The translations under genes and the position numbers were made by a program. Shown here in pieces: positions 1-64,000 of a stretch of 64,000 nt of DNA. The stretch covers positions 372,001 to 436,000 of the forward strand of contig JAHLLG010000001.1 of the NCBI GenBank assembly GCA_020444275.1, read 5' to 3'. The notes beneath the pieces are model-generated. The model was given only the letters and a program-made list of their open reading frames with translations, was not told where the DNA came from and ran no database searches. Numbering within the stretch: the first letter of the stretch is position 1; each line of letters opens with the position of its first letter. This DNA is from Bacteroidota bacterium. GTDB lineage: Bacteria > Bacteroidota > Bacteroidia > Bacteroidales > UBA12077.

Positions 1-659
1 TGAATATCAATTTTTGAACCTTCAACTAACTCTTTAAAGTTAGGTTTAAAGAGTGTAACATTTTTATATTCCATAAAGTTCCGTTTCTTCGGATCAACAA
101 GTGTTGGAATATTATGTTTGTTTGCAAAGTCTACAACACTTTTTATTATTTCCGGTGTAATAGATCCTTTATCATAATCTTCAAAAATTATGGCATCGAT
201 TTGCTTATCTGAGATAAGAGTTAGGATACTTTTGATAAATTTGCTTTCTACTTCCTTATTAAGCTCCTTATCAATTTCTTCATCAACACGTAAAAGTTGC
301 TGATTATCAGCAATTATTCTTGTTTTTACTGTTGTTTTGCGACTTTCGTCTTCCAGAATTCCTTCGTTAGTTAATTGGCGTTTTTTTAAAAGACTTTGAA
401 ATGTTTTTGATTTTAGATCTTTACCAATAACCGAACAAAGTATAGGATTAGCTCCTAGTGCCTGAACATTTAAAGCTACGTTTGCTGCTCCACCTAATCG
501 ATTTTCTTGTTTTGTACTCATAATAATTGGCACCGGCGCTTCGGGTGATATGCGATTTACTTTACCCCACATATATGAGTCGATCATTACATCACCAATA
601 ATCAAAATATTAAAATTATTGAACGAGTCAAAAATGGATTTTATATCTAATTTTTTCAC
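1..659 (-). CDS. rfaE1: PfkB-family sugar kinase, RfaE1/HldE kinase-like (3' part outside window)
   Basis: About 219 N-terminal residues are present; the rest lies beyond position 1. The protein reads IIGDVMIDSYMWGKVNRISP early on and then RLGGAANVALNVQALGA, the two N-terminal signatures of PfkB kinases, in the form typical of D-glycero-beta-D-manno-heptose-7-phosphate kinase in LPS heptose synthesis. A VDPKKRNF segment follows near residue 190. The GAGD catalytic motif should lie outside the window and cannot be checked. The start is GTG at 657-659, because an in-frame TAA lies five codons upstream and no ATG is available. A TATCTTTG box sits 25 bases upstream. Another PfkB sugar kinase is possible, but the motif spacing favours the heptose kinase. 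Confidence 0.85.
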   Translation of the reverse strand, partial: MKKLDIKSIFDSFNNFNILIIGDVMIDSYMWGKVNRISPEAPVPIIMSTKQENRLGGAANVALNVQALGANPILCSVIGKDLKSKTFQSLLKKRQLTNEGILEDESRKTTVKTRIIADNQQLLRVDEEIDKELNKEVESKFIKSILTLISDKQIDAIIFEDYDKGSITPEIIKSVVDFANKHNIPTLVDPKKRNFMEYKNVTLFKPNFKELVEGSKIDI

Positions 660-684
660 TTGATGAACAGTTTAATTTAAAATG

Positions 685-692
685 CAAAGATA
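685..692 (-). promoter_or_regulatory. -7 box of the sugar kinase gene
   Basis: The minus strand reads TATCTTTG, a full match to the Bacteroidota -7 consensus TAnnTTTG, 25 bases before the GTG start. No TTTG was found at the right upstream distance. Confidence 0.5.
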
Positions 693-718
693 GTAATTCA
701 AAGACAAGTCTTATAAAA

Positions 719-745
719 TTTCAGATTTCAAATTTCAGATTTCAA
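719..745. repeat. short tandem duplication between two genes
   Basis: Two exact copies of a 13-base unit (tttcagatttcaa) lie one base apart just beyond the stop codon of the lipoprotein gene. No function is evident. Confidence 0.6.
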
Positions 746-750
746 CCGTT

Positions 751-1224
751 TTAATCATTCGTATTGTTGGCTGGCTCTAATCCTGAATTTCCGGTATCTA
801 AAACAAATCGCCATTCTCCTTTCGCATTTTTCTCCCAAATAGAACAGTAGGTTCCTTGTTGCACCTGTCCTTTTTGTTCTCCAGTAGTGATTTCTAAAAG
901 GTAAATACCATAAGTGTACCCCAAATCTCCTGATGCAGCAACTTTCCCATAGCTGGGTTTCCAGGTTAACCTGTAGTTTGAATCGGAAATTTCTGAGTAT
1001 AGTTTTCTTAGTGCTGGCTTACCAACAACCGGAAACGAATTATCGCGAAGCAAAACAGCATCTGTAGCAGCAAATTCTAAAAAAGCCTGGTGGTTACCTA
1101 CTTCAATTGACCGGTTAGAAAATGCAATATCGGTTTGTAATAAGTTTTCTTTTTCTTCTTGAGTGTTTACACTGAAGTTGCATCCAGCCATTAATAGCAT
1201 TATTAATACTAGTATATTTTTCAT
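751..1224 (-). CDS. small lipoprotein with SnoaL/DUF4440-like (NTF2-fold) domain
   Basis: 157 residues. The N-terminus is a lipoprotein signal (LIMLLMAGC, lipobox Cys at residue 15), so the protein is likely anchored in the outer or inner membrane facing the periplasm. The remainder resembles DUF4440/SnoaL-like proteins: an early helix with HQAFLEFAATDAVLL, a PALRKLY segment and strands ending with EWRFVLDTGNSG. Such domains bind small ligands or act as accessory domains; no catalytic residues can be named. It stands alone between the sugar kinase and the divergent histidine kinase. Confidence 0.7.
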   Translation of the reverse strand: MKNILVLIMLLMAGCNFSVNTQEEKENLLQTDIAFSNRSIEVGNHQAFLEFAATDAVLLRDNSFPVVGKPALRKLYSEISDSNYRLTWKPSYGKVAASGDLGYTYGIYLLEITTGEQKGQVQQGTYCSIWEKNAKGEWRFVLDTGNSGLEPANNTND

Positions 1225-1254
1225 AAAAACATCTTTTTAAATTAAAGAATATAC

Positions 1255-1262
1255 CAAAGTTA
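1255..1262 (-). promoter_or_regulatory. -7 box of the DUF4440-like lipoprotein gene
   Basis: The minus strand reads TAACTTTG (TAnnTTTG), about 30 bases before the ATG. A clear upstream TTTG element was not seen. Confidence 0.45.
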
Positions 1263-1363
1263 AAATAAATCTCTTTATACTTAATAAATACATTTTTGAA
1301 TTACTGATTAAAGTTTTTTTAATTTCTTTATTTTAGCTTTCGTAAATAAGTTAGTTTTGCTAT

Positions 1364-3133
1364 ATGGATACTAAAAAGTCGAAGACTAAATTTGCAATTT
1401 CACTTATTGTTACAATAATTACAGCATTTTTGTTCTCCTTTTTATTCTTATACTTAGGAATAAATCATCGAAGAGATGTTTACAATGATTCTAAAATACT
1501 TGCTGCTGAAATCTCCAGAAATGCAGCGTTCGAGACTCAGGTTTATATATGGGACGCTATCTCTACTGCAAAAACATTAGAACAAAAAGCCCAGTTATTA
1601 AAAAGGTTAAATGGCTCAAGGGAAGATATCAGGGAGATATTGGTAGCGGCAATTAAAAGAAATAAAAATTATTTGGGTGTCTGGACATTATGGGAGCCTA
1701 ATGCTTTTGATGATAATGATTTATATTACAAAGCAGATAGTAATTTTAATGCATCAGGAAGATTAGGAATTGGCTTCTTTAGGTATAGTGATTCGATATA
1801 TTACGAAGTTATGACAACAAAGGATTACGAAGGTGATTATTTTGTATATCCGAAAAAATTAAAATCCGAATACCTTACTGAACCATATAAGTTTGTTTAT
1901 AGCGGTCATAATCAGTTATTTTTTGGAACAACTGTTAGTGTCCCGATTATTTATAAAAGTGAGTTTTTAGGAGCGATTGGTGTAGATATAGATTTAAGGA
2001 GTTTACAAAATAATCTTAATAAAATAAGACCATATGATACAGGTTATTTATCTCTAATTGCTAATAATGGCACCATTATTTCTCATATTGATACTACTAT
2101 TATTGAAAAGAATATTCTTAATTTTCTGGACCAATCAGATACGCTTAGCCACAGGGCAATACTTAATGGATCAGAATATATATTTGAAAAAACATCAGAA
2201 TTTACTGGTGAAAGAGTATTTAGAATGTTTTATCCGATTAGTATAACAAAAGATAATAGACCTTGGAGTATGATGATAGAAATTCCTGTAAAGAAAGTTA
2301 CTAAAAGATCAATGCAACTGCTAAGTATTGCTTTTGTAACATTATTTGTTGGCATATCGTTACTCATGTATCTTATTTTTAGCATAATAGAGCGGAGAAG
2401 ATATGAAAAAGATCTGGAAAACGCTAAACTGAAAGCAGAAGAAAGTGATCGGTTGAAATCTGCTTTTTTAAATAATATATCGCATGAAATAAGAACACCA
2501 CTCAATGGAATTTTAGGTTTTACAGTATTACTCACAGAAAATAAAACTACCAAAGAGGAAGCCAAATCTTATAAGTCGATTATTCAAAGATCTAGCAATC
2601 AGTTACTTTCAATAATTACAAATGTAATTGAATTATCTAAGATTCAAAGTGGTCAAAGTCAGTTAAATATAAAAAGATTTAATGTCAAAAATACTATTGA
2701 GAAGGTTATAGAAACGTTTCGTTTATCGGCAAATGAAAAAAAGATAAATATTCATTCAAGTTTTCCAGACCATAAAAAGAAATATGTTATTTCATCTGAC
2801 CAGCATAAATTTACACAAGTGTTATCTTATTTGTTAGAGAATGCAATCAAGTTTACTCAATCGGGTTATATTGAAATAGGATTTACTAGAAAAGATGAAA
2901 TTTATACATTTTACATAAAAGATACCGGAATAGGAATGAACCAAAAGACGGTCAGGAATATATTTAATTATTTTTCACAAGGTGATTCCTCTACTATTAG
3001 AAATTATGGTGGACTTGGAGTAGGTTTGTCAATTTCAAAATCGTTTGTAGATATGTTACAAGGGTCAATTTATTTAGACTCTGAAGAAGGTAAGGGGACA
3101 ACTTTTTACTTCACTTTACAAGATATTAATTAG
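1364..3133 (+). CDS. membrane sensor histidine kinase with periplasmic Cache-like domain
   Basis: 589 residues. A transmembrane helix lies near residues 12-33, a large extracytoplasmic region of about 280 residues follows, and a second helix lies near 315-340. The periplasmic part has the double-Cache style sequence (YLGVWTLWEPNAFDDNDLYY, VPIIYKSEFLGAIGVDIDL). The cytoplasmic part has an H box with phosphoacceptor His374 (NISHEIRTPLNG), an N box (LLENAIKFT) and G boxes (DTGIGM, GGLGVGLSIS). It has no receiver domain, and no response regulator is adjacent, so it is an orphan kinase whose partner is unknown. Cache domains usually bind small metabolites such as organic acids or amino acids. Its end overlaps the convergent FMN-binding gene by 8 bases. 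Confidence 0.92.
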   Translation: MDTKKSKTKFAISLIVTIITAFLFSFLFLYLGINHRRDVYNDSKILAAEISRNAAFETQVYIWDAISTAKTLEQKAQLLKRLNGSREDIREILVAAIKRNKNYLGVWTLWEPNAFDDNDLYYKADSNFNASGRLGIGFFRYSDSIYYEVMTTKDYEGDYFVYPKKLKSEYLTEPYKFVYSGHNQLFFGTTVSVPIIYKSEFLGAIGVDIDLRSLQNNLNKIRPYDTGYLSLIANNGTIISHIDTTIIEKNILNFLDQSDTLSHRAILNGSEYIFEKTSEFTGERVFRMFYPISITKDNRPWSMMIEIPVKKVTKRSMQLLSIAFVTLFVGISLLMYLIFSIIERRRYEKDLENAKLKAEESDRLKSAFLNNISHEIRTPLNGILGFTVLLTENKTTKEEAKSYKSIIQRSSNQLLSIITNVIELSKIQSGQSQLNIKRFNVKNTIEKVIETFRLSANEKKINIHSSFPDHKKKYVISSDQHKFTQVLSYLLENAIKFTQSGYIEIGFTRKDEIYTFYIKDTGIGMNQKTVRNIFNYFSQGDSSTIRNYGGLGVGLSISKSFVDMLQGSIYLDSEEGKGTTFYFTLQDIN

Positions 3134-3536
3134 AATTAATTTGAATGGCATTTTTAATAGCAGCCTTAGCAAAATTACTACTGCGGGTTGCACCGGTTAT
3201 GGCATTCACTTCTAAACGTTTGGATTGTTTTATTTGATTTTCAATGGTTTCTTTGTAGGGACTACCAGGTGAGTGAAACATTCTCTTAAATTCAATACTT
3301 TTAATTGTTCCATTTTGCACTGTAAACTCTACTTTCGACATGGTTATTAAACGAAACGCCTTAAATTTGCCCATATACGTTCCATCGGCAAGTTGTGATG
3401 TTTTTGGTTTGAAATCCTGCACAAATTCCTTTGCTTGTTGGTTTGCTTTTTTGGCAAAACTCATGATTATTGCTGGTGTAGCAAAAAAGGATATGAGGAA
3501 AACAATTATATAAGGAAGTATTTTTTTGATTTTCAT
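3126..3536 (-). CDS. membrane-anchored FMN-binding domain protein
   Basis: 136 residues. One N-terminal hydrophobic segment (residues 7-27) acts as an anchor or uncleaved signal, followed by a single FMN_bind domain exported to the periplasm. The motif NAITGATRSS corresponds to the (S/T)GAT(S/T) site at which FMN is attached covalently through Thr in NqrC/RnfG-like proteins, normally by the flavin transferase ApbE; no apbE gene is in the window. Proteins of this kind pass electrons at the outer face of the inner membrane. It overlaps the histidine kinase gene at its 3' end. A second FMN_bind protein is encoded at 23405-23890. Confidence 0.85.
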   Translation of the reverse strand: MKIKKILPYIIVFLISFFATPAIIMSFAKKANQQAKEFVQDFKPKTSQLADGTYMGKFKAFRLITMSKVEFTVQNGTIKSIEFKRMFHSPGSPYKETIENQIKQSKRLEVNAITGATRSSNFAKAAIKNAIQINSN

Positions 3537-3561
3537 AGTTTTTACGTGTTTGCTGAATTAT

Positions 3562-6039
3562 TTAAACAGGATCAACATCTATGGATATTTGAACAGATTT
3601 AAAGTTGTCGGTTGTTATTAAATTAGTTACTGTTTGATCTAATAATTGCTTGGCTTTTTGAAATGATCTTTCTCGCTCTATCTTTATGATTACCTTTTGA
3701 ATATAATAATTTTGTACTCGTCCGATTATTGGAGGTTCTGGCCCCAGAATCCGTTTATTAAATATCTTTCTCAAATCGACTCCCAGTTGATGCGCTGCTT
3801 TATCCACAACGTCTTTCTTTTTATGTCTGACCTCAATATGAATCATTCTAAAAAACGGAGGATATTTAAAATTTTTTCGCTCGAATAATTGCGACTTATA
3901 CATTTCTTCAAATTTGTTATCTAAAACAAATTGCAAAATAGGATGCGCCGGATTGCTGGTTTGAATAATTACTTTTCCCTGTTTGTTTTTTCTACCGGCG
4001 CGACCACTTACCTGTGCCATTAAATGATAACTTCTTTCAAATGCTCTAAAATCCGGGTAGTTGAGCATACTATCGGCATTTAGAATCCCTACTAAACTAA
4101 CGTTATCAAAATCCAAACCTTTGGAAACCATTTGAGTGCCAATTAAGATATTAACTTTGCCTTCCTCAAAGTTGGAGATAATGTTATGGTATGCATTTTT
4201 TGATCGGGTTGAATCTAAATCCATTCTGGCAATTTTCGCTTCAGGGAAAAATATTTTTATATCATCTTCAATTTTTTCCGTTCCGAATCCTCGCGTCAGA
4301 ACATTAGCATGACCACATGCTTTGCACGTTTTTGGTGCACGAATGGAGTGACCACAATAATGACAAACCAGTTCGTTCTGATGTCGATGATAGGTTAAAC
4401 TCACATCGCAATTTGGGCAATAAGGAATCCATCCACACATATCGCATTCAAGGTAAGGAGCAAAGCCTCTTCGGTTTTGAAAGAGAATAACCTGCTCGTT
4501 CATTGCCAGCGAATCTTGTATACTATCAATTAATTGTGGTGTGAAATGTGAGCGCATTTCTTTTCGCTTTTTTGCTCTTAAAATATCAACCAAATGAATT
4601 TCAGGTAATTTAATATTCTGATATCGTTTGGTTAATTCTACCAATCCATATTTATTGGTTTGTGTATTAAAATAACTTTCGACCGAAGGAGTTGCTGTTC
4701 CTAACAGCACTTTGGCCTGGTGCATTTGGGCCAGCACCATGGAACAATCCCGGGCATTATAACGTGGTGCCGGATCGTACTGCTTATAAGTGTTTTCATG
4801 TTCCTCATCGACAATAATGAGTCCTAAATTTGAGAATGGTAAAAACAACGAAGATCGAACCCCAAGAATTATATCATACTTTAGATCTTGAGAAGGATTT
4901 AGGATATTTTGATACACTTCTACTCTTTCAGAATCGCTAAACTTTGAATGATAAATTCCTACACGGTTCCCAAACACGGACTTCAACCGGTTGATGATTT
5001 GAGCGGTTAAAGCAATTTCGGGAAGTAAGTATAAAACCTGTTTCTCTTTTTCGAGTTGTTCTTTTATAAGATGAATGTAAATTTCCGTTTTACCACTTGA
5101 AGTAACTCCTTTTAGTAAAACAACATCTTTAGCATCAAATTGCTCATGTATAGCTTCAAAAGCCTCGTTCTGAGCTTCGGATAGTTGTTTTATTTCACTC
5201 ATTTCAGCAACAGTTTCATCCAATCGGCTAATGGATTTTTCGTATTGTTCGAAAATATCTTTATCAATAAGCGATTTGATAACTGAACTATTTGCCTTAG
5301 CATCTGTGATAAGTTCTTTTTTGGCTACATCTAACGTTTGCTTGTTAACAAATGCTTTAGAAAGCTTTAGAAAGCTCATCAACACATGAACTTGTTTGGG
5401 AGCGCGTTTTAACGTATCAAAAATTTCGTTGATCTGTTTTTCAGAAGTAATTTTGTCGCTTAATTTAATGAAAGCTTCTGTTTTTGGTTTGTAATTTTCG
5501 CGCAGTTTTTCTTCCAGCAGTACAGCCTTTTTATCTAACAGCGATTTTATGATCGGATGTGAGTCTTTTCTGTTAAAAGCATTTGATATTTCTGTAATGC
5601 TGGCAACATTTTTATTGGCGAGGTAATCCAAAATCATAGTTTCGGTGGCAGTAAATTTCTTTTTGGCAATATCAAGCGGATTATAAATTACTTTGGTTTC
5701 GCTTTCAAGCTTTAAGCCCGAAGGCAAAGCTGCTTTATAAACTTCACCAACTGAGCACATGTAATAATCTGCAATCCATTGCCATAAATCCAATTGATAT
5801 TTATTTACAATAGGTTGAGTGTCTAAAACAGAAACAATATCTTTTGTTTTATATTCAGTAGGTTCAATGTGATGAAGCGAATGAACAATTGCTGTGTAAA
5901 TTTTTCTGGATCCGAACGGTACAATAACTCTTTTGCCAACTTCAATTGCAGCCTGTATTTCTTGGGGAATGCTATAGGTAAAAAGTTGCTTAAGAGGCAA
6001 CGGAAGAATTACATCTGCAAATTGAGTTTGATTGTTCAT
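3562..6039 (-). CDS. priA: primosomal replication restart helicase PriA
   Basis: 825 residues from the chosen ATG. The N-terminal DNA-binding region begins FADVILPLPLKQLFTYSIP. The helicase core has Walker A GVTSSGKTEIY (about residue 315), a DEEH box (IIVDEEHENTYKQYDP) and C-terminal helicase motifs ending QVSGRAGR. Between them are the zinc-binding cysteines CDMCG, CPNC, CHYCG and CKACG. PriA reloads the replisome at stalled forks. The open frame extends upstream to 6102, but the extension is Cys/Trp-rich without similarity and lies across a perfect -7 box (6059-6066), so the start at 6037-6039 is preferred. Confidence 0.96.
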   Translation of the reverse strand: MNNQTQFADVILPLPLKQLFTYSIPQEIQAAIEVGKRVIVPFGSRKIYTAIVHSLHHIEPTEYKTKDIVSVLDTQPIVNKYQLDLWQWIADYYMCSVGEVYKAALPSGLKLESETKVIYNPLDIAKKKFTATETMILDYLANKNVASITEISNAFNRKDSHPIIKSLLDKKAVLLEEKLRENYKPKTEAFIKLSDKITSEKQINEIFDTLKRAPKQVHVLMSFLKLSKAFVNKQTLDVAKKELITDAKANSSVIKSLIDKDIFEQYEKSISRLDETVAEMSEIKQLSEAQNEAFEAIHEQFDAKDVVLLKGVTSSGKTEIYIHLIKEQLEKEKQVLYLLPEIALTAQIINRLKSVFGNRVGIYHSKFSDSERVEVYQNILNPSQDLKYDIILGVRSSLFLPFSNLGLIIVDEEHENTYKQYDPAPRYNARDCSMVLAQMHQAKVLLGTATPSVESYFNTQTNKYGLVELTKRYQNIKLPEIHLVDILRAKKRKEMRSHFTPQLIDSIQDSLAMNEQVILFQNRRGFAPYLECDMCGWIPYCPNCDVSLTYHRHQNELVCHYCGHSIRAPKTCKACGHANVLTRGFGTEKIEDDIKIFFPEAKIARMDLDSTRSKNAYHNIISNFEEGKVNILIGTQMVSKGLDFDNVSLVGILNADSMLNYPDFRAFERSYHLMAQVSGRAGRKNKQGKVIIQTSNPAHPILQFVLDNKFEEMYKSQLFERKNFKYPPFFRMIHIEVRHKKKDVVDKAAHQLGVDLRKIFNKRILGPEPPIIGRVQNYYIQKVIIKIERERSFQKAKQLLDQTVTNLITTDNFKSVQISIDVDPV

Positions 6040-6058
6040 GTAGTACAATATTGAATAG

Positions 6059-6066
6059 CAAAAATA
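6059..6066 (-). promoter_or_regulatory. -7 box of priA
   Basis: The minus strand reads TATTTTTG (TAnnTTTG), 19 bases before the preferred ATG at 6037-6039. Its position argues against the longer reading frame start. Confidence 0.5.
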
Positions 6067-6070
6067 TAAT

Positions 6071-6158
6071 TTTAACCACAAAGGACACCATGGATTACAC
6101 AATGTTCACAAAAAAAATATTGTGTTCTTTGTGCCTACATTGTGGTCATTGTGGTTTA
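6071..6158. repeat. imperfect inverted repeat rich in CACAA/CACAAAG units
   Basis: About 88 bases between priA and the GxxExxY gene. The outer arms (aaccacaa at 6074-6081 and ttgtggtt at 6149-6156) are perfectly complementary; both halves contain spaced CACAAAG/CACAATG units, and the element runs into the stop codon of the GxxExxY gene. It could fold into a long hairpin and serve as a terminator, or be a dispersed repeat. Confidence 0.65.
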
Positions 6159-6536
6159 TAATGTTCCATTAATTACTCGTTTTATACCGTGTTTTAGTAA
6201 TGTAACATTAAAATTAATTAATAAACCAAGCTTGTAATTTCCTAACTTCATATATGTTAACGTTTGAGCTAAATGGACATCATTTAATGACTCAACACTT
6301 TTAATCTCAATTACAACCTTGTTTTCAACCAAGATATCAATTCGATAACCGCATTCAAGTTTAACTTCTTCAAAAACCAATGGCATTGGTTTCTCTTTTT
6401 GAATTTTTAATCCTAGTTGGTTTAATTTATAAGCAAGGCACTCTTGATAAGCACTTTCCAGCAAACCTGGGCCTAGTGATTTATGCACTTCGATTGCTGC
6501 CCCAACAATTTTATGAGCAATTTCATTCTCTGTCAT
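6156..6536 (-). CDS. GxxExxY protein (PDDEXK-like)
   Basis: 126 residues. The GxxExxY signature is seen in LGPGLLESAYQECLAYKL, followed by GYRIDILVENKVVIEIKSVESL. The spaced D (ID) and E-x-K (EIK) are like a PD-(D/E)XK nuclease core. The family is widespread in Bacteroidota and its function is not established; a nuclease-like fold is known by similarity only. Its stop codon overlaps the terminal arm of the inverted repeat at 6071-6158. It lies between ispH and priA on the same strand, with no promoter box recognised. Confidence 0.88.
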   Translation of the reverse strand: MTENEIAHKIVGAAIEVHKSLGPGLLESAYQECLAYKLNQLGLKIQKEKPMPLVFEEVKLECGYRIDILVENKVVIEIKSVESLNDVHLAQTLTYMKLGNYKLGLLINFNVTLLKHGIKRVINGTL

Positions 6537-6572
6537 CTTAGATTTTTACTCTAAAATAACATTTTTTAAAGC

Positions 6573-7451
6573 TTAGTTAAAAAGTTTTTCAATGTTTTGA
6601 GCCACTTTTTCCATGAGCCAGCGCGGTGTAGAAGTTGCTCCGCAAACACCAACCGAATCGGTTTCTTTAAACCATTCTTTATGCAGTTCATCAGCATCGG
6701 AGACAAAATACGTATTTGGATTTTCCGATTTACACACCTTGAAAAGCATTTTTCCGTTAGAGCTTTTTTTACCGCTAACAAATACTACAACATCATGTTT
6801 TTTCACAAATGCTCGAAGTTGAGGTTGACGGTGCGAAACCTGACGACAAATGGTGTCGTTTGCAATAAATTCAACATCTTCAGTTCCCTGAGCTTTAATC
6901 ATTCTTTGCTCTATTTCTTTCTGTACTTCGTAAAATCCTTCAATGCTTTTAGTTGTTTGTGAAAACAGATTAACCGGTTTTGTAAAATCAATTTTATCCA
7001 AATCTTCCAGGCTACCAATAACTATTGCCTTGCCATTGGTTTGTCCTACTAAGCCATTAACCTCAGCATGCCCTTCTTTTCCATATATCACCACCTGCCC
7101 GCCTTTTTCAAGAATCTTATCAAATCCTAATTTAATATTGTTCTGTAGTTTTAAAACCACCGGACAAGAAGCATCGATAAGTTGAATATTATTTTTTATC
7201 GCTGTTTGATAGGTTTCCGGAGGTTCGCCATGCGCACGTAACAGAACTTTGCAATTTTTAAGCGTTTTTAACTGTTCATGATTAATAGTAACCAGTCCGT
7301 TCTTTTTTAGCCGTTCAACCTCGGCACTATTATGAACAATATCGCCCAGGCAGTATAATGTATCGTTATGTTCCAGCTCTTTTTCGGCCAGCTGAATAGC
7401 ATTTACTACTCCAAAACAAAACCCAGAATTACTATCAATCTCAATTTTCAT
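6573..7451 (-). CDS. ispH: 4-hydroxy-3-methylbut-2-enyl diphosphate reductase
   Basis: 292 residues, the usual length. IspH carries out the last step of the MEP isoprenoid pathway, making IPP and DMAPP with a [4Fe-4S] cluster. The three cluster cysteines are at residues 12 (GFCFGV), 96 (DASCPVV) and 202 (NDTICRQ). The substrate-binding residues are in LLRAHGEPPET, KEGHAEVNGLVGQ and CGATSTPRWL near the end. The gene begins 8 bases after the cmk stop, so the two are almost certainly co-transcribed. The enzyme is cytoplasmic and oxygen-sensitive. Confidence 0.97.
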   Translation of the reverse strand: MKIEIDSNSGFCFGVVNAIQLAEKELEHNDTLYCLGDIVHNSAEVERLKKNGLVTINHEQLKTLKNCKVLLRAHGEPPETYQTAIKNNIQLIDASCPVVLKLQNNIKLGFDKILEKGGQVVIYGKEGHAEVNGLVGQTNGKAIVIGSLEDLDKIDFTKPVNLFSQTTKSIEGFYEVQKEIEQRMIKAQGTEDVEFIANDTICRQVSHRQPQLRAFVKKHDVVVFVSGKKSSNGKMLFKVCKSENPNTYFVSDADELHKEWFKETDSVGVCGATSTPRWLMEKVAQNIEKLFN

Positions 7452-7459
7452 ACAGTAAC

Positions 7460-8164
7460 TTAATTTAGTTTTTCTTTAACTAAACCAACTATCCAGTCTA
7501 ATTGTTCTTGGCGATTCATTTGACTGTTATCTAATTCAACAGCGTCAGGGGCTTTTTTAAGTGGACTTTCAGTTCGGGTTTCATCGATGTGATCACGTTT
7601 CTTCACATTTTTAAGAATCTCATCAAAGCTTACGTCAATATTTTTATCTTTTAATTCTTTATATCTTCTTTCTGCCCGAACTTCTGCATTAGCATTCATA
7701 AAGATTTTTAATTCAGCATTTGGGAACACAACTGTTCCAATATCACGTCCGTCCATTACGATTCCTTTTTCAGCTCCCATCTCTTGCTGGAATTTAACCA
7801 TCTTCTTCCGGACAAAAGCAATTTTGCTTATAAAACTAACATTTTCTGAAACGGTCATTTCGCGAATCTCATCTTCAACATTTTCATGGTTTAAGAAGGT
7901 TTCCTGTCTTTGTTTTTCTGTGTTATACTTAAAATTGATTTGTATGTGGTCTACTAAACTTTTCAATTTTTCTTCATCAACCTCATGATTAACGGGATTA
8001 ATAGCACTGTTTCTTAACGCAAATAATGTAACTGCTCTATACATGGCACCACTATCGATGTATTTATAATTAAGTAGTTTGGCTATTTCTTTTGCCAAAG
8101 TGCTTTTTCCCGATGATGAGTAGCCATCAATAGCAATGATTATTTTTTTGTTGCTTGCGTTCAT
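7460..8164 (-). CDS. cmk: cytidylate kinase
   Basis: 234 residues. Transfers phosphate from ATP to CMP/dCMP. The P-loop is IDGYSSSGKSTLAKEIA (residues 13-29), the NMP-binding part has YIDSGAMYRAVTLFAL, and MDGRDIGTVVFPNAELKIFM is the family signature. It is the first gene of a two-gene unit with ispH, driven by a well-formed promoter at 8184-8215. The porQ gene follows upstream on the same strand; a porQ-cmk-ispH order is, from memory, also seen in other Bacteroidota such as Porphyromonas. Confidence 0.96.
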   Translation of the reverse strand: MNASNKKIIIAIDGYSSSGKSTLAKEIAKLLNYKYIDSGAMYRAVTLFALRNSAINPVNHEVDEEKLKSLVDHIQINFKYNTEKQRQETFLNHENVEDEIREMTVSENVSFISKIAFVRKKMVKFQQEMGAEKGIVMDGRDIGTVVFPNAELKIFMNANAEVRAERRYKELKDKNIDVSFDEILKNVKKRDHIDETRTESPLKKAPDAVELDNSQMNRQEQLDWIVGLVKEKLN

Positions 8165-8183
8165 TCTAATTTTATTTGGACAT

Positions 8184-8215
8184 CAAAGGTAAATCCAAAA
8201 ACTACAATTGGCAAA
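8184..8215 (-). promoter_or_regulatory. cmk-ispH promoter (-33 TTTG, 20-base spacer, -7 TACCTTTG)
   Basis: On the minus strand TTTG is followed after 20 bases by TACCTTTG, both elements fitting the Bacteroidota sigma-A consensus. The -7 box is 19 bases from the cmk start codon. Confidence 0.65.
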
Positions 8216-8230
8216 TACTTTTATAAACAG

Positions 8231-9304
8231 TTAAAGGTTTTTCTTAAAACTATCCAGGTTAGTACTAATTGAGAAATGATCTGTAGCGCCTGCCAGGTGG
8301 TAAGTTGATCGGCCATAGCTCAAATGAAATTTTGATATTTTTACTCCAAATCCCCACGAGAACCCAATGGTTGAAGTTTTTGATTCTATCAGCATTTCCT
8401 GACGGCGCCTGTAATTATATCCTGCTCTGAGATAAAAGTTTTCTAGTGGATTTAGTTCAACCCCAAGAATAACATGACGCATAAATTCATCAGCAATTTT
8501 ATCCAGGTTCGACTCTTCTGCTTCGGTTCCTGAAAGAGGATCAAGAGCAGACTCTTCTTCCGGTTTATCGTAAGAAAGGCTCCAATTTTCTAAATGATCA
8601 AAGGTTACTGTAAATAGCAGCGGAGCATGTTTTAGCTTTTGAGATATTCCCAGTTGAATATTAAATGGTAACGATTCTCTTTCGCTTGTGTATCCTTTAA
8701 GCTGCATTCCGATATTTTTTAGAACCAGTGCGGCAGAAAATAAATTACCCGGTTTGTGATAAACAGCGCCTATATCGAAAGCAATGCCTAGCGATGTATA
8801 TTTTTCTAAGGTGGATATTACAGGTTTTGCATTTACTCCTAATCTGATGGTGCTGTCAATTGCCCTGGAGTACATAAGATTGATTGCATATTCTGCTGCT
8901 TTAAACTCTCCTGTGATAATACCTTTTTCATCGGCAGCAGTAAAGTTACCATAGTTGATATAGTTTATTCCTCCCGAAAAAATACCTTTATTATTAATTT
9001 CCGTAGCATAAGATGCATATCCATAATTGATATCCGTAAAATAATTGACATAGTTAAGAACTAAACTATGATTCATTTCAGGATTAAGTAACGCCGGATT
9101 GTGGTACGTTAAATTATAGTCGTTATCGTCGATGGCAATTACATCTCCTCCAAAGGAGGCAGCTCTTGCCGAATGCACTAAGTTCAAAAAATCGTAGGTG
9201 TGATTACCGCCAATTTGTGCACTAACTTGCATTGAGAAAGCAAGCATTACAAAAGTTATGAATGCTCTAATTACTTTATTGATATGTGCAGCGCTGTTTT
9301 TCAT
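8231..9304 (-). CDS. porQ: type IX secretion system protein PorQ
   Basis: 357 residues. A Sec signal peptide ends near SMQVSAQ (residue 30), followed by the PorV/PorQ-type outer-membrane beta-barrel start: YDFLNLVHSARAASFGGDVIAIDDNDYNLTYHNPALL. Repeated short amphipathic strands continue to the end (FSWGFGVKISKFHLSYGRSTYHLAG). PorQ is an accessory outer-membrane component of the type IX secretion system that exports CTD-tagged proteins. No other por genes are in the window, in line with their scattered arrangement in this phylum. Confidence 0.88.
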   Translation of the reverse strand: MKNSAAHINKVIRAFITFVMLAFSMQVSAQIGGNHTYDFLNLVHSARAASFGGDVIAIDDNDYNLTYHNPALLNPEMNHSLVLNYVNYFTDINYGYASYATEINNKGIFSGGINYINYGNFTAADEKGIITGEFKAAEYAINLMYSRAIDSTIRLGVNAKPVISTLEKYTSLGIAFDIGAVYHKPGNLFSAALVLKNIGMQLKGYTSERESLPFNIQLGISQKLKHAPLLFTVTFDHLENWSLSYDKPEEESALDPLSGTEAEESNLDKIADEFMRHVILGVELNPLENFYLRAGYNYRRRQEMLIESKTSTIGFSWGFGVKISKFHLSYGRSTYHLAGATDHFSISTNLDSFKKNL

Positions 9305-9451
9305 TTAGTGCTATAATAATCTTTTCAACCCAGGTTGAATTTCGCGTAAAAATACAAATAATGCCAAAAGAATTAATATGTGATCCGAAAATTGGGCATA
9401 TTAATGTTAAACGCAAAAGATCTGTTCTTAGTGCACAGACCTTTGACAGGT

Positions 9452-10594
9452 TTAAAGTTTATTATGAATTGACATGTAATTATACATGAGAATTTTTTCA
9501 TTCTTTAATGAATAATTGTGCACCGGATTAAGTAGAGACAGAAAAATGGTATTGGCACTATCAGCCCATTTTTTAAAAGTTGAGTTATCGATAGTGTGTT
9601 TGGGGATATACTCAATGAGTTTAGTTAAATCAAATTCGTTGCTGGAAATACCAGCACCGCTAATTTCAGCATCTAAGGCATTACACATTTGTTCGTAATG
9701 TCCTTCAGTAGGCACCATCATGATTGGCTTACCCAGGTACATCGCTTCACAAATGGATTCGAAACCTGCTGTTGATGCATAACCATGGCAGCGGCTCATG
9801 TAATCTAAAAATTTGACATCATTAATTTTATGGAATACTAAATTTTTATGAATAAGTGTTTCTTCATCTGCCTCCTTCTTATCCCAGAAAAATTGTGCTA
9901 CTGTTTTCGGATTTTGTTTGTGCCACTCCATAATATCGTTAGCATACCCTTGATTTAATATGTAACCATGAATAAATCCTTCGTTACCAGATTTGAGTTT
10001 AAGGACACTTTTTCTAAGCAGTGGGGGTACAACATAAAGATTCTTTTCTGGAATATTGGGCAGTTCTCTAAATGATAGTGCTAACAGCTTGTTTGCCCGA
10101 AACGATGTAATTCTGGTATTTAGTTTTAATAAAAGCTTATCCAGTTTATGTCCTTTAGGAAAAGGAAATTCGGGATGATAAATTAAGTACTGGTGACCAA
10201 TACAGTAGTATTGTGCATGAGGTTTATATAGAAGAGAATACAGACCACCTAAAAGATCATAAAAGTTTATAATAACATCCGGTTTTTCTGATTTGACGAT
10301 TTTATGGATTTGCCTTAAACTTTTTAGATATCTGCGAATATAATAGAAATTGTAGAGGACAGATTTAGAAATATTAATTCTCTTGTCTTTATCTACTACA
10401 AAATTTGGGCTTTGAATCGGATATAGTTCAGATTTTATCTTTTCCTTAAAAAATGCTGGTATTTCACGTCGGATACTTTTTCCAATAATTACCGAGGAGA
10501 CTTTATGACCGCTCCATACAAGTTTATTTCTGAGACTAATGGCTTGTGTCATATGGCCCCGGCCTTCACCCTGAACTATAAAAATATATTTCAT
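9452..10594 (-). CDS. glycosyltransferase, MJ1255/Glyco_trans_1_3-like (GT-B fold)
   Basis: 380 residues from the ATG at 10592-10594. The N-terminus VQGEGRGHMTQAISLRNKL is the glycine-rich nucleotide/acceptor loop of the Glyco_trans_1_3 family; the C-terminal half has CHGYASTAGFESICEAMYLGKP, typical of nucleotide-sugar binding in MurG/MGD-like GT-B enzymes. The substrate is unknown; lipid glycosylation is a reasonable inference from the neighbours. It follows the LpxH-like gene by 5 bases, so both form one operon. The frame stays open upstream into the LpxH-like gene, but that extension has no similarity and was left out. Confidence 0.85.
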   Translation of the reverse strand: MKYIFIVQGEGRGHMTQAISLRNKLVWSGHKVSSVIIGKSIRREIPAFFKEKIKSELYPIQSPNFVVDKDKRINISKSVLYNFYYIRRYLKSLRQIHKIVKSEKPDVIINFYDLLGGLYSLLYKPHAQYYCIGHQYLIYHPEFPFPKGHKLDKLLLKLNTRITSFRANKLLALSFRELPNIPEKNLYVVPPLLRKSVLKLKSGNEGFIHGYILNQGYANDIMEWHKQNPKTVAQFFWDKKEADEETLIHKNLVFHKINDVKFLDYMSRCHGYASTAGFESICEAMYLGKPIMMVPTEGHYEQMCNALDAEISGAGISSNEFDLTKLIEYIPKHTIDNSTFKKWADSANTIFLSLLNPVHNYSLKNEKILMYNYMSIHNKL

Positions 10595-10599
10595 CTGTT

Positions 10600-11427
10600 T
10601 TAGGCTATTTTTATTTTGGTCATTTGAGGTAGTGCAAAATTCTTTTGTTTTATTTGTTCCAGCTTTGGTGGAACCTCTTCTTTCGCAAGTTGGTTGTAAT
10701 ATAGAATCTCCCATTTTCCATTATAATGCTCAACTAAAGCACTTAAAGATTCTACCCAATCACCTGAGTTTAGGTAGGTAATTCCATCATAGTTTTGAAT
10801 ATCCGGATGATGTATATGACCACAAATTACTCCCTGGCAATTTCTTGATTTTGCAAGCTTTACTAGTTCTTGCTCGAAACTTGAAATGTAGGATACGGCT
10901 GACTTAACCCGTTGTTTGATATCCTGAGAAAGAGAATAATAAGGTAGTCCTCGTTTTAATCTTCTGTTATTATAAATTTTATTCAACCACAATAAAAATG
11001 TATATCCAACATCACCTAATTTTGCCAGCCATTTTAAGTTGGTGGTTATGGTATCGAATACATCACCGTGCACAACATAAAAGTTTTTTCCGTTGCTTCG
11101 ATGCACATAATCCTTTTGGATAGATAAATTACCAATCGTAAGTGGCATCATATTATCCAGAAAATCATCGTGGTTGCCGCGTATATATATTACTTCTGTA
11201 TTAAATTTATCTATCATTTTTATTAAGACTCTAAAAAAGCGGGTGTGTTTTTTCTTCCATTTGCCACTCTTTTTCAATCTCCATCCATCAACAATATCAC
11301 CGTTTAGAATTAGCTTATCGCAGGTGTTTGACTTTAGGAACCGCACCAGCTCTTTAGCTTTAGAAGCTTTTGTTCCTAAATGAACATCTGATATAACAAT
11401 TGTTTTAAAGTGGTTCGGTTTAAGCAT
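10600..11427 (-). CDS. LpxH-like UDP-2,3-diacylglucosamine diphosphatase-family metallophosphoesterase
   Basis: 275 residues. Calcineurin-like phosphoesterase motifs appear in order: ISDVHLG (residues 12-18), LNGDIVDGW, IRGNHDD, VVHGD and CGHIHHP, all metal-binding. The family hydrolyses UDP-2,3-diacylglucosamine in lipid A synthesis or related lipid pyrophosphates; this longer type (LpxH2-like) often occurs beside glycosyltransferases, so the true substrate may be a different lipid. First gene of a two-gene operon. The divergent diacylglycerol-kinase-like gene begins about 220 bases away, suggesting a lipid-related locus. Confidence 0.85.
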   Translation of the reverse strand: MLKPNHFKTIVISDVHLGTKASKAKELVRFLKSNTCDKLILNGDIVDGWRLKKSGKWKKKHTRFFRVLIKMIDKFNTEVIYIRGNHDDFLDNMMPLTIGNLSIQKDYVHRSNGKNFYVVHGDVFDTITTNLKWLAKLGDVGYTFLLWLNKIYNNRRLKRGLPYYSLSQDIKQRVKSAVSYISSFEQELVKLAKSRNCQGVICGHIHHPDIQNYDGITYLNSGDWVESLSALVEHYNGKWEILYYNQLAKEEVPPKLEQIKQKNFALPQMTKIKIA

Positions 11428-11562
11428 GTCCTTTTTATTTCGAAGTAATGATTAGAAATTTAAGGCTGTGTTATTTCATTTTTAAGAAATTGAAAAATCA
11501 ATTACCAGATTAAAGAATTGTTAATTAAGTAATAGAGGTGTACCAAACGAAAGAATATTTCG

Positions 11563-11600
11563 TTTTTGTTTTTTTATATTCTTGTTCTAAGTTACCTTTG
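11563..11600 (+). promoter_or_regulatory. probable promoter of the diacylglycerol-kinase-like gene
   Basis: TTTTTG ends at 11568 and a perfect TACCTTTG box is at 11593-11600; the 24-base spacer is slightly longer than usual. The leader is about 45 bases. Confidence 0.5.
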
Positions 11601-11644
11601 CCGGGTCTTTATTAAGGCATTTTGTACGACGATACTAAATAGTG

Positions 11645-12520
11645 ATGAAGGAGAAAGTATTATTTGTAATCAATCCGGTTTCAGGAAATAAGCCAAAAGA
11701 ATTTATTCTGAAACTTATTGAGGAGAAATTTACTGAAGAGCAGTATAAGGTTAAGACTATCTTTACCCGTTTTGCTGGTGATGCAACAACTATTGTAAAA
11801 GAATATTTACAAAAAGGGTATAAAAAAGTAGTAGCCGTAGGAGGCGATGGAACGGTTAATGAGGTTGCATCTGCAATAGCAAATACTGACGCTGTTTTGG
11901 GTATTGTGCCGCTGGGTTCAGGTAATGGTTTGGCACGTCATTTAAAAATTTCCTTAAAGGCAAGCAAGGCCTTAGACCTAATAAAAACCGGGAATAGCAA
12001 GCAAATAGACTACGGAAAAATTAACGATCAAAAATTCTTTTGTACTACTGGTGTGGGTTTCGATGCACATATCGGGCATGTATTCTCCAAAATGGAGGGG
12101 AGAGGTTTTGGCAATTATCTAAAAGCTACATTTTCGGAGTTTAAAAATTATGAACCGAAGCGATATGAAATTACGATGAATGGCACTACCATTATGCGCG
12201 ATGCATTTCTTATAACATTTGCCAATGCATCGCAGTATGGAAACAATGCGCACATAGCTCCCAAAGCAGATATTCAGGATGGTAAACTTGAGGTTGCTAT
12301 TTTAAGGTCATTTCCCTTAATTACAGCTGCCGGTATTGGAGCAAGGCTTTTCTTAAAAAATATTGATAAAAGCGTTTATCTGGAAACTTTCCAGTGTAAG
12401 GATATTGTTGTAAAAAGAAAATCTCCCGGAGTGGTACATTTTGATGGCGAACCAGGTGAGATGGGCAATGTGCTTAACATTAAGATTGTCCCGGAAGGAT
12501 TACATGTTATTGCAAATTAA
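11645..12520 (+). CDS. diacylglycerol/sphingosine-kinase-like lipid kinase (YegS/DagK family)
   Basis: About 291 residues. The DAGK catalytic domain is clear: FVINPVSGNKPKEF, VAVGGDGTVNEVASAIA (the GGDG ATP-binding loop) and GIVPLGSGNGLARHL. The C-terminal domain has VHFDGEPGEMG. Enzymes of this family phosphorylate diacylglycerol, long-chain bases or other lipids at the inner membrane; which one cannot be read from sequence. ATG at 11645 is preferred to the GTG directly before it. The last 14 bases overlap the convergent YkgJ-type gene. Confidence 0.9.
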   Translation: MKEKVLFVINPVSGNKPKEFILKLIEEKFTEEQYKVKTIFTRFAGDATTIVKEYLQKGYKKVVAVGGDGTVNEVASAIANTDAVLGIVPLGSGNGLARHLKISLKASKALDLIKTGNSKQIDYGKINDQKFFCTTGVGFDAHIGHVFSKMEGRGFGNYLKATFSEFKNYEPKRYEITMNGTTIMRDAFLITFANASQYGNNAHIAPKADIQDGKLEVAILRSFPLITAAGIGARLFLKNIDKSVYLETFQCKDIVVKRKSPGVVHFDGEPGEMGNVLNIKIVPEGLHVIAN

Positions 12521-13025
12521 GCTCTGTGCGTCTTTCCTTCAGTTTTTCGATGGAATCGTACACCGCCGGACAAACTTCACTATTCTTTAACGTAAGATTT
12601 AAAATCTGGTAAAACCTTTTTCGATCCAGATGAGGATATTCTCTGCATGCTTTGGGCCGACTTTCATATACCATACAGTAATTATCAGGTAATAAAAACG
12701 GGCAAGGTGTATTTTTAAATACATAATCATCTTCATCATCGATAAAAAGATATTTATCAATAAACTCGGAAGGTTTTGTTTTTAATCGTTTAGCCAATCG
12801 TTCCACATCTTTAAAATATAAGGTAGGACTTATTGATTTGCAACAGTTTGCGCAATCAAGGCAGTCAATTTCTTCAAATACCTCATCATGTAATTCCTGC
12901 ATTATCTTATCCAGGTTTTTAGGCTTCTTTTTCCTGATTTTAGAAAAAAACGATTTGTTTTCTGATTTAACATCAGAGGCTCGGTTACGTAATTCATTAA
13001 TTGATATTTTATCTAAAATACTCAC
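12507..13025 (-). CDS. YkgJ-family cysteine-cluster protein (putative metal chelator)
   Basis: 172 residues. The core is CLDCANCCKS, followed by CPFLL, YCMVYESRPKACREYP and a late CPAVYDS; these spaced cysteines define the YkgJ/CxxCxxCC family, assumed to bind zinc or an iron-sulphur cluster. The function is unknown. The start is GTG at 13023-13025, whose first G is the last base of the upstream TAG stop (TAGTG), so translation is probably coupled to the EamA transporter gene. Convergent overlap with the lipid-kinase gene at its end. Confidence 0.85.
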   Translation of the reverse strand: MSILDKISINELRNRASDVKSENKSFFSKIRKKKPKNLDKIMQELHDEVFEEIDCLDCANCCKSISPTLYFKDVERLAKRLKTKPSEFIDKYLFIDDEDDYVFKNTPCPFLLPDNYCMVYESRPKACREYPHLDRKRFYQILNLTLKNSEVCPAVYDSIEKLKERRTELNLQ

Positions 13026-13948
13026 TATTCACTAGGTCTGATATACGAGCGAATTTTTGCTCGTAATCCGTTTGTTTTAATTTGAGATAAGAACAAGCCA
13101 CCTATTACCAGAAGAATTCCGGCAATTTTATTTAGGTTTAAAATTTCATCCAGAACAAAATAGGCAATTATTGCAGTAATTACGGGTATGAGGTTAGTAA
13201 AGGCATTTGCTTTGCCAATACCGATATGCTGAATAGCATAGGTGAAAAATATAAAAGCAAAAGAAGATCCGAAAACAGCTAATTCCAATAGTGGAACCCA
13301 GGCATCTGCAGAAAATCCTGTTTGCTTAAATTCTGCAAAATCAATGATAAAAAACAGAGGGGCAAATAAAAATATACCTATAAAATTGTGGTAGGTAACA
13401 ATAGTAATAGAGTTATATCTTGAGGTAAGCTTTTTTAAAACAAATGAATATCCGATAGCAGCCGCAACAGCAACACATAACATTCCAATTCCAAACATCG
13501 AAGCTTCCACGGCACCTCCTTTATTAAACATTACAAATCCAACACCAATAATGGATACGAGTATTCCCAAGGCATTCATCTTGGTAATTTTTTCATTTAA
13601 GAAGTATGACGATGTAAATGAAGTAAACAGTGGAATTGTAGCAATGATAACTGCAGTTAATGTTGATGAAACGAATTTTATTCCATAGCTTTCACCAATA
13701 AAATACAAGAATGGATTAAAGACCGAAACTAGTATAAAATATTTGAGATCACCTTTTTTAATCTTTTGCAACCGTTTAAGTGGGTACATCAATAAGAAAA
13801 GAAAAACAGATGATATAATTAACCTGAAAAAAACTACCGTAACCGGGTTGTAAAATTCGTATACAACTTTATACCATATAAACGTATAGCTCCAAAATAA
13901 CATAGCTAAGCTAACGGCGATATAAGCAATAATATTCGTTCTTTTCAT
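13025..13948 (-). CDS. EamA/DMT-superfamily transporter
   Basis: 307 residues with about ten hydrophobic helices arranged as two EamA repeats; the second has PLLELAVFGSSFAFIFFTYAI and the N-terminal repeat has VVFFRLIISSVFLFLLMYP. Proteins of this kind export or import metabolites and amino acids across the inner membrane; the substrate cannot be predicted. The stop codon overlaps the GTG start of the YkgJ-type gene, so both form a two-gene unit. The start ATG lies about 220 bases from the divergent amidohydrolase gene. Confidence 0.9.
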   Translation of the reverse strand: MKRTNIIAYIAVSLAMLFWSYTFIWYKVVYEFYNPVTVVFFRLIISSVFLFLLMYPLKRLQKIKKGDLKYFILVSVFNPFLYFIGESYGIKFVSSTLTAVIIATIPLFTSFTSSYFLNEKITKMNALGILVSIIGVGFVMFNKGGAVEASMFGIGMLCVAVAAAIGYSFVLKKLTSRYNSITIVTYHNFIGIFLFAPLFFIIDFAEFKQTGFSADAWVPLLELAVFGSSFAFIFFTYAIQHIGIGKANAFTNLIPVITAIIAYFVLDEILNLNKIAGILLVIGGLFLSQIKTNGLRAKIRSYIRPSE

Positions 13949-14044
13949 CTTTCTTTTCGGCTCAAATTTCGGGGCGCAAGATAAAACATTTGTAACAGAA
14001 AAAGATGATCTATTGGTTCATTTTTAATTCTCTATTGTTTACGT

Positions 14045-14052
14045 TATCTTTG
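14045..14052 (+). promoter_or_regulatory. -7 box before the amidohydrolase-racemase pair
   Basis: TATCTTTG matches TAnnTTTG exactly; the leader to the ATG would be about 110 bases. No upstream TTTG was found at a standard distance. Confidence 0.4.
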
Positions 14053-14165
14053 TTTTTTCTTAAAAAAGGAGCACGCAGTCTAAGTTTTAATAGTACCTTG
14101 ATGGTTTTTGCAAACCACTTATTAAAATCTCCTTTTATCTATTATAAAATAAAAATAGAATTAAT

Positions 14166-15317
14166 ATGAGTCTTTCATTTGATTTAGATAAAATAATCAA
14201 CCTTCGACATGAGCTTCATAAATTCCCGGAGTTATCAGATAATGAGTTTCTTACTTCGGAACGAATTGCAAACTTTTTAGCAGAGTATAAAAATACTGAA
14301 TTGATACGAGGCATTGGGGGAAATGGAATAGCCTGCATTATTAAAGGGAAAAACGAGGGGCCTTCGGTTCTTTTTCGTGCCGATCTGGATGCTTTACCAA
14401 TAGATGAGATTAATAACTTTGAATATAAGTCGACCGAAAAAGGTGTTGCTCATAAATGCGGTCATGATGGACATATGGCTATTATTGCAGGATTAGCTGA
14501 TGTTTTTTCAAAAAATCCGCCAGATAGAGGACAGGTTGTATTGTTTTTTCAGCCATCAGAAGAAAATGGACAGGGCGCACACCGGGTTGTTAACGATGAA
14601 AAATTCAAAAAAATAAAAGTGGATTATGCATTTGCATTGCATAATTTACCTGGTTTTCCTAAGGGAAATGTTCTTTTACGTGATGAGACATTTGCAGCCG
14701 CTTCTAAAGGAATGATCATAAAATTAACAGGTAAAACATCGCATGCGGGTGAGCCGGAAAACGGAAACAGTCCGGCAGTAGCTATGGCTGATATTATAAA
14801 ACAGTTAAATGATTTACCAAATAAGAAGGGTCTTTTTAGTGATTTTACATTGTTAACTGTTATTCATGCCCGACTAGGAGAGGTAGCATTTGGCACAACT
14901 CCTGGGTATGCTGAGGTAATGGCTACATTAAGAACCTATACTAATGAAGATATGCAAAAGTTAACCTCAGCTTGTGAAGATATAGCCGAAGAAAACGCTC
15001 AAATAAGTAATCTTAGAATAGAAATTGAATATGTTGAAGAATTTCCTGCTACAATAAACGCTCATGAAATGGTTCAATGTATTCAGAAGGCTTCTGAGAA
15101 ATCAGGAATAGAATATCAATATCTGGAAACGCCTTTTCGGTGGTCAGAAGATTTTGCTCATTTTACCCAGAAATTTGAAGGAGCACTTTTTGGTTTGGGA
15201 AGTGGTACTGAGCATCCGCAGCTTCATAATCCGGATTACGATTTTCCTGACGAAATCATCGAAAATGGAGTGAACATATTTTACGAAATATATAATCAAA
15301 TCATAAAAACAGACTAA
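14166..15317 (+). CDS. M20-family amidohydrolase (N-acyl-amino-acid hydrolase type)
   Basis: 383 residues. M20D signatures are present: LRHELHKFPELSDNE, FRADLDALPI, HKCGHDGHMAII (metal-binding Cys and His), FQPSEENGQGAHRVV and ALHNLPGFPKG, with an inserted dimerisation domain (KLTGKTSHAGEPENGNSPAVA). Relatives cleave N-acyl groups from amino acids, including aminoacylases and IAA-amino acid hydrolases. The racemase gene starts 5 bases after the stop, so the two are probably one operon and may act on the same amino acid pool. Confidence 0.9.
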   Translation: MSLSFDLDKIINLRHELHKFPELSDNEFLTSERIANFLAEYKNTELIRGIGGNGIACIIKGKNEGPSVLFRADLDALPIDEINNFEYKSTEKGVAHKCGHDGHMAIIAGLADVFSKNPPDRGQVVLFFQPSEENGQGAHRVVNDEKFKKIKVDYAFALHNLPGFPKGNVLLRDETFAAASKGMIIKLTGKTSHAGEPENGNSPAVAMADIIKQLNDLPNKKGLFSDFTLLTVIHARLGEVAFGTTPGYAEVMATLRTYTNEDMQKLTSACEDIAEENAQISNLRIEIEYVEEFPATINAHEMVQCIQKASEKSGIEYQYLETPFRWSEDFAHFTQKFEGALFGLGSGTEHPQLHNPDYDFPDEIIENGVNIFYEIYNQIIKTD

Positions 15318-15322
15318 AAACC

Positions 15323-16474
15323 ATGACAGGAACCTCAGTAATTGAAGTTGATCGTTCAGCACTTATTCATAATTTAAATTTTATTCAACATCATTTGGGA
15401 GAAGATGTAAAAGTATCTTCAGTAATTAAGGCAAATGCTTACGGACATGGAATTGAACAGGTTGTACCGGTGGCAGAATCGGCCGGAATTAATCATTTTT
15501 CCGTTTTTAGTGCAGACGAAGCTCAGCGTGTTTACAAAGTAAAGAAGAAACAAACCGATGTTATGATTATGGGTTGGGTTTCTGATGAAGCTTTGGAATG
15601 GGCCATAAAAAATAGTGTGGAATTTTATGTGTTTGAATATGCCAAGCTTGAAAAAGCGCAGGAAATTGCTGAGAAACTCAATAAGAAAGCAATAATCCAT
15701 ATCGAAGTAGAAACCGGGATGAACAGAACCGGTTTTATCCAGAAAGATTTAAAAAAAGCTGTGAATTTGATTAAAAAGCATAGGGAATGCTTTGTTGTTA
15801 AAGGATTATGTACACATTATGCAGGGGCTGAAAGTATTGCCAACCATGTGAGAATACAAAAGCAAATAAAAAAATATAATCAAATTTATAAATGGATTGT
15901 TAAAGAAGGAGTTATTCCTGAATTAAGACACACAGCATGTTCTGCAGCCGCAATGGCTTATCCGCGAACAAGGATGGATATGGTTCGAATAGGTATTCTT
16001 CAGTATGGTTTCTGGCCTACTCGTGAAACCTTCATTCAGTATATTTCTAAGCAAATGGATAAAGCTGATCCGCTGCAAAGAGTTATTAGCTGGAAGAGTC
16101 AGGTAATGTCTATTAAGAAGGTTAAAACAGGTGAATTTGTTAGTTACGGAACTGCATATCTGGCAAACGAAGATAAAGCAATTGCCATTGTACCGGTTGG
16201 TTATTCGCACGGTTACAGTCGGTCGTTGAGCAATACGGGAAGAGTTTTAATTGATGGTCAGAGAGCTCCGGTAATTGGTGTAGTTAATATGAATATGCTC
16301 ATTGTTGATGTTTCTACCATACCCGATGTAAAAAGAGGTGATGAGGTGGTTTTAATCGGAACACAAAATGGATTAGTTATTACACTAGCCTCTTTTGCAG
16401 ATTTTAACAATCAGTTAAATTATGAGCTTTTAGCTCGATTACCAATCAATATTCCAAGAAAAGTAACGAATTAG
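15323..16474 (+). CDS. alanine racemase-family PLP enzyme with altered active-site shell
   Basis: 383 residues. Fold-type III racemase: PLP lysine Lys36 (VIKANAYGHG), catalytic Tyr294 (VGYSHGY), ETGMNRTGF with the substrate-binding Arg, CTHYAGAE with the PLP-contact His, RIGI with the pyridine Arg, and NYELLARLP near the end. Three places differ from ordinary Alr: the position normally a carbamylated Lys is Glu (HIEVETGM), GY(A/G)DG is GYSHG, and the usual RxCMDQ segment reads VVNMNM. The reaction is probably still racemisation, but the substrate may not be alanine. It is co-oriented with the M20 hydrolase, 5 bases downstream. Confidence 0.85.
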   Translation: MTGTSVIEVDRSALIHNLNFIQHHLGEDVKVSSVIKANAYGHGIEQVVPVAESAGINHFSVFSADEAQRVYKVKKKQTDVMIMGWVSDEALEWAIKNSVEFYVFEYAKLEKAQEIAEKLNKKAIIHIEVETGMNRTGFIQKDLKKAVNLIKKHRECFVVKGLCTHYAGAESIANHVRIQKQIKKYNQIYKWIVKEGVIPELRHTACSAAAMAYPRTRMDMVRIGILQYGFWPTRETFIQYISKQMDKADPLQRVISWKSQVMSIKKVKTGEFVSYGTAYLANEDKAIAIVPVGYSHGYSRSLSNTGRVLIDGQRAPVIGVVNMNMLIVDVSTIPDVKRGDEVVLIGTQNGLVITLASFADFNNQLNYELLARLPINIPRKVTN

Positions 16475-16573
16475 TTAAAAAATATGCAAAATACTAAAAC
16501 ATTTTGCTAACTATTTTCGTTAGAGAAAGAGCAACTAATTAATAATTTATTTTTCATTCTGTAAAAAAAATTG

Positions 16574-16581
16574 TTTCTTTG
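16574..16581 (+). promoter_or_regulatory. possible -7 box of the primary sigma factor gene
   Basis: TTTCTTTG differs at one position from TAnnTTTG; it would give a leader of about 140 bases. The gap 16475-16725 otherwise holds only a weak 7-bp stem-loop (16486-16507) after the racemase gene. Confidence 0.3.
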
Positions 16582-16725
16582 CATAATTTTTCGTATAGTT
16601 GTTTGTTTTGGGTTAGGCAAGTGTACTATTTACCAATAATTTAATAAGGTTCTTGTTCAGGTATTATGAAAATAATATCCCCAAATCGTATCGCATAAAA
16701 ATAGTTTAGAAAAGGAGAGGCTGAA

Positions 16726-17586
16726 ATGAGACAGTTAAAAATTACAAAATCTATTACGAATCGTGATAGTTCTTCTCTTGAGAAATATCTTCAGGATGTT
16801 GGAAAAGAGGAGATGGTATCTGCCGAAGAAGAGGTAGAATTAGCTCAAAGAATAAAGAAAGGTGACCGAGCTGCATTAGAAAGATTAACCAAAGCAAACC
16901 TTCGTTTTGTTATTTCTGTAGCGAAACAGTACCAATTTCAAGGATTAAGCCTTCCTGATTTAATTAATGAAGGAAACTTAGGACTTATCAAAGCAGCCGA
17001 GCGATTTGATGAAACAAAAGGGTTTAAATTTATTTCGTATGCTGTTTGGTGGATTCGTCAGTCTATTTTACAAGCCATTGCTGAGCAGTCAAGGGTAGTG
17101 CGTTTACCTCTAAACAAAGTAGGATCTTTAAATAAGATACATAAAGCATATTCAACTTTAGAACAACAGTTCGACCGTACACCAACAGCCGATGAGTTGG
17201 CAGAGTTTGTTGATCTACCAAAAGATAAAGTTGAAGATACATTGCAGCTATCAGGTAAGCCATTATCAGTAGATGCTCCGTTTGCCGATGGTGAAGAAGG
17301 AAGCTTGCTGGACGTAATGGAAAATACCGACTCTCCGAATGCCGACAATAGTTTATTGGAAGAATCACTTGCTAAAGAGGTAGAAAGAACATTAAGTATT
17401 TTACCTGAAAAAGAGAGAATGGTTCTTAAATATTATTACGGAATTGGTGGTAAGGATTTATCTTTAGAAGAAATTGGATATGAGCTTGGATTAACTCGTG
17501 AACGGGTTCGCCAAATTAAGGAAAAAGCAATACGACGATTAAGACATTCTTCTAAAAATAAGCTGCTTAAGAAGTATTTGGGTTAA
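16726..17586 (+). CDS. rpoD: primary sigma factor (sigma-70 family, RpoD/SigA)
   Basis: 286 residues, the short form without region 1.1 that is normal for Bacteroidota. Region 1.2 is [17 protein letters not shown]; region 2 has LVISVAKQY-like [32 protein letters not shown] and [14 protein letters not shown]; region 3 has [13 protein letters not shown]; region 4 ends with [20 protein letters not shown], the -33 contacting helix-turn-helix. It directs housekeeping transcription from TTTG/TAnnTTTG promoters such as those listed here. A rare strong ribosome binding site (aaaggagagg) precedes the ATG, and a strong terminator follows. Confidence 0.97.
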
Positions 17587-17608
17587 TAATTCATAACTAG
17601 CTTATTAG

Positions 17609-17636
17609 GGCTACTCAAACTGAGTAGCCTTTTTTT
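17609..17636 (+). terminator. intrinsic terminator after rpoD
   Basis: A 9-bp perfect stem (ggctactca/tgagtagcc) with a 3-base loop is followed by seven T residues, 23 bases past the stop codon. Confidence 0.9.
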
Positions 17637-17707
17637 GTGTAAAAAGTTTGGTTCCATGTATAAATAAATGAAGAATTACTTAAATTTAGTGAATTAAACT
17701 TTAGCAT

Positions 17708-19930
17708 ATGACTGAGAAAAAAACCATTGGATTTGGAACGGCTCCCGTATTCTTTACTGCTATATCTACCATTTTGGGAGCTATATTATTCTTACGATTC
17801 GGATTTGCTGTAGGAACACTGGGCTTTGCAGGAGTACTGCTTATTGTTTTGGTCGGACACTTTGTTACGATACCTACCGCTTTTGCGATTTCCGAGATTG
17901 CAACAAACCAAAGAGTTGAAGGTGGTGGCGAATATTTTATTATTTCCAGATCATTCGGACTAAATATTGGAGGTACCATTGGTATAGCACTTTACTTGTC
18001 ACAAGCTATCAGTGTGGCTTTCTATGTAATTGCTTTTACTGAAGCTTTCGAGTCGGTTTTCAATTGGGTGAACAATACGTACGGTATTTTACTTCCACGT
18101 CAGGTTATTAGTCTTCCCGCAATGGCTATTTTAGCATTATTAATTTTACGTAAAGGCGCAAATATGGGTGTTAAAGCCTTGTATGTGGTTGTTGCTATTT
18201 TATTCTTATCGCTCTTTTTATTTTTTATAGGTAAAACTGATTATTCAACAACTGCGGCAGCCGGAATTACAGATAGTCCTTTACGAAATATGGATAATTT
18301 TTTCTTGGTCTTTGCCATAATTTTTCCCGCATTTACTGGAATGACAGCAGGAGTGGGGCTTTCCGGGGACCTTAAAAATCCCGGCAAATCAATTCCGTTG
18401 GGCACAGTTGTAGCAACTTTTAGTGGTTTAATTATTTATGTGTTTATCACATTTAAACTGGTTCATTCGGCATCGCCTGAAGATTTGATAAACAATCAGT
18501 TGGTCATGGCAGATATTGCCATTTTTGGAAAGTATATTGTTCCGGTTGGATTAGCCGCATCAACCATTTCTTCTGCACTTGGATCGGTCATGGTAGCGCC
18601 TCGAACCTTACAGGCATTAGGTAACGACCGGACTTTTCCGTTTAAAGGATTTAATAGTGCCATGGCCAAAGGGAAAGGATCAGCCAATGAACCTTTCAAT
18701 GCATCGGTAATTACAGTGATTATAGCTTTTGTTTTTGTCGCTTTGGGTGATGTAAATGCGGTAGCAAGAGTTATCTCTATGTTTTTTATGCTTACCTACG
18801 GATCGTTATGTTTGATTTCGTTCTTAAACCATTTTGGTTCTTCACCTTCATATCGTCCTACATTTAGATCTCATTGGGTGCTGTCTCTTATCGGTTTCGT
18901 GTTTTCATTATTCTTAATGTTTAAGATGGATTCACTCTATGCAATTCTTGCAATAGTGGTCATGATCATCCTATATATCTACATTAGTTATTATCATTCT
19001 GAAAGACAGGGATTAGAATCGATTTTCAGAAGTGCACTATTTCAGATTAATAGAAATCTACAGGTTTATTTACAAAAGAATCAGGCCATTAAAAAGAAAA
19101 CAAGCTGGCATCCTTCAGCCATTTGTGTTACTGAGGTAAATTCCGATCGCGATAATGCATTTCGATTACTTACCTGGATTTCAAATAAATATGGTTTTGG
19201 AACCTATATACAATACATTAATGGGTATTATTCCAGAACCACTCACATGAAAGCAAAGGAGGCTTTGGAATTATTAATTGAAAGAGCCGAATCGCGGAAA
19301 AGTAACGTATATGTCGATACCATTGTGTCTCCTTCATATACATCAGCTATAGCTCAGATTATACAATTACCCGGAATTTCTGGTTTAGACAATAACCTGG
19401 CACTATTCGAATATGATAAAAAAGATCCTGTCAATTTAGAGCAGATTGTTGAAAATTATCAGTTGGTTCGATCAGGAGGTTATGACGTTTGCATCTTAGG
19501 AGGATCAAACCGTGGAGTAAACTATAATGAAGGAATTCATATTTGGGTTCGCAGAGTCGATGAAGAGAATCTTAATTTAATGGTACTTCTGAGTTACATT
19601 ATACTTGGTCATCCTGATTGGAAAGGAGCAAAAATTAAAATTTTTAATATTCGCAGACCCGGCCAGCACGATGAAGCTACAGATCATTTGTTGGAACTTG
19701 TAAAAACCGGAAGGTTACCGATTTCACTTAAAAATGTGCAGTTTATTGATATTGACGAAGGAATGAACTTAAAATCGCTTATCAAAGAAAAATCGGTGAA
19801 AGCCGGATTAACTATGATTGGTTTCCGAAGCGAACAAATCAAACACGAAGGTGATAAACTATTCGACGGGTATATAGAAATGGGCGATGTGTTATTTGTT
19901 AATGCATATAGAGATAAAGATATAGATTAA
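17708..19930 (+). CDS. SLC12-like cation-chloride cotransporter / APC-superfamily permease
   Basis: 740 residues. Around 12 transmembrane helices fill residues 10-430, starting FFTAISTILGAILFLRFGFAV, the TM1 form of the Na-K-Cl/K-Cl cotransporter (SLC12) branch, with FPAFTGMTAGVGLSGDLKNP further on. A cytoplasmic C-terminal region of about 300 residues follows (NLQVYLQKNQ, GISGLDNNLALFEYDK), also as in SLC12 proteins. It likely moves ions such as K+, Na+ and Cl- or amino acids. The gene ends 4 bases inside the convergent antiporter gene. Confidence 0.88.
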   Translation: MTEKKTIGFGTAPVFFTAISTILGAILFLRFGFAVGTLGFAGVLLIVLVGHFVTIPTAFAISEIATNQRVEGGGEYFIISRSFGLNIGGTIGIALYLSQAISVAFYVIAFTEAFESVFNWVNNTYGILLPRQVISLPAMAILALLILRKGANMGVKALYVVVAILFLSLFLFFIGKTDYSTTAAAGITDSPLRNMDNFFLVFAIIFPAFTGMTAGVGLSGDLKNPGKSIPLGTVVATFSGLIIYVFITFKLVHSASPEDLINNQLVMADIAIFGKYIVPVGLAASTISSALGSVMVAPRTLQALGNDRTFPFKGFNSAMAKGKGSANEPFNASVITVIIAFVFVALGDVNAVARVISMFFMLTYGSLCLISFLNHFGSSPSYRPTFRSHWVLSLIGFVFSLFLMFKMDSLYAILAIVVMIILYIYISYYHSERQGLESIFRSALFQINRNLQVYLQKNQAIKKKTSWHPSAICVTEVNSDRDNAFRLLTWISNKYGFGTYIQYINGYYSRTTHMKAKEALELLIERAESRKSNVYVDTIVSPSYTSAIAQIIQLPGISGLDNNLALFEYDKKDPVNLEQIVENYQLVRSGGYDVCILGGSNRGVNYNEGIHIWVRRVDEENLNLMVLLSYIILGHPDWKGAKIKIFNIRRPGQHDEATDHLLELVKTGRLPISLKNVQFIDIDEGMNLKSLIKEKSVKAGLTMIGFRSEQIKHEGDKLFDGYIEMGDVLFVNAYRDKDID

Positions 19931-21966
19931 ACCTGAAGGTTAATAGAATCGCGATATACGGTTTCTTGTTCAGGATATATAATTACAACATTGCTGTATT
20001 GAAAATACTCTTCGACATGATTTGGTATTTGTTTAATGTATTTGTTGTACGATATAGTATTTTTTCTTGCATTAATAATAATTAGCAAATCATCATCCTG
20101 AATTTTTTGCGAGATGATCTTAAACATGTTCGGACACTTTGCTGTGCGATGCTCAGTTTGATTCTTATACTTATATTTAGCAATGATATTTTTAATTTTT
20201 CGATGTGTATGCTCGTAACCCCAAAATGTTATTTTGCTGTTTGTCCGCGTGCTTATAGTTAATACCGATTTGACCCAATCCAAAAAACCTATTTCAAATT
20301 CTGTAGCAGGGGGCATAAATACATGTATATTTTCAATAAGGTTTATTGCAGAACTTATGCGGGTTACGTAAACCATCTTTCCTGTTTTATCTAACACATT
20401 TTGTAATAGTGTACCAAAGAAAAAATCTTTAGTTGTCGATTTTCCATGCCAACCCATAACTACTTTTGAAATCAGTAATTCTTTTACAGTTCGTGCAATA
20501 CCATCAGCCACATTAGTATCTATTCTTGAAACAATACGAGCAATTTTATCAGAAGATGAGGCATGTTCCTGTGCTTTTTCTAAAATCTTAGTGAAATTCA
20601 ATATATTTTCACTGGCCTTGTGATCATCATTAACTACAGTTAACGGATATAACGGAAGATCTGACTTCTCATCTTTAATTAACACGGCAAAATTGACGAG
20701 CTGTGTTATTTTATCGGGATTTGAAATAGGAAGTAGAATTCTCTCCGGATTATCTGAGATATCAGGAATCTCTTTTTCTTGTTTTATAGCAATTTTTCGT
20801 GCAGCATATTGTGTTACGAATGAACTTATTAAGGTTGATACCAAAACTAAAATAACCGTAGCATTCACAACAGACTCATCAATAAGTTCCAGATTATATC
20901 CAACTAAAACTATTGCAATTGCTGACGCAGCTCTCGCATTGCTTAGCCCAAACATTAAGTTTCGCTGTAGTTTATTGAAGTTAAAAAGTTTTTGAAGAAT
21001 AAACGCTGCAAGGTATTTACTTAGGATTGCTACCACGATAAATGCAATAATAATTAAGATGAGTCCTTTACCATGAGTTAGTACGTTTAAATCAACATAC
21101 ATACCTACGGTAATCAAGAAGAATGGTATAAATATGGTATTCCCTATAAATACAATACGGTTCATTAACGGAGATGTATGCGGAATTAGCCGACTCATGG
21201 CAAGCCCCACAAAAAAGGCACCTATTATGGGTTCAATGTGAGCATACTCTGCTATTACAGCAGCAATAAATACCATTGTTAAAACAAAAATATATTCCGA
21301 ACTGCTTTCTCCATCGTAATTTTTAAAAAACCAACGGCTTAATTTCGGTATTATCCATAAAACCATAAATATGAATACAGCAAAATATCCTACGAACTTA
21401 ATCCAAAACAGGTGATCGAGTTCTCCATTGGTTGATTCAGAAACTATGGCAAGAATTAATAATGCAATGGTATCTACAATTACGGTAGCACCAATAATAA
21501 TATTTACCACTTTGTTCTTGCTTATGCCGAATCGACCAATAATTGGGTATGCAACCAGTGTATGTGTTGCAATCATACTAGAAATTAATAATGAAGCGAT
21601 AAAATCGAAATTAAAAATGTAAAAGAAAAGCAAACCACTTAAAACAAATGGTAATAGGAATGATAAAATTCCATATGTAATACTTGGCACTTTATTATTT
21701 AAGAACTGTTTTACATTAATTTCTAACCCAGCAAGGAACATTAAATATAACAATCCGGTTTGACTAAAAATAGATAATCCAATATCTTGAGATAACAAGT
21801 TAACCCCGTTGGGACCGACAATTACTCCGGCAATGATTAACCCTATTATTTCTGGAATGCGAAGCTTTTTAAATAGTGTTGGGAAGATTAAGATAATAAC
21901 AAGAACTAATGCAAAAATTAGTATCGGTTCTTTTATAGGAAATGAGATACTTAACAAGGTCGACAT
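19927..21966 (-). CDS. CPA2-type cation:proton antiporter with C-terminal UspA-like region
   Basis: 679 residues. The first 390 residues are a Na+/H+ exchanger membrane domain of about 12 helices, with PEIIGLIIAGVIVGPNGVNLL, LMFLAGLEINVKQF and FGLSNARAASAIAIVLVGYN. The rest is cytoplasmic and resembles tandem universal-stress-protein domains (LPLYPLTVVNDD, ISKVVMGWHGKSTTKDFFFG). It probably exchanges Na+ or K+ for protons and may sense nucleotides. Convergent, with 4 bases shared, with the SLC12-like gene, so the two ion transporters may be related in function. Confidence 0.9.
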   Translation of the reverse strand: MSTLLSISFPIKEPILIFALVLVIILIFPTLFKKLRIPEIIGLIIAGVIVGPNGVNLLSQDIGLSIFSQTGLLYLMFLAGLEINVKQFLNNKVPSITYGILSFLLPFVLSGLLFFYIFNFDFIASLLISSMIATHTLVAYPIIGRFGISKNKVVNIIIGATVIVDTIALLILAIVSESTNGELDHLFWIKFVGYFAVFIFMVLWIIPKLSRWFFKNYDGESSSEYIFVLTMVFIAAVIAEYAHIEPIIGAFFVGLAMSRLIPHTSPLMNRIVFIGNTIFIPFFLITVGMYVDLNVLTHGKGLILIIIAFIVVAILSKYLAAFILQKLFNFNKLQRNLMFGLSNARAASAIAIVLVGYNLELIDESVVNATVILVLVSTLISSFVTQYAARKIAIKQEKEIPDISDNPERILLPISNPDKITQLVNFAVLIKDEKSDLPLYPLTVVNDDHKASENILNFTKILEKAQEHASSSDKIARIVSRIDTNVADGIARTVKELLISKVVMGWHGKSTTKDFFFGTLLQNVLDKTGKMVYVTRISSAINLIENIHVFMPPATEFEIGFLDWVKSVLTISTRTNSKITFWGYEHTHRKIKNIIAKYKYKNQTEHRTAKCPNMFKIISQKIQDDDLLIIINARKNTISYNKYIKQIPNHVEEYFQYSNVVIIYPEQETVYRDSINLQV

Positions 21967-22100
21967 GGATGTGAGTTTGTTTGTTTATTGTACTAACGAA
22001 ATATATATGAAAACAGTTCAAAAAGCAAGGGCAAAAAGATGTCTCAATTAAATATCTGCAAAAAAAGATAAACAGATCTTAAAATACCAAAAATTAGGTA

Positions 22101-22131
22101 TTGCTGCTTATTTAGAATCGTTCTTTCTTTG
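22101..22131 (+). promoter_or_regulatory. promoter of the porin-FMN-binding pair
   Basis: TTG (22101-22103), a 20-base spacer and TTTCTTTG (22124-22131, one mismatch to TAnnTTTG); the leader is 37 bases. Confidence 0.5.
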
Positions 22132-22168
22132 TACCCGAAAATCAGTTCACAACTAAAAATTAAATATA

Positions 22169-23371
22169 ATGAAACAGTTACTACTTTTATTATTAAGCAA
22201 TTTGGTACTAGTAAGCTTAATAAGCGCACAAGAGACAGATGTAAAAGATTCGGATAAACCTGAATCTATTAGCGAGAGCATTTTCAATGTTGAAAATCAA
22301 AAGAAATTACACTTTGGCGGTTATGGACAAATCGATTACAATCAGCCATTAGACAAGGATTATTATCAAAATGGCAAATTAGATGTACACAGATTAATTC
22401 TTTTTGCAGGATATAAATTCAACTCTAAGACCAAATTCATAACAGAAATTGAATTTGAACATGTAAAAGAAGTTTACATTGAGCAAGCCTATCTTGATTA
22501 TCAGCTATTGGATAATATGTCGGTAAAGGGAGGTTTGCTATTAATACCAATGGGTATAATTAATGAGTATCACGAACCGCCATCATTTAATGGAGTTGAA
22601 CGCCCAAATGTAGATAAGTATATTGTACCCACTACCTGGAGAGAAATTGGTTTGGGAGTAGACGGAAGAATTAATGCAGCTTCATTGCGTTATCAATTAT
22701 ACTTAGTAAATGGATTTAACGGTTACGATGGTGACGGTGTATTGAAAGGTTCAAACGGATTACGAAGCGGTCGCCAAAAGGGAGCAGAATCTTATATCAG
22801 TTCTCCAAACCTGTCGGCAAAAGTTGATTATTTTGGCATTAGCGGACTTAAAGTTGGGTTGTCAGGTTACTTTGGGAAATCACAATCGGTTCTTTACGAT
22901 GATCTTGATAAAAATGATGATGCAGCCATTGCTACAGCAGATTCATCTGTAATAGGTATTAACATGATTGGTTTGGATTATAGGTATTCAATTTCAGGAT
23001 TTCATACGCGCGGCCAGTTTATCTATAGCAAGTTCTCTAATGTTGATCAATATAACACTTTTACAGGACAAGACCTGGGAGAATCAATGCTGGGTTACTA
23101 TGCTGAAGTATCGTATGATATCTTTCATAGCAATTCATCTGTACAAAACGAGTTAACTCCATTTTTCCGTTATGAGCAGTATAATACACATAATTCTGTA
23201 GTTTCTGGCATGACTACGAACGATGCTTATAACAGAAATGAGTTGATTTTTGGATTTGCATTCAAAATGGATCGAGGTGCTGCATTTAAAATTGATTATC
23301 AATTGTACAAGGGTGCAGACGAAACAAAATTCAATAGAATGTTGAATATGGGAGTAGGTGTTTGGTTCTAA
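22169..23371 (+). CDS. outer-membrane beta-barrel porin, phosphate-selective porin O/P-like
   Basis: 400 residues. Signal peptide ends near LVSLISAQ. The mature part starts with an acidic segment (TDVKDSDKPESISE), then alternates short beta strands: LHFGGYGQIDYNQPL, FVGYKFNSKTKFITEIEFEH-like ILFAGYKFNSKTKFITE, and a final strand MLNMGVGVWF ending in an aromatic residue, the outer-membrane insertion signal. VYIEQAYLDYQLLDNMSVKGGLLLIP and EYHEPPSFNGVERP occur in the same order as in porin O/P relatives. Substrate unknown. It lies 33 bases before the FMN-binding gene. Confidence 0.85.
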   Translation: MKQLLLLLLSNLVLVSLISAQETDVKDSDKPESISESIFNVENQKKLHFGGYGQIDYNQPLDKDYYQNGKLDVHRLILFAGYKFNSKTKFITEIEFEHVKEVYIEQAYLDYQLLDNMSVKGGLLLIPMGIINEYHEPPSFNGVERPNVDKYIVPTTWREIGLGVDGRINAASLRYQLYLVNGFNGYDGDGVLKGSNGLRSGRQKGAESYISSPNLSAKVDYFGISGLKVGLSGYFGKSQSVLYDDLDKNDDAAIATADSSVIGINMIGLDYRYSISGFHTRGQFIYSKFSNVDQYNTFTGQDLGESMLGYYAEVSYDIFHSNSSVQNELTPFFRYEQYNTHNSVVSGMTTNDAYNRNELIFGFAFKMDRGAAFKIDYQLYKGADETKFNRMLNMGVGVWF

Positions 23372-23404
23372 GCCAAACACTTACTTTTCTTAAATCGATG
23401 TATT

Positions 23405-23890
23405 ATGAGATCTGTACTAATCCTATTTTTAGTTTTTTTTGCTACTAACTTGATTGCCAGTCCGCCTGAGATTAGCAAAAAGTTTATAAAAGAACTAGAG
23501 AAACATTATAAAACTGATAAAATAGAGACCCAAGAAATTAATGAATTGTCAAGTTCTTCTGATAGATATTTTAAAGTATTCAATGGCGATCAATATTTAG
23601 GTATTGTAGTTTTAACTTCAGCTAGAGGCAGATACGACAAGTTTGATTATATGCTCATATATAATTTAAACTTAGAAATAGAGCTAATTAAAATTTTGGT
23701 GTACCGATCTGATTATGGCTCGGAAATAACTGCCAAACGATGGTTAAGTCAGTTTTACAAAAAAGGTGATGATAGTTTAAAATATGGATCGGACATTCAA
23801 GCCATATCGGGTGCTACTTTTTCGGCTATGTCGCTTACTAAAAATGTTAATCGAATCAATAAAAATCTGAAAGAGTACTTTGCAAAATAG
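23405..23890 (+). CDS. FMN-binding domain protein downstream of porin
   Basis: 161 residues. A signal peptide or anchor spans residues 1-18 (MRSVLILFLVFFATNLIA). The FMN_bind domain ends with DIQAISGATFSAMSLTKNVN; the SGAT motif carries the Thr for covalent FMN. It follows the porin by 33 bases, so it is probably co-transcribed with it. The role is not known; a periplasmic redox function linked to uptake through the porin is an inference. A second, shorter FMN_bind protein lies at 3126-3536. Confidence 0.82.
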   Translation: MRSVLILFLVFFATNLIASPPEISKKFIKELEKHYKTDKIETQEINELSSSSDRYFKVFNGDQYLGIVVLTSARGRYDKFDYMLIYNLNLEIELIKILVYRSDYGSEITAKRWLSQFYKKGDDSLKYGSDIQAISGATFSAMSLTKNVNRINKNLKEYFAK

Positions 23891-23891
23891 G

Positions 23892-24581
23892 TTATTTGTT
23901 TTTTAGCATTTCCTGGATTTTATGTTCAATAGATAAAAGTAAATGAATATCAGTTTCGCCTAAAATCATTAAGCGCTCCATAATGCGGTTGTATATTGCT
24001 GAATCCTTTTTAAAGCCTATATCATGCAATATATCTTTAGTTTTTGATTTTAAAATGTTGAATTCATCCCGGTTGGTTTTCTGATCGGGATTTTTTTCTA
24101 CGTAATTTAATTGAGATAGAATATACGCATAAACCATAACCGACTGTGCTAAATTTAACGATGGATAAGTTGTTTTCATTGGCACACTGGTTACAATATC
24201 GCAAAGTTTCAGTTCGTCGTTTCGCAAACCGCTTTCTTCTCGCCCAAACACTATGGCCAGCTTATTTATCGAAGTTGCTTTAGCCTGAATTAATTGGTTT
24301 ATTTTATGCGATGGATAATAATCTTCATTTACTCTTCTTTTTTTAGCAGAAGTTCCAATAATCCAGTCAATGTCTTGAATAGCTTCTTTTAAGGTGTCAA
24401 ACTCCTGAGCATTTTCTAATATTTCATTGGATGCATGTGCTAACCAGCCTGCTTCTTTTGCCAGGTGAGCTTTGGTATTTACCAACCTTAAAGAAGTAAA
24501 CCCCATGGTTTTTATGGCTCGTGCTGCTGCTCCAACATTTTCAGGCACTGCAGGTTCTACAAGTATAAAATGTATTTTCAT
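23892..24581 (-). CDS. TrmJ-like SPOUT RNA 2'-O-methyltransferase
   Basis: 229 residues. The SPOUT fold is shown by LVEPAVPENVGAAARAIKTMGF at the N-terminus, WIIGTSAKKRR in the middle, LAIVFGREESGLRNDEL and SLNLAQSVMVYAYIL, which form the SAM-binding knot. Relatives methylate ribose in tRNA position 32 (TrmJ) or other RNAs. A C-terminal helical extension (residues 165-229) is present as in TrmJ. Convergent with the FMN-binding gene, with one base between them. Confidence 0.88.
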   Translation of the reverse strand: MKIHFILVEPAVPENVGAAARAIKTMGFTSLRLVNTKAHLAKEAGWLAHASNEILENAQEFDTLKEAIQDIDWIIGTSAKKRRVNEDYYPSHKINQLIQAKATSINKLAIVFGREESGLRNDELKLCDIVTSVPMKTTYPSLNLAQSVMVYAYILSQLNYVEKNPDQKTNRDEFNILKSKTKDILHDIGFKKDSAIYNRIMERLMILGETDIHLLLSIEHKIQEMLKNK

Positions 24582-24646
24582 AATTTCTTTTAAGTGTAAT
24601 TCCGGACATCCCGATAGTTAACTGGACCGGAATCTTATTTTAATAG

Positions 24647-24667
24647 ATTCCCAGTCAAGCTGGGAAT
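24647..24667. repeat. palindrome between DUF2461 and TrmJ-like genes
   Basis: An 8-bp perfect inverted repeat (attcccag/ctgggaat) with a 5-base loop. The form attcccag...ctgggaatgac resembles dispersed intergenic repeats of many bacterial genomes and has no T run, so a repeat is preferred over a terminator. Confidence 0.5.
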
Positions 24668-24677
24668 GACATTTTTA

Positions 24678-25358
24678 CTATCTGTCTAAATTCAACTGAT
24701 AATTTATTCCTTCGTTAATATATTGATTAAAAGGATACAATGCCTTAAATGTTTCTCTAATCTCATCCGAGAATTTTTTCGATGTAATCAGATTATCATC
24801 GATTTTTTTTGCAACTGCATAATGTTTATACCTAAGCAAATCAATATCTTCAAAATCTTTTGGAAATCCTTTGGGTGCAGTTTTCAATTTTTCTTCGCTC
24901 ATGATTTCGTTAAAATGTTTCTTGAAAGATTTGCTATTTAGAATCTTCTTAAAATCATCGGTGTTTTCATAGATTTCATCTCGTACTGCTTTTAATCTGT
25001 CGGCAGGTGGAGAATATAGGCCACCTGCTAAGAAGCAATTCCCGGGTTCTATATGAATGTAATAACCGGCATTTCCTGCCTTTTTACCTCCGGGAACAAT
25101 AAATCCGCCAAAATTGGTTTTATAAGGCGATTTATCATTTGAAAAACGAATATCTCTGTTAATTCTGAAAATACATTTTTTTGGTTCCAGGTTTTGCACA
25201 GTACTATCGAATTGAGCAATATCTGCAATCGTAAGAGCAATAAACTGTTCAAACTCTTTTCTTAGTTTCTGATATCGTGCTTTGTTCTCGTGAAACCACT
25301 CTTTATAGTTGTTCTCCTTAAGTCCGGTAAGAAAACTAAGTAGATCTTTGCTTAACAT
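24678..25358 (-). CDS. DUF2461 domain protein
   Basis: 226 residues. The family pattern is plain: FLTGLKENNYKEWFHENKARY at the start, CIFRINRDIRFSNDKSPYKTNFGGFI and GYYIHIEPGNCFLAGGLYSP. The family (also TIGR02453) is common in Bacteroidota and other bacteria, and its function is unknown; no catalytic site is established. Single gene, followed after about 95 bases, with one palindrome, by the TrmJ-like gene on the same strand. Confidence 0.88.
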   Translation of the reverse strand: MLSKDLLSFLTGLKENNYKEWFHENKARYQKLRKEFEQFIALTIADIAQFDSTVQNLEPKKCIFRINRDIRFSNDKSPYKTNFGGFIVPGGKKAGNAGYYIHIEPGNCFLAGGLYSPPADRLKAVRDEIYENTDDFKKILNSKSFKKHFNEIMSEEKLKTAPKGFPKDFEDIDLLRYKHYAVAKKIDDNLITSKKFSDEIRETFKALYPFNQYINEGINYQLNLDR

Positions 25359-25572
25359 AATTTGGTTTTTGTTAATGGTATTTTACAAATATCTGATAAA
25401 TTCCAAAACTCATGGATTAAATATCAAATAATTTCAAAAATCAAATTCAAAATTATTGTTTAATCATTGAAAAGTGAATATAAATTGAAAAATGTAAATT
25501 GATATTTGAATTTTATTTTATCAGAGCATATTCCTTTATCTTTACAGATAATAATCTGAAAAGTTTAATAAG

Positions 25573-26805
25573 ATGGATTTTAAAAAGAAATTACTGGAAA
25601 GGTTTTTAAGATATGTTCAGATAGATACACAATCGAAGGAGAATTCTGATACCTATCCAAGTACAAAAAAGCAATTTGATTTAGCACACCTTTTGGTTAA
25701 GGAGTTGAAAGAAGTTGGATTATCAGACGTAGAAGTGGATCAGTTTGGGTATGTTATTGCAACTTTACCATCAAATATTAATAAGGATATTCCTGTGATA
25801 GGATTTTTAGCTCATATGGATACTGCACCAGATATGAGTGGGAAAGATGTTAAGCCTCAGATTTTTGAAAATTATAACGGAGAAGATTTGGTAATAAGTA
25901 AAGACTTAGGAGTTAAAATTTCAACTTCAGAATTTCCGGAAATAAAGCAATTTAAAGGAAATACTATAATTACTGCCAGTGGCGATACGCTCCTTGGAGC
26001 TGATGATAAAGCCGGTATTGCAGAAATTATAACTGCAATGGAATATTTGGTTAAAAATCCTGAAATACAGCATGGAACCATAAAAGTTGCTTTTACACCT
26101 GATGAAGAAATAGGAAAAGGTGTGGATCATTTTGATGTGAAAAAGTTCGGGGCCGATTATGCTTATACACTGGATGGTGGTCCTGTCGGTGAATTAGAAT
26201 TTGAAAATTTTAATGCTGCTGGTATTGCAATAAAAATTCAAGGTAGAAATATTCACCCTGGATATGCCAAGGGAAGAATGATCAATGCGATTCTTGTTGC
26301 TTCTGAAATAAACAGTATGCTGCCTGTTGAACAACGCCCGGAATTAACTCAGGATTACGAAGGGTTTTTTCATATTATTCGATTTTTGGGCACAGTTGAA
26401 GAGGCTGAGATTCATTATATTATTCGTGATCATAACAGAGAGAAGTTTGAGCAAAAAAAGCAACTTATTCAGGATATTATCGAATTGGTGAATAAAAAGT
26501 ATGGTAGTGAGATCGTTAGATTTCAGCTAGAAGATCAGTACTATAATATGCGAGAAAAGATCGAACCGGTTTATCGTATTGTTGAGCAGGCAAAACAAGC
26601 GATGATTGAGTTAGGTATTCAGCCAGTTATAAAGCCAATTCGAGGAGGAACTGATGGTGCAAAATTGTCTTATATGGGACTTCCATGCCCAAATCTATTT
26701 ACTGGCGGATATAATTTTCATGGTAAGCTAGAATATATTCCCTTAGAGTCGATGGAAAAGGCGGTTTCTGTAATTCTTAAAATTGTGGAGAAATCTGTAA
26801 AATAA
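25573..26805 (+). CDS. pepT: peptidase T (tripeptidase)
   Basis: 410 residues, family length. M20B signatures: GFLAHMDTAPDMSGKDV (first metal His and Asp), LLGADDKAGIAEI (bridging Asp), FTPDEEIGKGVDHFD (catalytic and metal Glu), YTLDGGPVGELEFENFNA, and IRGGTDGAKLSYMGLPCPN near the end. A cytoplasmic enzyme that removes the N-terminal residue from tripeptides using two zinc ions. Single gene, followed by a short stem-loop. Confidence 0.96.
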   Translation: MDFKKKLLERFLRYVQIDTQSKENSDTYPSTKKQFDLAHLLVKELKEVGLSDVEVDQFGYVIATLPSNINKDIPVIGFLAHMDTAPDMSGKDVKPQIFENYNGEDLVISKDLGVKISTSEFPEIKQFKGNTIITASGDTLLGADDKAGIAEIITAMEYLVKNPEIQHGTIKVAFTPDEEIGKGVDHFDVKKFGADYAYTLDGGPVGELEFENFNAAGIAIKIQGRNIHPGYAKGRMINAILVASEINSMLPVEQRPELTQDYEGFFHIIRFLGTVEEAEIHYIIRDHNREKFEQKKQLIQDIIELVNKKYGSEIVRFQLEDQYYNMREKIEPVYRIVEQAKQAMIELGIQPVIKPIRGGTDGAKLSYMGLPCPNLFTGGYNFHGKLEYIPLESMEKAVSVILKIVEKSVK

Positions 26806-26807
26806 AA

Positions 26808-26831
26808 AAAGCTGCCTTATTGGACAGCTTT
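26808..26831 (+). terminator. stem-loop after pepT
   Basis: aaagctgcc and ggacagcttt form a stem with one mismatch around a 5-base loop, two bases after the pepT stop. Only a short T run follows. The A run before it would give T residues on the other strand, so it may serve the convergent PKD gene too. Confidence 0.6.
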
Positions 26832-26855
26832 CAATATTTTGTAAGTAAATTCAGA

Positions 26856-27764
26856 TTATCTTGCTCCTGTGGCAGGTAGAATTCCACCATCTTTAACTGT
26901 TATTTCTTTGACAACTGTTTGGAGTTCTGAACTTTTCCAACTGTTGCTTAAAAATACGCCCTGATTGTTTTCCCAAGGTAAGTAAAAATTGTTCCCTTCA
27001 GTCCAGGATATGGAACTTTGATCACTTTGTAGATATGTTAAAATGATCATTCCACTATTAGCGTAATAATAACCAGTTTTTTTAGTGTAACTGTCATTGT
27101 CTATTACGATATTATCAATAGATTGATCTGCTGTACCATAATTAACATAAAACGGAGTTAAATCAGCAGAGCCATAATTCGTTACATTAAAGAATACATA
27201 ATCATAATTAATAACCAGGTTCCAAGTACTATATTCAGATAAATCAACCGTGTTATCCCAGTATATTTCTAATCCGATCTGATCTCCTGTACTGGTTTCA
27301 CCAGAAGTTTCGGCGTAATAGCTCATGCTTGTATTATTAATTTGTCCATAAAGCACATAACCATCAACAGGTATTGTTGTGGATTCATAATTAACTTCTA
27401 TGTCAATATCTGTCCATGTAGGATTGTTAAATTGAGCAATATTAACATAATCGTATAGGATCATTTCATTTTCGCCACCACCATTAGTAGCTAATAACGT
27501 AACGTCAAATGTTCCGGATGTTGAATAGGTTACGGTTGGGTTTTGTTCGGTAGAGGTAGATGGATAACCACCTTCGAATGTCCAGTACCATCCATCAGGA
27601 CTATTGCTTGATAAATCGGTGAACGAAACGGTTATTTGGCTATCAGTCGATGAAACAATACTTGCAGTAAAGTCGGGTTGTGGCGGATCTTCTTCTTTTT
27701 CACAACTAAAAAACAGTAGCGATAAGGGTACGAATAATAGTGTAATGAGTAGATACTTTTTCAT
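26856..27764 (-). CDS. PKD-domain lipoprotein
   Basis: 302 residues. Signal peptide with lipobox LLFFSC (Cys21) and acidic linker EKEEDPPQPDF. A PKD domain spans about residues 30-110 (WYWTFEGGYPSTSTEQNPTV, GTFDVTLLATNGGGENE). The C-terminal 190 residues have no known domain but match the lipoprotein at 42823-43776 at several points: TDIDIEV, GLEIYWDNTVDLSEYS, DYVFF, GYYYANSGM, PWENNQGVFL and the final TGAR. The protein is probably surface or periplasmic and may bind ligands or proteins. It is not obviously in an operon with its neighbours. Confidence 0.85.
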   Translation of the reverse strand: MKKYLLITLLFVPLSLLFFSCEKEEDPPQPDFTASIVSSTDSQITVSFTDLSSNSPDGWYWTFEGGYPSTSTEQNPTVTYSTSGTFDVTLLATNGGGENEMILYDYVNIAQFNNPTWTDIDIEVNYESTTIPVDGYVLYGQINNTSMSYYAETSGETSTGDQIGLEIYWDNTVDLSEYSTWNLVINYDYVFFNVTNYGSADLTPFYVNYGTADQSIDNIVIDNDSYTKKTGYYYANSGMIILTYLQSDQSSISWTEGNNFYLPWENNQGVFLSNSWKSSELQTVVKEITVKDGGILPATGAR

Positions 27765-27886
27765 GATATGTTTATTTAGGAATTAGTAATCACAAGTTAG
27801 TGTATATATTTTATAATCTCAACAATTTAATGAAAAGACAGATTAATAATAACAAAATTAATACCAAAAGTTATTTTAGGAAGTGC

Positions 27887-28444
27887 TTAATTCTGCAAAT
27901 CTTCTCTTATATAGGTGATTATTCTCCAACGATCTTCCTGAGATATCTGCGAAGCATGTGCCCCCATAATCTTTATCCCTACATTAATAATATGATAAAT
28001 CTCTCCATCTGGCCTATTAACAGTTTTTTCCTGAAGCAGGTTAGCCGGAGGGAAAGCATATTTCTTACTCGTGTATAAAAATCCCTGTCCGTCGCCTTCT
28101 TCGCCATGACATTGTGCACAAAAGCGCTCATATTGCAGTTTTCCTTTGGCTACATTTTCATCTGTAACTTCCATAGGATTGAAATAGGTTTTACCAGCTA
28201 ACGCCATGTCCTCGTCAGTCTTTTTTAACGGATATGGAATTATACCTCGAGGAACTGTTCCTTCCGAAGGTTTGCGTAAGGTCATGGAATCTGCGAAATT
28301 CGGATTTTCGCTATACGTATCATAGGCCTGTGAATGTTCCATATCTGGCAAGAAACTACGGCCGCGTTCTGTGCTTCTTTTGTCGCACGCACTTAATATG
28401 ATAACAGAACTTAAAATAATATATATCAACTTATAGTTTTTCAT
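27887..28444 (-). CDS. actE: Alternative Complex III monohaem cytochrome c subunit ActE
   Basis: 185 residues from the ATG at 28442-28444, which gives a lipoprotein signal ending VIILSAC; an ATG seven codons upstream would overlap actF. One CxxCH haem site is present (FCAQCHGEEGDGQG), with an early domain (RGIIPYPLKKTDEDMALAGKTYFNP) and YHIINVGIKIMGAHASQI, supplying a Met ligand. ActE carries electrons to the exit side of ACIII. It is last in the act operon; relative to the usual A-B-C-D-E-F order it follows actF here. Confidence 0.9.
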   Translation of the reverse strand: MKNYKLIYIILSSVIILSACDKRSTERGRSFLPDMEHSQAYDTYSENPNFADSMTLRKPSEGTVPRGIIPYPLKKTDEDMALAGKTYFNPMEVTDENVAKGKLQYERFCAQCHGEEGDGQGFLYTSKKYAFPPANLLQEKTVNRPDGEIYHIINVGIKIMGAHASQISQEDRWRIITYIREDLQN

Positions 28445-28451
28445 ACCTGAT

Positions 28452-29624
28452 CTATATATTTTCATAATGGAAACTCTCTTCTAAATAAGGATGATTTTTA
28501 GGTAACAGATTTGCTTTGGTTAGCGAATGTAATACGACCCAAAGAAATATGCCTGTAAATCCTATGGTTAAACCAACATCAAATAAACCAATGGTTTGTG
28601 TTTCTTTCATTGTTCCCGGGAAAATCATTAAGTATTGATCAACCCATTGCCCGGCTAAAACAACTATGGCCATTGCAGTAACCACCCAAAGTATTCTTCG
28701 GAATTTTCTTACAATTAACACTAAAAATGGTATCAGGAAGTTTAACGCCAGGTTTACTAAGAAAAGAAATTCGTAATTCTCCACTCTTTTCACAAAGTAG
28801 AAGGTTTCTTCGGGAATATTGGCATACCAAATAAGCATAAACTGAGAGAACCACAAATACATCCAAAATATGGCAAATGAAAAAAGATACCGTGCTAAAT
28901 CGTGAATATTATCGGTTGTGATAAAATCTAAATAGCCTAAACTTCTAAGTATGGCTATTATTACAATAATAACAGCAAAACTTTTTACGATAACCCCTGC
29001 CAGAACATACCATCCAAATAAAGTGCTGAACCAGTGCGCTTCAATTGACATTAACCAATCCCATGCAAATGTAACAATGGTAATTGCAAAGAATACAAGG
29101 AATAACGCAGCATACGTTTTGCTTTTATTGTAAAAGTTCAATCCATTACCCAAATCACTTTTCTTAGATATTCTTCTTAAGATGTATGTTAAAGAAATCC
29201 ATATTGCTAAATACACAAACAGTCGTACAATAAAGAAAGGTATGTTTAAGTATGGTTCTTTGTCAGCAATAATTGGATCGTGATGAATTTCGTGTGTCCA
29301 GTGAAAAACATGATCTAATCCAAAAAGCATTATGATCATAAAAATAGCACCAAAAGGTAAATACATGCTTATGGCTTCGGGTATTCGTTGTATGGATACA
29401 TGCCAACCCGATTGTGTAATGATATGAACAGCTATAAAAAATGTTGCACCAAGTCCGATGGTTAGAAAGTTAACCGAATTTAAAAGCAGTGCCGACCATA
29501 CTTTTTCTGCTGAGAAAGTAAAAATCCCGTAAGCAAGTGAAGCTAGTCCGATTACTATCAGAATAAGTAGTATAGTTTTAACCTTCTTGCTAAATTGAAA
29601 TGATAATTTTGATTCTTCAATCAT
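28452..29624 (-). CDS. actF: Alternative Complex III quinone-binding membrane subunit ActF
   Basis: 390 residues with about ten transmembrane helices and no haem or Fe-S motif. NrfD/PsrC-like helices hold WHVSIQRIPEAISMYLPFG and HWTHEIHHDPIIADKEPYLN, and later DWLMSIEAHWFSTLFGWY, as in the second quinone-binding subunit (ActF) of Bacteroidota. It lies in the inner membrane beside ActC and oxidises quinol. The gene is cut off from actD by a transposase and a hairpin array (about 700 bases), so its expression may depend on read-through or a local promoter. actE starts 7 bases downstream. Confidence 0.88.
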   Translation of the reverse strand: MIEESKLSFQFSKKVKTILLILIVIGLASLAYGIFTFSAEKVWSALLLNSVNFLTIGLGATFFIAVHIITQSGWHVSIQRIPEAISMYLPFGAIFMIIMLFGLDHVFHWTHEIHHDPIIADKEPYLNIPFFIVRLFVYLAIWISLTYILRRISKKSDLGNGLNFYNKSKTYAALFLVFFAITIVTFAWDWLMSIEAHWFSTLFGWYVLAGVIVKSFAVIIVIIAILRSLGYLDFITTDNIHDLARYLFSFAIFWMYLWFSQFMLIWYANIPEETFYFVKRVENYEFLFLVNLALNFLIPFLVLIVRKFRRILWVVTAMAIVVLAGQWVDQYLMIFPGTMKETQTIGLFDVGLTIGFTGIFLWVVLHSLTKANLLPKNHPYLEESFHYENI

Positions 29625-29668
29625 ATTTAATATTATCTAGTTATATTATTTCTAATATCTTTATGTTA

Positions 29669-29683
29669 AACCACGAAGTGGTT
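29669..29683. repeat. hairpin upstream of the transposase insertion (left side)
   Basis: aaccac and gtggtt separated by gaa form a 6-bp perfect stem; one of five hairpins around the transposase. Confidence 0.55.
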
Positions 29684-29716
29684 AAACTTAAATAATCCAT
29701 AAATGCGCATGGTTAA

Positions 29717-29733
29717 GAACCCTGAAAGGGTTC
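29717..29733. repeat. hairpin next to the 3' end of the transposase gene
   Basis: A 7-bp perfect stem gaaccct/agggttc with loop gaa, 6 bases beyond the transposase stop. Its arm resembles the right-side hairpin at 30202-30218 (aaaccct/agggttt). Confidence 0.7.
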
Positions 29734-29739
29734 AATAAA

Positions 29740-30186
29740 TCATACCAAATATTTTTCATCATATTCTATCCCATGTTCTTCTAAAAGTTTGATATACTCT
29801 TCTTTAAAATTTCTTTTTTTATGATGTTCCTTTTGTTTCTTTACATACTCTATTAAATTATCTTTTGCTGAAATGGAATATGTAAACGCACCATACCCAT
29901 CCTGCCAGCCAGAAAACCTTGGGAACAATTGTTCACTTTTAATAAAGCTGGTAGTGGCTAGTTTAATATCTTTAATTAAAGATGCAACAGCAATTGTTGG
30001 GTGAATGTGTGCAATAATATGAATGTGATCTTCAATGCCACCAATTCTATACAAGTGACACTTCTTATTCTTAAGAATACCCCAAATGAAACTATATAGC
30101 TTTTCCTGCCCGGATTCACTTAAAGACCTTTCTCTGCCTTTTGTGGAAAATACAAGCTGATATATTATTTGAGTATATGTGCTCAT
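29740..30186 (-). CDS. IS200-like / REP-associated tyrosine (Y1) transposase
   Basis: 148 residues. HUH motif His54-x-His56 (IEDHIHIIAHIHP) and a C-terminal helix with the likely nucleophile Tyr114 (NLIEYVKKQKEHHKK). Such enzymes act on single-stranded DNA through hairpin ends. It lies between actD and actF in the same direction as the act genes, with imperfect hairpins on both sides and no inverted terminal repeats of the usual kind; it resembles RAYT proteins that accompany REP repeats rather than a plain IS. No second ORF (TnpB) is present. It appears intact. Confidence 0.85.
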   Translation of the reverse strand: MSTYTQIIYQLVFSTKGRERSLSESGQEKLYSFIWGILKNKKCHLYRIGGIEDHIHIIAHIHPTIAVASLIKDIKLATTSFIKSEQLFPRFSGWQDGYGAFTYSISAKDNLIEYVKKQKEHHKKRNFKEEYIKLLEEHGIEYDEKYLV

Positions 30187-30198
30187 TTATTTCTGTTA

Positions 30199-30312
30199 AT
30201 TAAACCCTTTTAGGGTTTTTAGGTTTGTTTATGTTTTATTATTCAAATTAAATCCCTTCGGGATTTTAATGTTTTATTTATGCTTTTATTCAAGTTAAAT
30301 CCCCAAGGGATT
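30199..30312. repeat. tandem array of three hairpin units with ~48-bp period
   Basis: Hairpins lie at 30202-30218 (aaaccct/agggttt), 30250-30266 (aaatccc/gggattt) and 30298-30312 (aatccc/gggatt), each preceded by ttaaa and spaced about 48 bases apart, with similar AT-rich linkers (for example gttttatttatg). The array fills the gap between the transposase gene and actD and resembles a REP/BIME element. Confidence 0.75.
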
Positions 30313-30322
30313 ATTATATAAA

Positions 30323-30826
30323 TTATTCTTCAAATTTTACTTCCATTGCTCCGGTTTCTGCAAACTTTGCTTTAATTTGATCTGCTTCAGCATCTTCAGC
30401 TTTTAATACAACAACAAACCGATCATCTGTTGCTCTTTCACTATATATTTTATTATCGGCACCTAATCCAAGATTTGACTTAAATAAATAGGCAAATACA
30501 ATGGCAAATGCTGCAAATAAAACTGCGCATTCAAAAGTTACCGGAATAAACGATGGTATTGAAAGGTATGGTTTACCTCCAATATTTAAAGGATATGCTT
30601 TTGTAAATACCCAGATCTGGAATAGAAGCCCGGAGGCTGCACCAACAGCTCCACCAATAAAAGCGGTACGTGGTAACCAAGATCGTCGTAGCCCCATCGC
30701 ATGATCTAAACCATGCACAGGATAAGGTGAAAATACATCTTTAATTTTGATGTTATTCTCACGTAAGGCTTTAACAGCATCAAGTAAGTTGGATTCTTTA
30801 TCGTAATATCCTGATATTTCTTTCAT
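30323..30826 (-). CDS. actD: Alternative Complex III subunit ActD (DUF3341)
   Basis: 167 residues. Two transmembrane helices near residues 55-75 and 95-115 and a DUF3341 pattern: GYYDKESNLLDAVKALRENN, DVFSPYPVHGLDHAMGLRRS and IGGKPYLSIPSFIPVTFECAVL. ActD is a small membrane subunit that anchors the complex; it has no cofactor. The actC gene ends 8 bases before its start codon, showing tight coupling. Downstream comes the hairpin array and transposase instead of actE/F. Confidence 0.9.
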   Translation of the reverse strand: MKEISGYYDKESNLLDAVKALRENNIKIKDVFSPYPVHGLDHAMGLRRSWLPRTAFIGGAVGAASGLLFQIWVFTKAYPLNIGGKPYLSIPSFIPVTFECAVLFAAFAIVFAYLFKSNLGLGADNKIYSERATDDRFVVVLKAEDAEADQIKAKFAETGAMEVKFEE

Positions 30827-30834
30827 AACAATAA

Positions 30835-32175
30835 CTATTTATTTTTAATAGTTGTTTTAACTTCTGCCATAGCTATTACAGGGAATAATCTTACGAAAAG
30901 CAAAAACAGCGTAAAAAATATTCCCAATGTACCAACAAATATTGCGATCTCAACAATAGATGGTTTATACATTTCCCAGCTCGATGGCAGGTAGTCTCTA
31001 TGCAGCGATGTAACAATAATTACAAATCGTTCGAACCACATTCCTATATTAATAACAATAGACATAAAGAATGTAAAACCTACACTTCGTCGGAGCTTTT
31101 TAAACCAGAACAGTTGTGGCGAAACCACATTACAGGTCATCATTATCCAGTAGGCCCACCAGTATGGCCCTGTTGCACGATTAATAAAAGCGAAAAGCTC
31201 GTATTCAACGCCTGAGTACCATGCCATAAACAACTCAGTTAAATAAGCAATTCCAACAATTGAGCCGGTTAAAATAATGATCTTGTTCATCAATTCGATA
31301 TGATTGATTGTAATATAATCTTGCAGATTCATTGTTTTACGTGCTATAATCATTAGCGTTAAAACCATAGCAAAACCAGAAAAAATTGCTCCCGAAACAA
31401 AGTAAGGTGGAAAAATGGTGGTGTGCCATCCGGGAATAACCGATGTTGCAAAGTCGAAACTTACAATGGTATGTACTGATAGAACCAGTGGAGCAGCTAA
31501 TCCGGCCAATGTAAAACTAACAACCTCGAATCGTTGCCAATGTTTTGCTGAACCAGTCCATCCAAAGCTTAAAATTCTATAAAAAGCTTTTTTGAATTTG
31601 GTTTTCATTCTGTCGCGAATAGTTCCTAAATCAGGAATTAACCCTACGTACCAGAATATTAATGAAACTAAAAAGTAGGTGGTAATGGCAAAAACATCCC
31701 ACAACAGGGGAGAATTAAAATTCACCCAAACATCGCGCGTGTTAGGGTAGGGGAAAATGAAAAAGCCAAGTAGCAATCTACCCATATGTATAAGCGGAAA
31801 CAAACCTGCACAGATTACAGCGAAAATGGTCATTGCTTCAGCCGATCGGTTTATACTGGTACGCCATTTTTGTCGGAACAACAACAGAATAGCTGAAATA
31901 AATGTACCAGCGTGGCCAATACCTACCCACCACACAAAGTTGGTTATACTCCATCCCCAGCCAATGGTTTTGTTTACTCCCCATAAACCAATTCCTTTCC
32001 AAACAGTAAGCACTATAGCTATTATTCCAATGGCTGCTGCAGACGCTGCTAAGAGCAGACCCAGAAACCACAATTTATTAGGTTTTGCAACAATCGGACT
32101 AAAAACATCATCGGTAATGTCTTTTAAACCTTTATTACCTTTTATTAATTCTTCGCGAGTTGAAATTTCGGACAC
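30835..32175 (-). CDS. actC: Alternative Complex III quinone-binding membrane subunit ActC (NrfD/PsrC family)
   Basis: 446 residues, about ten transmembrane helices. NrfD-like features include [63 protein letters not shown] and a late [15 protein letters not shown]. The histidines and acidic residues in these helices are those of the quinol site and proton path in ACIII structures. The product sits in the inner membrane with ActF. It is separated from actB by about 105 bases that hold a repeat palindrome (32211-32270). Confidence 0.92.
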
Positions 32176-32210
32176 GTTATTTTTGTTTTAATTAAACTTT
32201 TAATTAACAC

Positions 32211-32270
32211 ACTTCGACAGGCTCAGTGTGACAAGCTTTTTTGTTTAGGTCATACCGAGCTTGTCGAAGT
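32211..32270. repeat. REP-like inverted repeat between actB and actC
   Basis: Arms 32211-32232 (acttcgacaggctcagtgtgac) and 32249-32270 are reverse complements with three mismatches, with a 16-base spacer. The half acttcgacaagctcggtatgac belongs to a style of dispersed intergenic repeats common in Bacteroidota. It could form a long hairpin in actB-actC mRNA and affect stability or termination. Confidence 0.65.
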
Positions 32271-32281
32271 ATGACATTGAT

Positions 32282-35185
32282 TTAACTCTTTTTGTTATTT
32301 CTAACTTTTGTCAGATAACCAACCGATGGAAGCGTATGCAACTCTTCCAACAAGTGATATCTGCGTTGTTGTTTAAAAAGTTTATATACTTCGCTATTTT
32401 TATCGTTCAGATCACCAAAAACAATTGCATTTGCCGGACATGCCTGCTGACATGCTGTTTTTATATCACCATCCTGAAGTGTTCTGTTTTCCAGTTTTGC
32501 TTTTAGTTTCTTCTCCTGAATGCGTTGAATACAGAATGAACATTTTTCAATAACTCCTTTTGCACGTGTTGTAACGTCAGGATTTAATACCATTCTAGGC
32601 AAATTTTCTGTTAATCCATGCGGATCGTGAAGGTTATTACCCAATGCATCTGCCTTATTGTAATCTAACCAGTTAAATCGACGCACTTTGTACGGACAGT
32701 TATTGTTACAATATCTTGTTCCGATACACCGATTATATGCCATTTGATTGATCCCTTCGGAACTGTGGTTTGTTGCTCCCACCGGACATACATTTTCGCA
32801 CGGAGCATTATCGCAATGCTGGCACATAACGGGCTGACGAACCACTTCCGGGTTTTCAGGATCGCCGGCATAATATCGGTCAATGCGCATCCAGTGCATT
32901 TCGTGTGCTTTTAATACCTCATCTTTTCCAACAATAGGCACATTGTTTTCAATGCTACAAGCAGCAACACATGTATTACATCCGGTGCAAGCATTTAAAT
33001 CAACAGCCATTGCCCAATGGTGACCGTTATACTCATACTCCTTGTATAATGTTTGATGCAGCTTTTCTATTTCTTTATGCCGCTCATTGCCAGACTCGGG
33101 ATTTACATCGTATTTATCCAGGGTTGTCTCTCTTACAATATCACGACCTTCCATTGAATCGTGCATTTGAGTTGTAGCAAATTCTCTAAATCCCAATGTT
33201 TTTTCTATAGTGATATTGCTGAGTTGATATGGTCTATAATCTGAGGATTTAATAAGCTGGTAAACATCCGCTCCAATATCTTTCCCTGATTTACCGGCAA
33301 CTGTTCTGCCATATCCTAACGCAATCGAGATTGTTCTTTTAGCTTGTCCAGGCTGAACTAATACCGGTATTTCAATAGTGTTATTTATTTTAATTACATC
33401 TCCTGTTTTTAGATTTTTTTCATTCGCTAATGCAACCGAAACAGCAGCATAATTATCCCAGGTAACTTTTGAAACAGGATCGGGTAGCTCCTGTAACCAG
33501 GGATTGTTGGCAAATTTTCCTGATCCTACATTTACACTTTCGTAAAGTTGCAGTTCTAAATCAGGTTTTGGTTTAGCTATTTTAACCGATTCCAGAGTAT
33601 ATTTATATTTTGGTTCAGCTTGCTTTAATTCCAATTCCAGAATTCCATCCTGTAGCGATTTATTCCAGAAATTACCAAAGTCGAATATTCTGTTTGTTTT
33701 GGAGTAGATATCTGCTTGCCAAACATCTTTAATATAATTGTAATAAGATTTATCAATTCCGGCCCACTTTAATAGAGATTCCTGCTCCTGGCGTGTATCA
33801 AAAATTGGCTGAATACATGGTTGCGCTATTGTATAAATACCTTTTTTTGGATTAAAATCATTCCACGATTCAAGGTAATTATTTGCCGGGCAAACAAAGT
33901 TAACCAACTCTGAAGTTTCATCGGGGATAGTAGATAAAGAAATGCTTAAATCAATATTCTTTAATGCTTTTTCTATCTTTTTATTTGCTGAATAATCATA
34001 AATCGGATTACAATCGTAGAAGATTACACCTTTATATGATTCCAGATTATTGACAAAATCGAGCATTTGTTTATCATTTCCTTGTTTGATTAATAAGGAA
34101 TGGGTGAACGATATTGTTTTTCCGTAATTGTTTAATAGTTGATTGATTCCGTTAATAAGTAGCTGAGTTTCCTTATTATTTGTTCCGCAAACGATTAATG
34201 ATTTTCCTTTATTTTGAATCAGTTCATCACCCAGCTTTTGTACATTAACCTGAGTTGAGTGTGCAGAAATCTTTTCTTTGCCCAGTTTTTTAGCGATATA
34301 GTTATATAGATTTGCAACTACATTTTGTTCTTCTGAAGAATTGATAATGATTCGTTCATCGGCATTACTTCCGGTAAGCGACATGCCACTTTCAATTTGA
34401 ATATGGCGCGACATTTTTCTGTTATCATCACTAACTTTCCTGTTTTGAACATATTGCTTTGTATATTCCACCGGCGATAACCAGGTGCCAAGAAAATCAG
34501 CATTAATTCCAACAATAACATGGGCTTTGTCGAATTGATAATTTGGAACTACTCTTTTGCCAAACGATTCTTTGTTTGCATCCAGTATAGCCGATGCCGA
34601 TATAGAATCGTAAACGATATGGTCTGTGTTTGGATATTGTTTTTTGAAATTTGCTATTACCTTTTGAGTAGATGGACTAATTATAGTAGGAGATACGATG
34701 GCAATTTTATCTTTTTCTTCTTTTATCTTTTTTAGTTGATGAATAATTTGATCATCAACTGCCAACCAATTCGAGTCAACACCATTAATTTTAGGTTTTC
34801 TGTATCTTGTATCATCATATAAACTTAGAATGGAAGCTTGGGTAATACTGTTAGTTGCTCCTTGCGAAATGGTCGATAAATCATTACCTTCAATTTTAAT
34901 CGGACGGCCATCCAAAACTTTTACCAGAATACTGTTGAATTTATCACCATCGAAAAACGACGAAGCATAATAGTTTGCCATACTTGGCGTAATTTCTTCC
35001 GGTTTTATTAAATAAGGAATGGCTTTGTGAGCAGCATTTTCACAACGCGAAAGCACAAAAGTTGATGCTAGTCCGAAACCAAACATCTTCAAAAAATCAC
35101 GTCGGTTAGTTGGCGATTTTGTTTCTTTTTTGTCTTCCTTTTTTTGGATGGAATTTCCATCTAAGCTTTTCCAGTACTTAGTCAT
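32282..35185 (-). CDS. actB: Alternative Complex III iron-sulphur subunit ActB
   Basis: 967 residues. A Tat-type signal lies at residues 28-50 (RRDFLKMFGFGLASTFVLSRC), as in TAT-variant-translocated family members. The middle part is a molybdopterin oxidoreductase-like domain that carries no molybdenum. The C-terminal quarter has the ferredoxin-like cysteines CTGCNTCVAAC, CQHCDNAPCENVC, CIGTRYCNNNC, CSFC and CQQAC, enough for four clusters. ActB passes electrons from quinol toward the haems of ActA and ActE. The gene is full length without interruption. Confidence 0.93.
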   Translation of the reverse strand: MTKYWKSLDGNSIQKKEDKKETKSPTNRRDFLKMFGFGLASTFVLSRCENAAHKAIPYLIKPEEITPSMANYYASSFFDGDKFNSILVKVLDGRPIKIEGNDLSTISQGATNSITQASILSLYDDTRYRKPKINGVDSNWLAVDDQIIHQLKKIKEEKDKIAIVSPTIISPSTQKVIANFKKQYPNTDHIVYDSISASAILDANKESFGKRVVPNYQFDKAHVIVGINADFLGTWLSPVEYTKQYVQNRKVSDDNRKMSRHIQIESGMSLTGSNADERIIINSSEEQNVVANLYNYIAKKLGKEKISAHSTQVNVQKLGDELIQNKGKSLIVCGTNNKETQLLINGINQLLNNYGKTISFTHSLLIKQGNDKQMLDFVNNLESYKGVIFYDCNPIYDYSANKKIEKALKNIDLSISLSTIPDETSELVNFVCPANNYLESWNDFNPKKGIYTIAQPCIQPIFDTRQEQESLLKWAGIDKSYYNYIKDVWQADIYSKTNRIFDFGNFWNKSLQDGILELELKQAEPKYKYTLESVKIAKPKPDLELQLYESVNVGSGKFANNPWLQELPDPVSKVTWDNYAAVSVALANEKNLKTGDVIKINNTIEIPVLVQPGQAKRTISIALGYGRTVAGKSGKDIGADVYQLIKSSDYRPYQLSNITIEKTLGFREFATTQMHDSMEGRDIVRETTLDKYDVNPESGNERHKEIEKLHQTLYKEYEYNGHHWAMAVDLNACTGCNTCVAACSIENNVPIVGKDEVLKAHEMHWMRIDRYYAGDPENPEVVRQPVMCQHCDNAPCENVCPVGATNHSSEGINQMAYNRCIGTRYCNNNCPYKVRRFNWLDYNKADALGNNLHDPHGLTENLPRMVLNPDVTTRAKGVIEKCSFCIQRIQEKKLKAKLENRTLQDGDIKTACQQACPANAIVFGDLNDKNSEVYKLFKQQRRYHLLEELHTLPSVGYLTKVRNNKKS

Positions 35186-35210
35186 ATGTTAGGTTCTTAT
35201 TTCTTCTTAA

Positions 35211-36356
35211 TTAATAATGACATTTCATGCAGTTTTCACCACCCATTTGAGCAACGGTTAATGAATCAAGCTCACTATTTTTAAACTGTGCATGATATTC
35301 TTCAAAAGTTTTTTCGTAATACTCGTTGCCCAGAAAATTTACTTTTCGTGTGCGATGACATTCAAGACACCAACCCATCGATAAATCTTCTTCCTGTTTT
35401 AATAAATGCATATCTTCAACTATACCGTGACATTCGGAGCAATCCAGGTCGCCAACACCGGCATGCTGTGCATGATTGAAATATACATGATCTGGCAATT
35501 TATGGATTCGAATCCAGTCAACGGCTTCTCCTTGCTCCATGTGTGTAAGGATTTTTTGAATTTCAAATCTTCCGGAATGAGTTCCTTCACGAACCAGTTC
35601 GTGACAGTTCATACAAACATTCGTAGAAGGTATTCCGGCTGATTTCGCATCTTCGGCTGTATGATGGCAATACATGCAATCTATCTTATTATCCTGAGCA
35701 TGTACTTTATGCGAAAATTTAATGGGTTGTAACGGAGCATAACCTTCGGCCCTGCCAAGTGCAGCTGCTTCTTCGTACAGAATCTTGAATATAAAAGATA
35801 ACGCAACAAGGATGATTATTCCATGCAGTGGCTTAAACTTTATAATTTTTGTATAGGTTAAATCCAGAAATGCCGCTCCCAGAATAAGGATTAGTAAGAT
35901 AAAGAATGCAAGTCGGGTAACCAACATCTTGGGTTCGCCCAAACCCAATTCCTTAAAAGTATCAATATAGTTTCTTACCAGGATGATTTGTTCAGGAGAC
36001 ATCTGAATATTTTTATGTGCTTCTGAAATCTTTTGAGTAACCGGATTGAGCAAAGTATTAGCAAATGTTGCACTATCCATTGATTCTGCAGACAAAGCCA
36101 GTTCATACACAGATGGATTCCAGTTAAATGTATCTATGGCTTCGGTGTTATGACAAGAAGCACAATTAACAGTGTTATCTCCGGTTATGATTAATCCATA
36201 AAAAAGTCTTTTCCCAATTTTTAGTTTTTCCGGGTTAGTTTTATCCAATCTATGATTTGTATTTTCATCGCTATTGGCCAGAATTGGTAATGAAAAAATT
36301 AAGGTCAAATTAAAAATAACTATTGCCTTAAAAAATTTGAGTATATCCCTGTTCAT
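35211..36356 (-). CDS. actA: Alternative Complex III multihaem cytochrome c subunit ActA, with N-terminal cytochrome domain
   Basis: 381 residues from the preferred ATG at 36354-36356 (ten residues longer from 36386). Signal peptide, then an N-terminal cytochrome with CASCH, a transmembrane pair around residues 145-200 (ILLILILGAAFLDL, IIILVALSFIFKIL), then five CxxCH sites: CMYCH, CMNCH, CSECH, CLECH and CMKCH. The total is six haems; the pentahaem part is typical ActA, while the extra monohaem domain is an addition. It lies at the periplasmic face. First gene of the act operon; actB starts 25 bases later. Confidence 0.9.
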   Translation of the reverse strand: MNRDILKFFKAIVIFNLTLIFSLPILANSDENTNHRLDKTNPEKLKIGKRLFYGLIITGDNTVNCASCHNTEAIDTFNWNPSVYELALSAESMDSATFANTLLNPVTQKISEAHKNIQMSPEQIILVRNYIDTFKELGLGEPKMLVTRLAFFILLILILGAAFLDLTYTKIIKFKPLHGIIILVALSFIFKILYEEAAALGRAEGYAPLQPIKFSHKVHAQDNKIDCMYCHHTAEDAKSAGIPSTNVCMNCHELVREGTHSGRFEIQKILTHMEQGEAVDWIRIHKLPDHVYFNHAQHAGVGDLDCSECHGIVEDMHLLKQEEDLSMGWCLECHRTRKVNFLGNEYYEKTFEEYHAQFKNSELDSLTVAQMGGENCMKCHY

Positions 36357-36386
36357 GTTTGAAGTAATTGCAAAAATTTGTTTCAA

Positions 36387-36649
36387 TTTCGTAATAAAAA
36401 ATCTATTTCCCCAATTTTTTTAGTAAATAGGGATAAATTTTATTTAGATCAAATCTTATTTAGGTATTAAGTAACCGAAAAGCTTCTTTCGTTTTTATTT
36501 GAAACTTAATACATAAACCATGATTATGCAAAGGTGTAAGTCATTCAATATTTTACAGAATGTATCTTTTCTTTGATTAATTTGTATTTTTATGTAATTT
36601 GAGAAAGTTTTAAGATCAATACGGGGTACAATAATTTAATTAAAGTAAG
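36387..36649. promoter_or_regulatory. divergent control region between act and cox operons
   Basis: A 263-base AT-rich gap. Partial -7 boxes facing actA are at 36371-36378 (one mismatch), 36450-36457 and 36539-36546; on the cox side TATTTTTA is at 36585-36592. No full promoter with both elements was found, so activation by a regulator is possible. Confidence 0.4.
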
Positions 36650-38227
36650 ATGGATAACTCTAACCTTCCAAGCTACCTTGAATATAAAGGTAAATACAAA
36701 GGAATTTTTGCATGGATATTTTCAACGGATCATAAACGAATAGGTTTATTATATCTTTATTCAATTATGGCCATGTTTTTAGTAGCAGCGCTGTTGGGTT
36801 TGCTTATGAAAACAGAATTAATAGCACCCGGAAAAACAATTATGGAAGCCAAAGCATATAACGCAGTATTTACGCTGCATGGTATTACAATGATCTTCCT
36901 TGTAGTGGTGCCGGGAATTCCTGCAATACTGGGAAATTTCTTTCTACCTATCATGATAGGTGCCAAAGATGTGTTTTATCCCAGACTAAACTTATTATCA
37001 TGGTGGTTGTATATTATAGGTGCAATAGTTGCGATATCTTCTCAGTTTATGGGAACTGGATCGCCCGATACAGGATGGACATTCTATGCTCCATACAGTT
37101 TTAAAACACAATCGAATATATTGCCTGCTTTAATAGGGGCATTCATTTTAGGATTCTCATCCATATTAACCGGACTAAACTTTATTGTTACCATGCACAG
37201 AATGCGTGCACCTGGAATGAAATGGTTAAAAATGCCACTTTTCCCATGGACACTCTACGGAACAGCATGGATTCAGCTTTTAGCTACACCGGTTGTGGGT
37301 ATAACATTACTTATGGTAGTAGCCGAAAAAGTGCTGAATATTGGTTTTTTTGATCCTACATTAGGTGGCGACCCGATTCTGTATCAACACCTCTTTTGGA
37401 TATATTCTCATCCGGCAGTTTATATTATGATACTGCCTGCCATGGGTGTTATTTCTGAAGTTATTCCAACATTTGCCAAAAAAGAAATCTTTGGATACAA
37501 CGCCATTGTACTCTCAACCATGCTAATTGCATTTGTAGGTTATTTTGTTTGGGGGCACCACATGTTTACGGCAGGAATGAGTGAAACATCCTTATTTGCT
37601 TTTTCTTTTCTTACATTTATTGTAGCTATTCCGAGTGCTATAAAAATATTTAACTGGCTGGCAACTTTATATAAAGGGTCAATTATGTTAAGAACCCCAA
37701 TGTACTGGGCTGTGTCATTTTTATTTGTGTTTATGATTGGAGGATTAACCGGAATGGTATTAGGAGCTTTGGCAACGAATGTACATTTACACGATACTGC
37801 ATTTGTTGTTGCACATTTCCACTTTATTGTTTTTGGAGGACTTGGTTTTGCATTTTTTGCCGGAATACACTATTGGTTTCCGAAGATATTTGGCAGAATG
37901 TACGACGAAGCATGGGCAAATACTGGTTGGATCATTTTCTTTATGGGATTCCTGACACTGTATTTCCCAATGTTTTTATTAGGAATTCAGGGAATGCCAA
38001 GAAGATATTACGATTATGTACCAGAGTTTCACTCAACAAATATCATATCATCTTTTGGTGCATTTATTATGATAGCAGGATTAATTGTAATAATAATTAA
38101 TTTATTCAGATCAGCTAAAAAAGGAGAGAAGGCACCAAAAAGTCCGTGGGGAGGAAAAACATTGGAATGGACCATACCAAGTCCGCCACCACTTGAGAAT
38201 TTTGAAGAAATACCAGAAATTAAATAA
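36650..38227 (+). CDS. ctaD: caa3-type cytochrome c oxidase subunit I (type A2)
   Basis: 525 residues, 12 helices. Low-spin haem ligand in FTLHGITMIF, CuB ligands in YSHPAVYIM and WGHHMFTAGM, haem a3 and low-spin ligands in HDTAFVVAHFHFIVFGG. The His-Tyr cross-link pair is HPAVY. The usual Glu of type A1 enzymes (HPEVY) is Ala, and YSHP takes its place, which is the YS motif of type A2 oxidases as in Rhodothermus and Thermus caa3. It reduces O2 and pumps protons in the inner membrane. Followed by subunit III after 8 bases. Confidence 0.96.
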   Translation: MDNSNLPSYLEYKGKYKGIFAWIFSTDHKRIGLLYLYSIMAMFLVAALLGLLMKTELIAPGKTIMEAKAYNAVFTLHGITMIFLVVVPGIPAILGNFFLPIMIGAKDVFYPRLNLLSWWLYIIGAIVAISSQFMGTGSPDTGWTFYAPYSFKTQSNILPALIGAFILGFSSILTGLNFIVTMHRMRAPGMKWLKMPLFPWTLYGTAWIQLLATPVVGITLLMVVAEKVLNIGFFDPTLGGDPILYQHLFWIYSHPAVYIMILPAMGVISEVIPTFAKKEIFGYNAIVLSTMLIAFVGYFVWGHHMFTAGMSETSLFAFSFLTFIVAIPSAIKIFNWLATLYKGSIMLRTPMYWAVSFLFVFMIGGLTGMVLGALATNVHLHDTAFVVAHFHFIVFGGLGFAFFAGIHYWFPKIFGRMYDEAWANTGWIIFFMGFLTLYFPMFLLGIQGMPRRYYDYVPEFHSTNIISSFGAFIMIAGLIVIIINLFRSAKKGEKAPKSPWGGKTLEWTIPSPPPLENFEEIPEIK

Positions 38228-38235
38228 TCCATACT

Positions 38236-38847
38236 ATGAGCGAATACGCTGAACACGATCACTACGACCACGAAGGCTCAAAACTGGGTATGTGGCTATT
38301 TATATTTACCGAGCTGTTATTTTTTGGTGGTTTATTTATAGTATATGCCGTAATGCGTTATAAAAACGGAACTGCTTTTGAGTTTGCAGGTAAAGAACTG
38401 GATGTTTTTATTGGAACACTGAATACTATTATTTTACTGGTGAGTAGTGCAACCATAGCCATGTCAATATCTGCTATCCAGATGGAAAAGAAAAATTTAA
38501 CAATGGCATTATTGGGAGTAACACTGGTTTTGGCACTTGTTTTCTTGGTTAACAAATATTTTGAGTGGGGAGCAAAAATTGATCATGGATTATATCCCGG
38601 ATCTGCAACATTACAACAATTTGGACATGGCGAAACGCTTTTCTTCGGGTTGTATTATTTCATGACAGGCTTACATGCGTTACATATTGTTGTTGGAATT
38701 GCACTTATTCTTATTATGATGGTAAAGGTATATAAAAAGAAGATTTATAAAGATCGGTTTGTACAATTAGAAAATATTGGTTTATACTGGCACTTGGTTG
38801 ATATCATATGGATATTTTTATTCCCGTTATTTTATTTAATAGCTTAA
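38236..38847 (+). CDS. ctaE: cytochrome c oxidase subunit III
   Basis: 203 residues, about five transmembrane helices (the 5-TM short form). SKLGMWLFIFTELLFFGGLFIVY and FWGVNKYFEWGAKI-like FLVNKYFEWGAKIDHG, then YYFMTGLHALHIVVG and YWHLVDIIWIFLFPLFYL show the subunit III pattern; the VHFVDVVWIFLF-style end is conserved. It stabilises the oxidase and supports proton uptake. Second gene of the cox operon, 8 bases after ctaD. Confidence 0.94.
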   Translation: MSEYAEHDHYDHEGSKLGMWLFIFTELLFFGGLFIVYAVMRYKNGTAFEFAGKELDVFIGTLNTIILLVSSATIAMSISAIQMEKKNLTMALLGVTLVLALVFLVNKYFEWGAKIDHGLYPGSATLQQFGHGETLFFGLYYFMTGLHALHIVVGIALILIMMVKVYKKKIYKDRFVQLENIGLYWHLVDIIWIFLFPLFYLIA

Positions 38848-38850
38848 GAT

Positions 38851-39132
38851 ATGGAAGACTCAGAACATAAAATAGTTAGTTTTAAAACATACGGTTTAGT
38901 GCTTATAGCACTTATTATCTTTACATTATTTTCTGTTTATGTTACCCGATTAGATTTGGGTAATTTCAGCATAGCTGCTGCACTTACGATTGCCGGATTA
39001 AAATCGATATTGGTATTTTCTATATTCATGCATCTGTTTTATGATAAAAAGATGTATGCATTAATGGTGCTGGGAGTATTGGTGGTTATGACTATTGTAT
39101 TAATTATTACGTTTTTAGATTACGGATATTAA
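38851..39132 (+). CDS. ctaF: cytochrome c oxidase subunit IV family protein
   Basis: 93 residues with three hydrophobic helices (residues 14-33, 42-63 and 72-91). The family look of prokaryotic oxidase subunit IV is seen in YGLVLIALIIFTLFSVYVT and KSILVFSIFMHLFYDKK. It is a small structural subunit of the oxidase. It starts 3 bases after subunit III and sits before subunit II, supporting one operon. Confidence 0.88.
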   Translation: MEDSEHKIVSFKTYGLVLIALIIFTLFSVYVTRLDLGNFSIAAALTIAGLKSILVFSIFMHLFYDKKMYALMVLGVLVVMTIVLIITFLDYGY

Positions 39133-39151
39133 AAGAAATAAATAAAGAGCA

Positions 39152-40093
39152 ATGTATTCAAACTTGTCAAATTTCTCGGAAGATATTAATAATTCATTTA
39201 TTATTATCTTTTCAATAATAAGCTTTTTCTTAATTGCCATAACGATAACAATTATTGTTTTTGTGGTGAAATACCGGGAAAAGAAAAATCCTGTTCCAAC
39301 TCCAATAAAAGGAAGTGTATGGTTGGAAATTGTATGGACTGTTATTCCTTTAGGATTAGTAATTGGAATGTTTTACTATGGATGGATGGCCTGGATTCCT
39401 ATGTTGTCGGATGCTCCCGATGATGCAATAGAAGTTAAAACAACAGCAAGAATGTGGTCGTGGCTTTTTGAATATGAGAACGGTAAAAAAACGGATACGT
39501 TGTATGTTCCGGAAGGAAAACCTGTGGAATTACAAATGACATCGCCGGATGTATTACATAGTTTATATATACCTGCTTATAGAATAAAAAGAGATATTGT
39601 TCCGGGAAGAACAACCAACATCTGGTTTGAACCAAGAAAAACAGGTGAGTATGATCTGTTTTGTGCTGAGTATTGTGGATTGCAACATGCTTATATGATA
39701 ACTGAAGTAAAAGTGTTAACCCAAGAAGAGTTTGATAAATGGTATATTGATACTACAGCAGTTGCTGAAAGAGCAGCAACTCCGGGAGCTGAAGGATTAC
39801 AAATTTTAAGAATGAATGGTTGTGTAGCCTGTCACTCTTTAGATGGTTCAAAATTGGTGGGACCAAGTTATAAAGGAATCTGGGGACACGAAGTTGAAGT
39901 TGAAACTAATGGAGACAAAAGAACACTTATTGTCGATGAAGAATATGTTAGAAATTCGATTTATAAACCAGATGATGATATTGTTGTTGGATATACCAAA
40001 GGGTTAATGAGATCGTATGAAGGGGAGCTTACCGATGAAGAAGTTGATAAGATTATAACATATTTAAAAACATTGTCCGATAAGAAAGAGTAG
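39152..40093 (+). CDS. ctaC: cytochrome c oxidase subunit II with fused cytochrome c domain
   Basis: 313 residues. Two transmembrane helices (residues 15-40 and 60-80) and a periplasmic cupredoxin domain with the CuA site CAEYCGLQHAYM (Cys, Cys, His, Met). After residue 200 a cytochrome c domain follows with haem motif CVACH and a distal Met in GYTKGLMRSYEG, making this a caa3-type enzyme. CuA takes electrons from the fused haem. It is last in the order I-III-IV-II, whereas subunit II often comes first in related loci. Two bases separate it from the convergent cyoE. Confidence 0.95.
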   Translation: MYSNLSNFSEDINNSFIIIFSIISFFLIAITITIIVFVVKYREKKNPVPTPIKGSVWLEIVWTVIPLGLVIGMFYYGWMAWIPMLSDAPDDAIEVKTTARMWSWLFEYENGKKTDTLYVPEGKPVELQMTSPDVLHSLYIPAYRIKRDIVPGRTTNIWFEPRKTGEYDLFCAEYCGLQHAYMITEVKVLTQEEFDKWYIDTTAVAERAATPGAEGLQILRMNGCVACHSLDGSKLVGPSYKGIWGHEVEVETNGDKRTLIVDEEYVRNSIYKPDDDIVVGYTKGLMRSYEGELTDEEVDKIITYLKTLSDKKE

Positions 40094-40094
40094 T

Positions 40095-40970
40095 TTAAAG
40101 CAAACTGTCAATAATAAGTAATCCAAACACAATAAACATGAAAGCATTTATTTCGATAAATGCTTTTTTAAATGGTAATTTCTTCTTGTTATTAAATAAT
40201 ATCTGATAGAAGGAAAGGCTAATAAGAATATTTAAAACAATTAAAATAAGAAACAGGAGAGTTGATTGAATAAATCCGAAATAGGCCAGCAATAATGAGG
40301 TCAATGAGGTAGAAAGAATCCAAATAAATAAAATTCGTTTCACTTGGTTTTGTGAAAGTAGGTTGTCAAAAGTTCCTAATCCAGCTTTCCTGTAATCCTC
40401 GACATTTTTAATCAACAACAACCAAAAATGTGGAATTTGCCACATGTAAATAAAAAATGAAATAAAGATAATTTCAGGCGAGAGTAAGTATGCTTCTGCT
40501 GCACTCCAACCAATTAACAGTGGAGTAACTCCGGTTAAAGATCCGGGAACAACAGCAAAAACAGTCTTCTTTTTTAAATAGGTATAAAAACCATTATACC
40601 ATAAGATATTTAGCAATCCCAACAGTGCTGGAACAGTTCCGGTTTGAACAAAAAGAATTATAAATCCTGCTAAACATAAAATAAGAGATAAAATTAACCC
40701 GGTTGTTTTTGATATTCTCTGTGAGGGAATTGGCCGGTTTTTGGTTCGCAACATCAATTGATCTATGTTTCGTTCCTGATATTGATTTAAAGCCGATGCT
40801 CCACCTGCCAAAAAGAACACTCCGAAAAATACAGCAATAATTTTTGCATCAATAAACGATGTAGCAACAATGTAGCCGGTTATGGCAGAAAAAGATACAG
40901 CTAAAGAAACTCCCAAACGCATAAGTTTTGGGAGTGATGTTATGATTTGAATGATATTGCTTTTTCTCAA
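40095..40970 (-). CDS. cyoE: protohaem IX farnesyltransferase (haem O synthase)
   Basis: 291 residues, about nine transmembrane helices. The prenyl-diphosphate and haem site is ALNQYQERNIDQLMLRTKNRPIPS, and VVPGSLTGVTPLLIGWSA plus MWQIPHFWLLLIKNVEDYRKAG are further family marks. CyoE makes haem O for the oxidase in this window; the haem A synthase CtaA is not in view. The first four bases overlap the SCO stop region, indicating translational coupling with the copper chaperone gene. Confidence 0.93.
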   Translation of the reverse strand: MRKSNIIQIITSLPKLMRLGVSLAVSFSAITGYIVATSFIDAKIIAVFFGVFFLAGGASALNQYQERNIDQLMLRTKNRPIPSQRISKTTGLILSLILCLAGFIILFVQTGTVPALLGLLNILWYNGFYTYLKKKTVFAVVPGSLTGVTPLLIGWSAAEAYLLSPEIIFISFFIYMWQIPHFWLLLIKNVEDYRKAGLGTFDNLLSQNQVKRILFIWILSTSLTSLLLAYFGFIQSTLLFLILIVLNILISLSFYQILFNNKKKLPFKKAFIEINAFMFIVFGLLIIDSLL

Positions 40971-41752
40971 GATTTGTGTGCTTTCTGAGATTTTCTTCTT
41001 CCAATAATTAAACCAATAAATATTAGTGCTGCTATAAACATTATAATCGTTCCGGCAACCCTGGTAATACTTAATGTATAGCTTTGTCCTTGTGGATCAT
41101 AATTAAAACAATATTGCAATACTTTATTAATGGTTGGTTTTGGCATGCCTTTCTGAGCTTCAATGATAGCCATTTTCAGATCAAATGGCAAGAAATCCAG
41201 GCCATACAAATATCGGGTAATCATTCCGTCCGGACTAATTAAAATTACTCCTGACGGATGCGCAAAATCCAGTCCTGTTTCTTTGTATCGGAAGCCAACT
41301 GCTTCAGTAATGGCATCGATATTTTCCTGATCACCGGTTAAATAAATCCAGTGATCAGCTTTTTCTTTGACAATATTATCGATAAAGTTTTTCTTTTTCT
41401 TTTGTGCTTTTTCTGGTGTATCGGTAACATCAAAACTTATGGTTAGTATTTGATAATCCTTGCCTAATTCCATATCTACTTTTTCAGCCACTCTTGCAAT
41501 TCCTTCCTGCAACGGATTACAAACGCCCGGACAATTAAAGTAAACAAAAGATAAAACCGTTGGTTTGTCAATTAATTCGCGTAAAGTAACCTGTTTATTA
41601 ACCTCGCTGTTAAACACCAGGTCAAGAGGTATGGTATCTCCTAAATGTTCAACCCAGCCTATTTCCACAATATCCGGGTTTATAGGGTTTTGAGCTTTAC
41701 CATTAATTGAAAACACGAAAATTGAAAGTAGTAATATGATAATTTTTCTCAT
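40967..41752 (-). CDS. SCO1/SenC copper chaperone for the CuA site
   Basis: 261 residues. Signal peptide (residues 1-21), a thioredoxin-fold domain with the copper-binding CPGVCNPL (CxxxC) and the distal His in LDFAHPSGVIL, and a C-terminal transmembrane helix (ITRVAGTIIMFIAALIFIGLII). It inserts copper into CuA of oxidase subunit II. It overlaps cyoE by four bases and follows the DoxX-like gene by 11. Location and motifs suit assembly of the neighbouring caa3 oxidase. Confidence 0.93.
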   Translation of the reverse strand: MRKIIILLLSIFVFSINGKAQNPINPDIVEIGWVEHLGDTIPLDLVFNSEVNKQVTLRELIDKPTVLSFVYFNCPGVCNPLQEGIARVAEKVDMELGKDYQILTISFDVTDTPEKAQKKKKNFIDNIVKEKADHWIYLTGDQENIDAITEAVGFRYKETGLDFAHPSGVILISPDGMITRYLYGLDFLPFDLKMAIIEAQKGMPKPTINKVLQYCFNYDPQGQSYTLSITRVAGTIIMFIAALIFIGLIIGRRKSQKAHKS

Positions 41753-41763
41753 TACAATAATTT

Positions 41764-42150
41764 TTATAGGATTCCTGGTTCGTTTTCTTCCTTCTGATAA
41801 ATGCCTGCTATCATTAAAGCACCGCCCATTAATGCAGTGTCTTTTAATAAAGCAAACATGGCAGCTACTCTTGTGGCTTCGTTGAATAGCCTTGGAATGT
41901 GAATAGCCGCAATAAAAATAAATAGCATGATAGCTAATAAGATACAGGCAAGTTTAATATACTTTTTACTAATAATACTAATGCTTGCTAAAATCAACCC
42001 GGCTCCTGTTAAGAGAATACTAAAACTTGTTCCGGGAATAAAAAAACTAAATTTTTCAATAAAAAAATCAACCATAATAAAATGGTTTAATCCAAAAATT
42101 GCAAAAGGTAGTGCAAATAGAATTCGTCCAATGGTTGTAAGGTTTTTCAT
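41764..42150 (-). CDS. DoxX-like small membrane protein
   Basis: 128 residues, four transmembrane helices with the DoxX pattern: GRILFALPFAIFGLNHFI, TGAGLILASISIISKKYIK and a late ALMGGALMIAGIYQ. The family is small and its role is variable (thiosulphate oxidation, membrane redox). Here it sits between an HMA protein and SCO, in an oxidase-maturation operon, so a part in membrane copper or redox balance is an inference only. Confidence 0.75.
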   Translation of the reverse strand: MKNLTTIGRILFALPFAIFGLNHFIMVDFFIEKFSFFIPGTSFSILLTGAGLILASISIISKKYIKLACILLAIMLFIFIAAIHIPRLFNEATRVAAMFALLKDTALMGGALMIAGIYQKEENEPGIL

Positions 42151-42183
42151 ATGATATTTTTATTTGTTTTCCAGATAAGAAGA

Positions 42184-42537
42184 TTATTCGGTTAACATGT
42201 GATGTTCTTTCGCCTCGTAACCCAGCTCATTAATAGCATCTTTAACTTTTAATATGTCAACTTTGGTAGAATCTAATTCAACAATTGCAATCCCCTTTTC
42301 ATGATCTGCTTTTGAAGTATAAACACCCTCAAATTCGTCAATAGTTTTTTGGATCGCATTTTCACATCCCGTGCAAGTCATTCCTTCAATTTGCAGCTCT
42401 ATTTTTTGTGCATTAACCATTACCTCTTGTGAGGGTTCTTCGGTAACAGGCTCATTTTCTTGCGATTTTTCTTTTGGTGTGTTTTGGCATGCAAATGCAA
42501 AAACAAGAATAGGAATTAAAAAGAATTTGAATTTCAT
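42184..42537 (-). CDS. heavy-metal-associated (HMA) domain lipoprotein, copper-binding
   Basis: 117 residues from the ATG at 42535-42537, which gives a lipoprotein signal ending in VFAFAC; an upstream ATG 12 codons away is not suited to a signal peptide. The HMA domain has the metal motif MTCTGC (EGMTCTGCENAIQKTID) and continues with GIAIVELDSTKVDILKVKDAI. It likely binds copper at the periplasmic face. First gene of an HMA-DoxX-SCO-CyoE operon. Confidence 0.88.
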   Translation of the reverse strand: MKFKFFLIPILVFAFACQNTPKEKSQENEPVTEEPSQEVMVNAQKIELQIEGMTCTGCENAIQKTIDEFEGVYTSKADHEKGIAIVELDSTKVDILKVKDAINELGYEAKEHHMLTE

Positions 42538-42822
42538 AGTTAGGTAATTTAAGGTTTTAAGTACTAAAATCATTTCTAAATGTACTTAAAAATACAATAT
42601 AAGTCAATGAATGTTCAATAACCTAATTTATAAAGTTCTATAAATGAGATTTTAATTAAAGTGGAAAGCTAAAATAGATCAAGTATAAAAAGCAATTCTA
42701 ATATTTAATGGTGTGAAACATCTACTTTTGCAATCAAATTTATTCAGATTCTTAAACGTTGCGATATAATTTTTAATCAAAGAACAATAATGATTACCAG
42801 AATACATTTCAGTTAATCAAAG

Positions 42823-43776
42823 TTACCGCGCGCCTGTCTGAGTTAAGATTTTGACTTTAGATTGATCAATGTTTTCTAATATGTTTTTAGGATATGGAAT
42901 AGAGCTTCTCACTGGACTATATTGCATATGCTTTTCTAACTCTATTTTGTTTATATCACCAACAATAAGATCAACGGATTGATTATTAGTCCAGGGCACT
43001 TGAAGAGAATTAGGTTCAATTCCATAAAAATAACCTTCTGAGTAATATGATCTCACTTGCATTCCAGGGATTGCGACATAATATCCAATTCCATACTTAA
43101 CTCCATCGTTAGGAACCAAGAATTCTTCAATGGATTCAAAATCAGGATTTCCAACATTTACATGAAAATGTGTTAAATTATAATTACTTGAATTTTGAAT
43201 ATAAAAAAACACATAATCAGAGCTAAGACCCGGTAAAAAGTATGAATACTCGGTTAAGTCGACATCCCAATCCCAATAGATTAACAAACCAGTTTTCTTT
43301 CCACTTGACCACTGAACTTGGGTTTCAAGATGACAATCCAATAAATATTCATCTATAACAGAAAATTTTGCAGAAGCCTTTTTGGGAATAATAATATGCC
43401 TGTCATTAAAAGTTAGTTCTATATCTGTAAATAATTCATTTACAAAATAGGCTATGTTGATATATGCATCTTTTCGGATTTTACTTTCACCTCCCGAGTT
43501 TTTTGCTGTCAGAACTACATCATAACTTCCCGGTTCTGAATACGTAACAGTGGGGGATTGTTCATTTGAGTTTAATGGCTTCCCTCCGGGGAAATACCAT
43601 TCCCAACTATCTGCATTTGTGGACAAATCATTAAAAGTAATCGTTACTTCACTAGTTATACTCTTTTCTACTGCTTTAAAATCAGCAACAGGCGGATCGG
43701 GGTCTTCCTCACAACTATAAAAAAAAGGAATACTTAAAAATAAAATAACAACATTGGCTAATACTAAGGTTCTCAT
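42823..43776 (-). CDS. PKD-domain lipoprotein, paralogue of that at 26856-27764
   Basis: 317 residues. Lipoprotein signal FFYSC (Cys22), then the acidic EEDPDPPVADF and a PKD domain (SWEWYFPGGKPLNSNEQSPTV, GSYDVVLTAKNSGGESK). The second half matches the other copy: TDIELTF, GLLIYWDWDVDLTEYS, DYVFF, LTHFHVNVG, GYYVAIPGM and PWTNNQSVDL. It has an insertion before the shared C-terminal TGAR. It lies on the far side of the respiratory island, 15 kb from its paralogue. Function unknown. Confidence 0.85.
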   Translation of the reverse strand: MRTLVLANVVILFLSIPFFYSCEEDPDPPVADFKAVEKSITSEVTITFNDLSTNADSWEWYFPGGKPLNSNEQSPTVTYSEPGSYDVVLTAKNSGGESKIRKDAYINIAYFVNELFTDIELTFNDRHIIIPKKASAKFSVIDEYLLDCHLETQVQWSSGKKTGLLIYWDWDVDLTEYSYFLPGLSSDYVFFYIQNSSNYNLTHFHVNVGNPDFESIEEFLVPNDGVKYGIGYYVAIPGMQVRSYYSEGYFYGIEPNSLQVPWTNNQSVDLIVGDINKIELEKHMQYSPVRSSIPYPKNILENIDQSKVKILTQTGAR

Positions 43777-43843
43777 AATCTCAAAATGAAGTTAAAATTT
43801 AAATTGATTAGCAAAACTATTTATTTTGGGTGTCACAAAAAAA

Positions 43844-44905
43844 TTATGGTATTATTTTCTTTGAAAATGTTTTCCAAAACATTAAATGAAACTCATAACT
43901 ACTGTTGTCTTCCAAAATCTGTTTTCCCGAAACCAACTCATCTGTAGGTTTTATCCGGTGTTTAATTTCTTCATTGTGCAAATACGTACCTTCGGGATGA
44001 AATTGAATTCCCAGTACATTCGGGTATTTTTGATGTGTTATGGCTTCAATAATTTTACCATCAACAGAAGTGGCAATAATTTTCAGGTTTTGTCCCAATT
44101 TTTCTATGGCCTGATGATGATTGCTATAAACCGTGGGTTGTGTATTGCTTTCAAAGTCGCCAGTTAATGGAGTGTTGTCCTGTATTTTTATTTGATGAAA
44201 GCTTCCAGAGAACAAGGTAGAATCAATACTGAGGTTGTTATTATAATTCCTGTGTTGCTGATTCTTTTCTAGTTTAAGCACTTCTTCAACCGTATTTTTA
44301 TGATATATTTCTGTTGGAATATCCTGAACCATGGTTCCTCCTGTTGAAATATTCATGGTTTGCATTCCTAAACAGATAGCGTATACGGTATAGTTAGGAT
44401 TTTCTTCCAAGAGTGGCATAAAATCTGGATTTTGAGATCCACCTAATAAATGAAACAGGAACGAAGCTTCGAAATAGTGACGGTAGGGATCGGTCATCCG
44501 GGTTAATAAGCTCATTTGCTGGTTATAAATTGAAGGTGGTAAATCAGGCCCACCAAAAAATATTATGCCTTTGCTGTTTTCAAAGATAGAATGAAAAGAA
44601 GTTGAGCATGCATTTGCCTGAAAAAGTTTATCAGCAGAAACAGTTTCTTTAATTTCCCTTAGTTCAATATTCGAGATGTTGTTTTCCTGGATAAATTCTC
44701 TGGATTTGTTGTAATCATAGGTCTCTTTTTCATGATATACCCCCAGAATCCTTAATTCATCAATTTCAATAATATTTTTGTTTGTTAAGTTGGTAAAAAG
44801 TTCCAAGTTATATGCTGTAGGATGTGCCAGCACTAGCACATTTCGTTGCGCAAATGAAACGATTGAAAAAAGTATAAGCAGTTGAATCAAAAGGAGTTTT
44901 TTCAT
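43844..44905 (-). CDS. exported class I glutamine amidotransferase-like (peptidase C26-type) protein
   Basis: 353 residues with a signal peptide ending SIVSFAQ. The C26/GATase1 core shows the nucleophile elbow YAICLGMQTMN, an oxyanion strand IIFFGGPDLPPSIYN and the catalytic His-Glu pair in LGIQFHPEGTYL. Cytoplasmic members hydrolyse gamma-glutamyl bonds (PuuD-like); this one is unusual in having a signal peptide, so it acts in the periplasm or on the surface. The natural substrate is not known. It stands alone with no promoter box found. Confidence 0.8.
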   Translation of the reverse strand: MKKLLLIQLLILFSIVSFAQRNVLVLAHPTAYNLELFTNLTNKNIIEIDELRILGVYHEKETYDYNKSREFIQENNISNIELREIKETVSADKLFQANACSTSFHSIFENSKGIIFFGGPDLPPSIYNQQMSLLTRMTDPYRHYFEASFLFHLLGGSQNPDFMPLLEENPNYTVYAICLGMQTMNISTGGTMVQDIPTEIYHKNTVEEVLKLEKNQQHRNYNNNLSIDSTLFSGSFHQIKIQDNTPLTGDFESNTQPTVYSNHHQAIEKLGQNLKIIATSVDGKIIEAITHQKYPNVLGIQFHPEGTYLHNEEIKHRIKPTDELVSGKQILEDNSSYEFHLMFWKTFSKKIIP

Positions 44906-44960
44906 GATAAAATGGATTATGGATGATAAGGTTTAAAAGTACTGTTTTTTGCTTTTAGAA

Positions 44961-44990
44961 AAAAAATCCCCGGGAAGTTATTCCGGGGAT
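44961..44990 (-). terminator. intrinsic terminator of the RRM protein gene
   Basis: An 8-bp perfect stem (atccccgg/ccggggat) with a 9-base loop is followed on the minus strand by a run of T residues (A residues at 44959-44966 on the plus strand), about 55 bases past the gene's stop codon. Confidence 0.85.
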
Positions 44991-45045
44991 CAAAGAGCTA
45001 TATATTTTAGTAGTAAGCAGTAGTCTGGAATTTACAATATAACAA

Positions 45046-45297
45046 CTACTTTTCTTCTCGTTCGTTTGCTTTTTTAACAACAATTTGTCGTCCTTCAATT
45101 TCAACACCATTAAGGTCTTCAATTGCACGAAGAGCATCATCATCATTAGGCATTTCTACAAAACCAAAGCCTTTAGAACGTTTGGTTTCTCGATCAAAAA
45201 TAATTTTAGCTGAGGATACGTCGCCGTATTCTCCAAAAATCTCTTGTAATTTTTCACTTTTAACTTTGTAGTTCAAGTTTGCAATAAAAATGTTCAT
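45046..45297 (-). CDS. RRM-domain RNA-binding protein
   Basis: 83 residues, a single RNA recognition motif. RNP2 is IFIANLNY (residues 3-10) and RNP1 is KGFGFVEM; VSSAKIIFDRETKRSKG and GVEIEGRQIVVKKA complete the fold. Small one-RRM proteins of this sort (cyanobacterial Rbp-like) are common in Bacteroidota and act as RNA chaperones, often with cold regulation. The 140-base gap upstream to the acetyltransferase gene could hold a leader; no cold-shock box was recognised. A strong terminator follows. Confidence 0.93.
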   Translation of the reverse strand: MNIFIANLNYKVKSEKLQEIFGEYGDVSSAKIIFDRETKRSKGFGFVEMPNDDDALRAIEDLNGVEIEGRQIVVKKANEREEK

Positions 45298-45437
45298 AAT
45301 AAAATTAATTAAATGAATAAAACAGTTTAAGTAAGCATATAAATTGAAAGAACAAGTTCATATCGTTTTAAGTGCTCAACTTACAACAATAAAGATACGA
45401 GAATATAAAATTAAAATCCAGTATTTTTTAAGGACAG

Positions 45438-45965
45438 CTATAATAAATCTTCTTTTAGAATTGAATAAATATAACAATTTTGCACTTTATTATTTTTGAT
45501 AACCGCTTTTTCTAATATGGCTTCTTTTTTAAACTTACATTTTTCCAAAACTCTTATGGATGCTACATTAGTTTCAAATACATTGGCAAATATTCGTACG
45601 ATATTAAAATTTTGAAAACTATATTCTACCATTGCATTAACTGCTTTTGTTGCAAAACCTTTATTCCAATATTTCTCACCAAGCCAATAGCCTATTTCCG
45701 CATTTTTCCGAAAAACATCAGATTTTAGAATAATACCTACTCCGCCGACGGCATTCCCTTTATACTCTATAGCAAAATTAGTTAAAGGGTTGTCTTCGTT
45801 GGCAATTGCAATCCATTGTTTTGCTGCCATTTCGGTATACGGATATGGAAATTCATCGCGCAAATTATCCCATATCTTTTTATTGTTGGCATTTCTGGCT
45901 AACGATTTAATATCCTTTTTTTGCCAGCTTCGAAGGTTGATATTTCCTAATTCAATTCGATTCAA
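45438..45965 (-). CDS. GNAT-family N-acetyltransferase (RimJ/RimL-like)
   Basis: 175 residues. The acetyl-CoA site is in EIGYWLGEKYWNKGFATKAVNAMVEY and the following FANVFETNVASIRVLEKCKF, the RimJ/RimL pattern. The substrate may be an amino-terminus, a small molecule or an antibiotic; none is shown. The only workable start is TTG at 45963-45965, since TAA lies in frame upstream without any ATG or GTG in between. Followed at about 140 bases by the RRM gene. Confidence 0.85.
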   Translation of the reverse strand: MNRIELGNINLRSWQKKDIKSLARNANNKKIWDNLRDEFPYPYTEMAAKQWIAIANEDNPLTNFAIEYKGNAVGGVGIILKSDVFRKNAEIGYWLGEKYWNKGFATKAVNAMVEYSFQNFNIVRIFANVFETNVASIRVLEKCKFKKEAILEKAVIKNNKVQNCYIYSILKEDLL

Positions 45966-46078
45966 TAATTTTGAGACTGAAAAGTTTTAACAATTAATTG
46001 ATAATAAAATTAGTACATTTTTGTTAACTATTGTTAATCATTTACTAATGAATCAATAATTTACCTATTTTAGCTGTT

Positions 46079-47353
46079 ATGAGAAAACCCGCTATTCGGT
46101 TGGTCGTGTCTTTAGGAGTAGTTGCCATTATTGGTATTATTGCACTGCAGGTCTACTTCTTTCAAATTACCTTTAATAAAGAGGAACGAAAATTGAATCA
46201 AAAAATTCAGGTTGCCTTGTGGGATGTTGTTGAGCAAATCTACGAAACTAATAACATAAAATATGTAGGGGTAAATCCTGTAGAGCAAATTTCATCAGAT
46301 TACTTTGTAGTTGATGTGAATGATTTTATCGATGCCGATGTGCTGGAATATTACCTGATTAAAACGTTCGAAAAGCAAAATATACAACTCGACTTTGAAT
46401 ATGCCATATACGATTGCCAATCGGATAAAATGATGTATGGCAAATATATCAATCTTGGCAAAAAGAAAAATAAACCTTCTAATATTGAGTTGCCAAAACA
46501 TGAGGAATTTATTTATTACTTTGGAGTGTATTTCCCCTGGCGCAAACAATATATATTAGGAAATATACATAGCATTTATATTTTATCGGGCATCTTAATT
46601 TTTGTGGTATTGTTTTTAGGATATGCTTTAGTCGTTATTCTTCAGCAGAAAAGATTTTCTGAATTACAGAAAGATGTTGTAGATAATCTCACCCATGAGT
46701 TTAAGACACCGCTATCATCCATTGTGTTATCCACTGACGTTTTAAATGAAGCAGAAATAAGTAAGGAACCTGATCGGATTAAAAAATATTCAGGGATCAT
46801 TAAGCAACAGGCTAATACTTTACTACAGCATATTGAGCAGGTTCTGGAAATGGGAGCGTTAGAAAACATAGGCAAGCTTAATAAAAAGAAACTTAATTTA
46901 CATGCGTTGATTGATGGCTGCATAGAACATTCAATTTGGCAGAATAAACAAGAAGAAGTATTTATATTGAATTTGAATGCAACAAATCCTATGATTTGTG
47001 CCGATGAGTTCCATGTGAATAATCTGGTTTTAAATGTTATTGATAATGCCATAAAGTATTCCGATCCGGAGCCAAAAATAACTCTAGCTACCTATATAGA
47101 TAAGAAGCGTCTCTATTTATCAGTAAAAGATGAGGGTATTGGAATTGAAAAAAAATATTATAAAAAGATATTTAAAAAGTTTTTTAGAATTCCTACCGGT
47201 AATGTGCATAATGTGAAAGGTTTTGGTTTGGGATTGAGTTATGTAAAGAAAATTGCAAAAAAACATGGTTGGAGTTTGCAATTAAAAAGTAAACTAAACG
47301 TAGGGACTGAAATTATTGTAGGAATTCCTTTAAAAGATTCTGATTGTGAATGA
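46079..47353 (+). CDS. sensor histidine kinase, RprX-like
   Basis: 424 residues. Two transmembrane helices (residues 8-28 and about 162-185) enclose a periplasmic sensor of about 130 residues. Cytoplasmic part: phosphoacceptor His206 (NLTHEFKTPLSSIV), N box (VLNVIDNAIKYSD), and G boxes (DEGIGIEKKY, GFGLGLSYVKK). The N-terminus VSLGVVAIIGIIALQVYFFQ is typical of the Bacteroidota RprX group. It overlaps the response regulator gene by 8 bases and so is expressed with it. A TATTTTAG sequence lies just before the start. Confidence 0.93.
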   Translation: MRKPAIRLVVSLGVVAIIGIIALQVYFFQITFNKEERKLNQKIQVALWDVVEQIYETNNIKYVGVNPVEQISSDYFVVDVNDFIDADVLEYYLIKTFEKQNIQLDFEYAIYDCQSDKMMYGKYINLGKKKNKPSNIELPKHEEFIYYFGVYFPWRKQYILGNIHSIYILSGILIFVVLFLGYALVVILQQKRFSELQKDVVDNLTHEFKTPLSSIVLSTDVLNEAEISKEPDRIKKYSGIIKQQANTLLQHIEQVLEMGALENIGKLNKKKLNLHALIDGCIEHSIWQNKQEEVFILNLNATNPMICADEFHVNNLVLNVIDNAIKYSDPEPKITLATYIDKKRLYLSVKDEGIGIEKKYYKKIFKKFFRIPTGNVHNVKGFGLGLSYVKKIAKKHGWSLQLKSKLNVGTEIIVGIPLKDSDCE

Positions 47354-48041
47354 TAAGCCCAAAATATTGTATGTAGAAGATGATGAAACTTTACGTTTTA
47401 TCACAACCGATAATCTTGAGCGAAAAGGTTTTGAGGTACATAATGCTTCGGACGGATTAACAGCATTCGAGATGTTTTCTAAAGAGACATTTGATATTTG
47501 TCTTTTGGATATTATGCTTCCCAAAATGGATGGTTTTGATTTGGCACATAAGATAAGATCTGTAAATCAAGAAATTCCTATACTTTTTATTACGGCTAAA
47601 ACATTACCCGAAGACAGAGTAAAAGGTTTACTGCTTGGAGCCGACGATTATATTGTAAAACCTTACCATATGGAAGAGCTTATTTTGCGAATTCAGGTTT
47701 TTCTCAAGCGAAACAAGATATCCGATAAAAATGCGGATATTAATAATATAAAAATTGGGAATGCGCTATTTGATCAGGAAAAATTAAATCTAAAAGTAGG
47801 TAGAAAAGAAAACAGTTTAACTTATCGTGAGGCTGAGTTGTTAAAGTTTTTAATAGAAAATAAAAATACCGTGGTTACCCGCGAAAGAATTTTAAATGTG
47901 CTTTGGGGTGAGAATGATTATTTTGCAGGCAGAAGCCTGGATGTGTTCATCACTCGTTTAAGAAAATATTTTAAACCTGTACCGGGCGTAGCTATTGAAA
48001 ATAAAAGAGGTGTTGGTTTTATTTTTAAATTAAAAGAATAA
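47346..48041 (+). CDS. response regulator, OmpR/RprY-like
   Basis: 231 residues. Receiver domain residues 5-120 with acidic pair Asp12/Asp13, phosphorylated Asp55 (LLDIMLPKMDG) and Lys at KPYHMEELI. A C-terminal winged helix (TYREAELLKFLIENKNTVVTR, DVFITRLRKYF, VENKRGVGFIFKL) is of the OmpR type. The start is GTG at 47346, inside the end of the kinase gene. The pair corresponds to RprX/RprY-like systems of Bacteroidota; the target genes are unknown. Confidence 0.94.
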   Translation: MNDKPKILYVEDDETLRFITTDNLERKGFEVHNASDGLTAFEMFSKETFDICLLDIMLPKMDGFDLAHKIRSVNQEIPILFITAKTLPEDRVKGLLLGADDYIVKPYHMEELILRIQVFLKRNKISDKNADINNIKIGNALFDQEKLNLKVGRKENSLTYREAELLKFLIENKNTVVTRERILNVLWGENDYFAGRSLDVFITRLRKYFKPVPGVAIENKRGVGFIFKLKE

Positions 48042-48053
48042 AGAGATTTACAC

Positions 48054-48061
48054 TATTTTTG
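48054..48061 (+). promoter_or_regulatory. -7 box of the RNA methyltransferase gene inside a palindrome
   Basis: TATTTTTG matches TAnnTTTG exactly, with a 19-base leader. It lies within the inverted repeat gatttac (48046-48052)/gtaaatc (48061-48067), 7-bp arms around 8 bases, which might act as an operator. Confidence 0.5.
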
Positions 48062-48080
48062 TAAATCAATTGTAATATTT

Positions 48081-48875
48081 ATGACAGAAAAAATTACCAG
48101 TGTACAAAATCCAAGAATTAAAAACATAGCTAAGCTGCAGCAGAAATCTTCAGAACGCAGAAAACAAAATCAGATTATTATTGAAGGTTTGCGCGAAATA
48201 TCTTTAGCTATAAAAGCAGGATTTAAAATACAGTCAATATTTGTGTGTTCTGATATTGTAAAATCAGAAAAGATTCATCAGCTGGGAACTAATGTCGAAT
48301 ATTTTGAAATAAGTTTGAATGTATATCAAAAGCTGGCTTACAGAGGTTCTACAGAGGGTGTTATAGCATTGGTTAAACCTAAGAATATAACATTAACCGA
48401 TTTAAATCTTCGTAAAAATCCTTTGATTATTATCCTCGAATCCGTTGAAAAACCTGGCAATTTGGGAGCAATATTGCGAACTGCAGATGCTGCAAACGTT
48501 GACGCGGTTATAGTATGCGATCCATTAACAGATATTTATAATCCGAATGCTATACGCTCAAGTGTAGGTTGTGTTTTTACAAATCAGGTGGTCGCCTGTA
48601 GTTCCGATGAAGCTATCCAGTGGCTGCGAAAAAATAGCATTAAATCTTATGCTGCTGCTTTAACAGCAAAAGACTTTTATCACGAATCGGATTTAACCGG
48701 ACCTACTGCCATAGTAATGGGAACCGAAGCCGACGGATTAACCGAAAAGTGGTTAAAAAATACTGATAAACAGCTTATTATTCCAATGAGTGGAGAAATT
48801 GATTCGTTAAATGTAGCTACATCAACAGCGATTCTGGTTTTTGAAGCAATGCGACAAAGAAACTTTTATAAATAG
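48081..48875 (+). CDS. TrmH/SpoU-family RNA 2'-O-methyltransferase
   Basis: 264 residues. The N-terminal substrate-binding domain (ITSVQNPRIKNIAKLQQKS) is typical of the RlmB/TrmH family. The SPOUT domain has LESVEKPGNLGAILRTADA, DIYNPNAIRSSVGC, AIVMGTEADGLT and IPMSGEIDSLNVATSTAILV, the knot that binds SAM. The target is likely rRNA (such as 23S G2251) or tRNA. It follows the two-component genes by about 40 bases but has its own -7 box in a palindrome. Confidence 0.9.
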   Translation: MTEKITSVQNPRIKNIAKLQQKSSERRKQNQIIIEGLREISLAIKAGFKIQSIFVCSDIVKSEKIHQLGTNVEYFEISLNVYQKLAYRGSTEGVIALVKPKNITLTDLNLRKNPLIIILESVEKPGNLGAILRTADAANVDAVIVCDPLTDIYNPNAIRSSVGCVFTNQVVACSSDEAIQWLRKNSIKSYAAALTAKDFYHESDLTGPTAIVMGTEADGLTEKWLKNTDKQLIIPMSGEIDSLNVATSTAILVFEAMRQRNFYK

Positions 48876-48971
48876 ATTAAAAATGCTGCACTTTTAATTA
48901 AACAGAATTATATTTTTTCGTGTTTATTCTCATTTTTATTTTAAATTTGAAATACATCCAACTTAACTTTT

Positions 48972-49790
48972 ATGAAAGATAAACAATTAACCATTGCACT
49001 ATTGCTAATCTTAGCTTCTCTGAGCTTAAATTTACGAGCACAAAATAAAGTCAAAGAAATAAAACTAACTAACATCTCTGGCAAAGCAATTGGAGGCAAC
49101 ATGGAAAGTCTTCAGCAAGTTAAAGAAAGAGCAATAAACGAAGCAAAGATCAGTGCACTTAAACAGGCAGGTATTGAAGAAAATATATCTTCATTCACAG
49201 ATTATTTCCAGTCTGAACATGATAATAAACTTGAAGAACTGTTCACAACAGATATTCTTTCGGACATTAGAGGCGCTGTTAAGAATGTTGATGTAATTGA
49301 AACTAAAAAGTATTTTAATGATTTCGATAAGCTGGTTGTTGAGGTTAGGATTAATTGTACGGTTGTAAAATATTTGTCTGAACGAGACCTTACTTTTGAT
49401 GTGTGGGTAGATGGTATAGGGAAGTTTTATACAGATAATTCAAAGCTTGTATTTAAAGTAAAGTCCTCTAAAGATTGCTACGCGAATATGTTTATTTTTA
49501 ACCAGGACGAAGCGTATAAATTGTTCCCGAATGGTTTAGAAGAATCTTTTTTATTAGCTCAAAAAACAGAATATGTTTTTCCTACGTATAAGGCAGATTA
49601 TTATCTTGAAACAAAGAAAGATTCAGAAGCTCACCGAATGATCATGGTATTTACTAAAATGGAAATTCCATATACGGGCAAGATTAAATATAAAGATATT
49701 ATTGACTGGATATTTTCAATCCCACCTGATATGCGCGTAATTAAATCTTTTGGATTTACAGTTGTCCAAGAAGAAAAGATGGGGGAGTAA
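48972..49790 (+). CDS. exported DUF4384-containing protein
   Basis: 272 residues. Signal peptide (residues 1-24, ending SLNLRAQ). A LPP20-like part near residues 30-130 (LQQVKERAINEAKISALKQAGI) precedes a DUF4384 domain: VDGIGKFYTDNSKLVFKVKSSKDCYANMFIFNQ and YKLFPNGLEESF. DUF4384 proteins occur in surface or stress-linked settings; the function is unknown. It stands alone before the tRNA, and a shared stem-loop follows. Confidence 0.75.
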   Translation: MKDKQLTIALLLILASLSLNLRAQNKVKEIKLTNISGKAIGGNMESLQQVKERAINEAKISALKQAGIEENISSFTDYFQSEHDNKLEELFTTDILSDIRGAVKNVDVIETKKYFNDFDKLVVEVRINCTVVKYLSERDLTFDVWVDGIGKFYTDNSKLVFKVKSSKDCYANMFIFNQDEAYKLFPNGLEESFLLAQKTEYVFPTYKADYYLETKKDSEAHRMIMVFTKMEIPYTGKIKYKDIIDWIFSIPPDMRVIKSFGFTVVQEEKMGE

Positions 49791-49824
49791 GCATATCAAG
49801 TTATTTAAAACTGCATAAAAATAA

Positions 49825-49853
49825 AAAAGCTCCGACTACTTATCGGAGCTTTT
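49825..49853. terminator. bidirectional terminator between the DUF4384 gene and tRNA-His
   Basis: aaaagctccga/tcggagcttt form a stem of 10-11 bp with a 7-base loop. On the minus strand a run of six T residues follows, ending the tRNA transcript; on the plus strand four T residues follow the DUF4384 gene. Confidence 0.85.
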
Positions 49854-49855
49854 GG

Positions 49856-49930
49856 GGTGGATGATGGGGGTCGAACCCACGACCTCCGGAACCACAATCC
49901 GGCGCTCTAACCAACTGAGCTACAACCACC
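49856..49930 (-). tRNA. tRNA-His (anticodon GTG)
   Basis: On the minus strand: 5' stem GTGGTTG preceded by an encoded G-1, D arm GCTCAGTTGGTTAGAGC, anticodon loop GATTGTGGTTC with anticodon GTG, variable region GGTC, T arm GTGGGTTCGACCCCCAT and acceptor strand CATCCAC with discriminator C73 pairing with G-1. CCA is not encoded. The acceptor stem has one U-U mismatch. Confidence 0.95.
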
Positions 49931-50071
49931 ATTTTTTCGGACTGCAAATATAATGAAGAATTTTTGTATTTTACAAAAATCAACGGGATTATTTTTACGA
50001 AATATTTTATGCAGGATGATGCTTACAATACTAAAAAAAGTTAATTAATTTTTTATTTAATGGTTAAAGCG

Positions 50072-50079
50072 TATTTTTG
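50072..50079 (+). promoter_or_regulatory. -7 box of the flippase gene
   Basis: TATTTTTG (TAnnTTTG), 23 bases before the GTG start at 50103. No TTTG at standard distance upstream. Confidence 0.45.
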
Positions 50080-50102
50080 CGCGTAAAATCAAAAAAATAA
50101 CA

Positions 50103-51446
50103 GTGTTAGGGTCTAAAAGATATGTAAGTAACGTTACCGGGCTGCAAGCTATAAATATTCTGAGATTTATAACATTCCTGATAATTTCTATAGTTTTTAC
50201 CAAAATTGGATTAACTCAAGAAGAAATAGGTTTGTTTGAAGTTTCTTTATTTATTGCCGGATTTGCAAGCTTTTTTTGGGTTAATGGGTTTATTCAGGCT
50301 TTTTTACCTCTATTTAAAAGCAACAAAACATTTGGAGACAAAGAACAACTGGCCGGGACAAAATCTCCTGAGGTGTTCAATATGTATGTCATCTTAATGT
50401 TTTTTAGTATTGTAGTTTTTTTGATTGGTTTAGCCATAAAAGGTAACTTCTCAGTTTTTGGTTATAGGGGAGATGTTCCTTTGCTTAATGTAACATTATG
50501 GTATCTGCTATTAAGTAGTCCTGCTAACCTGGTCGAATATATATACATGGTTCAGGATAAAAACGGGAATACACTCAGTTATGGATATATTACATCTACC
50601 TTACAGTTAATAGCAGCAATTGTACCGGTTGTTTTAGGGTACGATATTATTTGGTCGCTTAGAGGTTTGGTAATTGTTTCAGTTATTAAAAATATTTGGT
50701 TGATAACCTTACTCTATAATTATGCAGAGATAAGATACTCGTTTTCGTTTATTAAAGAGGTTCTTGCGGCATCAGGACCGATAATTTTAAGTGTCTTGGT
50801 TGCAGGATCAACGCAGTACGTTGATGGTATAATTGTAACAACAAATTATGGAGCTGACGGATTTGCCATATTCCGTTATGGACAAAAAGAGCTTCCTTTT
50901 GTTGTTATGATGGCAGCAGGTTTAAGCTCAGCTATGCTTGTTGAATTTAATAGAAGAGACAAGCTCAAAGAAACTCTTGTTCAGCTTAAGAAAAAGTCCT
51001 TACGAATTATGCATTCAATGTATCCATTATCTATAATGTTACTTTTGTTTGCCAAGCCTTTGTATAAATTTATGTTTACTCCTGAGTTTACTCGAAGTGC
51101 CGATGTGTTTGTTGTATATTTACTTGCCATATTAAGCAGAATTCTATTCCCGCATACTATTGTAATCGGATTAAAAAAAGGAAGAATACTATTTTGGACT
51201 TCGATATTTGAATTGCTCGGTAATATACTTTTAAGTCTTTATTTAGTTGAAGATTATGGTGTAGTTGGGGTTGCTCTGGCTACAATAATCGTTTATTTCG
51301 TTTCGAAAGTTGGGCTAATTGCCTACAATTACTTTAAATTAGGTATTAGTCCAAAACAGTATATAAATATTAAATGGTACATTTTCTATAGTTTTATATT
51401 AGGTGCGGTATTTGTTTTATTAGACCGCGGAATTATAATGATATAA
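50103..51446 (+). CDS. oligosaccharide/lipid flippase, MOP superfamily
   Basis: 447 residues with about 12 transmembrane helices and no other domain. The pattern of RFITFLIISIVFTKIGLTQEE, GASGPIILSVLV-like AASGPIILSVLVAGSTQYVD and GVVGVALATIIVYFVSKVGL fits Wzx-type polysaccharide flippases and related MOP exporters. The translocated lipid-linked glycan is unknown; no glycan cluster surrounds it. It starts at GTG, with a -7 box 23 bases upstream. It lies between the tRNA and the Bax-inhibitor-like gene. Confidence 0.8.
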   Translation: MLGSKRYVSNVTGLQAINILRFITFLIISIVFTKIGLTQEEIGLFEVSLFIAGFASFFWVNGFIQAFLPLFKSNKTFGDKEQLAGTKSPEVFNMYVILMFFSIVVFLIGLAIKGNFSVFGYRGDVPLLNVTLWYLLLSSPANLVEYIYMVQDKNGNTLSYGYITSTLQLIAAIVPVVLGYDIIWSLRGLVIVSVIKNIWLITLLYNYAEIRYSFSFIKEVLAASGPIILSVLVAGSTQYVDGIIVTTNYGADGFAIFRYGQKELPFVVMMAAGLSSAMLVEFNRRDKLKETLVQLKKKSLRIMHSMYPLSIMLLLFAKPLYKFMFTPEFTRSADVFVVYLLAILSRILFPHTIVIGLKKGRILFWTSIFELLGNILLSLYLVEDYGVVGVALATIIVYFVSKVGLIAYNYFKLGISPKQYINIKWYIFYSFILGAVFVLLDRGIIMI

Positions 51447-51556
51447 ATTGGATTGACAATTTAGCAGATTTTAATTCATTTTGGCAGTATTTTCTCAACC
51501 ATATTGTTGGGTATATTTTTTGATAAAGGTTTTAAAAAAACTAAAAAATAAAGATC

Positions 51557-52324
51557 ATGAATATAGGAAGATCATCAAATCCCGTATTATCAAAATCAGC
51601 ATTTAACACACAAACCTATGCATCATCGTATACAGAGGTTATGAGTTTAAATGGAACAATTAACAAATCTATTGCGCTCTTATTGTTGGTAGTGGTAGGT
51701 GCAATGTATACATGGAAAATGTTTTTCGGGGCAGTATCTGTAGAGGCAGGATCAGCATTGGTCTCTAAATGGATTATGATTGGTGGAATAGGAGGTTTTG
51801 TCTTTTCTTTGATAACAATATTTAAAAAGTCGTGGGCATACATAACAGCCCCTATTTATGCTGTTCTGGAAGGGTTGTTTCTAGGTGCACTTTCTGCATT
51901 CTTCGAAGCAAGCTATCCGGGTATTGTGCTGCAGGCTGTTGCTTTAACTTTTGGAACGATGTTGGTTATGTTAGTTGGATACAGATCAGGAATTATAAAA
52001 GTTACACAGAAATTCAGAGCCGGAATTATTGCAGCAACTGGAGCTGTGGCATTAGTATATTTTATTTCAATAATATTTTCACTTTTTGGTGTAAGCAATT
52101 TAGTGATCCATAGCAATGGAATCCTGGGTATTGGGATTAGTCTCGTAATTGTTGCAATTGCAGCACTTAATTTAGTGTTGGATTTCGATTTTATTGCTAA
52201 AGGTTCTCAGGCCGGTCTGCCAAAGTATATGGAATGGTATGCGGCATTCGGATTAATGATTACCTTAGTATGGTTATATATCGAAATTCTGCGATTATTA
52301 TCGAAAATTGCAAGCAGAGATTAA
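51557..52324 (+). CDS. Bax inhibitor-1/YccA-like membrane protein
   Basis: 255 residues with about seven transmembrane helices after an N-terminal cytosolic stretch (MNIGRSSNPVLSKSAFNTQT). YAVLEGLFLGALSAFFEASYPGIVLQAVALTFGTMLVML is the family core, and FDFIAKGSQAGLPKYMEWYAAFGLMITLVWLYIEILRLL near the end contains the conserved acidic residue and aromatic motif. The bacterial relatives are proposed calcium or pH-linked channels. Single gene, with a stem-loop about 25 bases after its stop. Confidence 0.9.
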   Translation: MNIGRSSNPVLSKSAFNTQTYASSYTEVMSLNGTINKSIALLLLVVVGAMYTWKMFFGAVSVEAGSALVSKWIMIGGIGGFVFSLITIFKKSWAYITAPIYAVLEGLFLGALSAFFEASYPGIVLQAVALTFGTMLVMLVGYRSGIIKVTQKFRAGIIAATGAVALVYFISIIFSLFGVSNLVIHSNGILGIGISLVIVAIAALNLVLDFDFIAKGSQAGLPKYMEWYAAFGLMITLVWLYIEILRLLSKIASRD

Positions 52325-52348
52325 GGTAGTATATATGTAATCCATAAT

Positions 52349-52379
52349 AGCCCTGGTATTAACCGGGGCTTATTTATTT
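52349..52379 (+). terminator. stem-loop after the Bax-inhibitor-like gene
   Basis: agccctggt and accggggct pair over nine positions with one T-G wobble, loop atta, followed by a broken T tract (tatttattt). Confidence 0.65.
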
Positions 52380-52403
52380 CAAGTAGTTGCATAATATCAA
52401 TGA

Positions 52404-52433
52404 TTTTGGGATGTTAAATAATAGATAATTTTG
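52404..52433 (+). promoter_or_regulatory. promoter of the class V aminotransferase gene
   Basis: TTTTG (52404-52408), a 17-base spacer and TAATTTTG (52426-52433) match both elements of the Bacteroidota consensus; leader about 60 bases. Confidence 0.65.
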
Positions 52434-52494
52434 TTTTATTTATTAGTTGCTTTGTTCTATTTTTATGCCCCGGTTAACTAATTAAATCCCGCTT

Positions 52495-53967
52495 ATGAAA
52501 TCGTTAGAGTCGTACTTTGAGCAGTTTAGGAATAATATCATTGGAATTGATTCTGTATACAAATCTCCTTATGGTGAACAAAAAATAATATATGCCGATT
52601 GGATTGCCAGTGGAAGATTATACAAACCAATTGAGAAAAAAATAATGAGTGATTTTGGTCCGTTTGTAGCGAATACTCACACCGAAACAAGCGAAACCGG
52701 GACATTAATGACACACAGTTATCATTATGCACAAAAACTGATTAAGCGACATGTTAATGCCGGTCCTAACGATGTATTGATCCAATCGGGGTTTGGAATG
52801 ACTGCAGTTATAAATAAGCTGCAACGCATTCTTGGGTTAAAAGGCTGCGGGATGTTGAAGCATAAAGAGTGTTTACGAGAACTCGACCGACCGGTCGTGT
52901 TTATTACCCATATGGAACATCATTCCAATCAAACATCATGGTACGAAACAGTATGCGATGTTGTGGTAGTAGATCCTGATGAAGACCTGTTGGTTGACCC
53001 CGAAAAATTGAGAGAAGAATTAGAGAAATACAAAGACCGAAAGCTAAAAATAGGATCATTCTCGGCTGCATCGAATGTTACCGGTGTAAAACCTCCGTAT
53101 CATAAATTAGCAAAAATGATGCATGAGTATGGCGGAATTTGTTTTGTCGATTTTGCTGCTTCGGCACCTTATGCTGAAATAAATATGCATCCGGAAGATC
53201 CAATGGAAAAACTGGATGGTATATTCTTTTCACCCCATAAGTTTCTTGGAGGACCGGGAACTGCAGGAATATTAATTTTTGATTCAAGCCTGTATAATTC
53301 TGATGTGCCTGATAATCCAGGAGGAGGTACTGTAGATTGGACAAATCGCTGGGGTGAATATAAGTATATCGACGATATTGAGCTAAGAGAAGATGGTGGA
53401 ACACCTGGCTTTTTGCAAGCTATTCGCACAGCACTGGCTTTTGAGTTGAAGGATCAAATGGGCATTCAAAATATCGAAGATCGTGAAAAAGAGTTAATTC
53501 CTCGTGCTTTTAAAGGACTAAGAGCTATTCCGGGCGTAAAAATATTAGCCGATAATGTGATGGATCGTATTGGAGCACTATCATTTTATATTGAAAATGT
53601 ACATTATAATTTAGTGGTAAAGCTCTTAAGCGATCGCTTTGGAATTCAGGTGCGTGGAGGTTGCGCTTGCGCAGGCACATACGGACATTATCTTTTAGAT
53701 GTGAGTTATGATTATTCTCATGAAATTACGCAATTAATTAATCATGGAGATTTGTCGCAAAAACCTGGATGGATTCGTTGGTCCATTCATCCAACTACTC
53801 ACGATTCTGAAATTGACTATTTTGTTTACGCTGTTGAGGAAATCTCTAAAAATCATAAAAAATGGATATTAGATTATGATTATAACAAGAGAACAAATGA
53901 GTTTATCTTTCATGGAATGATAGGAAAATCAAACTATGATCTAAATAAATGGTTCTCGCTTAAATAA
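52495..53967 (+). CDS. class V aminotransferase-fold PLP enzyme (cysteine desulfurase-like)
   Basis: 490 residues, longer than NifS/SufS (about 400). PLP lysine Lys249 is in FFSPHKFLGGPGTAG, with ADWIASGRLYKPIE early, THMEHHSNQTSWYE and FVDFAASAPYAE in the cofactor domain. A cysteine loop VRGGCACAGTYGHYLL sits at the place of the catalytic Cys loop of desulfurases. Whether it cuts cysteine, selenocysteine or another compound is uncertain; no suf or isc genes are near. It stands as a single gene with a good promoter. Confidence 0.82.
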   Translation: MKSLESYFEQFRNNIIGIDSVYKSPYGEQKIIYADWIASGRLYKPIEKKIMSDFGPFVANTHTETSETGTLMTHSYHYAQKLIKRHVNAGPNDVLIQSGFGMTAVINKLQRILGLKGCGMLKHKECLRELDRPVVFITHMEHHSNQTSWYETVCDVVVVDPDEDLLVDPEKLREELEKYKDRKLKIGSFSAASNVTGVKPPYHKLAKMMHEYGGICFVDFAASAPYAEINMHPEDPMEKLDGIFFSPHKFLGGPGTAGILIFDSSLYNSDVPDNPGGGTVDWTNRWGEYKYIDDIELREDGGTPGFLQAIRTALAFELKDQMGIQNIEDREKELIPRAFKGLRAIPGVKILADNVMDRIGALSFYIENVHYNLVVKLLSDRFGIQVRGGCACAGTYGHYLLDVSYDYSHEITQLINHGDLSQKPGWIRWSIHPTTHDSEIDYFVYAVEEISKNHKKWILDYDYNKRTNEFIFHGMIGKSNYDLNKWFSLK

Positions 53968-53990
53968 TTGATTAAAAAATAGTCAGATAA

Positions 53991-54022
53991 TTTTGTATTT
54001 ATAATAACAATATTTAATTTTG
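53991..54022 (+). promoter_or_regulatory. promoter of rpmE2
   Basis: TTTTG (53991-53995), a 19-base spacer and TAATTTTG (54015-54022) are a perfect fit to the Bacteroidota promoter, with a 60-base leader, suiting a highly expressed ribosomal gene. Confidence 0.75.
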
Positions 54023-54082
54023 CAAGCCATTAGTTTTAATAAAGCGTAAAAAAGTATAGCAAAATATAAAGGAGTTTAAAAG

Positions 54083-54346
54083 ATGAAAAAGGGAATACAT
54101 CCGGAAAATTATCGTTTAGTAGTTTTTAAGGATATGTCAAACGGTGAGATGTTTTTGACCAGATCAACTGCACCAACAAAAGAAACTATTAAGTACGAAG
54201 ATGGAAACGAATATCCGTTAATTAAAGTTGAGATTTCAAATACTTCTCATCCATTTTATACTGGTAAGATGAAACTTGTTGATACTGCAGGACGTGTTGA
54301 TAAGTACATGAACAAGTATAAAAAACATGTTGAAAAGAAAAAGTAA
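54083..54346 (+). CDS. rpmE2: large-subunit ribosomal protein L31, type B (zinc-free)
   Basis: 87 residues. [20 protein letters not shown] and [21 protein letters not shown] are the type B L31 pattern, with [29 protein letters not shown] near the end. It lacks the CxxC zinc motifs of the other L31 form, which suits zinc-poor conditions in organisms with both. It is a single gene with its own promoter and a strong terminator that ends four bases before the next -7 box. Confidence 0.96.
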
Positions 54347-54370
54347 TTTATTTTACTACATAAAATATGA

Positions 54371-54397
54371 AAAGCTCCGTAATTCGGAGCTTTTTTT
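54371..54397 (+). terminator. intrinsic terminator of rpmE2
   Basis: A gctccg/cggagc stem extended by three A-T pairs, with a 5-base loop and a run of seven T residues, 24 bases past the stop codon. Confidence 0.92.
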
Positions 54398-54400
54398 ATG

Positions 54401-54408
54401 TAAATTTG
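54401..54408 (+). promoter_or_regulatory. -7 box of the GlmU-like gene
   Basis: TAAATTTG fits TAnnTTTG, 25 bases before the ATG and directly after the rpmE2 terminator, whose T run occupies the -33 area. Confidence 0.5.
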
Positions 54409-54433
54409 TCAAATAACCACTTAAATTTCCGTT

Positions 54434-55621
54434 ATGAACTATATTCTTTTTGACGATAAAGCATGGGATAACTTATTACCATTAACATTTACTCGTCCGG
54501 CAGCTGAAATACGAGCTGGAATCTTGAAAATTAGTGAAAAGTGGGAACAACACTTAAATGTTAAATTGTCATACCTGACAAAAGAATATCTACAAAAGAA
54601 ATTTCCTTTAGTAGTTCAAGACGAAAATATTTTAATTAACGGATCGTTACTTCCCGATTCCGATATTCTGGAAAGCATTCAGAAATTGAATTTGAATGAA
54701 GTTTTGGAGAAAGATAATAGAGTTTTAGCTGCAAAGCTATCTGGAAATGAGGTAGCTAATTTTGATTATCAAAATATTGACTCGTTAAATAGGGTTGAAT
54801 ACCTGCAGGAAACAAACCATATTATTCGGCCCTGGGATATTTTCAAGAATAACGAGGTAAATATTAAAAGTGATTTTGAACTGCTTACCAAAGAACGGAA
54901 AACACAGAAATTGAGTTCAACCAACCAGGTTATTGGCGAAGAAAATATTTTTATTGAAGAAGGTGCAAAAGTAGAGTTTTCAATTCTGAATGCATCTACA
55001 GGACCTATTTATATTGGCAAAGATGCTGAGATAATGGAGAATTGTGTAATTCGTGGTCCATTGGCTTTGTGCAATAATTCAGTACTTAAAATGGCAGCTA
55101 AAATATACGGACCAACAACCATTGGACCTCATTCTAAAGTAGGTGGCGAAGTGAATAATTCGGTTATTTTAGGATATTCAAATAAAGCACACGATGGATT
55201 TTTAGGAAACTCCGTAATTGGCGAATGGTGTAATATAGGAGCTGATACAAACAATTCCAACCTGAAGAACAATTATGCTGAAGTACGGTTGTGGAATTAT
55301 GAATCGCAACGGTTTCTAAAAACTGGATTGCAGTTTTGTGGTTTGATCATGGGAGATCATTCAAAATGTGCTATTAATACCATGTTTAATACCGGTACAG
55401 TTGTTGGTGTAAATGCCAATATCTTTGGCGAAGGTTTTCCGCGTAATTTTGTAGCCTCTTTTTCGTGGGGCGGAGCGCATGGTTTTACAGTTTACGGAAT
55501 AAATAAGGCTTTTGAAGTGGCCGAAAAAGTAATGGAGCGCAGAGGTGTTGTTTTGGATGAAACAGAAAAAAGCATCTTAAAAGAAATATTTGAACGAACA
55601 GCTAAATACAGATCTTTTTAG
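54434..55621 (+). CDS. GlmU-like putative sugar nucleotidyltransferase with left-handed beta-helix
   Basis: 395 residues. The N-terminal part (LFDDKAWDNLLPLTFTRPAAEIRAGILKISEKW) is that of GlmU-family proteins in which the nucleotidyltransferase fold is reduced. The C-terminal half is a hexapeptide beta-helix (IYIGKDAEIMENCVIRGPLALCNNSVLKM, KVGGEVNNSVILGYSNKAHDGFLGNSVIGEW). It may make or acylate a sugar nucleotide, but the reaction is not shown. Followed after 134 bases by lon. Confidence 0.85.
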   Translation: MNYILFDDKAWDNLLPLTFTRPAAEIRAGILKISEKWEQHLNVKLSYLTKEYLQKKFPLVVQDENILINGSLLPDSDILESIQKLNLNEVLEKDNRVLAAKLSGNEVANFDYQNIDSLNRVEYLQETNHIIRPWDIFKNNEVNIKSDFELLTKERKTQKLSSTNQVIGEENIFIEEGAKVEFSILNASTGPIYIGKDAEIMENCVIRGPLALCNNSVLKMAAKIYGPTTIGPHSKVGGEVNNSVILGYSNKAHDGFLGNSVIGEWCNIGADTNNSNLKNNYAEVRLWNYESQRFLKTGLQFCGLIMGDHSKCAINTMFNTGTVVGVNANIFGEGFPRNFVASFSWGGAHGFTVYGINKAFEVAEKVMERRGVVLDETEKSILKEIFERTAKYRSF

Positions 55622-55755
55622 AATTTATTAAATCTATTCTTTATAACTGCAAATTTTAATTTGGCATAGTGATTGCCAATCATTATATCCCAAATATTTT
55701 GAAGAGTGGGCTGACAGATTGTCGCATGTGATTAAATTAAACAGGGTGAAATATT

Positions 55756-58215
55756 ATGAGTGATAAAATAAAAGAAAGCAAGTATACAAGTATATTTTTT
55801 GGATCGGATATGGAAAATGACGGTGAATTTATTCCATTAATTTCTGATGATGAGGATGATGTAGATTTTAAAAAATCTGAATTGCCAAAAGAATTACCCA
55901 TTCTGCCATTAAGAAATACGGTTTTATTTCCGGGAGTTATTCTGCCAATTACAGTAGGTCGAGAAAAATCCATTCGACTGGTTAATGAGATCTATAAAAA
56001 AGATAAAATAATTGGAACAGTTGCGCAGTTAGATCCTCAGGTAAATGAACCTGAAGAAGCTGATATGTATCGATTAGGTACTGTAGCACAAATTCTTAAA
56101 GTACTAGAAATGCCCGATGGTAGCACATCGGTTATTATACAAGGGCGGCAGCGTTTTGAGATGCTGAATATGGTGCAGGCAGAACCTTACCATAAAGCCA
56201 CAGTTAAATTATTGAAAGATATCAAACCCAACGATAAAACCCGCGAATTTGAGGCTATTGTTGGTTCGCTAAAAGATTTATCGTTACGGATCATTAAATT
56301 GTCGAGTAATATCCCGCCGGAAGCTTCTTTTGCGGTGAAAAATATTGAAAACACGAAATTTTTAGTAAACTTCATCTGTTCCAACAGCGATATTGAAATT
56401 GAGGCAAAACAAAAGTTACTGGAAATTGACGATTTAAAGGAGAGGTCAATCCGTTTGCTTGAGCATTTAACCAAGCAGATTCAAATGCTGGAGTTAAAAA
56501 ATGATATTCAGTCGAAAGTGAAAACAGATCTCGATCGACAACAACGGGAGTATTTGTTGCACCAGCAAATGAAAACAATCCAGGATGAGCTGGGTGGTAA
56601 TCCTCTGGATCAGGAAATTGAAGAGCTTAAAAACAAAGCAAAAGAGAAAAAATGGAGCAAAGAGGTTGCAGAAACTTTTAACAAAGAGGTGGAAAAAATG
56701 CATCGGTTAAATCCTGCAACCGGCGAATACTCTGTGCAATTGAATTATTTGCAAACGTTACTTGATTTACCTTGGAATGAGTTTACCAAAGATAATTTTG
56801 ATTTAAAAAGAGCTCAAAAAATCCTTGATGATGATCATTTCGGTTTAGAGAAGGTAAAAGACAGAATATTGGAGTATTTGGCTGTTCTTAAACTCAAAGG
56901 CGATTTAAAATCGCCCATATTATGCTTGTACGGTCCTCCGGGAGTTGGTAAAACATCACTGGGAAAATCAGTAGCAAAAGCATTGGACAGAAAATATGTA
57001 AGAATGTCGCTGGGAGGATTGCATGATGAAGCTGAAATACGTGGTCATCGAAAAACCTATATCGGTGCAATGCCTGGTAGAATCATCCAAAATATCAAAA
57101 AATCAAAATCGTCGAATCCCGTATTTATACTAGACGAAATAGATAAGGTTGGTAAAGATTTTCATGGCGATCCGGCATCTGCATTGCTTGAAGTTCTAGA
57201 TCCTGAACAAAACAATGCATTTCATGATAACTACTTGGAGTTAGAATATGATTTGTCTAACGTAATGTTCATCGCTACAGCAAATACATTATCGACAATA
57301 AATCCTGCGTTGCGCGACAGAATGGAGATGATTGATGTTAGCGGGTATATTGTTGAAGAAAAGGTTGAAATTGCAAAACGACACCTTATTCCAAAACAAC
57401 TGGAAGCACATGGTGTGAAAAAGTCGAAAGTTTCATTTACCAAAAAAGTTTTGGAGTATGTAGTTGAAAATCATACAAGAGAATCCGGAGTAAGAACATT
57501 GGATAAAACCATTGCAAAAATTGTAAGAAATCTGGCACGGAAAATAGCTCTTGATGAAGAGTTTAATAAGACACTGACAGTTGCTGATATAAAAGAGATT
57601 TTAGGACCACCGGAATTCACTAAAGATAAATACCAGGGAAATGATTTTGCTGGCGTGGTTACCGGATTAGCATGGACTGCTGTTGGTGGAGAAATTCTTT
57701 TTATTGAAAGTAGTTTAAGCAAAGGCAAAGGAAAACTTACCCTTACAGGTAATCTGGGTGATGTTATGAAAGAATCTGCAGTAATTGCTCTGGAATATAT
57801 TAAATCGCATGCGCAGGAATTGGGAATTAAAGATGAAGCATTTGAAAATTGGAATATTCATATTCACGTTCCTGAAGGTGCCATACCAAAAGATGGACCG
57901 TCGGCAGGTGTTACCATGGCAACCTCAATAGCATCAATATTTACACAACGAAAAGTTAAACGCAAAGTTGCAATGACAGGTGAAATTACATTACGTGGTA
58001 AAGTTCTTCCGGTGGGTGGAATAAAAGAGAAAATACTTGCGGCTAAGCGTGCAGATATTACCGATATTATTCTTTCTGAAGAAAATAGAAAAGATCTTAC
58101 CAAAATTAAAGATATTTACCTGAAAGGATTAAATTTCCATTTTGTAAATGAAATTATGGAAGTATTAGATATTGCACTCTTAAAAGAAAAAGTTAAAAAA
58201 CCACTTTCGGTTTAA
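55756..58215 (+). CDS. lon: ATP-dependent protease Lon
   Basis: 819 residues, usual length. N-terminal substrate domain starts near residue 45 (ELPILPLRNTVLFPGVILPI). AAA+ module: Walker A GPPGVGKT at about residues 393-400 and Walker B VFILDEIDK. The protease domain has the catalytic serine near residue 716 (DGPSAGVTMA) and lysine near 759 (GGIKEKILAAK). It degrades damaged and regulatory proteins in the cytoplasm. The 134-base gap before it has no clear -7 box. A strong terminator lies after the gene. Confidence 0.97.
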   Translation: MSDKIKESKYTSIFFGSDMENDGEFIPLISDDEDDVDFKKSELPKELPILPLRNTVLFPGVILPITVGREKSIRLVNEIYKKDKIIGTVAQLDPQVNEPEEADMYRLGTVAQILKVLEMPDGSTSVIIQGRQRFEMLNMVQAEPYHKATVKLLKDIKPNDKTREFEAIVGSLKDLSLRIIKLSSNIPPEASFAVKNIENTKFLVNFICSNSDIEIEAKQKLLEIDDLKERSIRLLEHLTKQIQMLELKNDIQSKVKTDLDRQQREYLLHQQMKTIQDELGGNPLDQEIEELKNKAKEKKWSKEVAETFNKEVEKMHRLNPATGEYSVQLNYLQTLLDLPWNEFTKDNFDLKRAQKILDDDHFGLEKVKDRILEYLAVLKLKGDLKSPILCLYGPPGVGKTSLGKSVAKALDRKYVRMSLGGLHDEAEIRGHRKTYIGAMPGRIIQNIKKSKSSNPVFILDEIDKVGKDFHGDPASALLEVLDPEQNNAFHDNYLELEYDLSNVMFIATANTLSTINPALRDRMEMIDVSGYIVEEKVEIAKRHLIPKQLEAHGVKKSKVSFTKKVLEYVVENHTRESGVRTLDKTIAKIVRNLARKIALDEEFNKTLTVADIKEILGPPEFTKDKYQGNDFAGVVTGLAWTAVGGEILFIESSLSKGKGKLTLTGNLGDVMKESAVIALEYIKSHAQELGIKDEAFENWNIHIHVPEGAIPKDGPSAGVTMATSIASIFTQRKVKRKVAMTGEITLRGKVLPVGGIKEKILAAKRADITDIILSEENRKDLTKIKDIYLKGLNFHFVNEIMEVLDIALLKEKVKKPLSV

Positions 58216-58236
58216 GTATAAGTTTTAAATTAGAAT

Positions 58237-58268
58237 AAAATCCGATCAATACCGATCGGATTTTTTTT
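58237..58268 (+). terminator. intrinsic terminator of lon
   Basis: A 7-bp perfect stem tccgatc/gatcgga extended by A-T pairs, with a 6-base loop, and eight T residues beginning at 58261. It separates lon from the radical SAM/lipoprotein cassette. Confidence 0.92.
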
Positions 58269-58329
58269 AAAGCAACTAATTGCTCAAATTATACATCTAC
58301 CAATTAGTTATTAAGCCTATTTATTTTAT

Positions 58330-58758
58330 ATGAAAAAATTAATTCTTACAACTGCTAATAAAGCCATATTGTTGCTGCTGATTTTTTTAGGTTTTGCCTG
58401 TGATTCCGACGATGATTTTAACGGTAATGTCGAATATGGATCATTTTCAGCCGATTTTAAAGCCACAGGAACAATCGTCGATAAATCTACATTAAATAGA
58501 CTTTCTGGTATTCAGGTAGCTATGGGTGGTGATACTGTTTATAGTGGACAAAATGGAGAATATGTAATAACTGTACGCAATTCACCAAATATACAGAAGT
58601 ATGATATTAGTTTTGTGGATACGAACATGATTTACCCACCTAAAGATACTGTATTAGATTTTTCTGATGAGATGTTTGAAAATGGCGATGAATGGTATAA
58701 AGGAATTAAAACCATGCAAGTTGATATTAAACTAGAGCCCAATGAGTTTCCAAATTAA
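58330..58758 (+). CDS. small lipoprotein of rSAM/lipoprotein system, copy 1
   Basis: 142 residues. Lipoprotein signal with lipobox LGFAC (Cys24), then an acidic stretch (DSDDDFNGNVE) and a carboxypeptidase-regulatory-like beta domain: ADFKATGTIVDKSTLNRLSG, IQVAMGGDTVY, GQNGEYVITV and a final DEWYKGIKTMQVDIKLEP. It is of the type found beside radical SAM enzymes in Bacteroidales (from memory, the TIGR04134 family). The second copy begins 9 bases downstream. It probably sits at the cell surface; what modification it may receive is unknown. Confidence 0.85.
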   Translation: MKKLILTTANKAILLLLIFLGFACDSDDDFNGNVEYGSFSADFKATGTIVDKSTLNRLSGIQVAMGGDTVYSGQNGEYVITVRNSPNIQKYDISFVDTNMIYPPKDTVLDFSDEMFENGDEWYKGIKTMQVDIKLEPNEFPN

Positions 58759-58767
58759 TATTTTAGA

Positions 58768-59220
58768 ATGATGACCCAAAGAATTCTATCATTAATAAAT
58801 AAATTAATTCTTCTAACATTAACAATCTTAGGTTTTTCATGCACTGAAGATCAACCTGATGAGTATGGAATGCCATATGCTGATTATAAAATTAATGGTG
58901 CAGTAATCAGTGAAGAAACATTGGAACGTTTGCAAAACATTCAGGTCGTCATGCAAGATTCTGAAATGATAGATATTCATGCTGATACGTGTTATACTGA
59001 TGCGAATGGATTGTATGAAGTAAAACTAAAGGACTGGACTAGTGATAAAACTTATATTTTTAAATGCATTGATGTTGATGGAGTAGTCAATGGTGAATAT
59101 GAACCCTTAGACAGCACTGTTACATTTGAAAATCCTGAATTTGAAAATTCTAACGGAAACTGGGACCGAGGAGAGGTTTCCAAAACCATAGTTGTTAAAT
59201 TGACTGCAAAGAAAGATTGA
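58768..59220 (+). CDS. small lipoprotein of rSAM/lipoprotein system, copy 2
   Basis: 150 residues; a second ATG follows directly. Lipobox LGFSC (Cys25), then EDQPDEYGMPYADYKINGAVI, the YG.P.A.Y pattern of lipoproteins paired with radical SAM enzymes. It aligns with copy 1 over TLxRLxxIQVxM, GxY and the end (FEN....W..G....V.KL), yet differs in most residues, so the duplication is old. An IDIHADTCY insertion adds a Cys. 13 bases separate it from the radical SAM gene. Confidence 0.87.
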   Translation: MMTQRILSLINKLILLTLTILGFSCTEDQPDEYGMPYADYKINGAVISEETLERLQNIQVVMQDSEMIDIHADTCYTDANGLYEVKLKDWTSDKTYIFKCIDVDGVVNGEYEPLDSTVTFENPEFENSNGNWDRGEVSKTIVVKLTAKKD

Positions 59221-59233
59221 AAAAGATTTATTT

Positions 59234-60313
59234 ATGATAGGAAAGATATCTTTTAGGAAAAAAATAGCTCTCGATCTTTATCGTAAATATAAAAACAATA
59301 CCACCAAGCTGCACGAACTTACTTACCTGTTTTGGGAATCAACTCTTCGCTGTAATTTAAATTGTAAACATTGTGGTAGCGATTGCAAATCAGATTCTTC
59401 GCAAAAAGATATGCCGCTGGACGATTTTATTGGAGTTATTGATCAAATCAAGAAACATGTAAATCCGAATAAGGTTATGGTTGCCATAACAGGCGGAGAG
59501 CCTTTACTGCGCAACGATCTGGAAAAATGTGGAAGCGAACTTTTTCAAAGAGGATTTCCCTGGGGTATGGTGACCAATGGATATCTTCTTACTAAAGAAC
59601 GATTAGTATCGCTCTTAAAATCAGGCTTGCGATCCATAACAATAAGTTTGGATGGTTTAGCCGAATCGCACAATTGGTTAAGGGGGAAAGATAAAAGTTA
59701 TATTAAAGCACTGAATGCCATTAGTATGGTAACTGCAGTTGATGATCTTGTTTACGATGTAGTAACTTGTGTAAATCAAAAAAACATTAACGAATTACCC
59801 AGATTAAAAGAACAACTTATAAATATGGGTGTAAAGGAGTGGCGAATATTTACTATTTTTCCTGTAGGTAGGGCGAAGAGTAATGAACTGTTAAAGCTTA
59901 AACCTACTCAATTTAAGGAGGTATTTGATTTTATAAAGGAAACCAGAACTGAAGGAAAAATAAAACTCAACTATGGTTGCGAAGGATTTTTAGGAAGTTA
60001 CGAAGGAGATGTACGTGATAATTTCTTCTTCTGCAGAGCTGGTATAAATGTTGCATCTATTTTAGCCGATGGTTCAATATCTGCCTGCCCGAATTTACGC
60101 GATAATTTTGTACAGGGGAATATTTATAATAATGATTTCTTAACCATCTGGAATACTAAATTCGAGGTGATGAGAGATCGAAGCTGGACAAAAAAGAACG
60201 ATTGTGCAGCATGCAATTTCTATAAGTACTGCCAGGGAAACGGTTTACATCTGTACGATGAAAACAAAAAGTTCTTGTTTTGTCATTATAACAGGTTGCT
60301 CGAAGCAAATTAA
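59234..60313 (+). CDS. radical SAM/SPASM enzyme of the rSAM/lipoprotein system
   Basis: 359 residues. The radical SAM cluster motif CxxxCxxC is Cys40-Cys44-Cys47 (LRCNLNCKHCGSDC), with the SAM-binding GGEPLLR and SISLDGLAESHNWLRG. The C-terminal SPASM domain carries cysteines in FCRAGINVASILADGSISAC, CAACNFYKYCQG and FCHYN, enough for two auxiliary clusters. The family (TIGR04133 as recalled) is found with lipoproteins of the kind encoded directly upstream. It likely modifies a peptide or protein in the cytoplasm, before export. The gene set 58330-60313 is one operon. Confidence 0.9.
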   Translation: MIGKISFRKKIALDLYRKYKNNTTKLHELTYLFWESTLRCNLNCKHCGSDCKSDSSQKDMPLDDFIGVIDQIKKHVNPNKVMVAITGGEPLLRNDLEKCGSELFQRGFPWGMVTNGYLLTKERLVSLLKSGLRSITISLDGLAESHNWLRGKDKSYIKALNAISMVTAVDDLVYDVVTCVNQKNINELPRLKEQLINMGVKEWRIFTIFPVGRAKSNELLKLKPTQFKEVFDFIKETRTEGKIKLNYGCEGFLGSYEGDVRDNFFFCRAGINVASILADGSISACPNLRDNFVQGNIYNNDFLTIWNTKFEVMRDRSWTKKNDCAACNFYKYCQGNGLHLYDENKKFLFCHYNRLLEAN

Positions 60314-60389
60314 TTAGTTTGGTATTGACTTCTTTTATAAATTCCGTAAATTTATCTTTCAATTAATTTATGTTTAATTCTATAATATC

Positions 60390-60926
60390 ATGAAAATGGG
60401 TGCAGGAATCTTTTGGGGACTTTTACTAATTCTTATAGGAATAGGAATAGTAATTCGAGTAGTATTTAATGTTCATTTCCCCATCGTAAAATTTATTATC
60501 GCATTTTTCTTTATCTTTATTGGTATCCGAATGCTTATTGGAAATTTCAATACCTGGGATAATAAAGGCGATGATCACACGACAATTTTTAGTGAAAGTA
60601 AAATCGAAGGGGTTGAAGAAAAATTCAAAGAATACAATGTAATTTTCGGAAGCTCTGTAATTGATCTTCGAAATGTTGATCTAAGTAACGGATCAAAAGA
60701 GATTGAGGTAAACACTGTTTTTGGTGAAACGGAGATAAAAATTAATCAATCAACTCCAATTCGAATAAAAGCAGAAGCGGTATTTGCTTCGGCTAAATTG
60801 CCAAACGGTAACACGGCTTCGTTCGGAACAACAACATATGAAAGTGAAAATTTTGAGAGAGACACCAATCATATTTATATAAAAAGTGATGTTGTTTTTG
60901 GCAGTTTTGAGGTAAGAACGTATTAG
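60390..60926 (+). CDS. LiaF-like membrane protein with C-terminal beta domain
   Basis: 178 residues. The N-terminus has two to three transmembrane helices (ILIGIGIVIRVVF, FIIAFFFIFIGIRMLIG) as in LiaF_TM. The soluble part has repeated strands of the form VIFGSSVIDL, NTVFGETEIKI, EAVFASAKLP and DVVFGSFEVRTY, the repeats of the LiaF C-terminal domain. LiaF-like proteins in other phyla take part in envelope stress sensing; here it has no histidine kinase nearby. It lies 76 bases after the radical SAM gene, so co-expression is possible. Confidence 0.8.
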   Translation: MKMGAGIFWGLLLILIGIGIVIRVVFNVHFPIVKFIIAFFFIFIGIRMLIGNFNTWDNKGDDHTTIFSESKIEGVEEKFKEYNVIFGSSVIDLRNVDLSNGSKEIEVNTVFGETEIKINQSTPIRIKAEAVFASAKLPNGNTASFGTTTYESENFERDTNHIYIKSDVVFGSFEVRTY

Positions 60927-60935
60927 ATAAATAAG

Positions 60936-60967
60936 AAAGGATCGTAAAATGTACGATCCTTTTTTTA
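60936..60967 (+). terminator. intrinsic terminator after the LiaF-like gene
   Basis: An 11-bp perfect stem (aaaggatcgta/tacgatccttt) with a 5-base loop and seven T residues (60960-60966). It also lies at the 3' end of the convergent coiled-coil gene. Confidence 0.92.
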
Positions 60968-61516
60968 CTATTTTTTTAGATAATTCAATGCCTGGTTAAC
61001 AGAATCTTTTACTTTGGTTAGGTTTTCTTCAAACCCATCTTTTATTTTTTGCCAGTTTTCATCTTGCGACTTTTTAACTTCGCTTAGTTTAGTTTCAAGG
61101 TTAATTTTGTGCTTATTTAAGGCAGTAATCTGTTCTTGTATTTTCAACTTGATATCTTCATTAGCCATCTTTGCTTTTTGCTCAAGCTCTTCAATTTTAT
61201 CACCCAAATCTCCAATCCAGCTTTCTACTTTCTCTGTAAAATCTTGCTTATCTGCATTTACAATTTCCAGGAACTCTTCAAATTCGGCAACAAGATCTTC
61301 CCATTTATCACTACTGGCGTTTTTAAGTTCATCAAACTTTGCATCAAGTTTTTCTCTCTGGTTAGCCAATGTTTTAATTTTTTCTTCAAGGTCACTCATG
61401 CCTCCAGTAGCATTTTGCTTTGCTTCTAAGGCTTTAGCTTCTAATTCGTAAATTTTTGCTTTAAGTTGTTTTACAATTATTTCAGCTTTAATTTCGTAAT
61501 CTTTTCTTTCCTTCAT
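60968..61516 (-). CDS. coiled-coil protein of unknown function
   Basis: 182 residues, almost all charged helix with heptad-like patterns (KIYELEAKALEAKQN, LEEKIKTLANQREKLDAKFDEL, VESWIGDLGDKIEELEQKAK). No signal peptide or transmembrane segment is visible, so it is cytoplasmic. The repeated lengths suggest a three-helix or long apolipoprotein-like bundle. No family was recognised with confidence. Convergent with the LiaF-like gene; the two share a terminator region. Confidence 0.75.
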   Translation of the reverse strand: MKERKDYEIKAEIIVKQLKAKIYELEAKALEAKQNATGGMSDLEEKIKTLANQREKLDAKFDELKNASSDKWEDLVAEFEEFLEIVNADKQDFTEKVESWIGDLGDKIEELEQKAKMANEDIKLKIQEQITALNKHKINLETKLSEVKKSQDENWQKIKDGFEENLTKVKDSVNQALNYLKK

Positions 61517-61727
61517 AATTTTTTAGTCGTTTTTATTTAATCTATAAAATATGAAAAAATACAATTAAAATCAAGTATTTACAACATATAATAAAGTTAG
61601 ATGTTCTTATGTATTATAACGAATTCAAATTTGATATTGTTTAACAGAATCCGTTAAAATTTCTTAATTCGTTGAACAATTATTATCGAGGAGAACTCTA
61701 TATTAAGGTTTTTATAAGGTCTCTGTA

Positions 61728-61758
61728 TTGTTTTCATAAAAAACATTATGTACGTTTG
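61728..61758 (+). promoter_or_regulatory. promoter of coaD
   Basis: TTG (61728-61730), a 20-base spacer and TACGTTTG (61751-61758) fit both elements of the consensus; leader 25 bases. The rest of the gap 61517-61783 is AT-rich with no other recognised feature. Confidence 0.65.
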
Positions 61759-61783
61759 TTAATTCAATTTAAAGACAAATATT

Positions 61784-62251
61784 ATGGAAAAAGTTGCTGT
61801 TTTCCCTGGATCGTTTGATCCTTTTACCGTTGGGCATGAGTCTATTGTAAAAAGAGCGCAGGTACTATTCGACAAAATATATATTGCTGTAGGTTTTAAT
61901 GCAAAAAAGGACGCTTTCTTTTCACTCGATGAAAGAAAGGAGTTTATCAATCAGGTTTTTAAAGATAATCCTAAAATTGAAATAACGCACTTTGAAGGGT
62001 TAACCATTGATCTGTGTAAACAGGTTGGTGCAAATTATATCCTTCGTGGCTTGCGAACCGCAGCTGACTTTGAATATGAAAGAGCTATTGCGCAGGTTAA
62101 TAAGGCCATGCATGCAGGAATTGAAACCGTGTTTTTCTTAACCATGCCCGAGCATACACCAATAAACTCTTCTATTGTTAGAGATATTGTTCGTCATGGT
62201 GGCGACGTAAGTAAATTCATCCCTTCAGGAATGAAAATAAAAAAGAGATAA
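61784..62251 (+). CDS. coaD: phosphopantetheine adenylyltransferase
   Basis: 155 residues. The nucleotidyltransferase signature is VFPGSFDPFTVGHESIVKRA with TVGH at residues 15-18, then ISFEGLT-like ITHFEGLTIDLCKQVGANYILRGLRTAADFEYE and SSIVRDIVRHGGDVSKFIP, the ATP-binding loop. It transfers AMP to 4'-phosphopantetheine in CoA synthesis. Length and motifs are standard. The thioredoxin-fold protein starts 10 bases later and may be co-transcribed. Confidence 0.96.
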   Translation: MEKVAVFPGSFDPFTVGHESIVKRAQVLFDKIYIAVGFNAKKDAFFSLDERKEFINQVFKDNPKIEITHFEGLTIDLCKQVGANYILRGLRTAADFEYERAIAQVNKAMHAGIETVFFLTMPEHTPINSSIVRDIVRHGGDVSKFIPSGMKIKKR

Positions 62252-62261
62252 AATTTGACAG

Positions 62262-63668
62262 ATGTTAAAAATTAAACTGGTTGTTATTTTATGGATAATA
62301 CCTGTAACTATTTTTGCTCAGAAAGTAGTACTACAAGGTAATGCCCCTGAATATGCAGGTACAACGATTTCATTTTTAACATATGATGATCAGATTACAT
62401 ATACAGAAAAAACGCTTGGTAGATGTAAGGTAGATTCCAGTGGTAATTTTTCGACATCTTTTCAGCTGAAGGAAACTTCATATGTGTTTTCGCATTTGGG
62501 AGCTTACGAGGCGTTTTTGTTTGTTGAACCAGATCGAACTTACGAAATCTTGTTACCAGAACCAAAACAAAAAACAATTGCCGATGAGTTAAATCCATAT
62601 TTTTCTCCAATTCTTTATCATCTTGGAATAGAGAATTCATCAGAGAGCGAATTGAATTATCAACTGGCTTTTTTTAACGAGGTGTATACACAAATGGTTG
62701 AGAATAACTCCTATTTAATTTACACAAAATCGAAAAAACTCGATGTTGATAGAGAAATTGAGAAGGTAGATTCTTTGTTTCAAGGTGTTGATAATAAATA
62801 CTTTAATGCGTATAAGAAATACAAGTATGCTGCATTCCGACATTTGTCTTATCAGGAAAAGGCAAAGAGTATCTCAAACACATATTATTTAAATAATGAA
62901 GTGCTTTATCGAAACAATGCATATATGGACCTGTTTAACCAGGTTTACGATGAGTATTTTCAATACTTTGGCAGAACCGATTCTGGCAGGCAAATTTACT
63001 CCGATATCAATAAACTAAAGAGTATTACAGCTTTACAAAATACGTTGAGCCAGGACTCCATTTTACAAAATGACACATTACAGGAACTTGTGATTTTAAA
63101 ATGTCTGCATGATGAGTTTTATGATGACAATTTTTCCCGAGCTTCCATGCTTATTGTATTAGATTCGCTTAAGTTAAAGACTGCAATTGAAGAGCATAAA
63201 AAGCTTGCTGAAAATATCCGCGAAAAGGTTACCAAACTGATGGTTGGCTTTACACCTCCGCATTTTGAGCTATATGATAAGGATAGCAATCTGGTTTCGC
63301 TTGAGTCCTATACTGGGAAATATGTTTATCTGGGGTTTTGTACAACAATAAGCTATGGCTGTATAAAAGAATTTGGAATGCTAGAAAGCTTATATAAAAA
63401 GCACAAAGATCATTTTGAAATTGTAATGATTTGTATGGACGAAACCTTTGAGCAAATGAAACGCTTTGTTGAAATGAAAGGATATTCGTTTACATTCCTG
63501 TATTATGGTAACCAGTCGGAAGTATTTAAAGACTATGATATACGAGCTTTCCCTACCTATTACTTTATTGATAAGAATCTGAAGTTATCTATCTCACCTG
63601 CTCCTTCACCTGATCAAAATGCTGAGTTCAGGATTTTTGAAAAAATGAGAGCTAATGGTGATATTTAA
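62262..63668 (+). CDS. exported thioredoxin-fold protein with non-standard cysteine motif
   Basis: 468 residues. Signal peptide residues 1-19 (WIIPVTIFAQ), an N-terminal part of beta type (TYDDQITYTEKTLGRCKVDSSGNFSTSFQL), a long helical middle region, and a C-terminal TlpA-like thioredoxin domain from about residue 335 (FTPPHFELYDKDSNLVSLESYTGKYVYLGF). The active-site place holds Cys360-x6-Cys367 (CTTISYGC) instead of CxxC; cis-proline is in FPTYYFID. It probably lacks the usual thiol-disulphide exchange. Co-oriented with coaD, 10 bases away. Confidence 0.8.
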   Translation: MLKIKLVVILWIIPVTIFAQKVVLQGNAPEYAGTTISFLTYDDQITYTEKTLGRCKVDSSGNFSTSFQLKETSYVFSHLGAYEAFLFVEPDRTYEILLPEPKQKTIADELNPYFSPILYHLGIENSSESELNYQLAFFNEVYTQMVENNSYLIYTKSKKLDVDREIEKVDSLFQGVDNKYFNAYKKYKYAAFRHLSYQEKAKSISNTYYLNNEVLYRNNAYMDLFNQVYDEYFQYFGRTDSGRQIYSDINKLKSITALQNTLSQDSILQNDTLQELVILKCLHDEFYDDNFSRASMLIVLDSLKLKTAIEEHKKLAENIREKVTKLMVGFTPPHFELYDKDSNLVSLESYTGKYVYLGFCTTISYGCIKEFGMLESLYKKHKDHFEIVMICMDETFEQMKRFVEMKGYSFTFLYYGNQSEVFKDYDIRAFPTYYFIDKNLKLSISPAPSPDQNAEFRIFEKMRANGDI

Positions 63669-63672
63669 TTCA

Positions 63673-64000
63673 TCAAAGATGTTGGCTATCTTTTAGCACG
63701 TCAATTATTGAAGGGAAAGTATTTTGGGTTACTTCATTTAAATCACGTTCTTTAATCCATTTAACTTCGGTAATCTCTTCTTCGGTTTGCGGAACAGGCT
63801 TTTGTGTTCCTGTGAAAACCATTTCGAACCAGTAGGTTTTCTTTAAAATATCTTTTTTACCCAATTTATAGGTGTGGTATGTTTTTGTAATAGGTCGGAT
63901 AATTGTAAGGTTAGAAATACCGCATTCTTCTTCAACTTCTCTTAAAGCGGCAATCTCAGTAGTTTCTTTTTTCTCCATTTTACCTTTAGGCAAATCCCAT
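63673..64000 (-). CDS. Nudix hydrolase (5' part outside window)
   Basis: 109 C-terminal residues. The Nudix box GKMEKKETTEIAALREVEEECGI follows the pattern Gx5Ex7REUxEExGU, and WDLPKGK precedes it at the window edge. It hydrolyses nucleoside diphosphates linked to other groups; the substrate is not known. The N-terminus lies beyond 64000. Convergent with the thioredoxin-fold gene, four bases apart. Confidence 0.9.
   Translation of the reverse strand, partial: WDLPKGKMEKKETTEIAALREVEEECGISNLTIIRPITKTYHTYKLGKKDILKKTYWFEMVFTGTQKPVPQTEEEITEVKWIKERDLNEVTQNTFPSIIDVLKDSQHL

Follow-up and report, generated by a model that had tools for sequence, protein, structure and literature searches.

The window, a stretch of 64,000 nucleotides from a Bacteroidota bacterium (assembly GCA_020444275.1, contig JAHLLG010000001.1, positions 372,001 to 436,000 of the forward strand), contains a cassette of three genes. 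Two lipoprotein genes are separated by 9 nt, and a radical SAM/SPASM enzyme gene begins 13 nt behind the second one (Table 1). A first-pass annotation had described two exported lipoproteins and one enzyme in this arrangement, and their coordinates, gaps and order were confirmed. It had also named the families as TIGR04133 and TIGR04134, which holds as well, as all three proteins exceed the curated NCBIfam cut-offs. The enzyme matches TIGR04133 over residues 7–355 with 583.9 bits (cut-off 425). The lipoproteins, whose similarity to TIGR04134 had been set beforehand as a test, score 61.6 and 104.1 bits (cut-off 39.8), and their signals place the predicted lipid Cys24 or Cys25 after a hydrophobic stretch. 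The source genome has a single TIGR04133 enzyme and only these two lipoproteins above the cut-offs, and the cassette has the same gene order as the TIGR04133/TIGR04134 system.

Table 1 Positions of the cassette genes, their motifs and the flanking features in the window.
Feature	Position	Strand	Remarks
Terminator-like stem behind lon	58237..58264	.	Left border of the cassette
Lipoprotein 1	58330..58758	+	142 aa, predicted lipid Cys24, TIGR04134 member
Degenerate motif E-Y-G-S-F of lipoprotein 1	58432..58446	+	YG kept, Pro absent
Lipoprotein 2	58768..59220	+	150 aa, predicted lipid Cys25, TIGR04134 member, transthyretin/CnaB-like body
Predicted splice motif E-Y-G-M-P of lipoprotein 2	58861..58875	+	Residues 32-36, low-confidence linker between anchor and body
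Radical SAM/SPASM enzyme	59234..60313	+	359 aa, TIGR04133, predicted splicease
CxxxCxxC (Cys40, 44, 47) of the radical SAM cluster, then G-S-D-C	59351..59374	+	
SPASM cysteines 267, 285, 324, 327, 333, 350	60032..60283	+	Invariant in 64 aligned rows
LiaF-like gene	60390..60926	+	Right border of the cassette; adjoins lon in 3/3 cassette-free congeners

The lon terminator, taken as a border in the first-pass annotation, was found as a stem, but it lies on the minus strand in the scan and about one such site is expected by chance. The three further genomes sampled from the genus of the window (G490, G589 and G673) all lack the cassette, and the LiaF-like gene comes after lon in each. The interval between them in G673 has 144 bases, including a few coding bases at each end, and consists of a stem resembling the lon terminator and the run-up to the LiaF-like gene, while the same interval in G490 and G589 has a short ORF dissimilar to the cassette proteins. 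In a near relative (L024), a cassette with one lipoprotein occupies the same place. Therefore, the cassette comes and goes as a unit. A leader protease and a peptide transporter, as present in RiPP clusters, are not among the window neighbors, lon and the LiaF-like gene. That lon adjoins the LiaF-like gene even without the cassette counts against reading the locus as a RiPP cluster with a released core peptide, and what the cassette yields is probably an entire protein in modified form.

The two lipoproteins had been thought to share only short motifs, but they align over most of their length with 32% identity (E 2e-17). Lipoproteins 1 and 2 are 51% and 43% identical to the single lipoprotein of L024, respectively. 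This relative has EYGMP, where lipoprotein 1 has EYGSF. The pair is thus a natural test of the role of Pro, as lipoprotein 1 keeps YG without it. In the structural model of lipoprotein 2, EYGMP falls in a low-confidence linker (block means of 51 and 67), preceded by the signal helix and Cys25 and followed by a β-sandwich from residue 38, so the linker could be reachable by an enzyme. A fold search with lipoprotein 2 returned generic folds only, namely transthyretin-like, CnaB, Ole e 1-type allergen and intradiol dioxygenase folds. In an alignment of 33 transthyretin-like relatives, at least 90% of the rows retain Trp132 and Gly135; the rows were chosen for having YG, so that YG invariance there is no evidence.

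The YGxP motif at loci of the enzyme

The enzyme was found at E ≤ 1e-60 in 68 of the 295 order-sample genomes, about a fifth (60/295 above the cut-off), and in 3 of the 395 phylum-sample genomes. Named carriers from other collections include Dysgonomonas, Prevotella and Treponema, in addition to Parabacteroides distasonis and Phocaeicola massiliensis, whose records are labeled as plasmids. The co-occurrence of enzyme and lipoprotein family that the first-pass annotation expected was borne out in the order sample. Among genomes with TIGR04134 above its cut-off, 38 of 39 carry the enzyme at E ≤ 1e-60, compared with 30 of the other 256 (Fisher 5e-28). The converse is weaker, as 30 of the 68 enzyme genomes lack TIGR04134 above the cut-off. 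In 23 of these 30, a partner with YGxP adjoins the enzyme gene, and TIGR04134 covers only part of the enzyme partners.

The motif was counted in 96 loci, comprising 82 further places of the order sample (two G636 rows counted as one gene), one of the phylum sample, the 12 most similar from other collections, and the window. Lipobox ORFs were picked regardless of the YG motif. Beside the enzyme, YG is present in 63/69 and YGxP in 57/69 of such ORFs, at least four of which are just downstream (L031, L199, L188 and L209). The numbers are 92/129 and 78/129 in the wider neighborhood (2.5 kb upstream and 1 kb downstream), and 17/122 and 0/122 for lipobox ORFs elsewhere in the same loci. When small ORFs of any kind are considered, YGxP occurs beside the enzyme in 78 of 90 TIGR04133 loci, which are partly non-independent; for example, L026 and L173 have the same upstream sequence. 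Chance was set aside as the source of YGxP, as the opposite-strand ORFs of the same interval have it in only 4/90 loci; the same strand 2.5–3.5 kb upstream has it in 1/71.

The 12 TIGR04133 loci without an adjacent YGxP are of several kinds. Two are cut by contig ends (L155 and L207), and seven have YG without proline nearby or YGxP further off (L028, L031, L175, L176, L199, L210 and L211). No convincing YG partner was found at L158, L162 and L182, with an upstream assembly gap at L162. At L206 and L210, a lipoprotein beside the enzyme has CYA, not CYG. Among six loci of more distant enzymes (L033–L035 and L212–L214), YGxP lies beside the enzyme in two, and the enzymes of L034 and L035 are 97% identical; the three most distant Bacteroidales rows (L212–L214) showed no convincing YG partner. 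Across the 108 distinct contexts of the motif, which were selected for YG, Tyr is mostly preceded by Glu (24), Cys (21), Lys (17), Met (13) or Val (11). Pro is at +3 in 90 of them, a count biased upward because Pro sites were preferred in proteins with such a site.

The motif is carried by different protein bodies. When 103 YGxP ORFs were compared by single-linkage clustering with the motif cut away, they fell into 17 clusters. One transthyretin-like cluster holds 69, and the other 34 are distributed among 16 clusters (11, 7, 2, 2 and 12 singles), although some singles are random ORFs and short tails may miss clustering merely through shortness. Heritage of the TIGR04134 body alone was therefore rejected as the origin of the motif. 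Among the 34 are short lipoproteins whose tails have one to three YGxP (up to three in one tail at L179), lipoproteins that are coiled-coil-like and have VYGSP, and CIYGPPP-bearing zinc-ribbon proteins at L034 and L035, in which no lipobox was seen. The position of the motif also varies. It follows the predicted lipid Cys immediately (CYGTP) or after 5–16 residues, or it lies mid-protein or near the C-terminus. At L156, L159, L165 and L167, it comes after an apparent signal peptidase I site (AQYGAP), and a neighbor at L028 is a signal-peptide-free protein with AYGSS and AYGPC. In the CYGxP class, where the predicted lipid Cys itself precedes the motif, 28 of 30 partners are inside the transthyretin-like cluster, so the class has no separate body.

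Motif class follows the enzyme tree. When four classes are placed on a tree of 93 enzymes, 5 changes suffice; the mean for shuffles is 36.4, and none of 200 is as low. Of the 93 rows, 80 were labeled by a fixed class order, and L146, L151 and L154 were put in the coiled-coil class by hand. Near-copies inflate the fit, but the effect is large nonetheless.

TIGR04134 relatives unlinked to an enzyme gene were also compared. In genomes with the enzyme, 12 of 14 have YG near the anchor (8 as YGxP), and the one at L247 has lost YG. In genomes with no enzyme detected, YG is absent near the anchor in G479, G445, G491, G456, G531, G351 (L016) and G124 of the phylum sample. Seven weak matches of the phylum sample (L017–L023) likewise have no YG in the examined stretch. 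The lack of anchor YG in the first seven also speaks against heritage of the TIGR04134 body alone, but these enzyme-free matches are weak and partly multidomain, making the control modest. On the other hand, two of two lipoproteins have YG in G618, a fragmented draft in which no enzyme was found. G416 does not count as enzyme-free, because an enzyme fragment adjoins its CYGTP lipoprotein.

Placement of the enzyme among SPASM proteins

Pfam matches of the window enzyme above cut-offs are Radical_SAM (65.4 bits) and SPASM (34.0 bits) only, with no added recognition domain. The SPASM cysteines mentioned in the first-pass annotation number six, and all are invariant, together with Cys40, Cys44 and Cys47, in the 64 aligned rows. 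The structural model (mean pLDDT of 86) resembles SuiB, SkfB, anSME and PqqE in a fold search, with SuiB as the top match.

Placing TIGR04133 by HMM score alone failed, as TIGR04103, AhbD, NirJ2 and TIGR04053 score alike on the window enzyme. The score on TIGR04103, which we take to be the PlpX family (the splicease paper gives IPR026482), is 132.1 bits, far below the cut-off of 725, so the enzyme is not assigned to TIGR04103. AhbD and NirJ2 models match it about as well.

In trees, a division was obtained. With 61 enzymes, TIGR04133, the distant rows and a clade of TIGR04103 and GDL-motif enzymes are separated from 26 other SPASM rows with support of 100/95, and the corresponding branch in a quick tree of 68 enzymes has 93 SH-aLRT; the 61-enzyme tree is unrooted, with one TIGR04103 row and with outgroups drawn by similarity to the query. 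Of 68 less similar loci from a wider search, 32 entered the 68-row tree and 25 the 61-row tree, from which seven long-branch rows were dropped. On the opposite side, 17 of the 26 rows were scanned with HMMs, which found members of AhbD, NirJ, NirJ1 and NirJ2 above cut-offs, and one further row is annotated as MftC. Models of AhbD/NirJ enzymes of the haem pathway give similar HMM scores on the window enzyme, but these enzymes act on small-molecule substrates and are across the 100/95 branch.

PlpX-type enzymes (nif11-class peptide radical SAM maturase 3), the makers of spliceotides, are on the same side as TIGR04133. XYG is the splice motif of PlpXY, which acts naturally at MYG and LYG (PMC10533398; also PMC11002830 and PMC10373908), and the published reaction removes tyramine at XYG. 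Tags on the PlpA2 core such as PIRPGYGLPI are described as spliced in some unrelated proteins, and several tags in FtsZ were rejected (PMC10533398, its Table 1 for FtsZ). Therefore, YG alone is insufficient for PlpXY. PlpX is presented as a SPASM enzyme that has the RRE protein PlpY as its partner (PMC11002830).

The likeness extends to the precursors, as the SPASM enzyme is beside X-Y-G-x-P precursors in both systems. Plasmid records searched with the window enzyme yielded an enzyme of Nostoc whose annotation is nif11-class maturase 3 (853 bits on TIGR04103), and the Nif11 precursor just upstream of it ends with GSIALYGLPPELF (containing ALYGLPPELF). A PlpX-like locus of Tropicibacter (L260) showed no ORF of 30–120 residues with YG. 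The window substrates, on the other hand, are folded, exported lipoproteins rather than Nif11/NHLP leader peptides. The window cassette has no further small gene that could be a PlpY-like RRE partner. One SPASM cysteine of PlpX-type rows (CRGGC or CRAGC) is absent from TIGR04133 (CQGNG). The GDL-motif system (TIGR03913 with DUF1843 peptides), whose enzymes fall together with the TIGR04103 enzyme in the tree, has small peptides in which Tyr is close to the N-terminus (PYG, LYG, MYM or LYA) but no lipoproteins. Because its peptides have YG, YA or YM, YG is not strict across the whole clade.

Proposed reaction and its alternatives

The first-pass annotation called the chemistry unknown. The family names of these hypothetical equivalogs (rSAM_w_lipo and lipo_with_rSAM) give no reaction, but the chemistry can be narrowed to a testable proposal, which is tyramine excision. 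From the sequence comparisons, YG of the partner proteins is very likely the target of the enzyme. Retention of Tyr-Gly-x-Pro across differing neighbors suggests that the enzyme cuts a tyrosine piece out of the protein backbone, a rare chemistry that to our knowledge has so far been found in peptide natural products. TIGR04133 would then be a stand-alone splicease of the PlpX kind acting on lipoprotein precursors with excision of tyramine, which we regard as probable.

Several observations argue against a splicease. PlpX works with PlpY, yet none is beside the window enzyme. A SPASM cysteine is missing, the score is far below the TIGR04103 cut-off, and AhbD and NirJ2 score alike. There are also loci without a convincing YG partner, the CYA variants at L206 and L210, the YG loss at L247, and the YG lipoproteins of G618, where no enzyme was found.

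The comparisons show the cassette, the motif and its place beside the enzyme, its occurrence in unlike bodies, its diversification along with the enzyme, and a relationship to a PlpX-type enzyme with this motif in its precursor. What the reaction is, that it precedes export and what its product does are inferred as follows. In the cytoplasm, the enzyme would recognize a flexible X-Y-G-x-P, which in lipoprotein 2 is between the lipobox and the folded domain. Modification is assigned to the cytosol because SAM and Fe–S chemistry are there, and action before lipoprotein export, as claimed in the first-pass annotation, is a sound inference. The modified precursor would then be exported, lipidated and anchored, and the product would carry a reactive, electrophilic ketoamide next to the membrane.

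Instead of being excised, Tyr of YGxP could be cross-linked, its ring being joined to a neighboring residue of Y-G-x in a cyclophane. Triceptide-type SPASM enzymes make such cross-links, the spacing of an aromatic residue and two others fits, and peptide-crosslinking SPASM enzymes have this fold, including the top match SuiB, whose chemistry is peptide crosslinking. However, x may be Gly (KYGGP in L166 and L170) or Pro, leaving no ordinary β-carbon partner, and the closest clade whose reaction has been published performs splicing at XYG, so we consider cross-linking unlikely. We rate slightly lower still another radical change at Tyr-Gly without excision, such as epimerization, oxidative decarboxylation or dehydrogenation. 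SPASM enzymes are versatile, and AhbD, NirJ2 and TIGR04103 models give comparable scores for the enzyme, but AhbD/NirJ types are across the supported branch and, by their model names, act on tetrapyrroles.

YGxP could also be a docking tag, with the change occurring elsewhere, in TLxRLxxIQVxM, FEN..W..G or the lipobox Cys. The first-pass annotation had pointed to the first two of these as positions possibly recognized or modified; as modified positions they are not supported, as each occurs in 1 of the 103 YGxP partners. W..G alone occurs in 38/69 of the transthyretin-like cluster and in 2/34 outside. Docking gains from the conserved Trp132 and Gly135 in the rows chosen for YG and from the class with a predicted lipid Cys directly before YG, but the zinc-ribbon partners show no lipobox, and we find this explanation improbable to a similar degree. 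The least credible reading, very unlikely in our view, is that YGxP has nothing to do with the enzyme and is a signal for export or sorting or a remnant of structure. Sorting signals of Bacteroidota lie near the lipid Cys, to which YGxP is often close, and 69 of the 103 YGxP ORFs belong to one homologous cluster. Against this reading, YGxP is absent from the 122 other lipobox ORFs of the same loci and is present near C-termini and in zinc ribbons, and seven TIGR04134-like matches in enzyme-free genomes, weak as they are, have no anchor YG.

For the product of the proposed excision, several roles can be conceived. Splicease products are described as protease inhibitors (PMC11117315 and PMC10373908). 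With these spliceotides as precedent, the modified lipoprotein might inhibit serine or cysteine hydrolases from its anchored position, a tentative assignment that we hold to be doubtful. Equally conceivable roles are protection, as a shield against hydrolases, or cross-linking or covalent attachment of the anchor region. In the most far-reaching reading, for and against which we see about equal chances, ribosomal β-amino acids would be a standing part of bacterial envelopes, and in the CYGTP class the enzyme would act on the lipid-anchored Cys itself.

A survey by Scott and coworkers of 2022 is reportedly the one behind 939 predicted splicease systems, and TIGR04133 loci may already be within them. 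In the literature searched, no mention of TIGR04133, TIGR04134 or their names was found, and among the matches listed none linked a splicease with a lipoprotein or ‘Bacteroid’. PMC8326336 and PMC11002830 contain both ‘spliceotide’ and ‘Bacteroid’, in unrelated passages of the text available. A word search in the obtainable text of a survey of Bacteroidales RiPP clusters (PMC10352776) found none of ‘splice’, ‘lipoprotein’ and ‘TIGR0413’.

A family filed as hypothetical thus receives a sharp prediction with one tyrosine, one mass change and one short motif. If excision is true, common bacteria would have reactive ketoamides in membrane-anchored proteins, and a short motif that functions in differing proteins would offer nature's own tool kit for introducing ketones. 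If the more far-reaching reading is true as well, ribosomal β-amino acids would occur in envelopes, beyond secreted peptides.

Possible substrates at and away from the enzyme locus

In some genomes (G521 and G539), several unlinked lipoproteins carrying the YG motif occur in addition to the enzyme locus (L246, L248, L249 and L250), and genome G521 has six TIGR04134 matches. Several unlinked YG lipoproteins per genome suggest that the TIGR04133 enzyme has substrates in trans.

Partners of other architectures

In one partner class, QYG stands immediately behind a probable signal peptidase I site (L156, L159, L165 and L167; also L240, L253-L255 and L257), and the mature N-terminus would therefore be Gln-Tyr-Gly. 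This prediction agrees with the published Bacteroidetes Q-rule (PMC5837995).

Distant TIGR04133 relatives are adjoined by zinc-ribbon proteins with no visible lipobox, containing either CIYGPPP or VYAPP together with CIYGPP. At locus L028, a 116-codon ORF without a signal peptide contains DVAYGSS and ETAYGPC, and is flanked by a 323-codon ORF and a TIGR04133 enzyme.

Related systems and neighboring genes

The DUF1843 peptides adjoining TIGR03913-type enzymes have Y-G, Y-A or Y-M close to the N-terminus, and related chemistry might operate in this sister system. G456 has a different radical SAM stretch, only 23% identical, and close to it a weak TIGR04134-like protein whose anchor region lacks YG.

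Coordinates of the features (within each locus unless marked as window)
Feature	Position	Strand	Remark
LiaF-like gene	window 60390-60926		remains adjacent to lon where the cassette is missing
Zinc-ribbon partner	L034:1933-2263
Zinc-ribbon partner	L035:5650-5974
Zinc-ribbon partner	L033:3558-4641
116-codon ORF	L028:2540-2888
TIGR03913/DUF1843	L223:2156-2869
TIGR03913/DUF1843	L227:1028-1743
TIGR03913/DUF1843	L261:1787-2242
G456 radical SAM stretch	L258:1492-2238	minus
Invertase locus of Treponema saccharophilum	L224:1797-2441

The cassette of Treponema saccharophilum may be phase-variable, since a gene annotated as a master DNA invertase (Mpi family) immediately precedes its CYGMP lipoprotein and its TIGR04133 enzyme.
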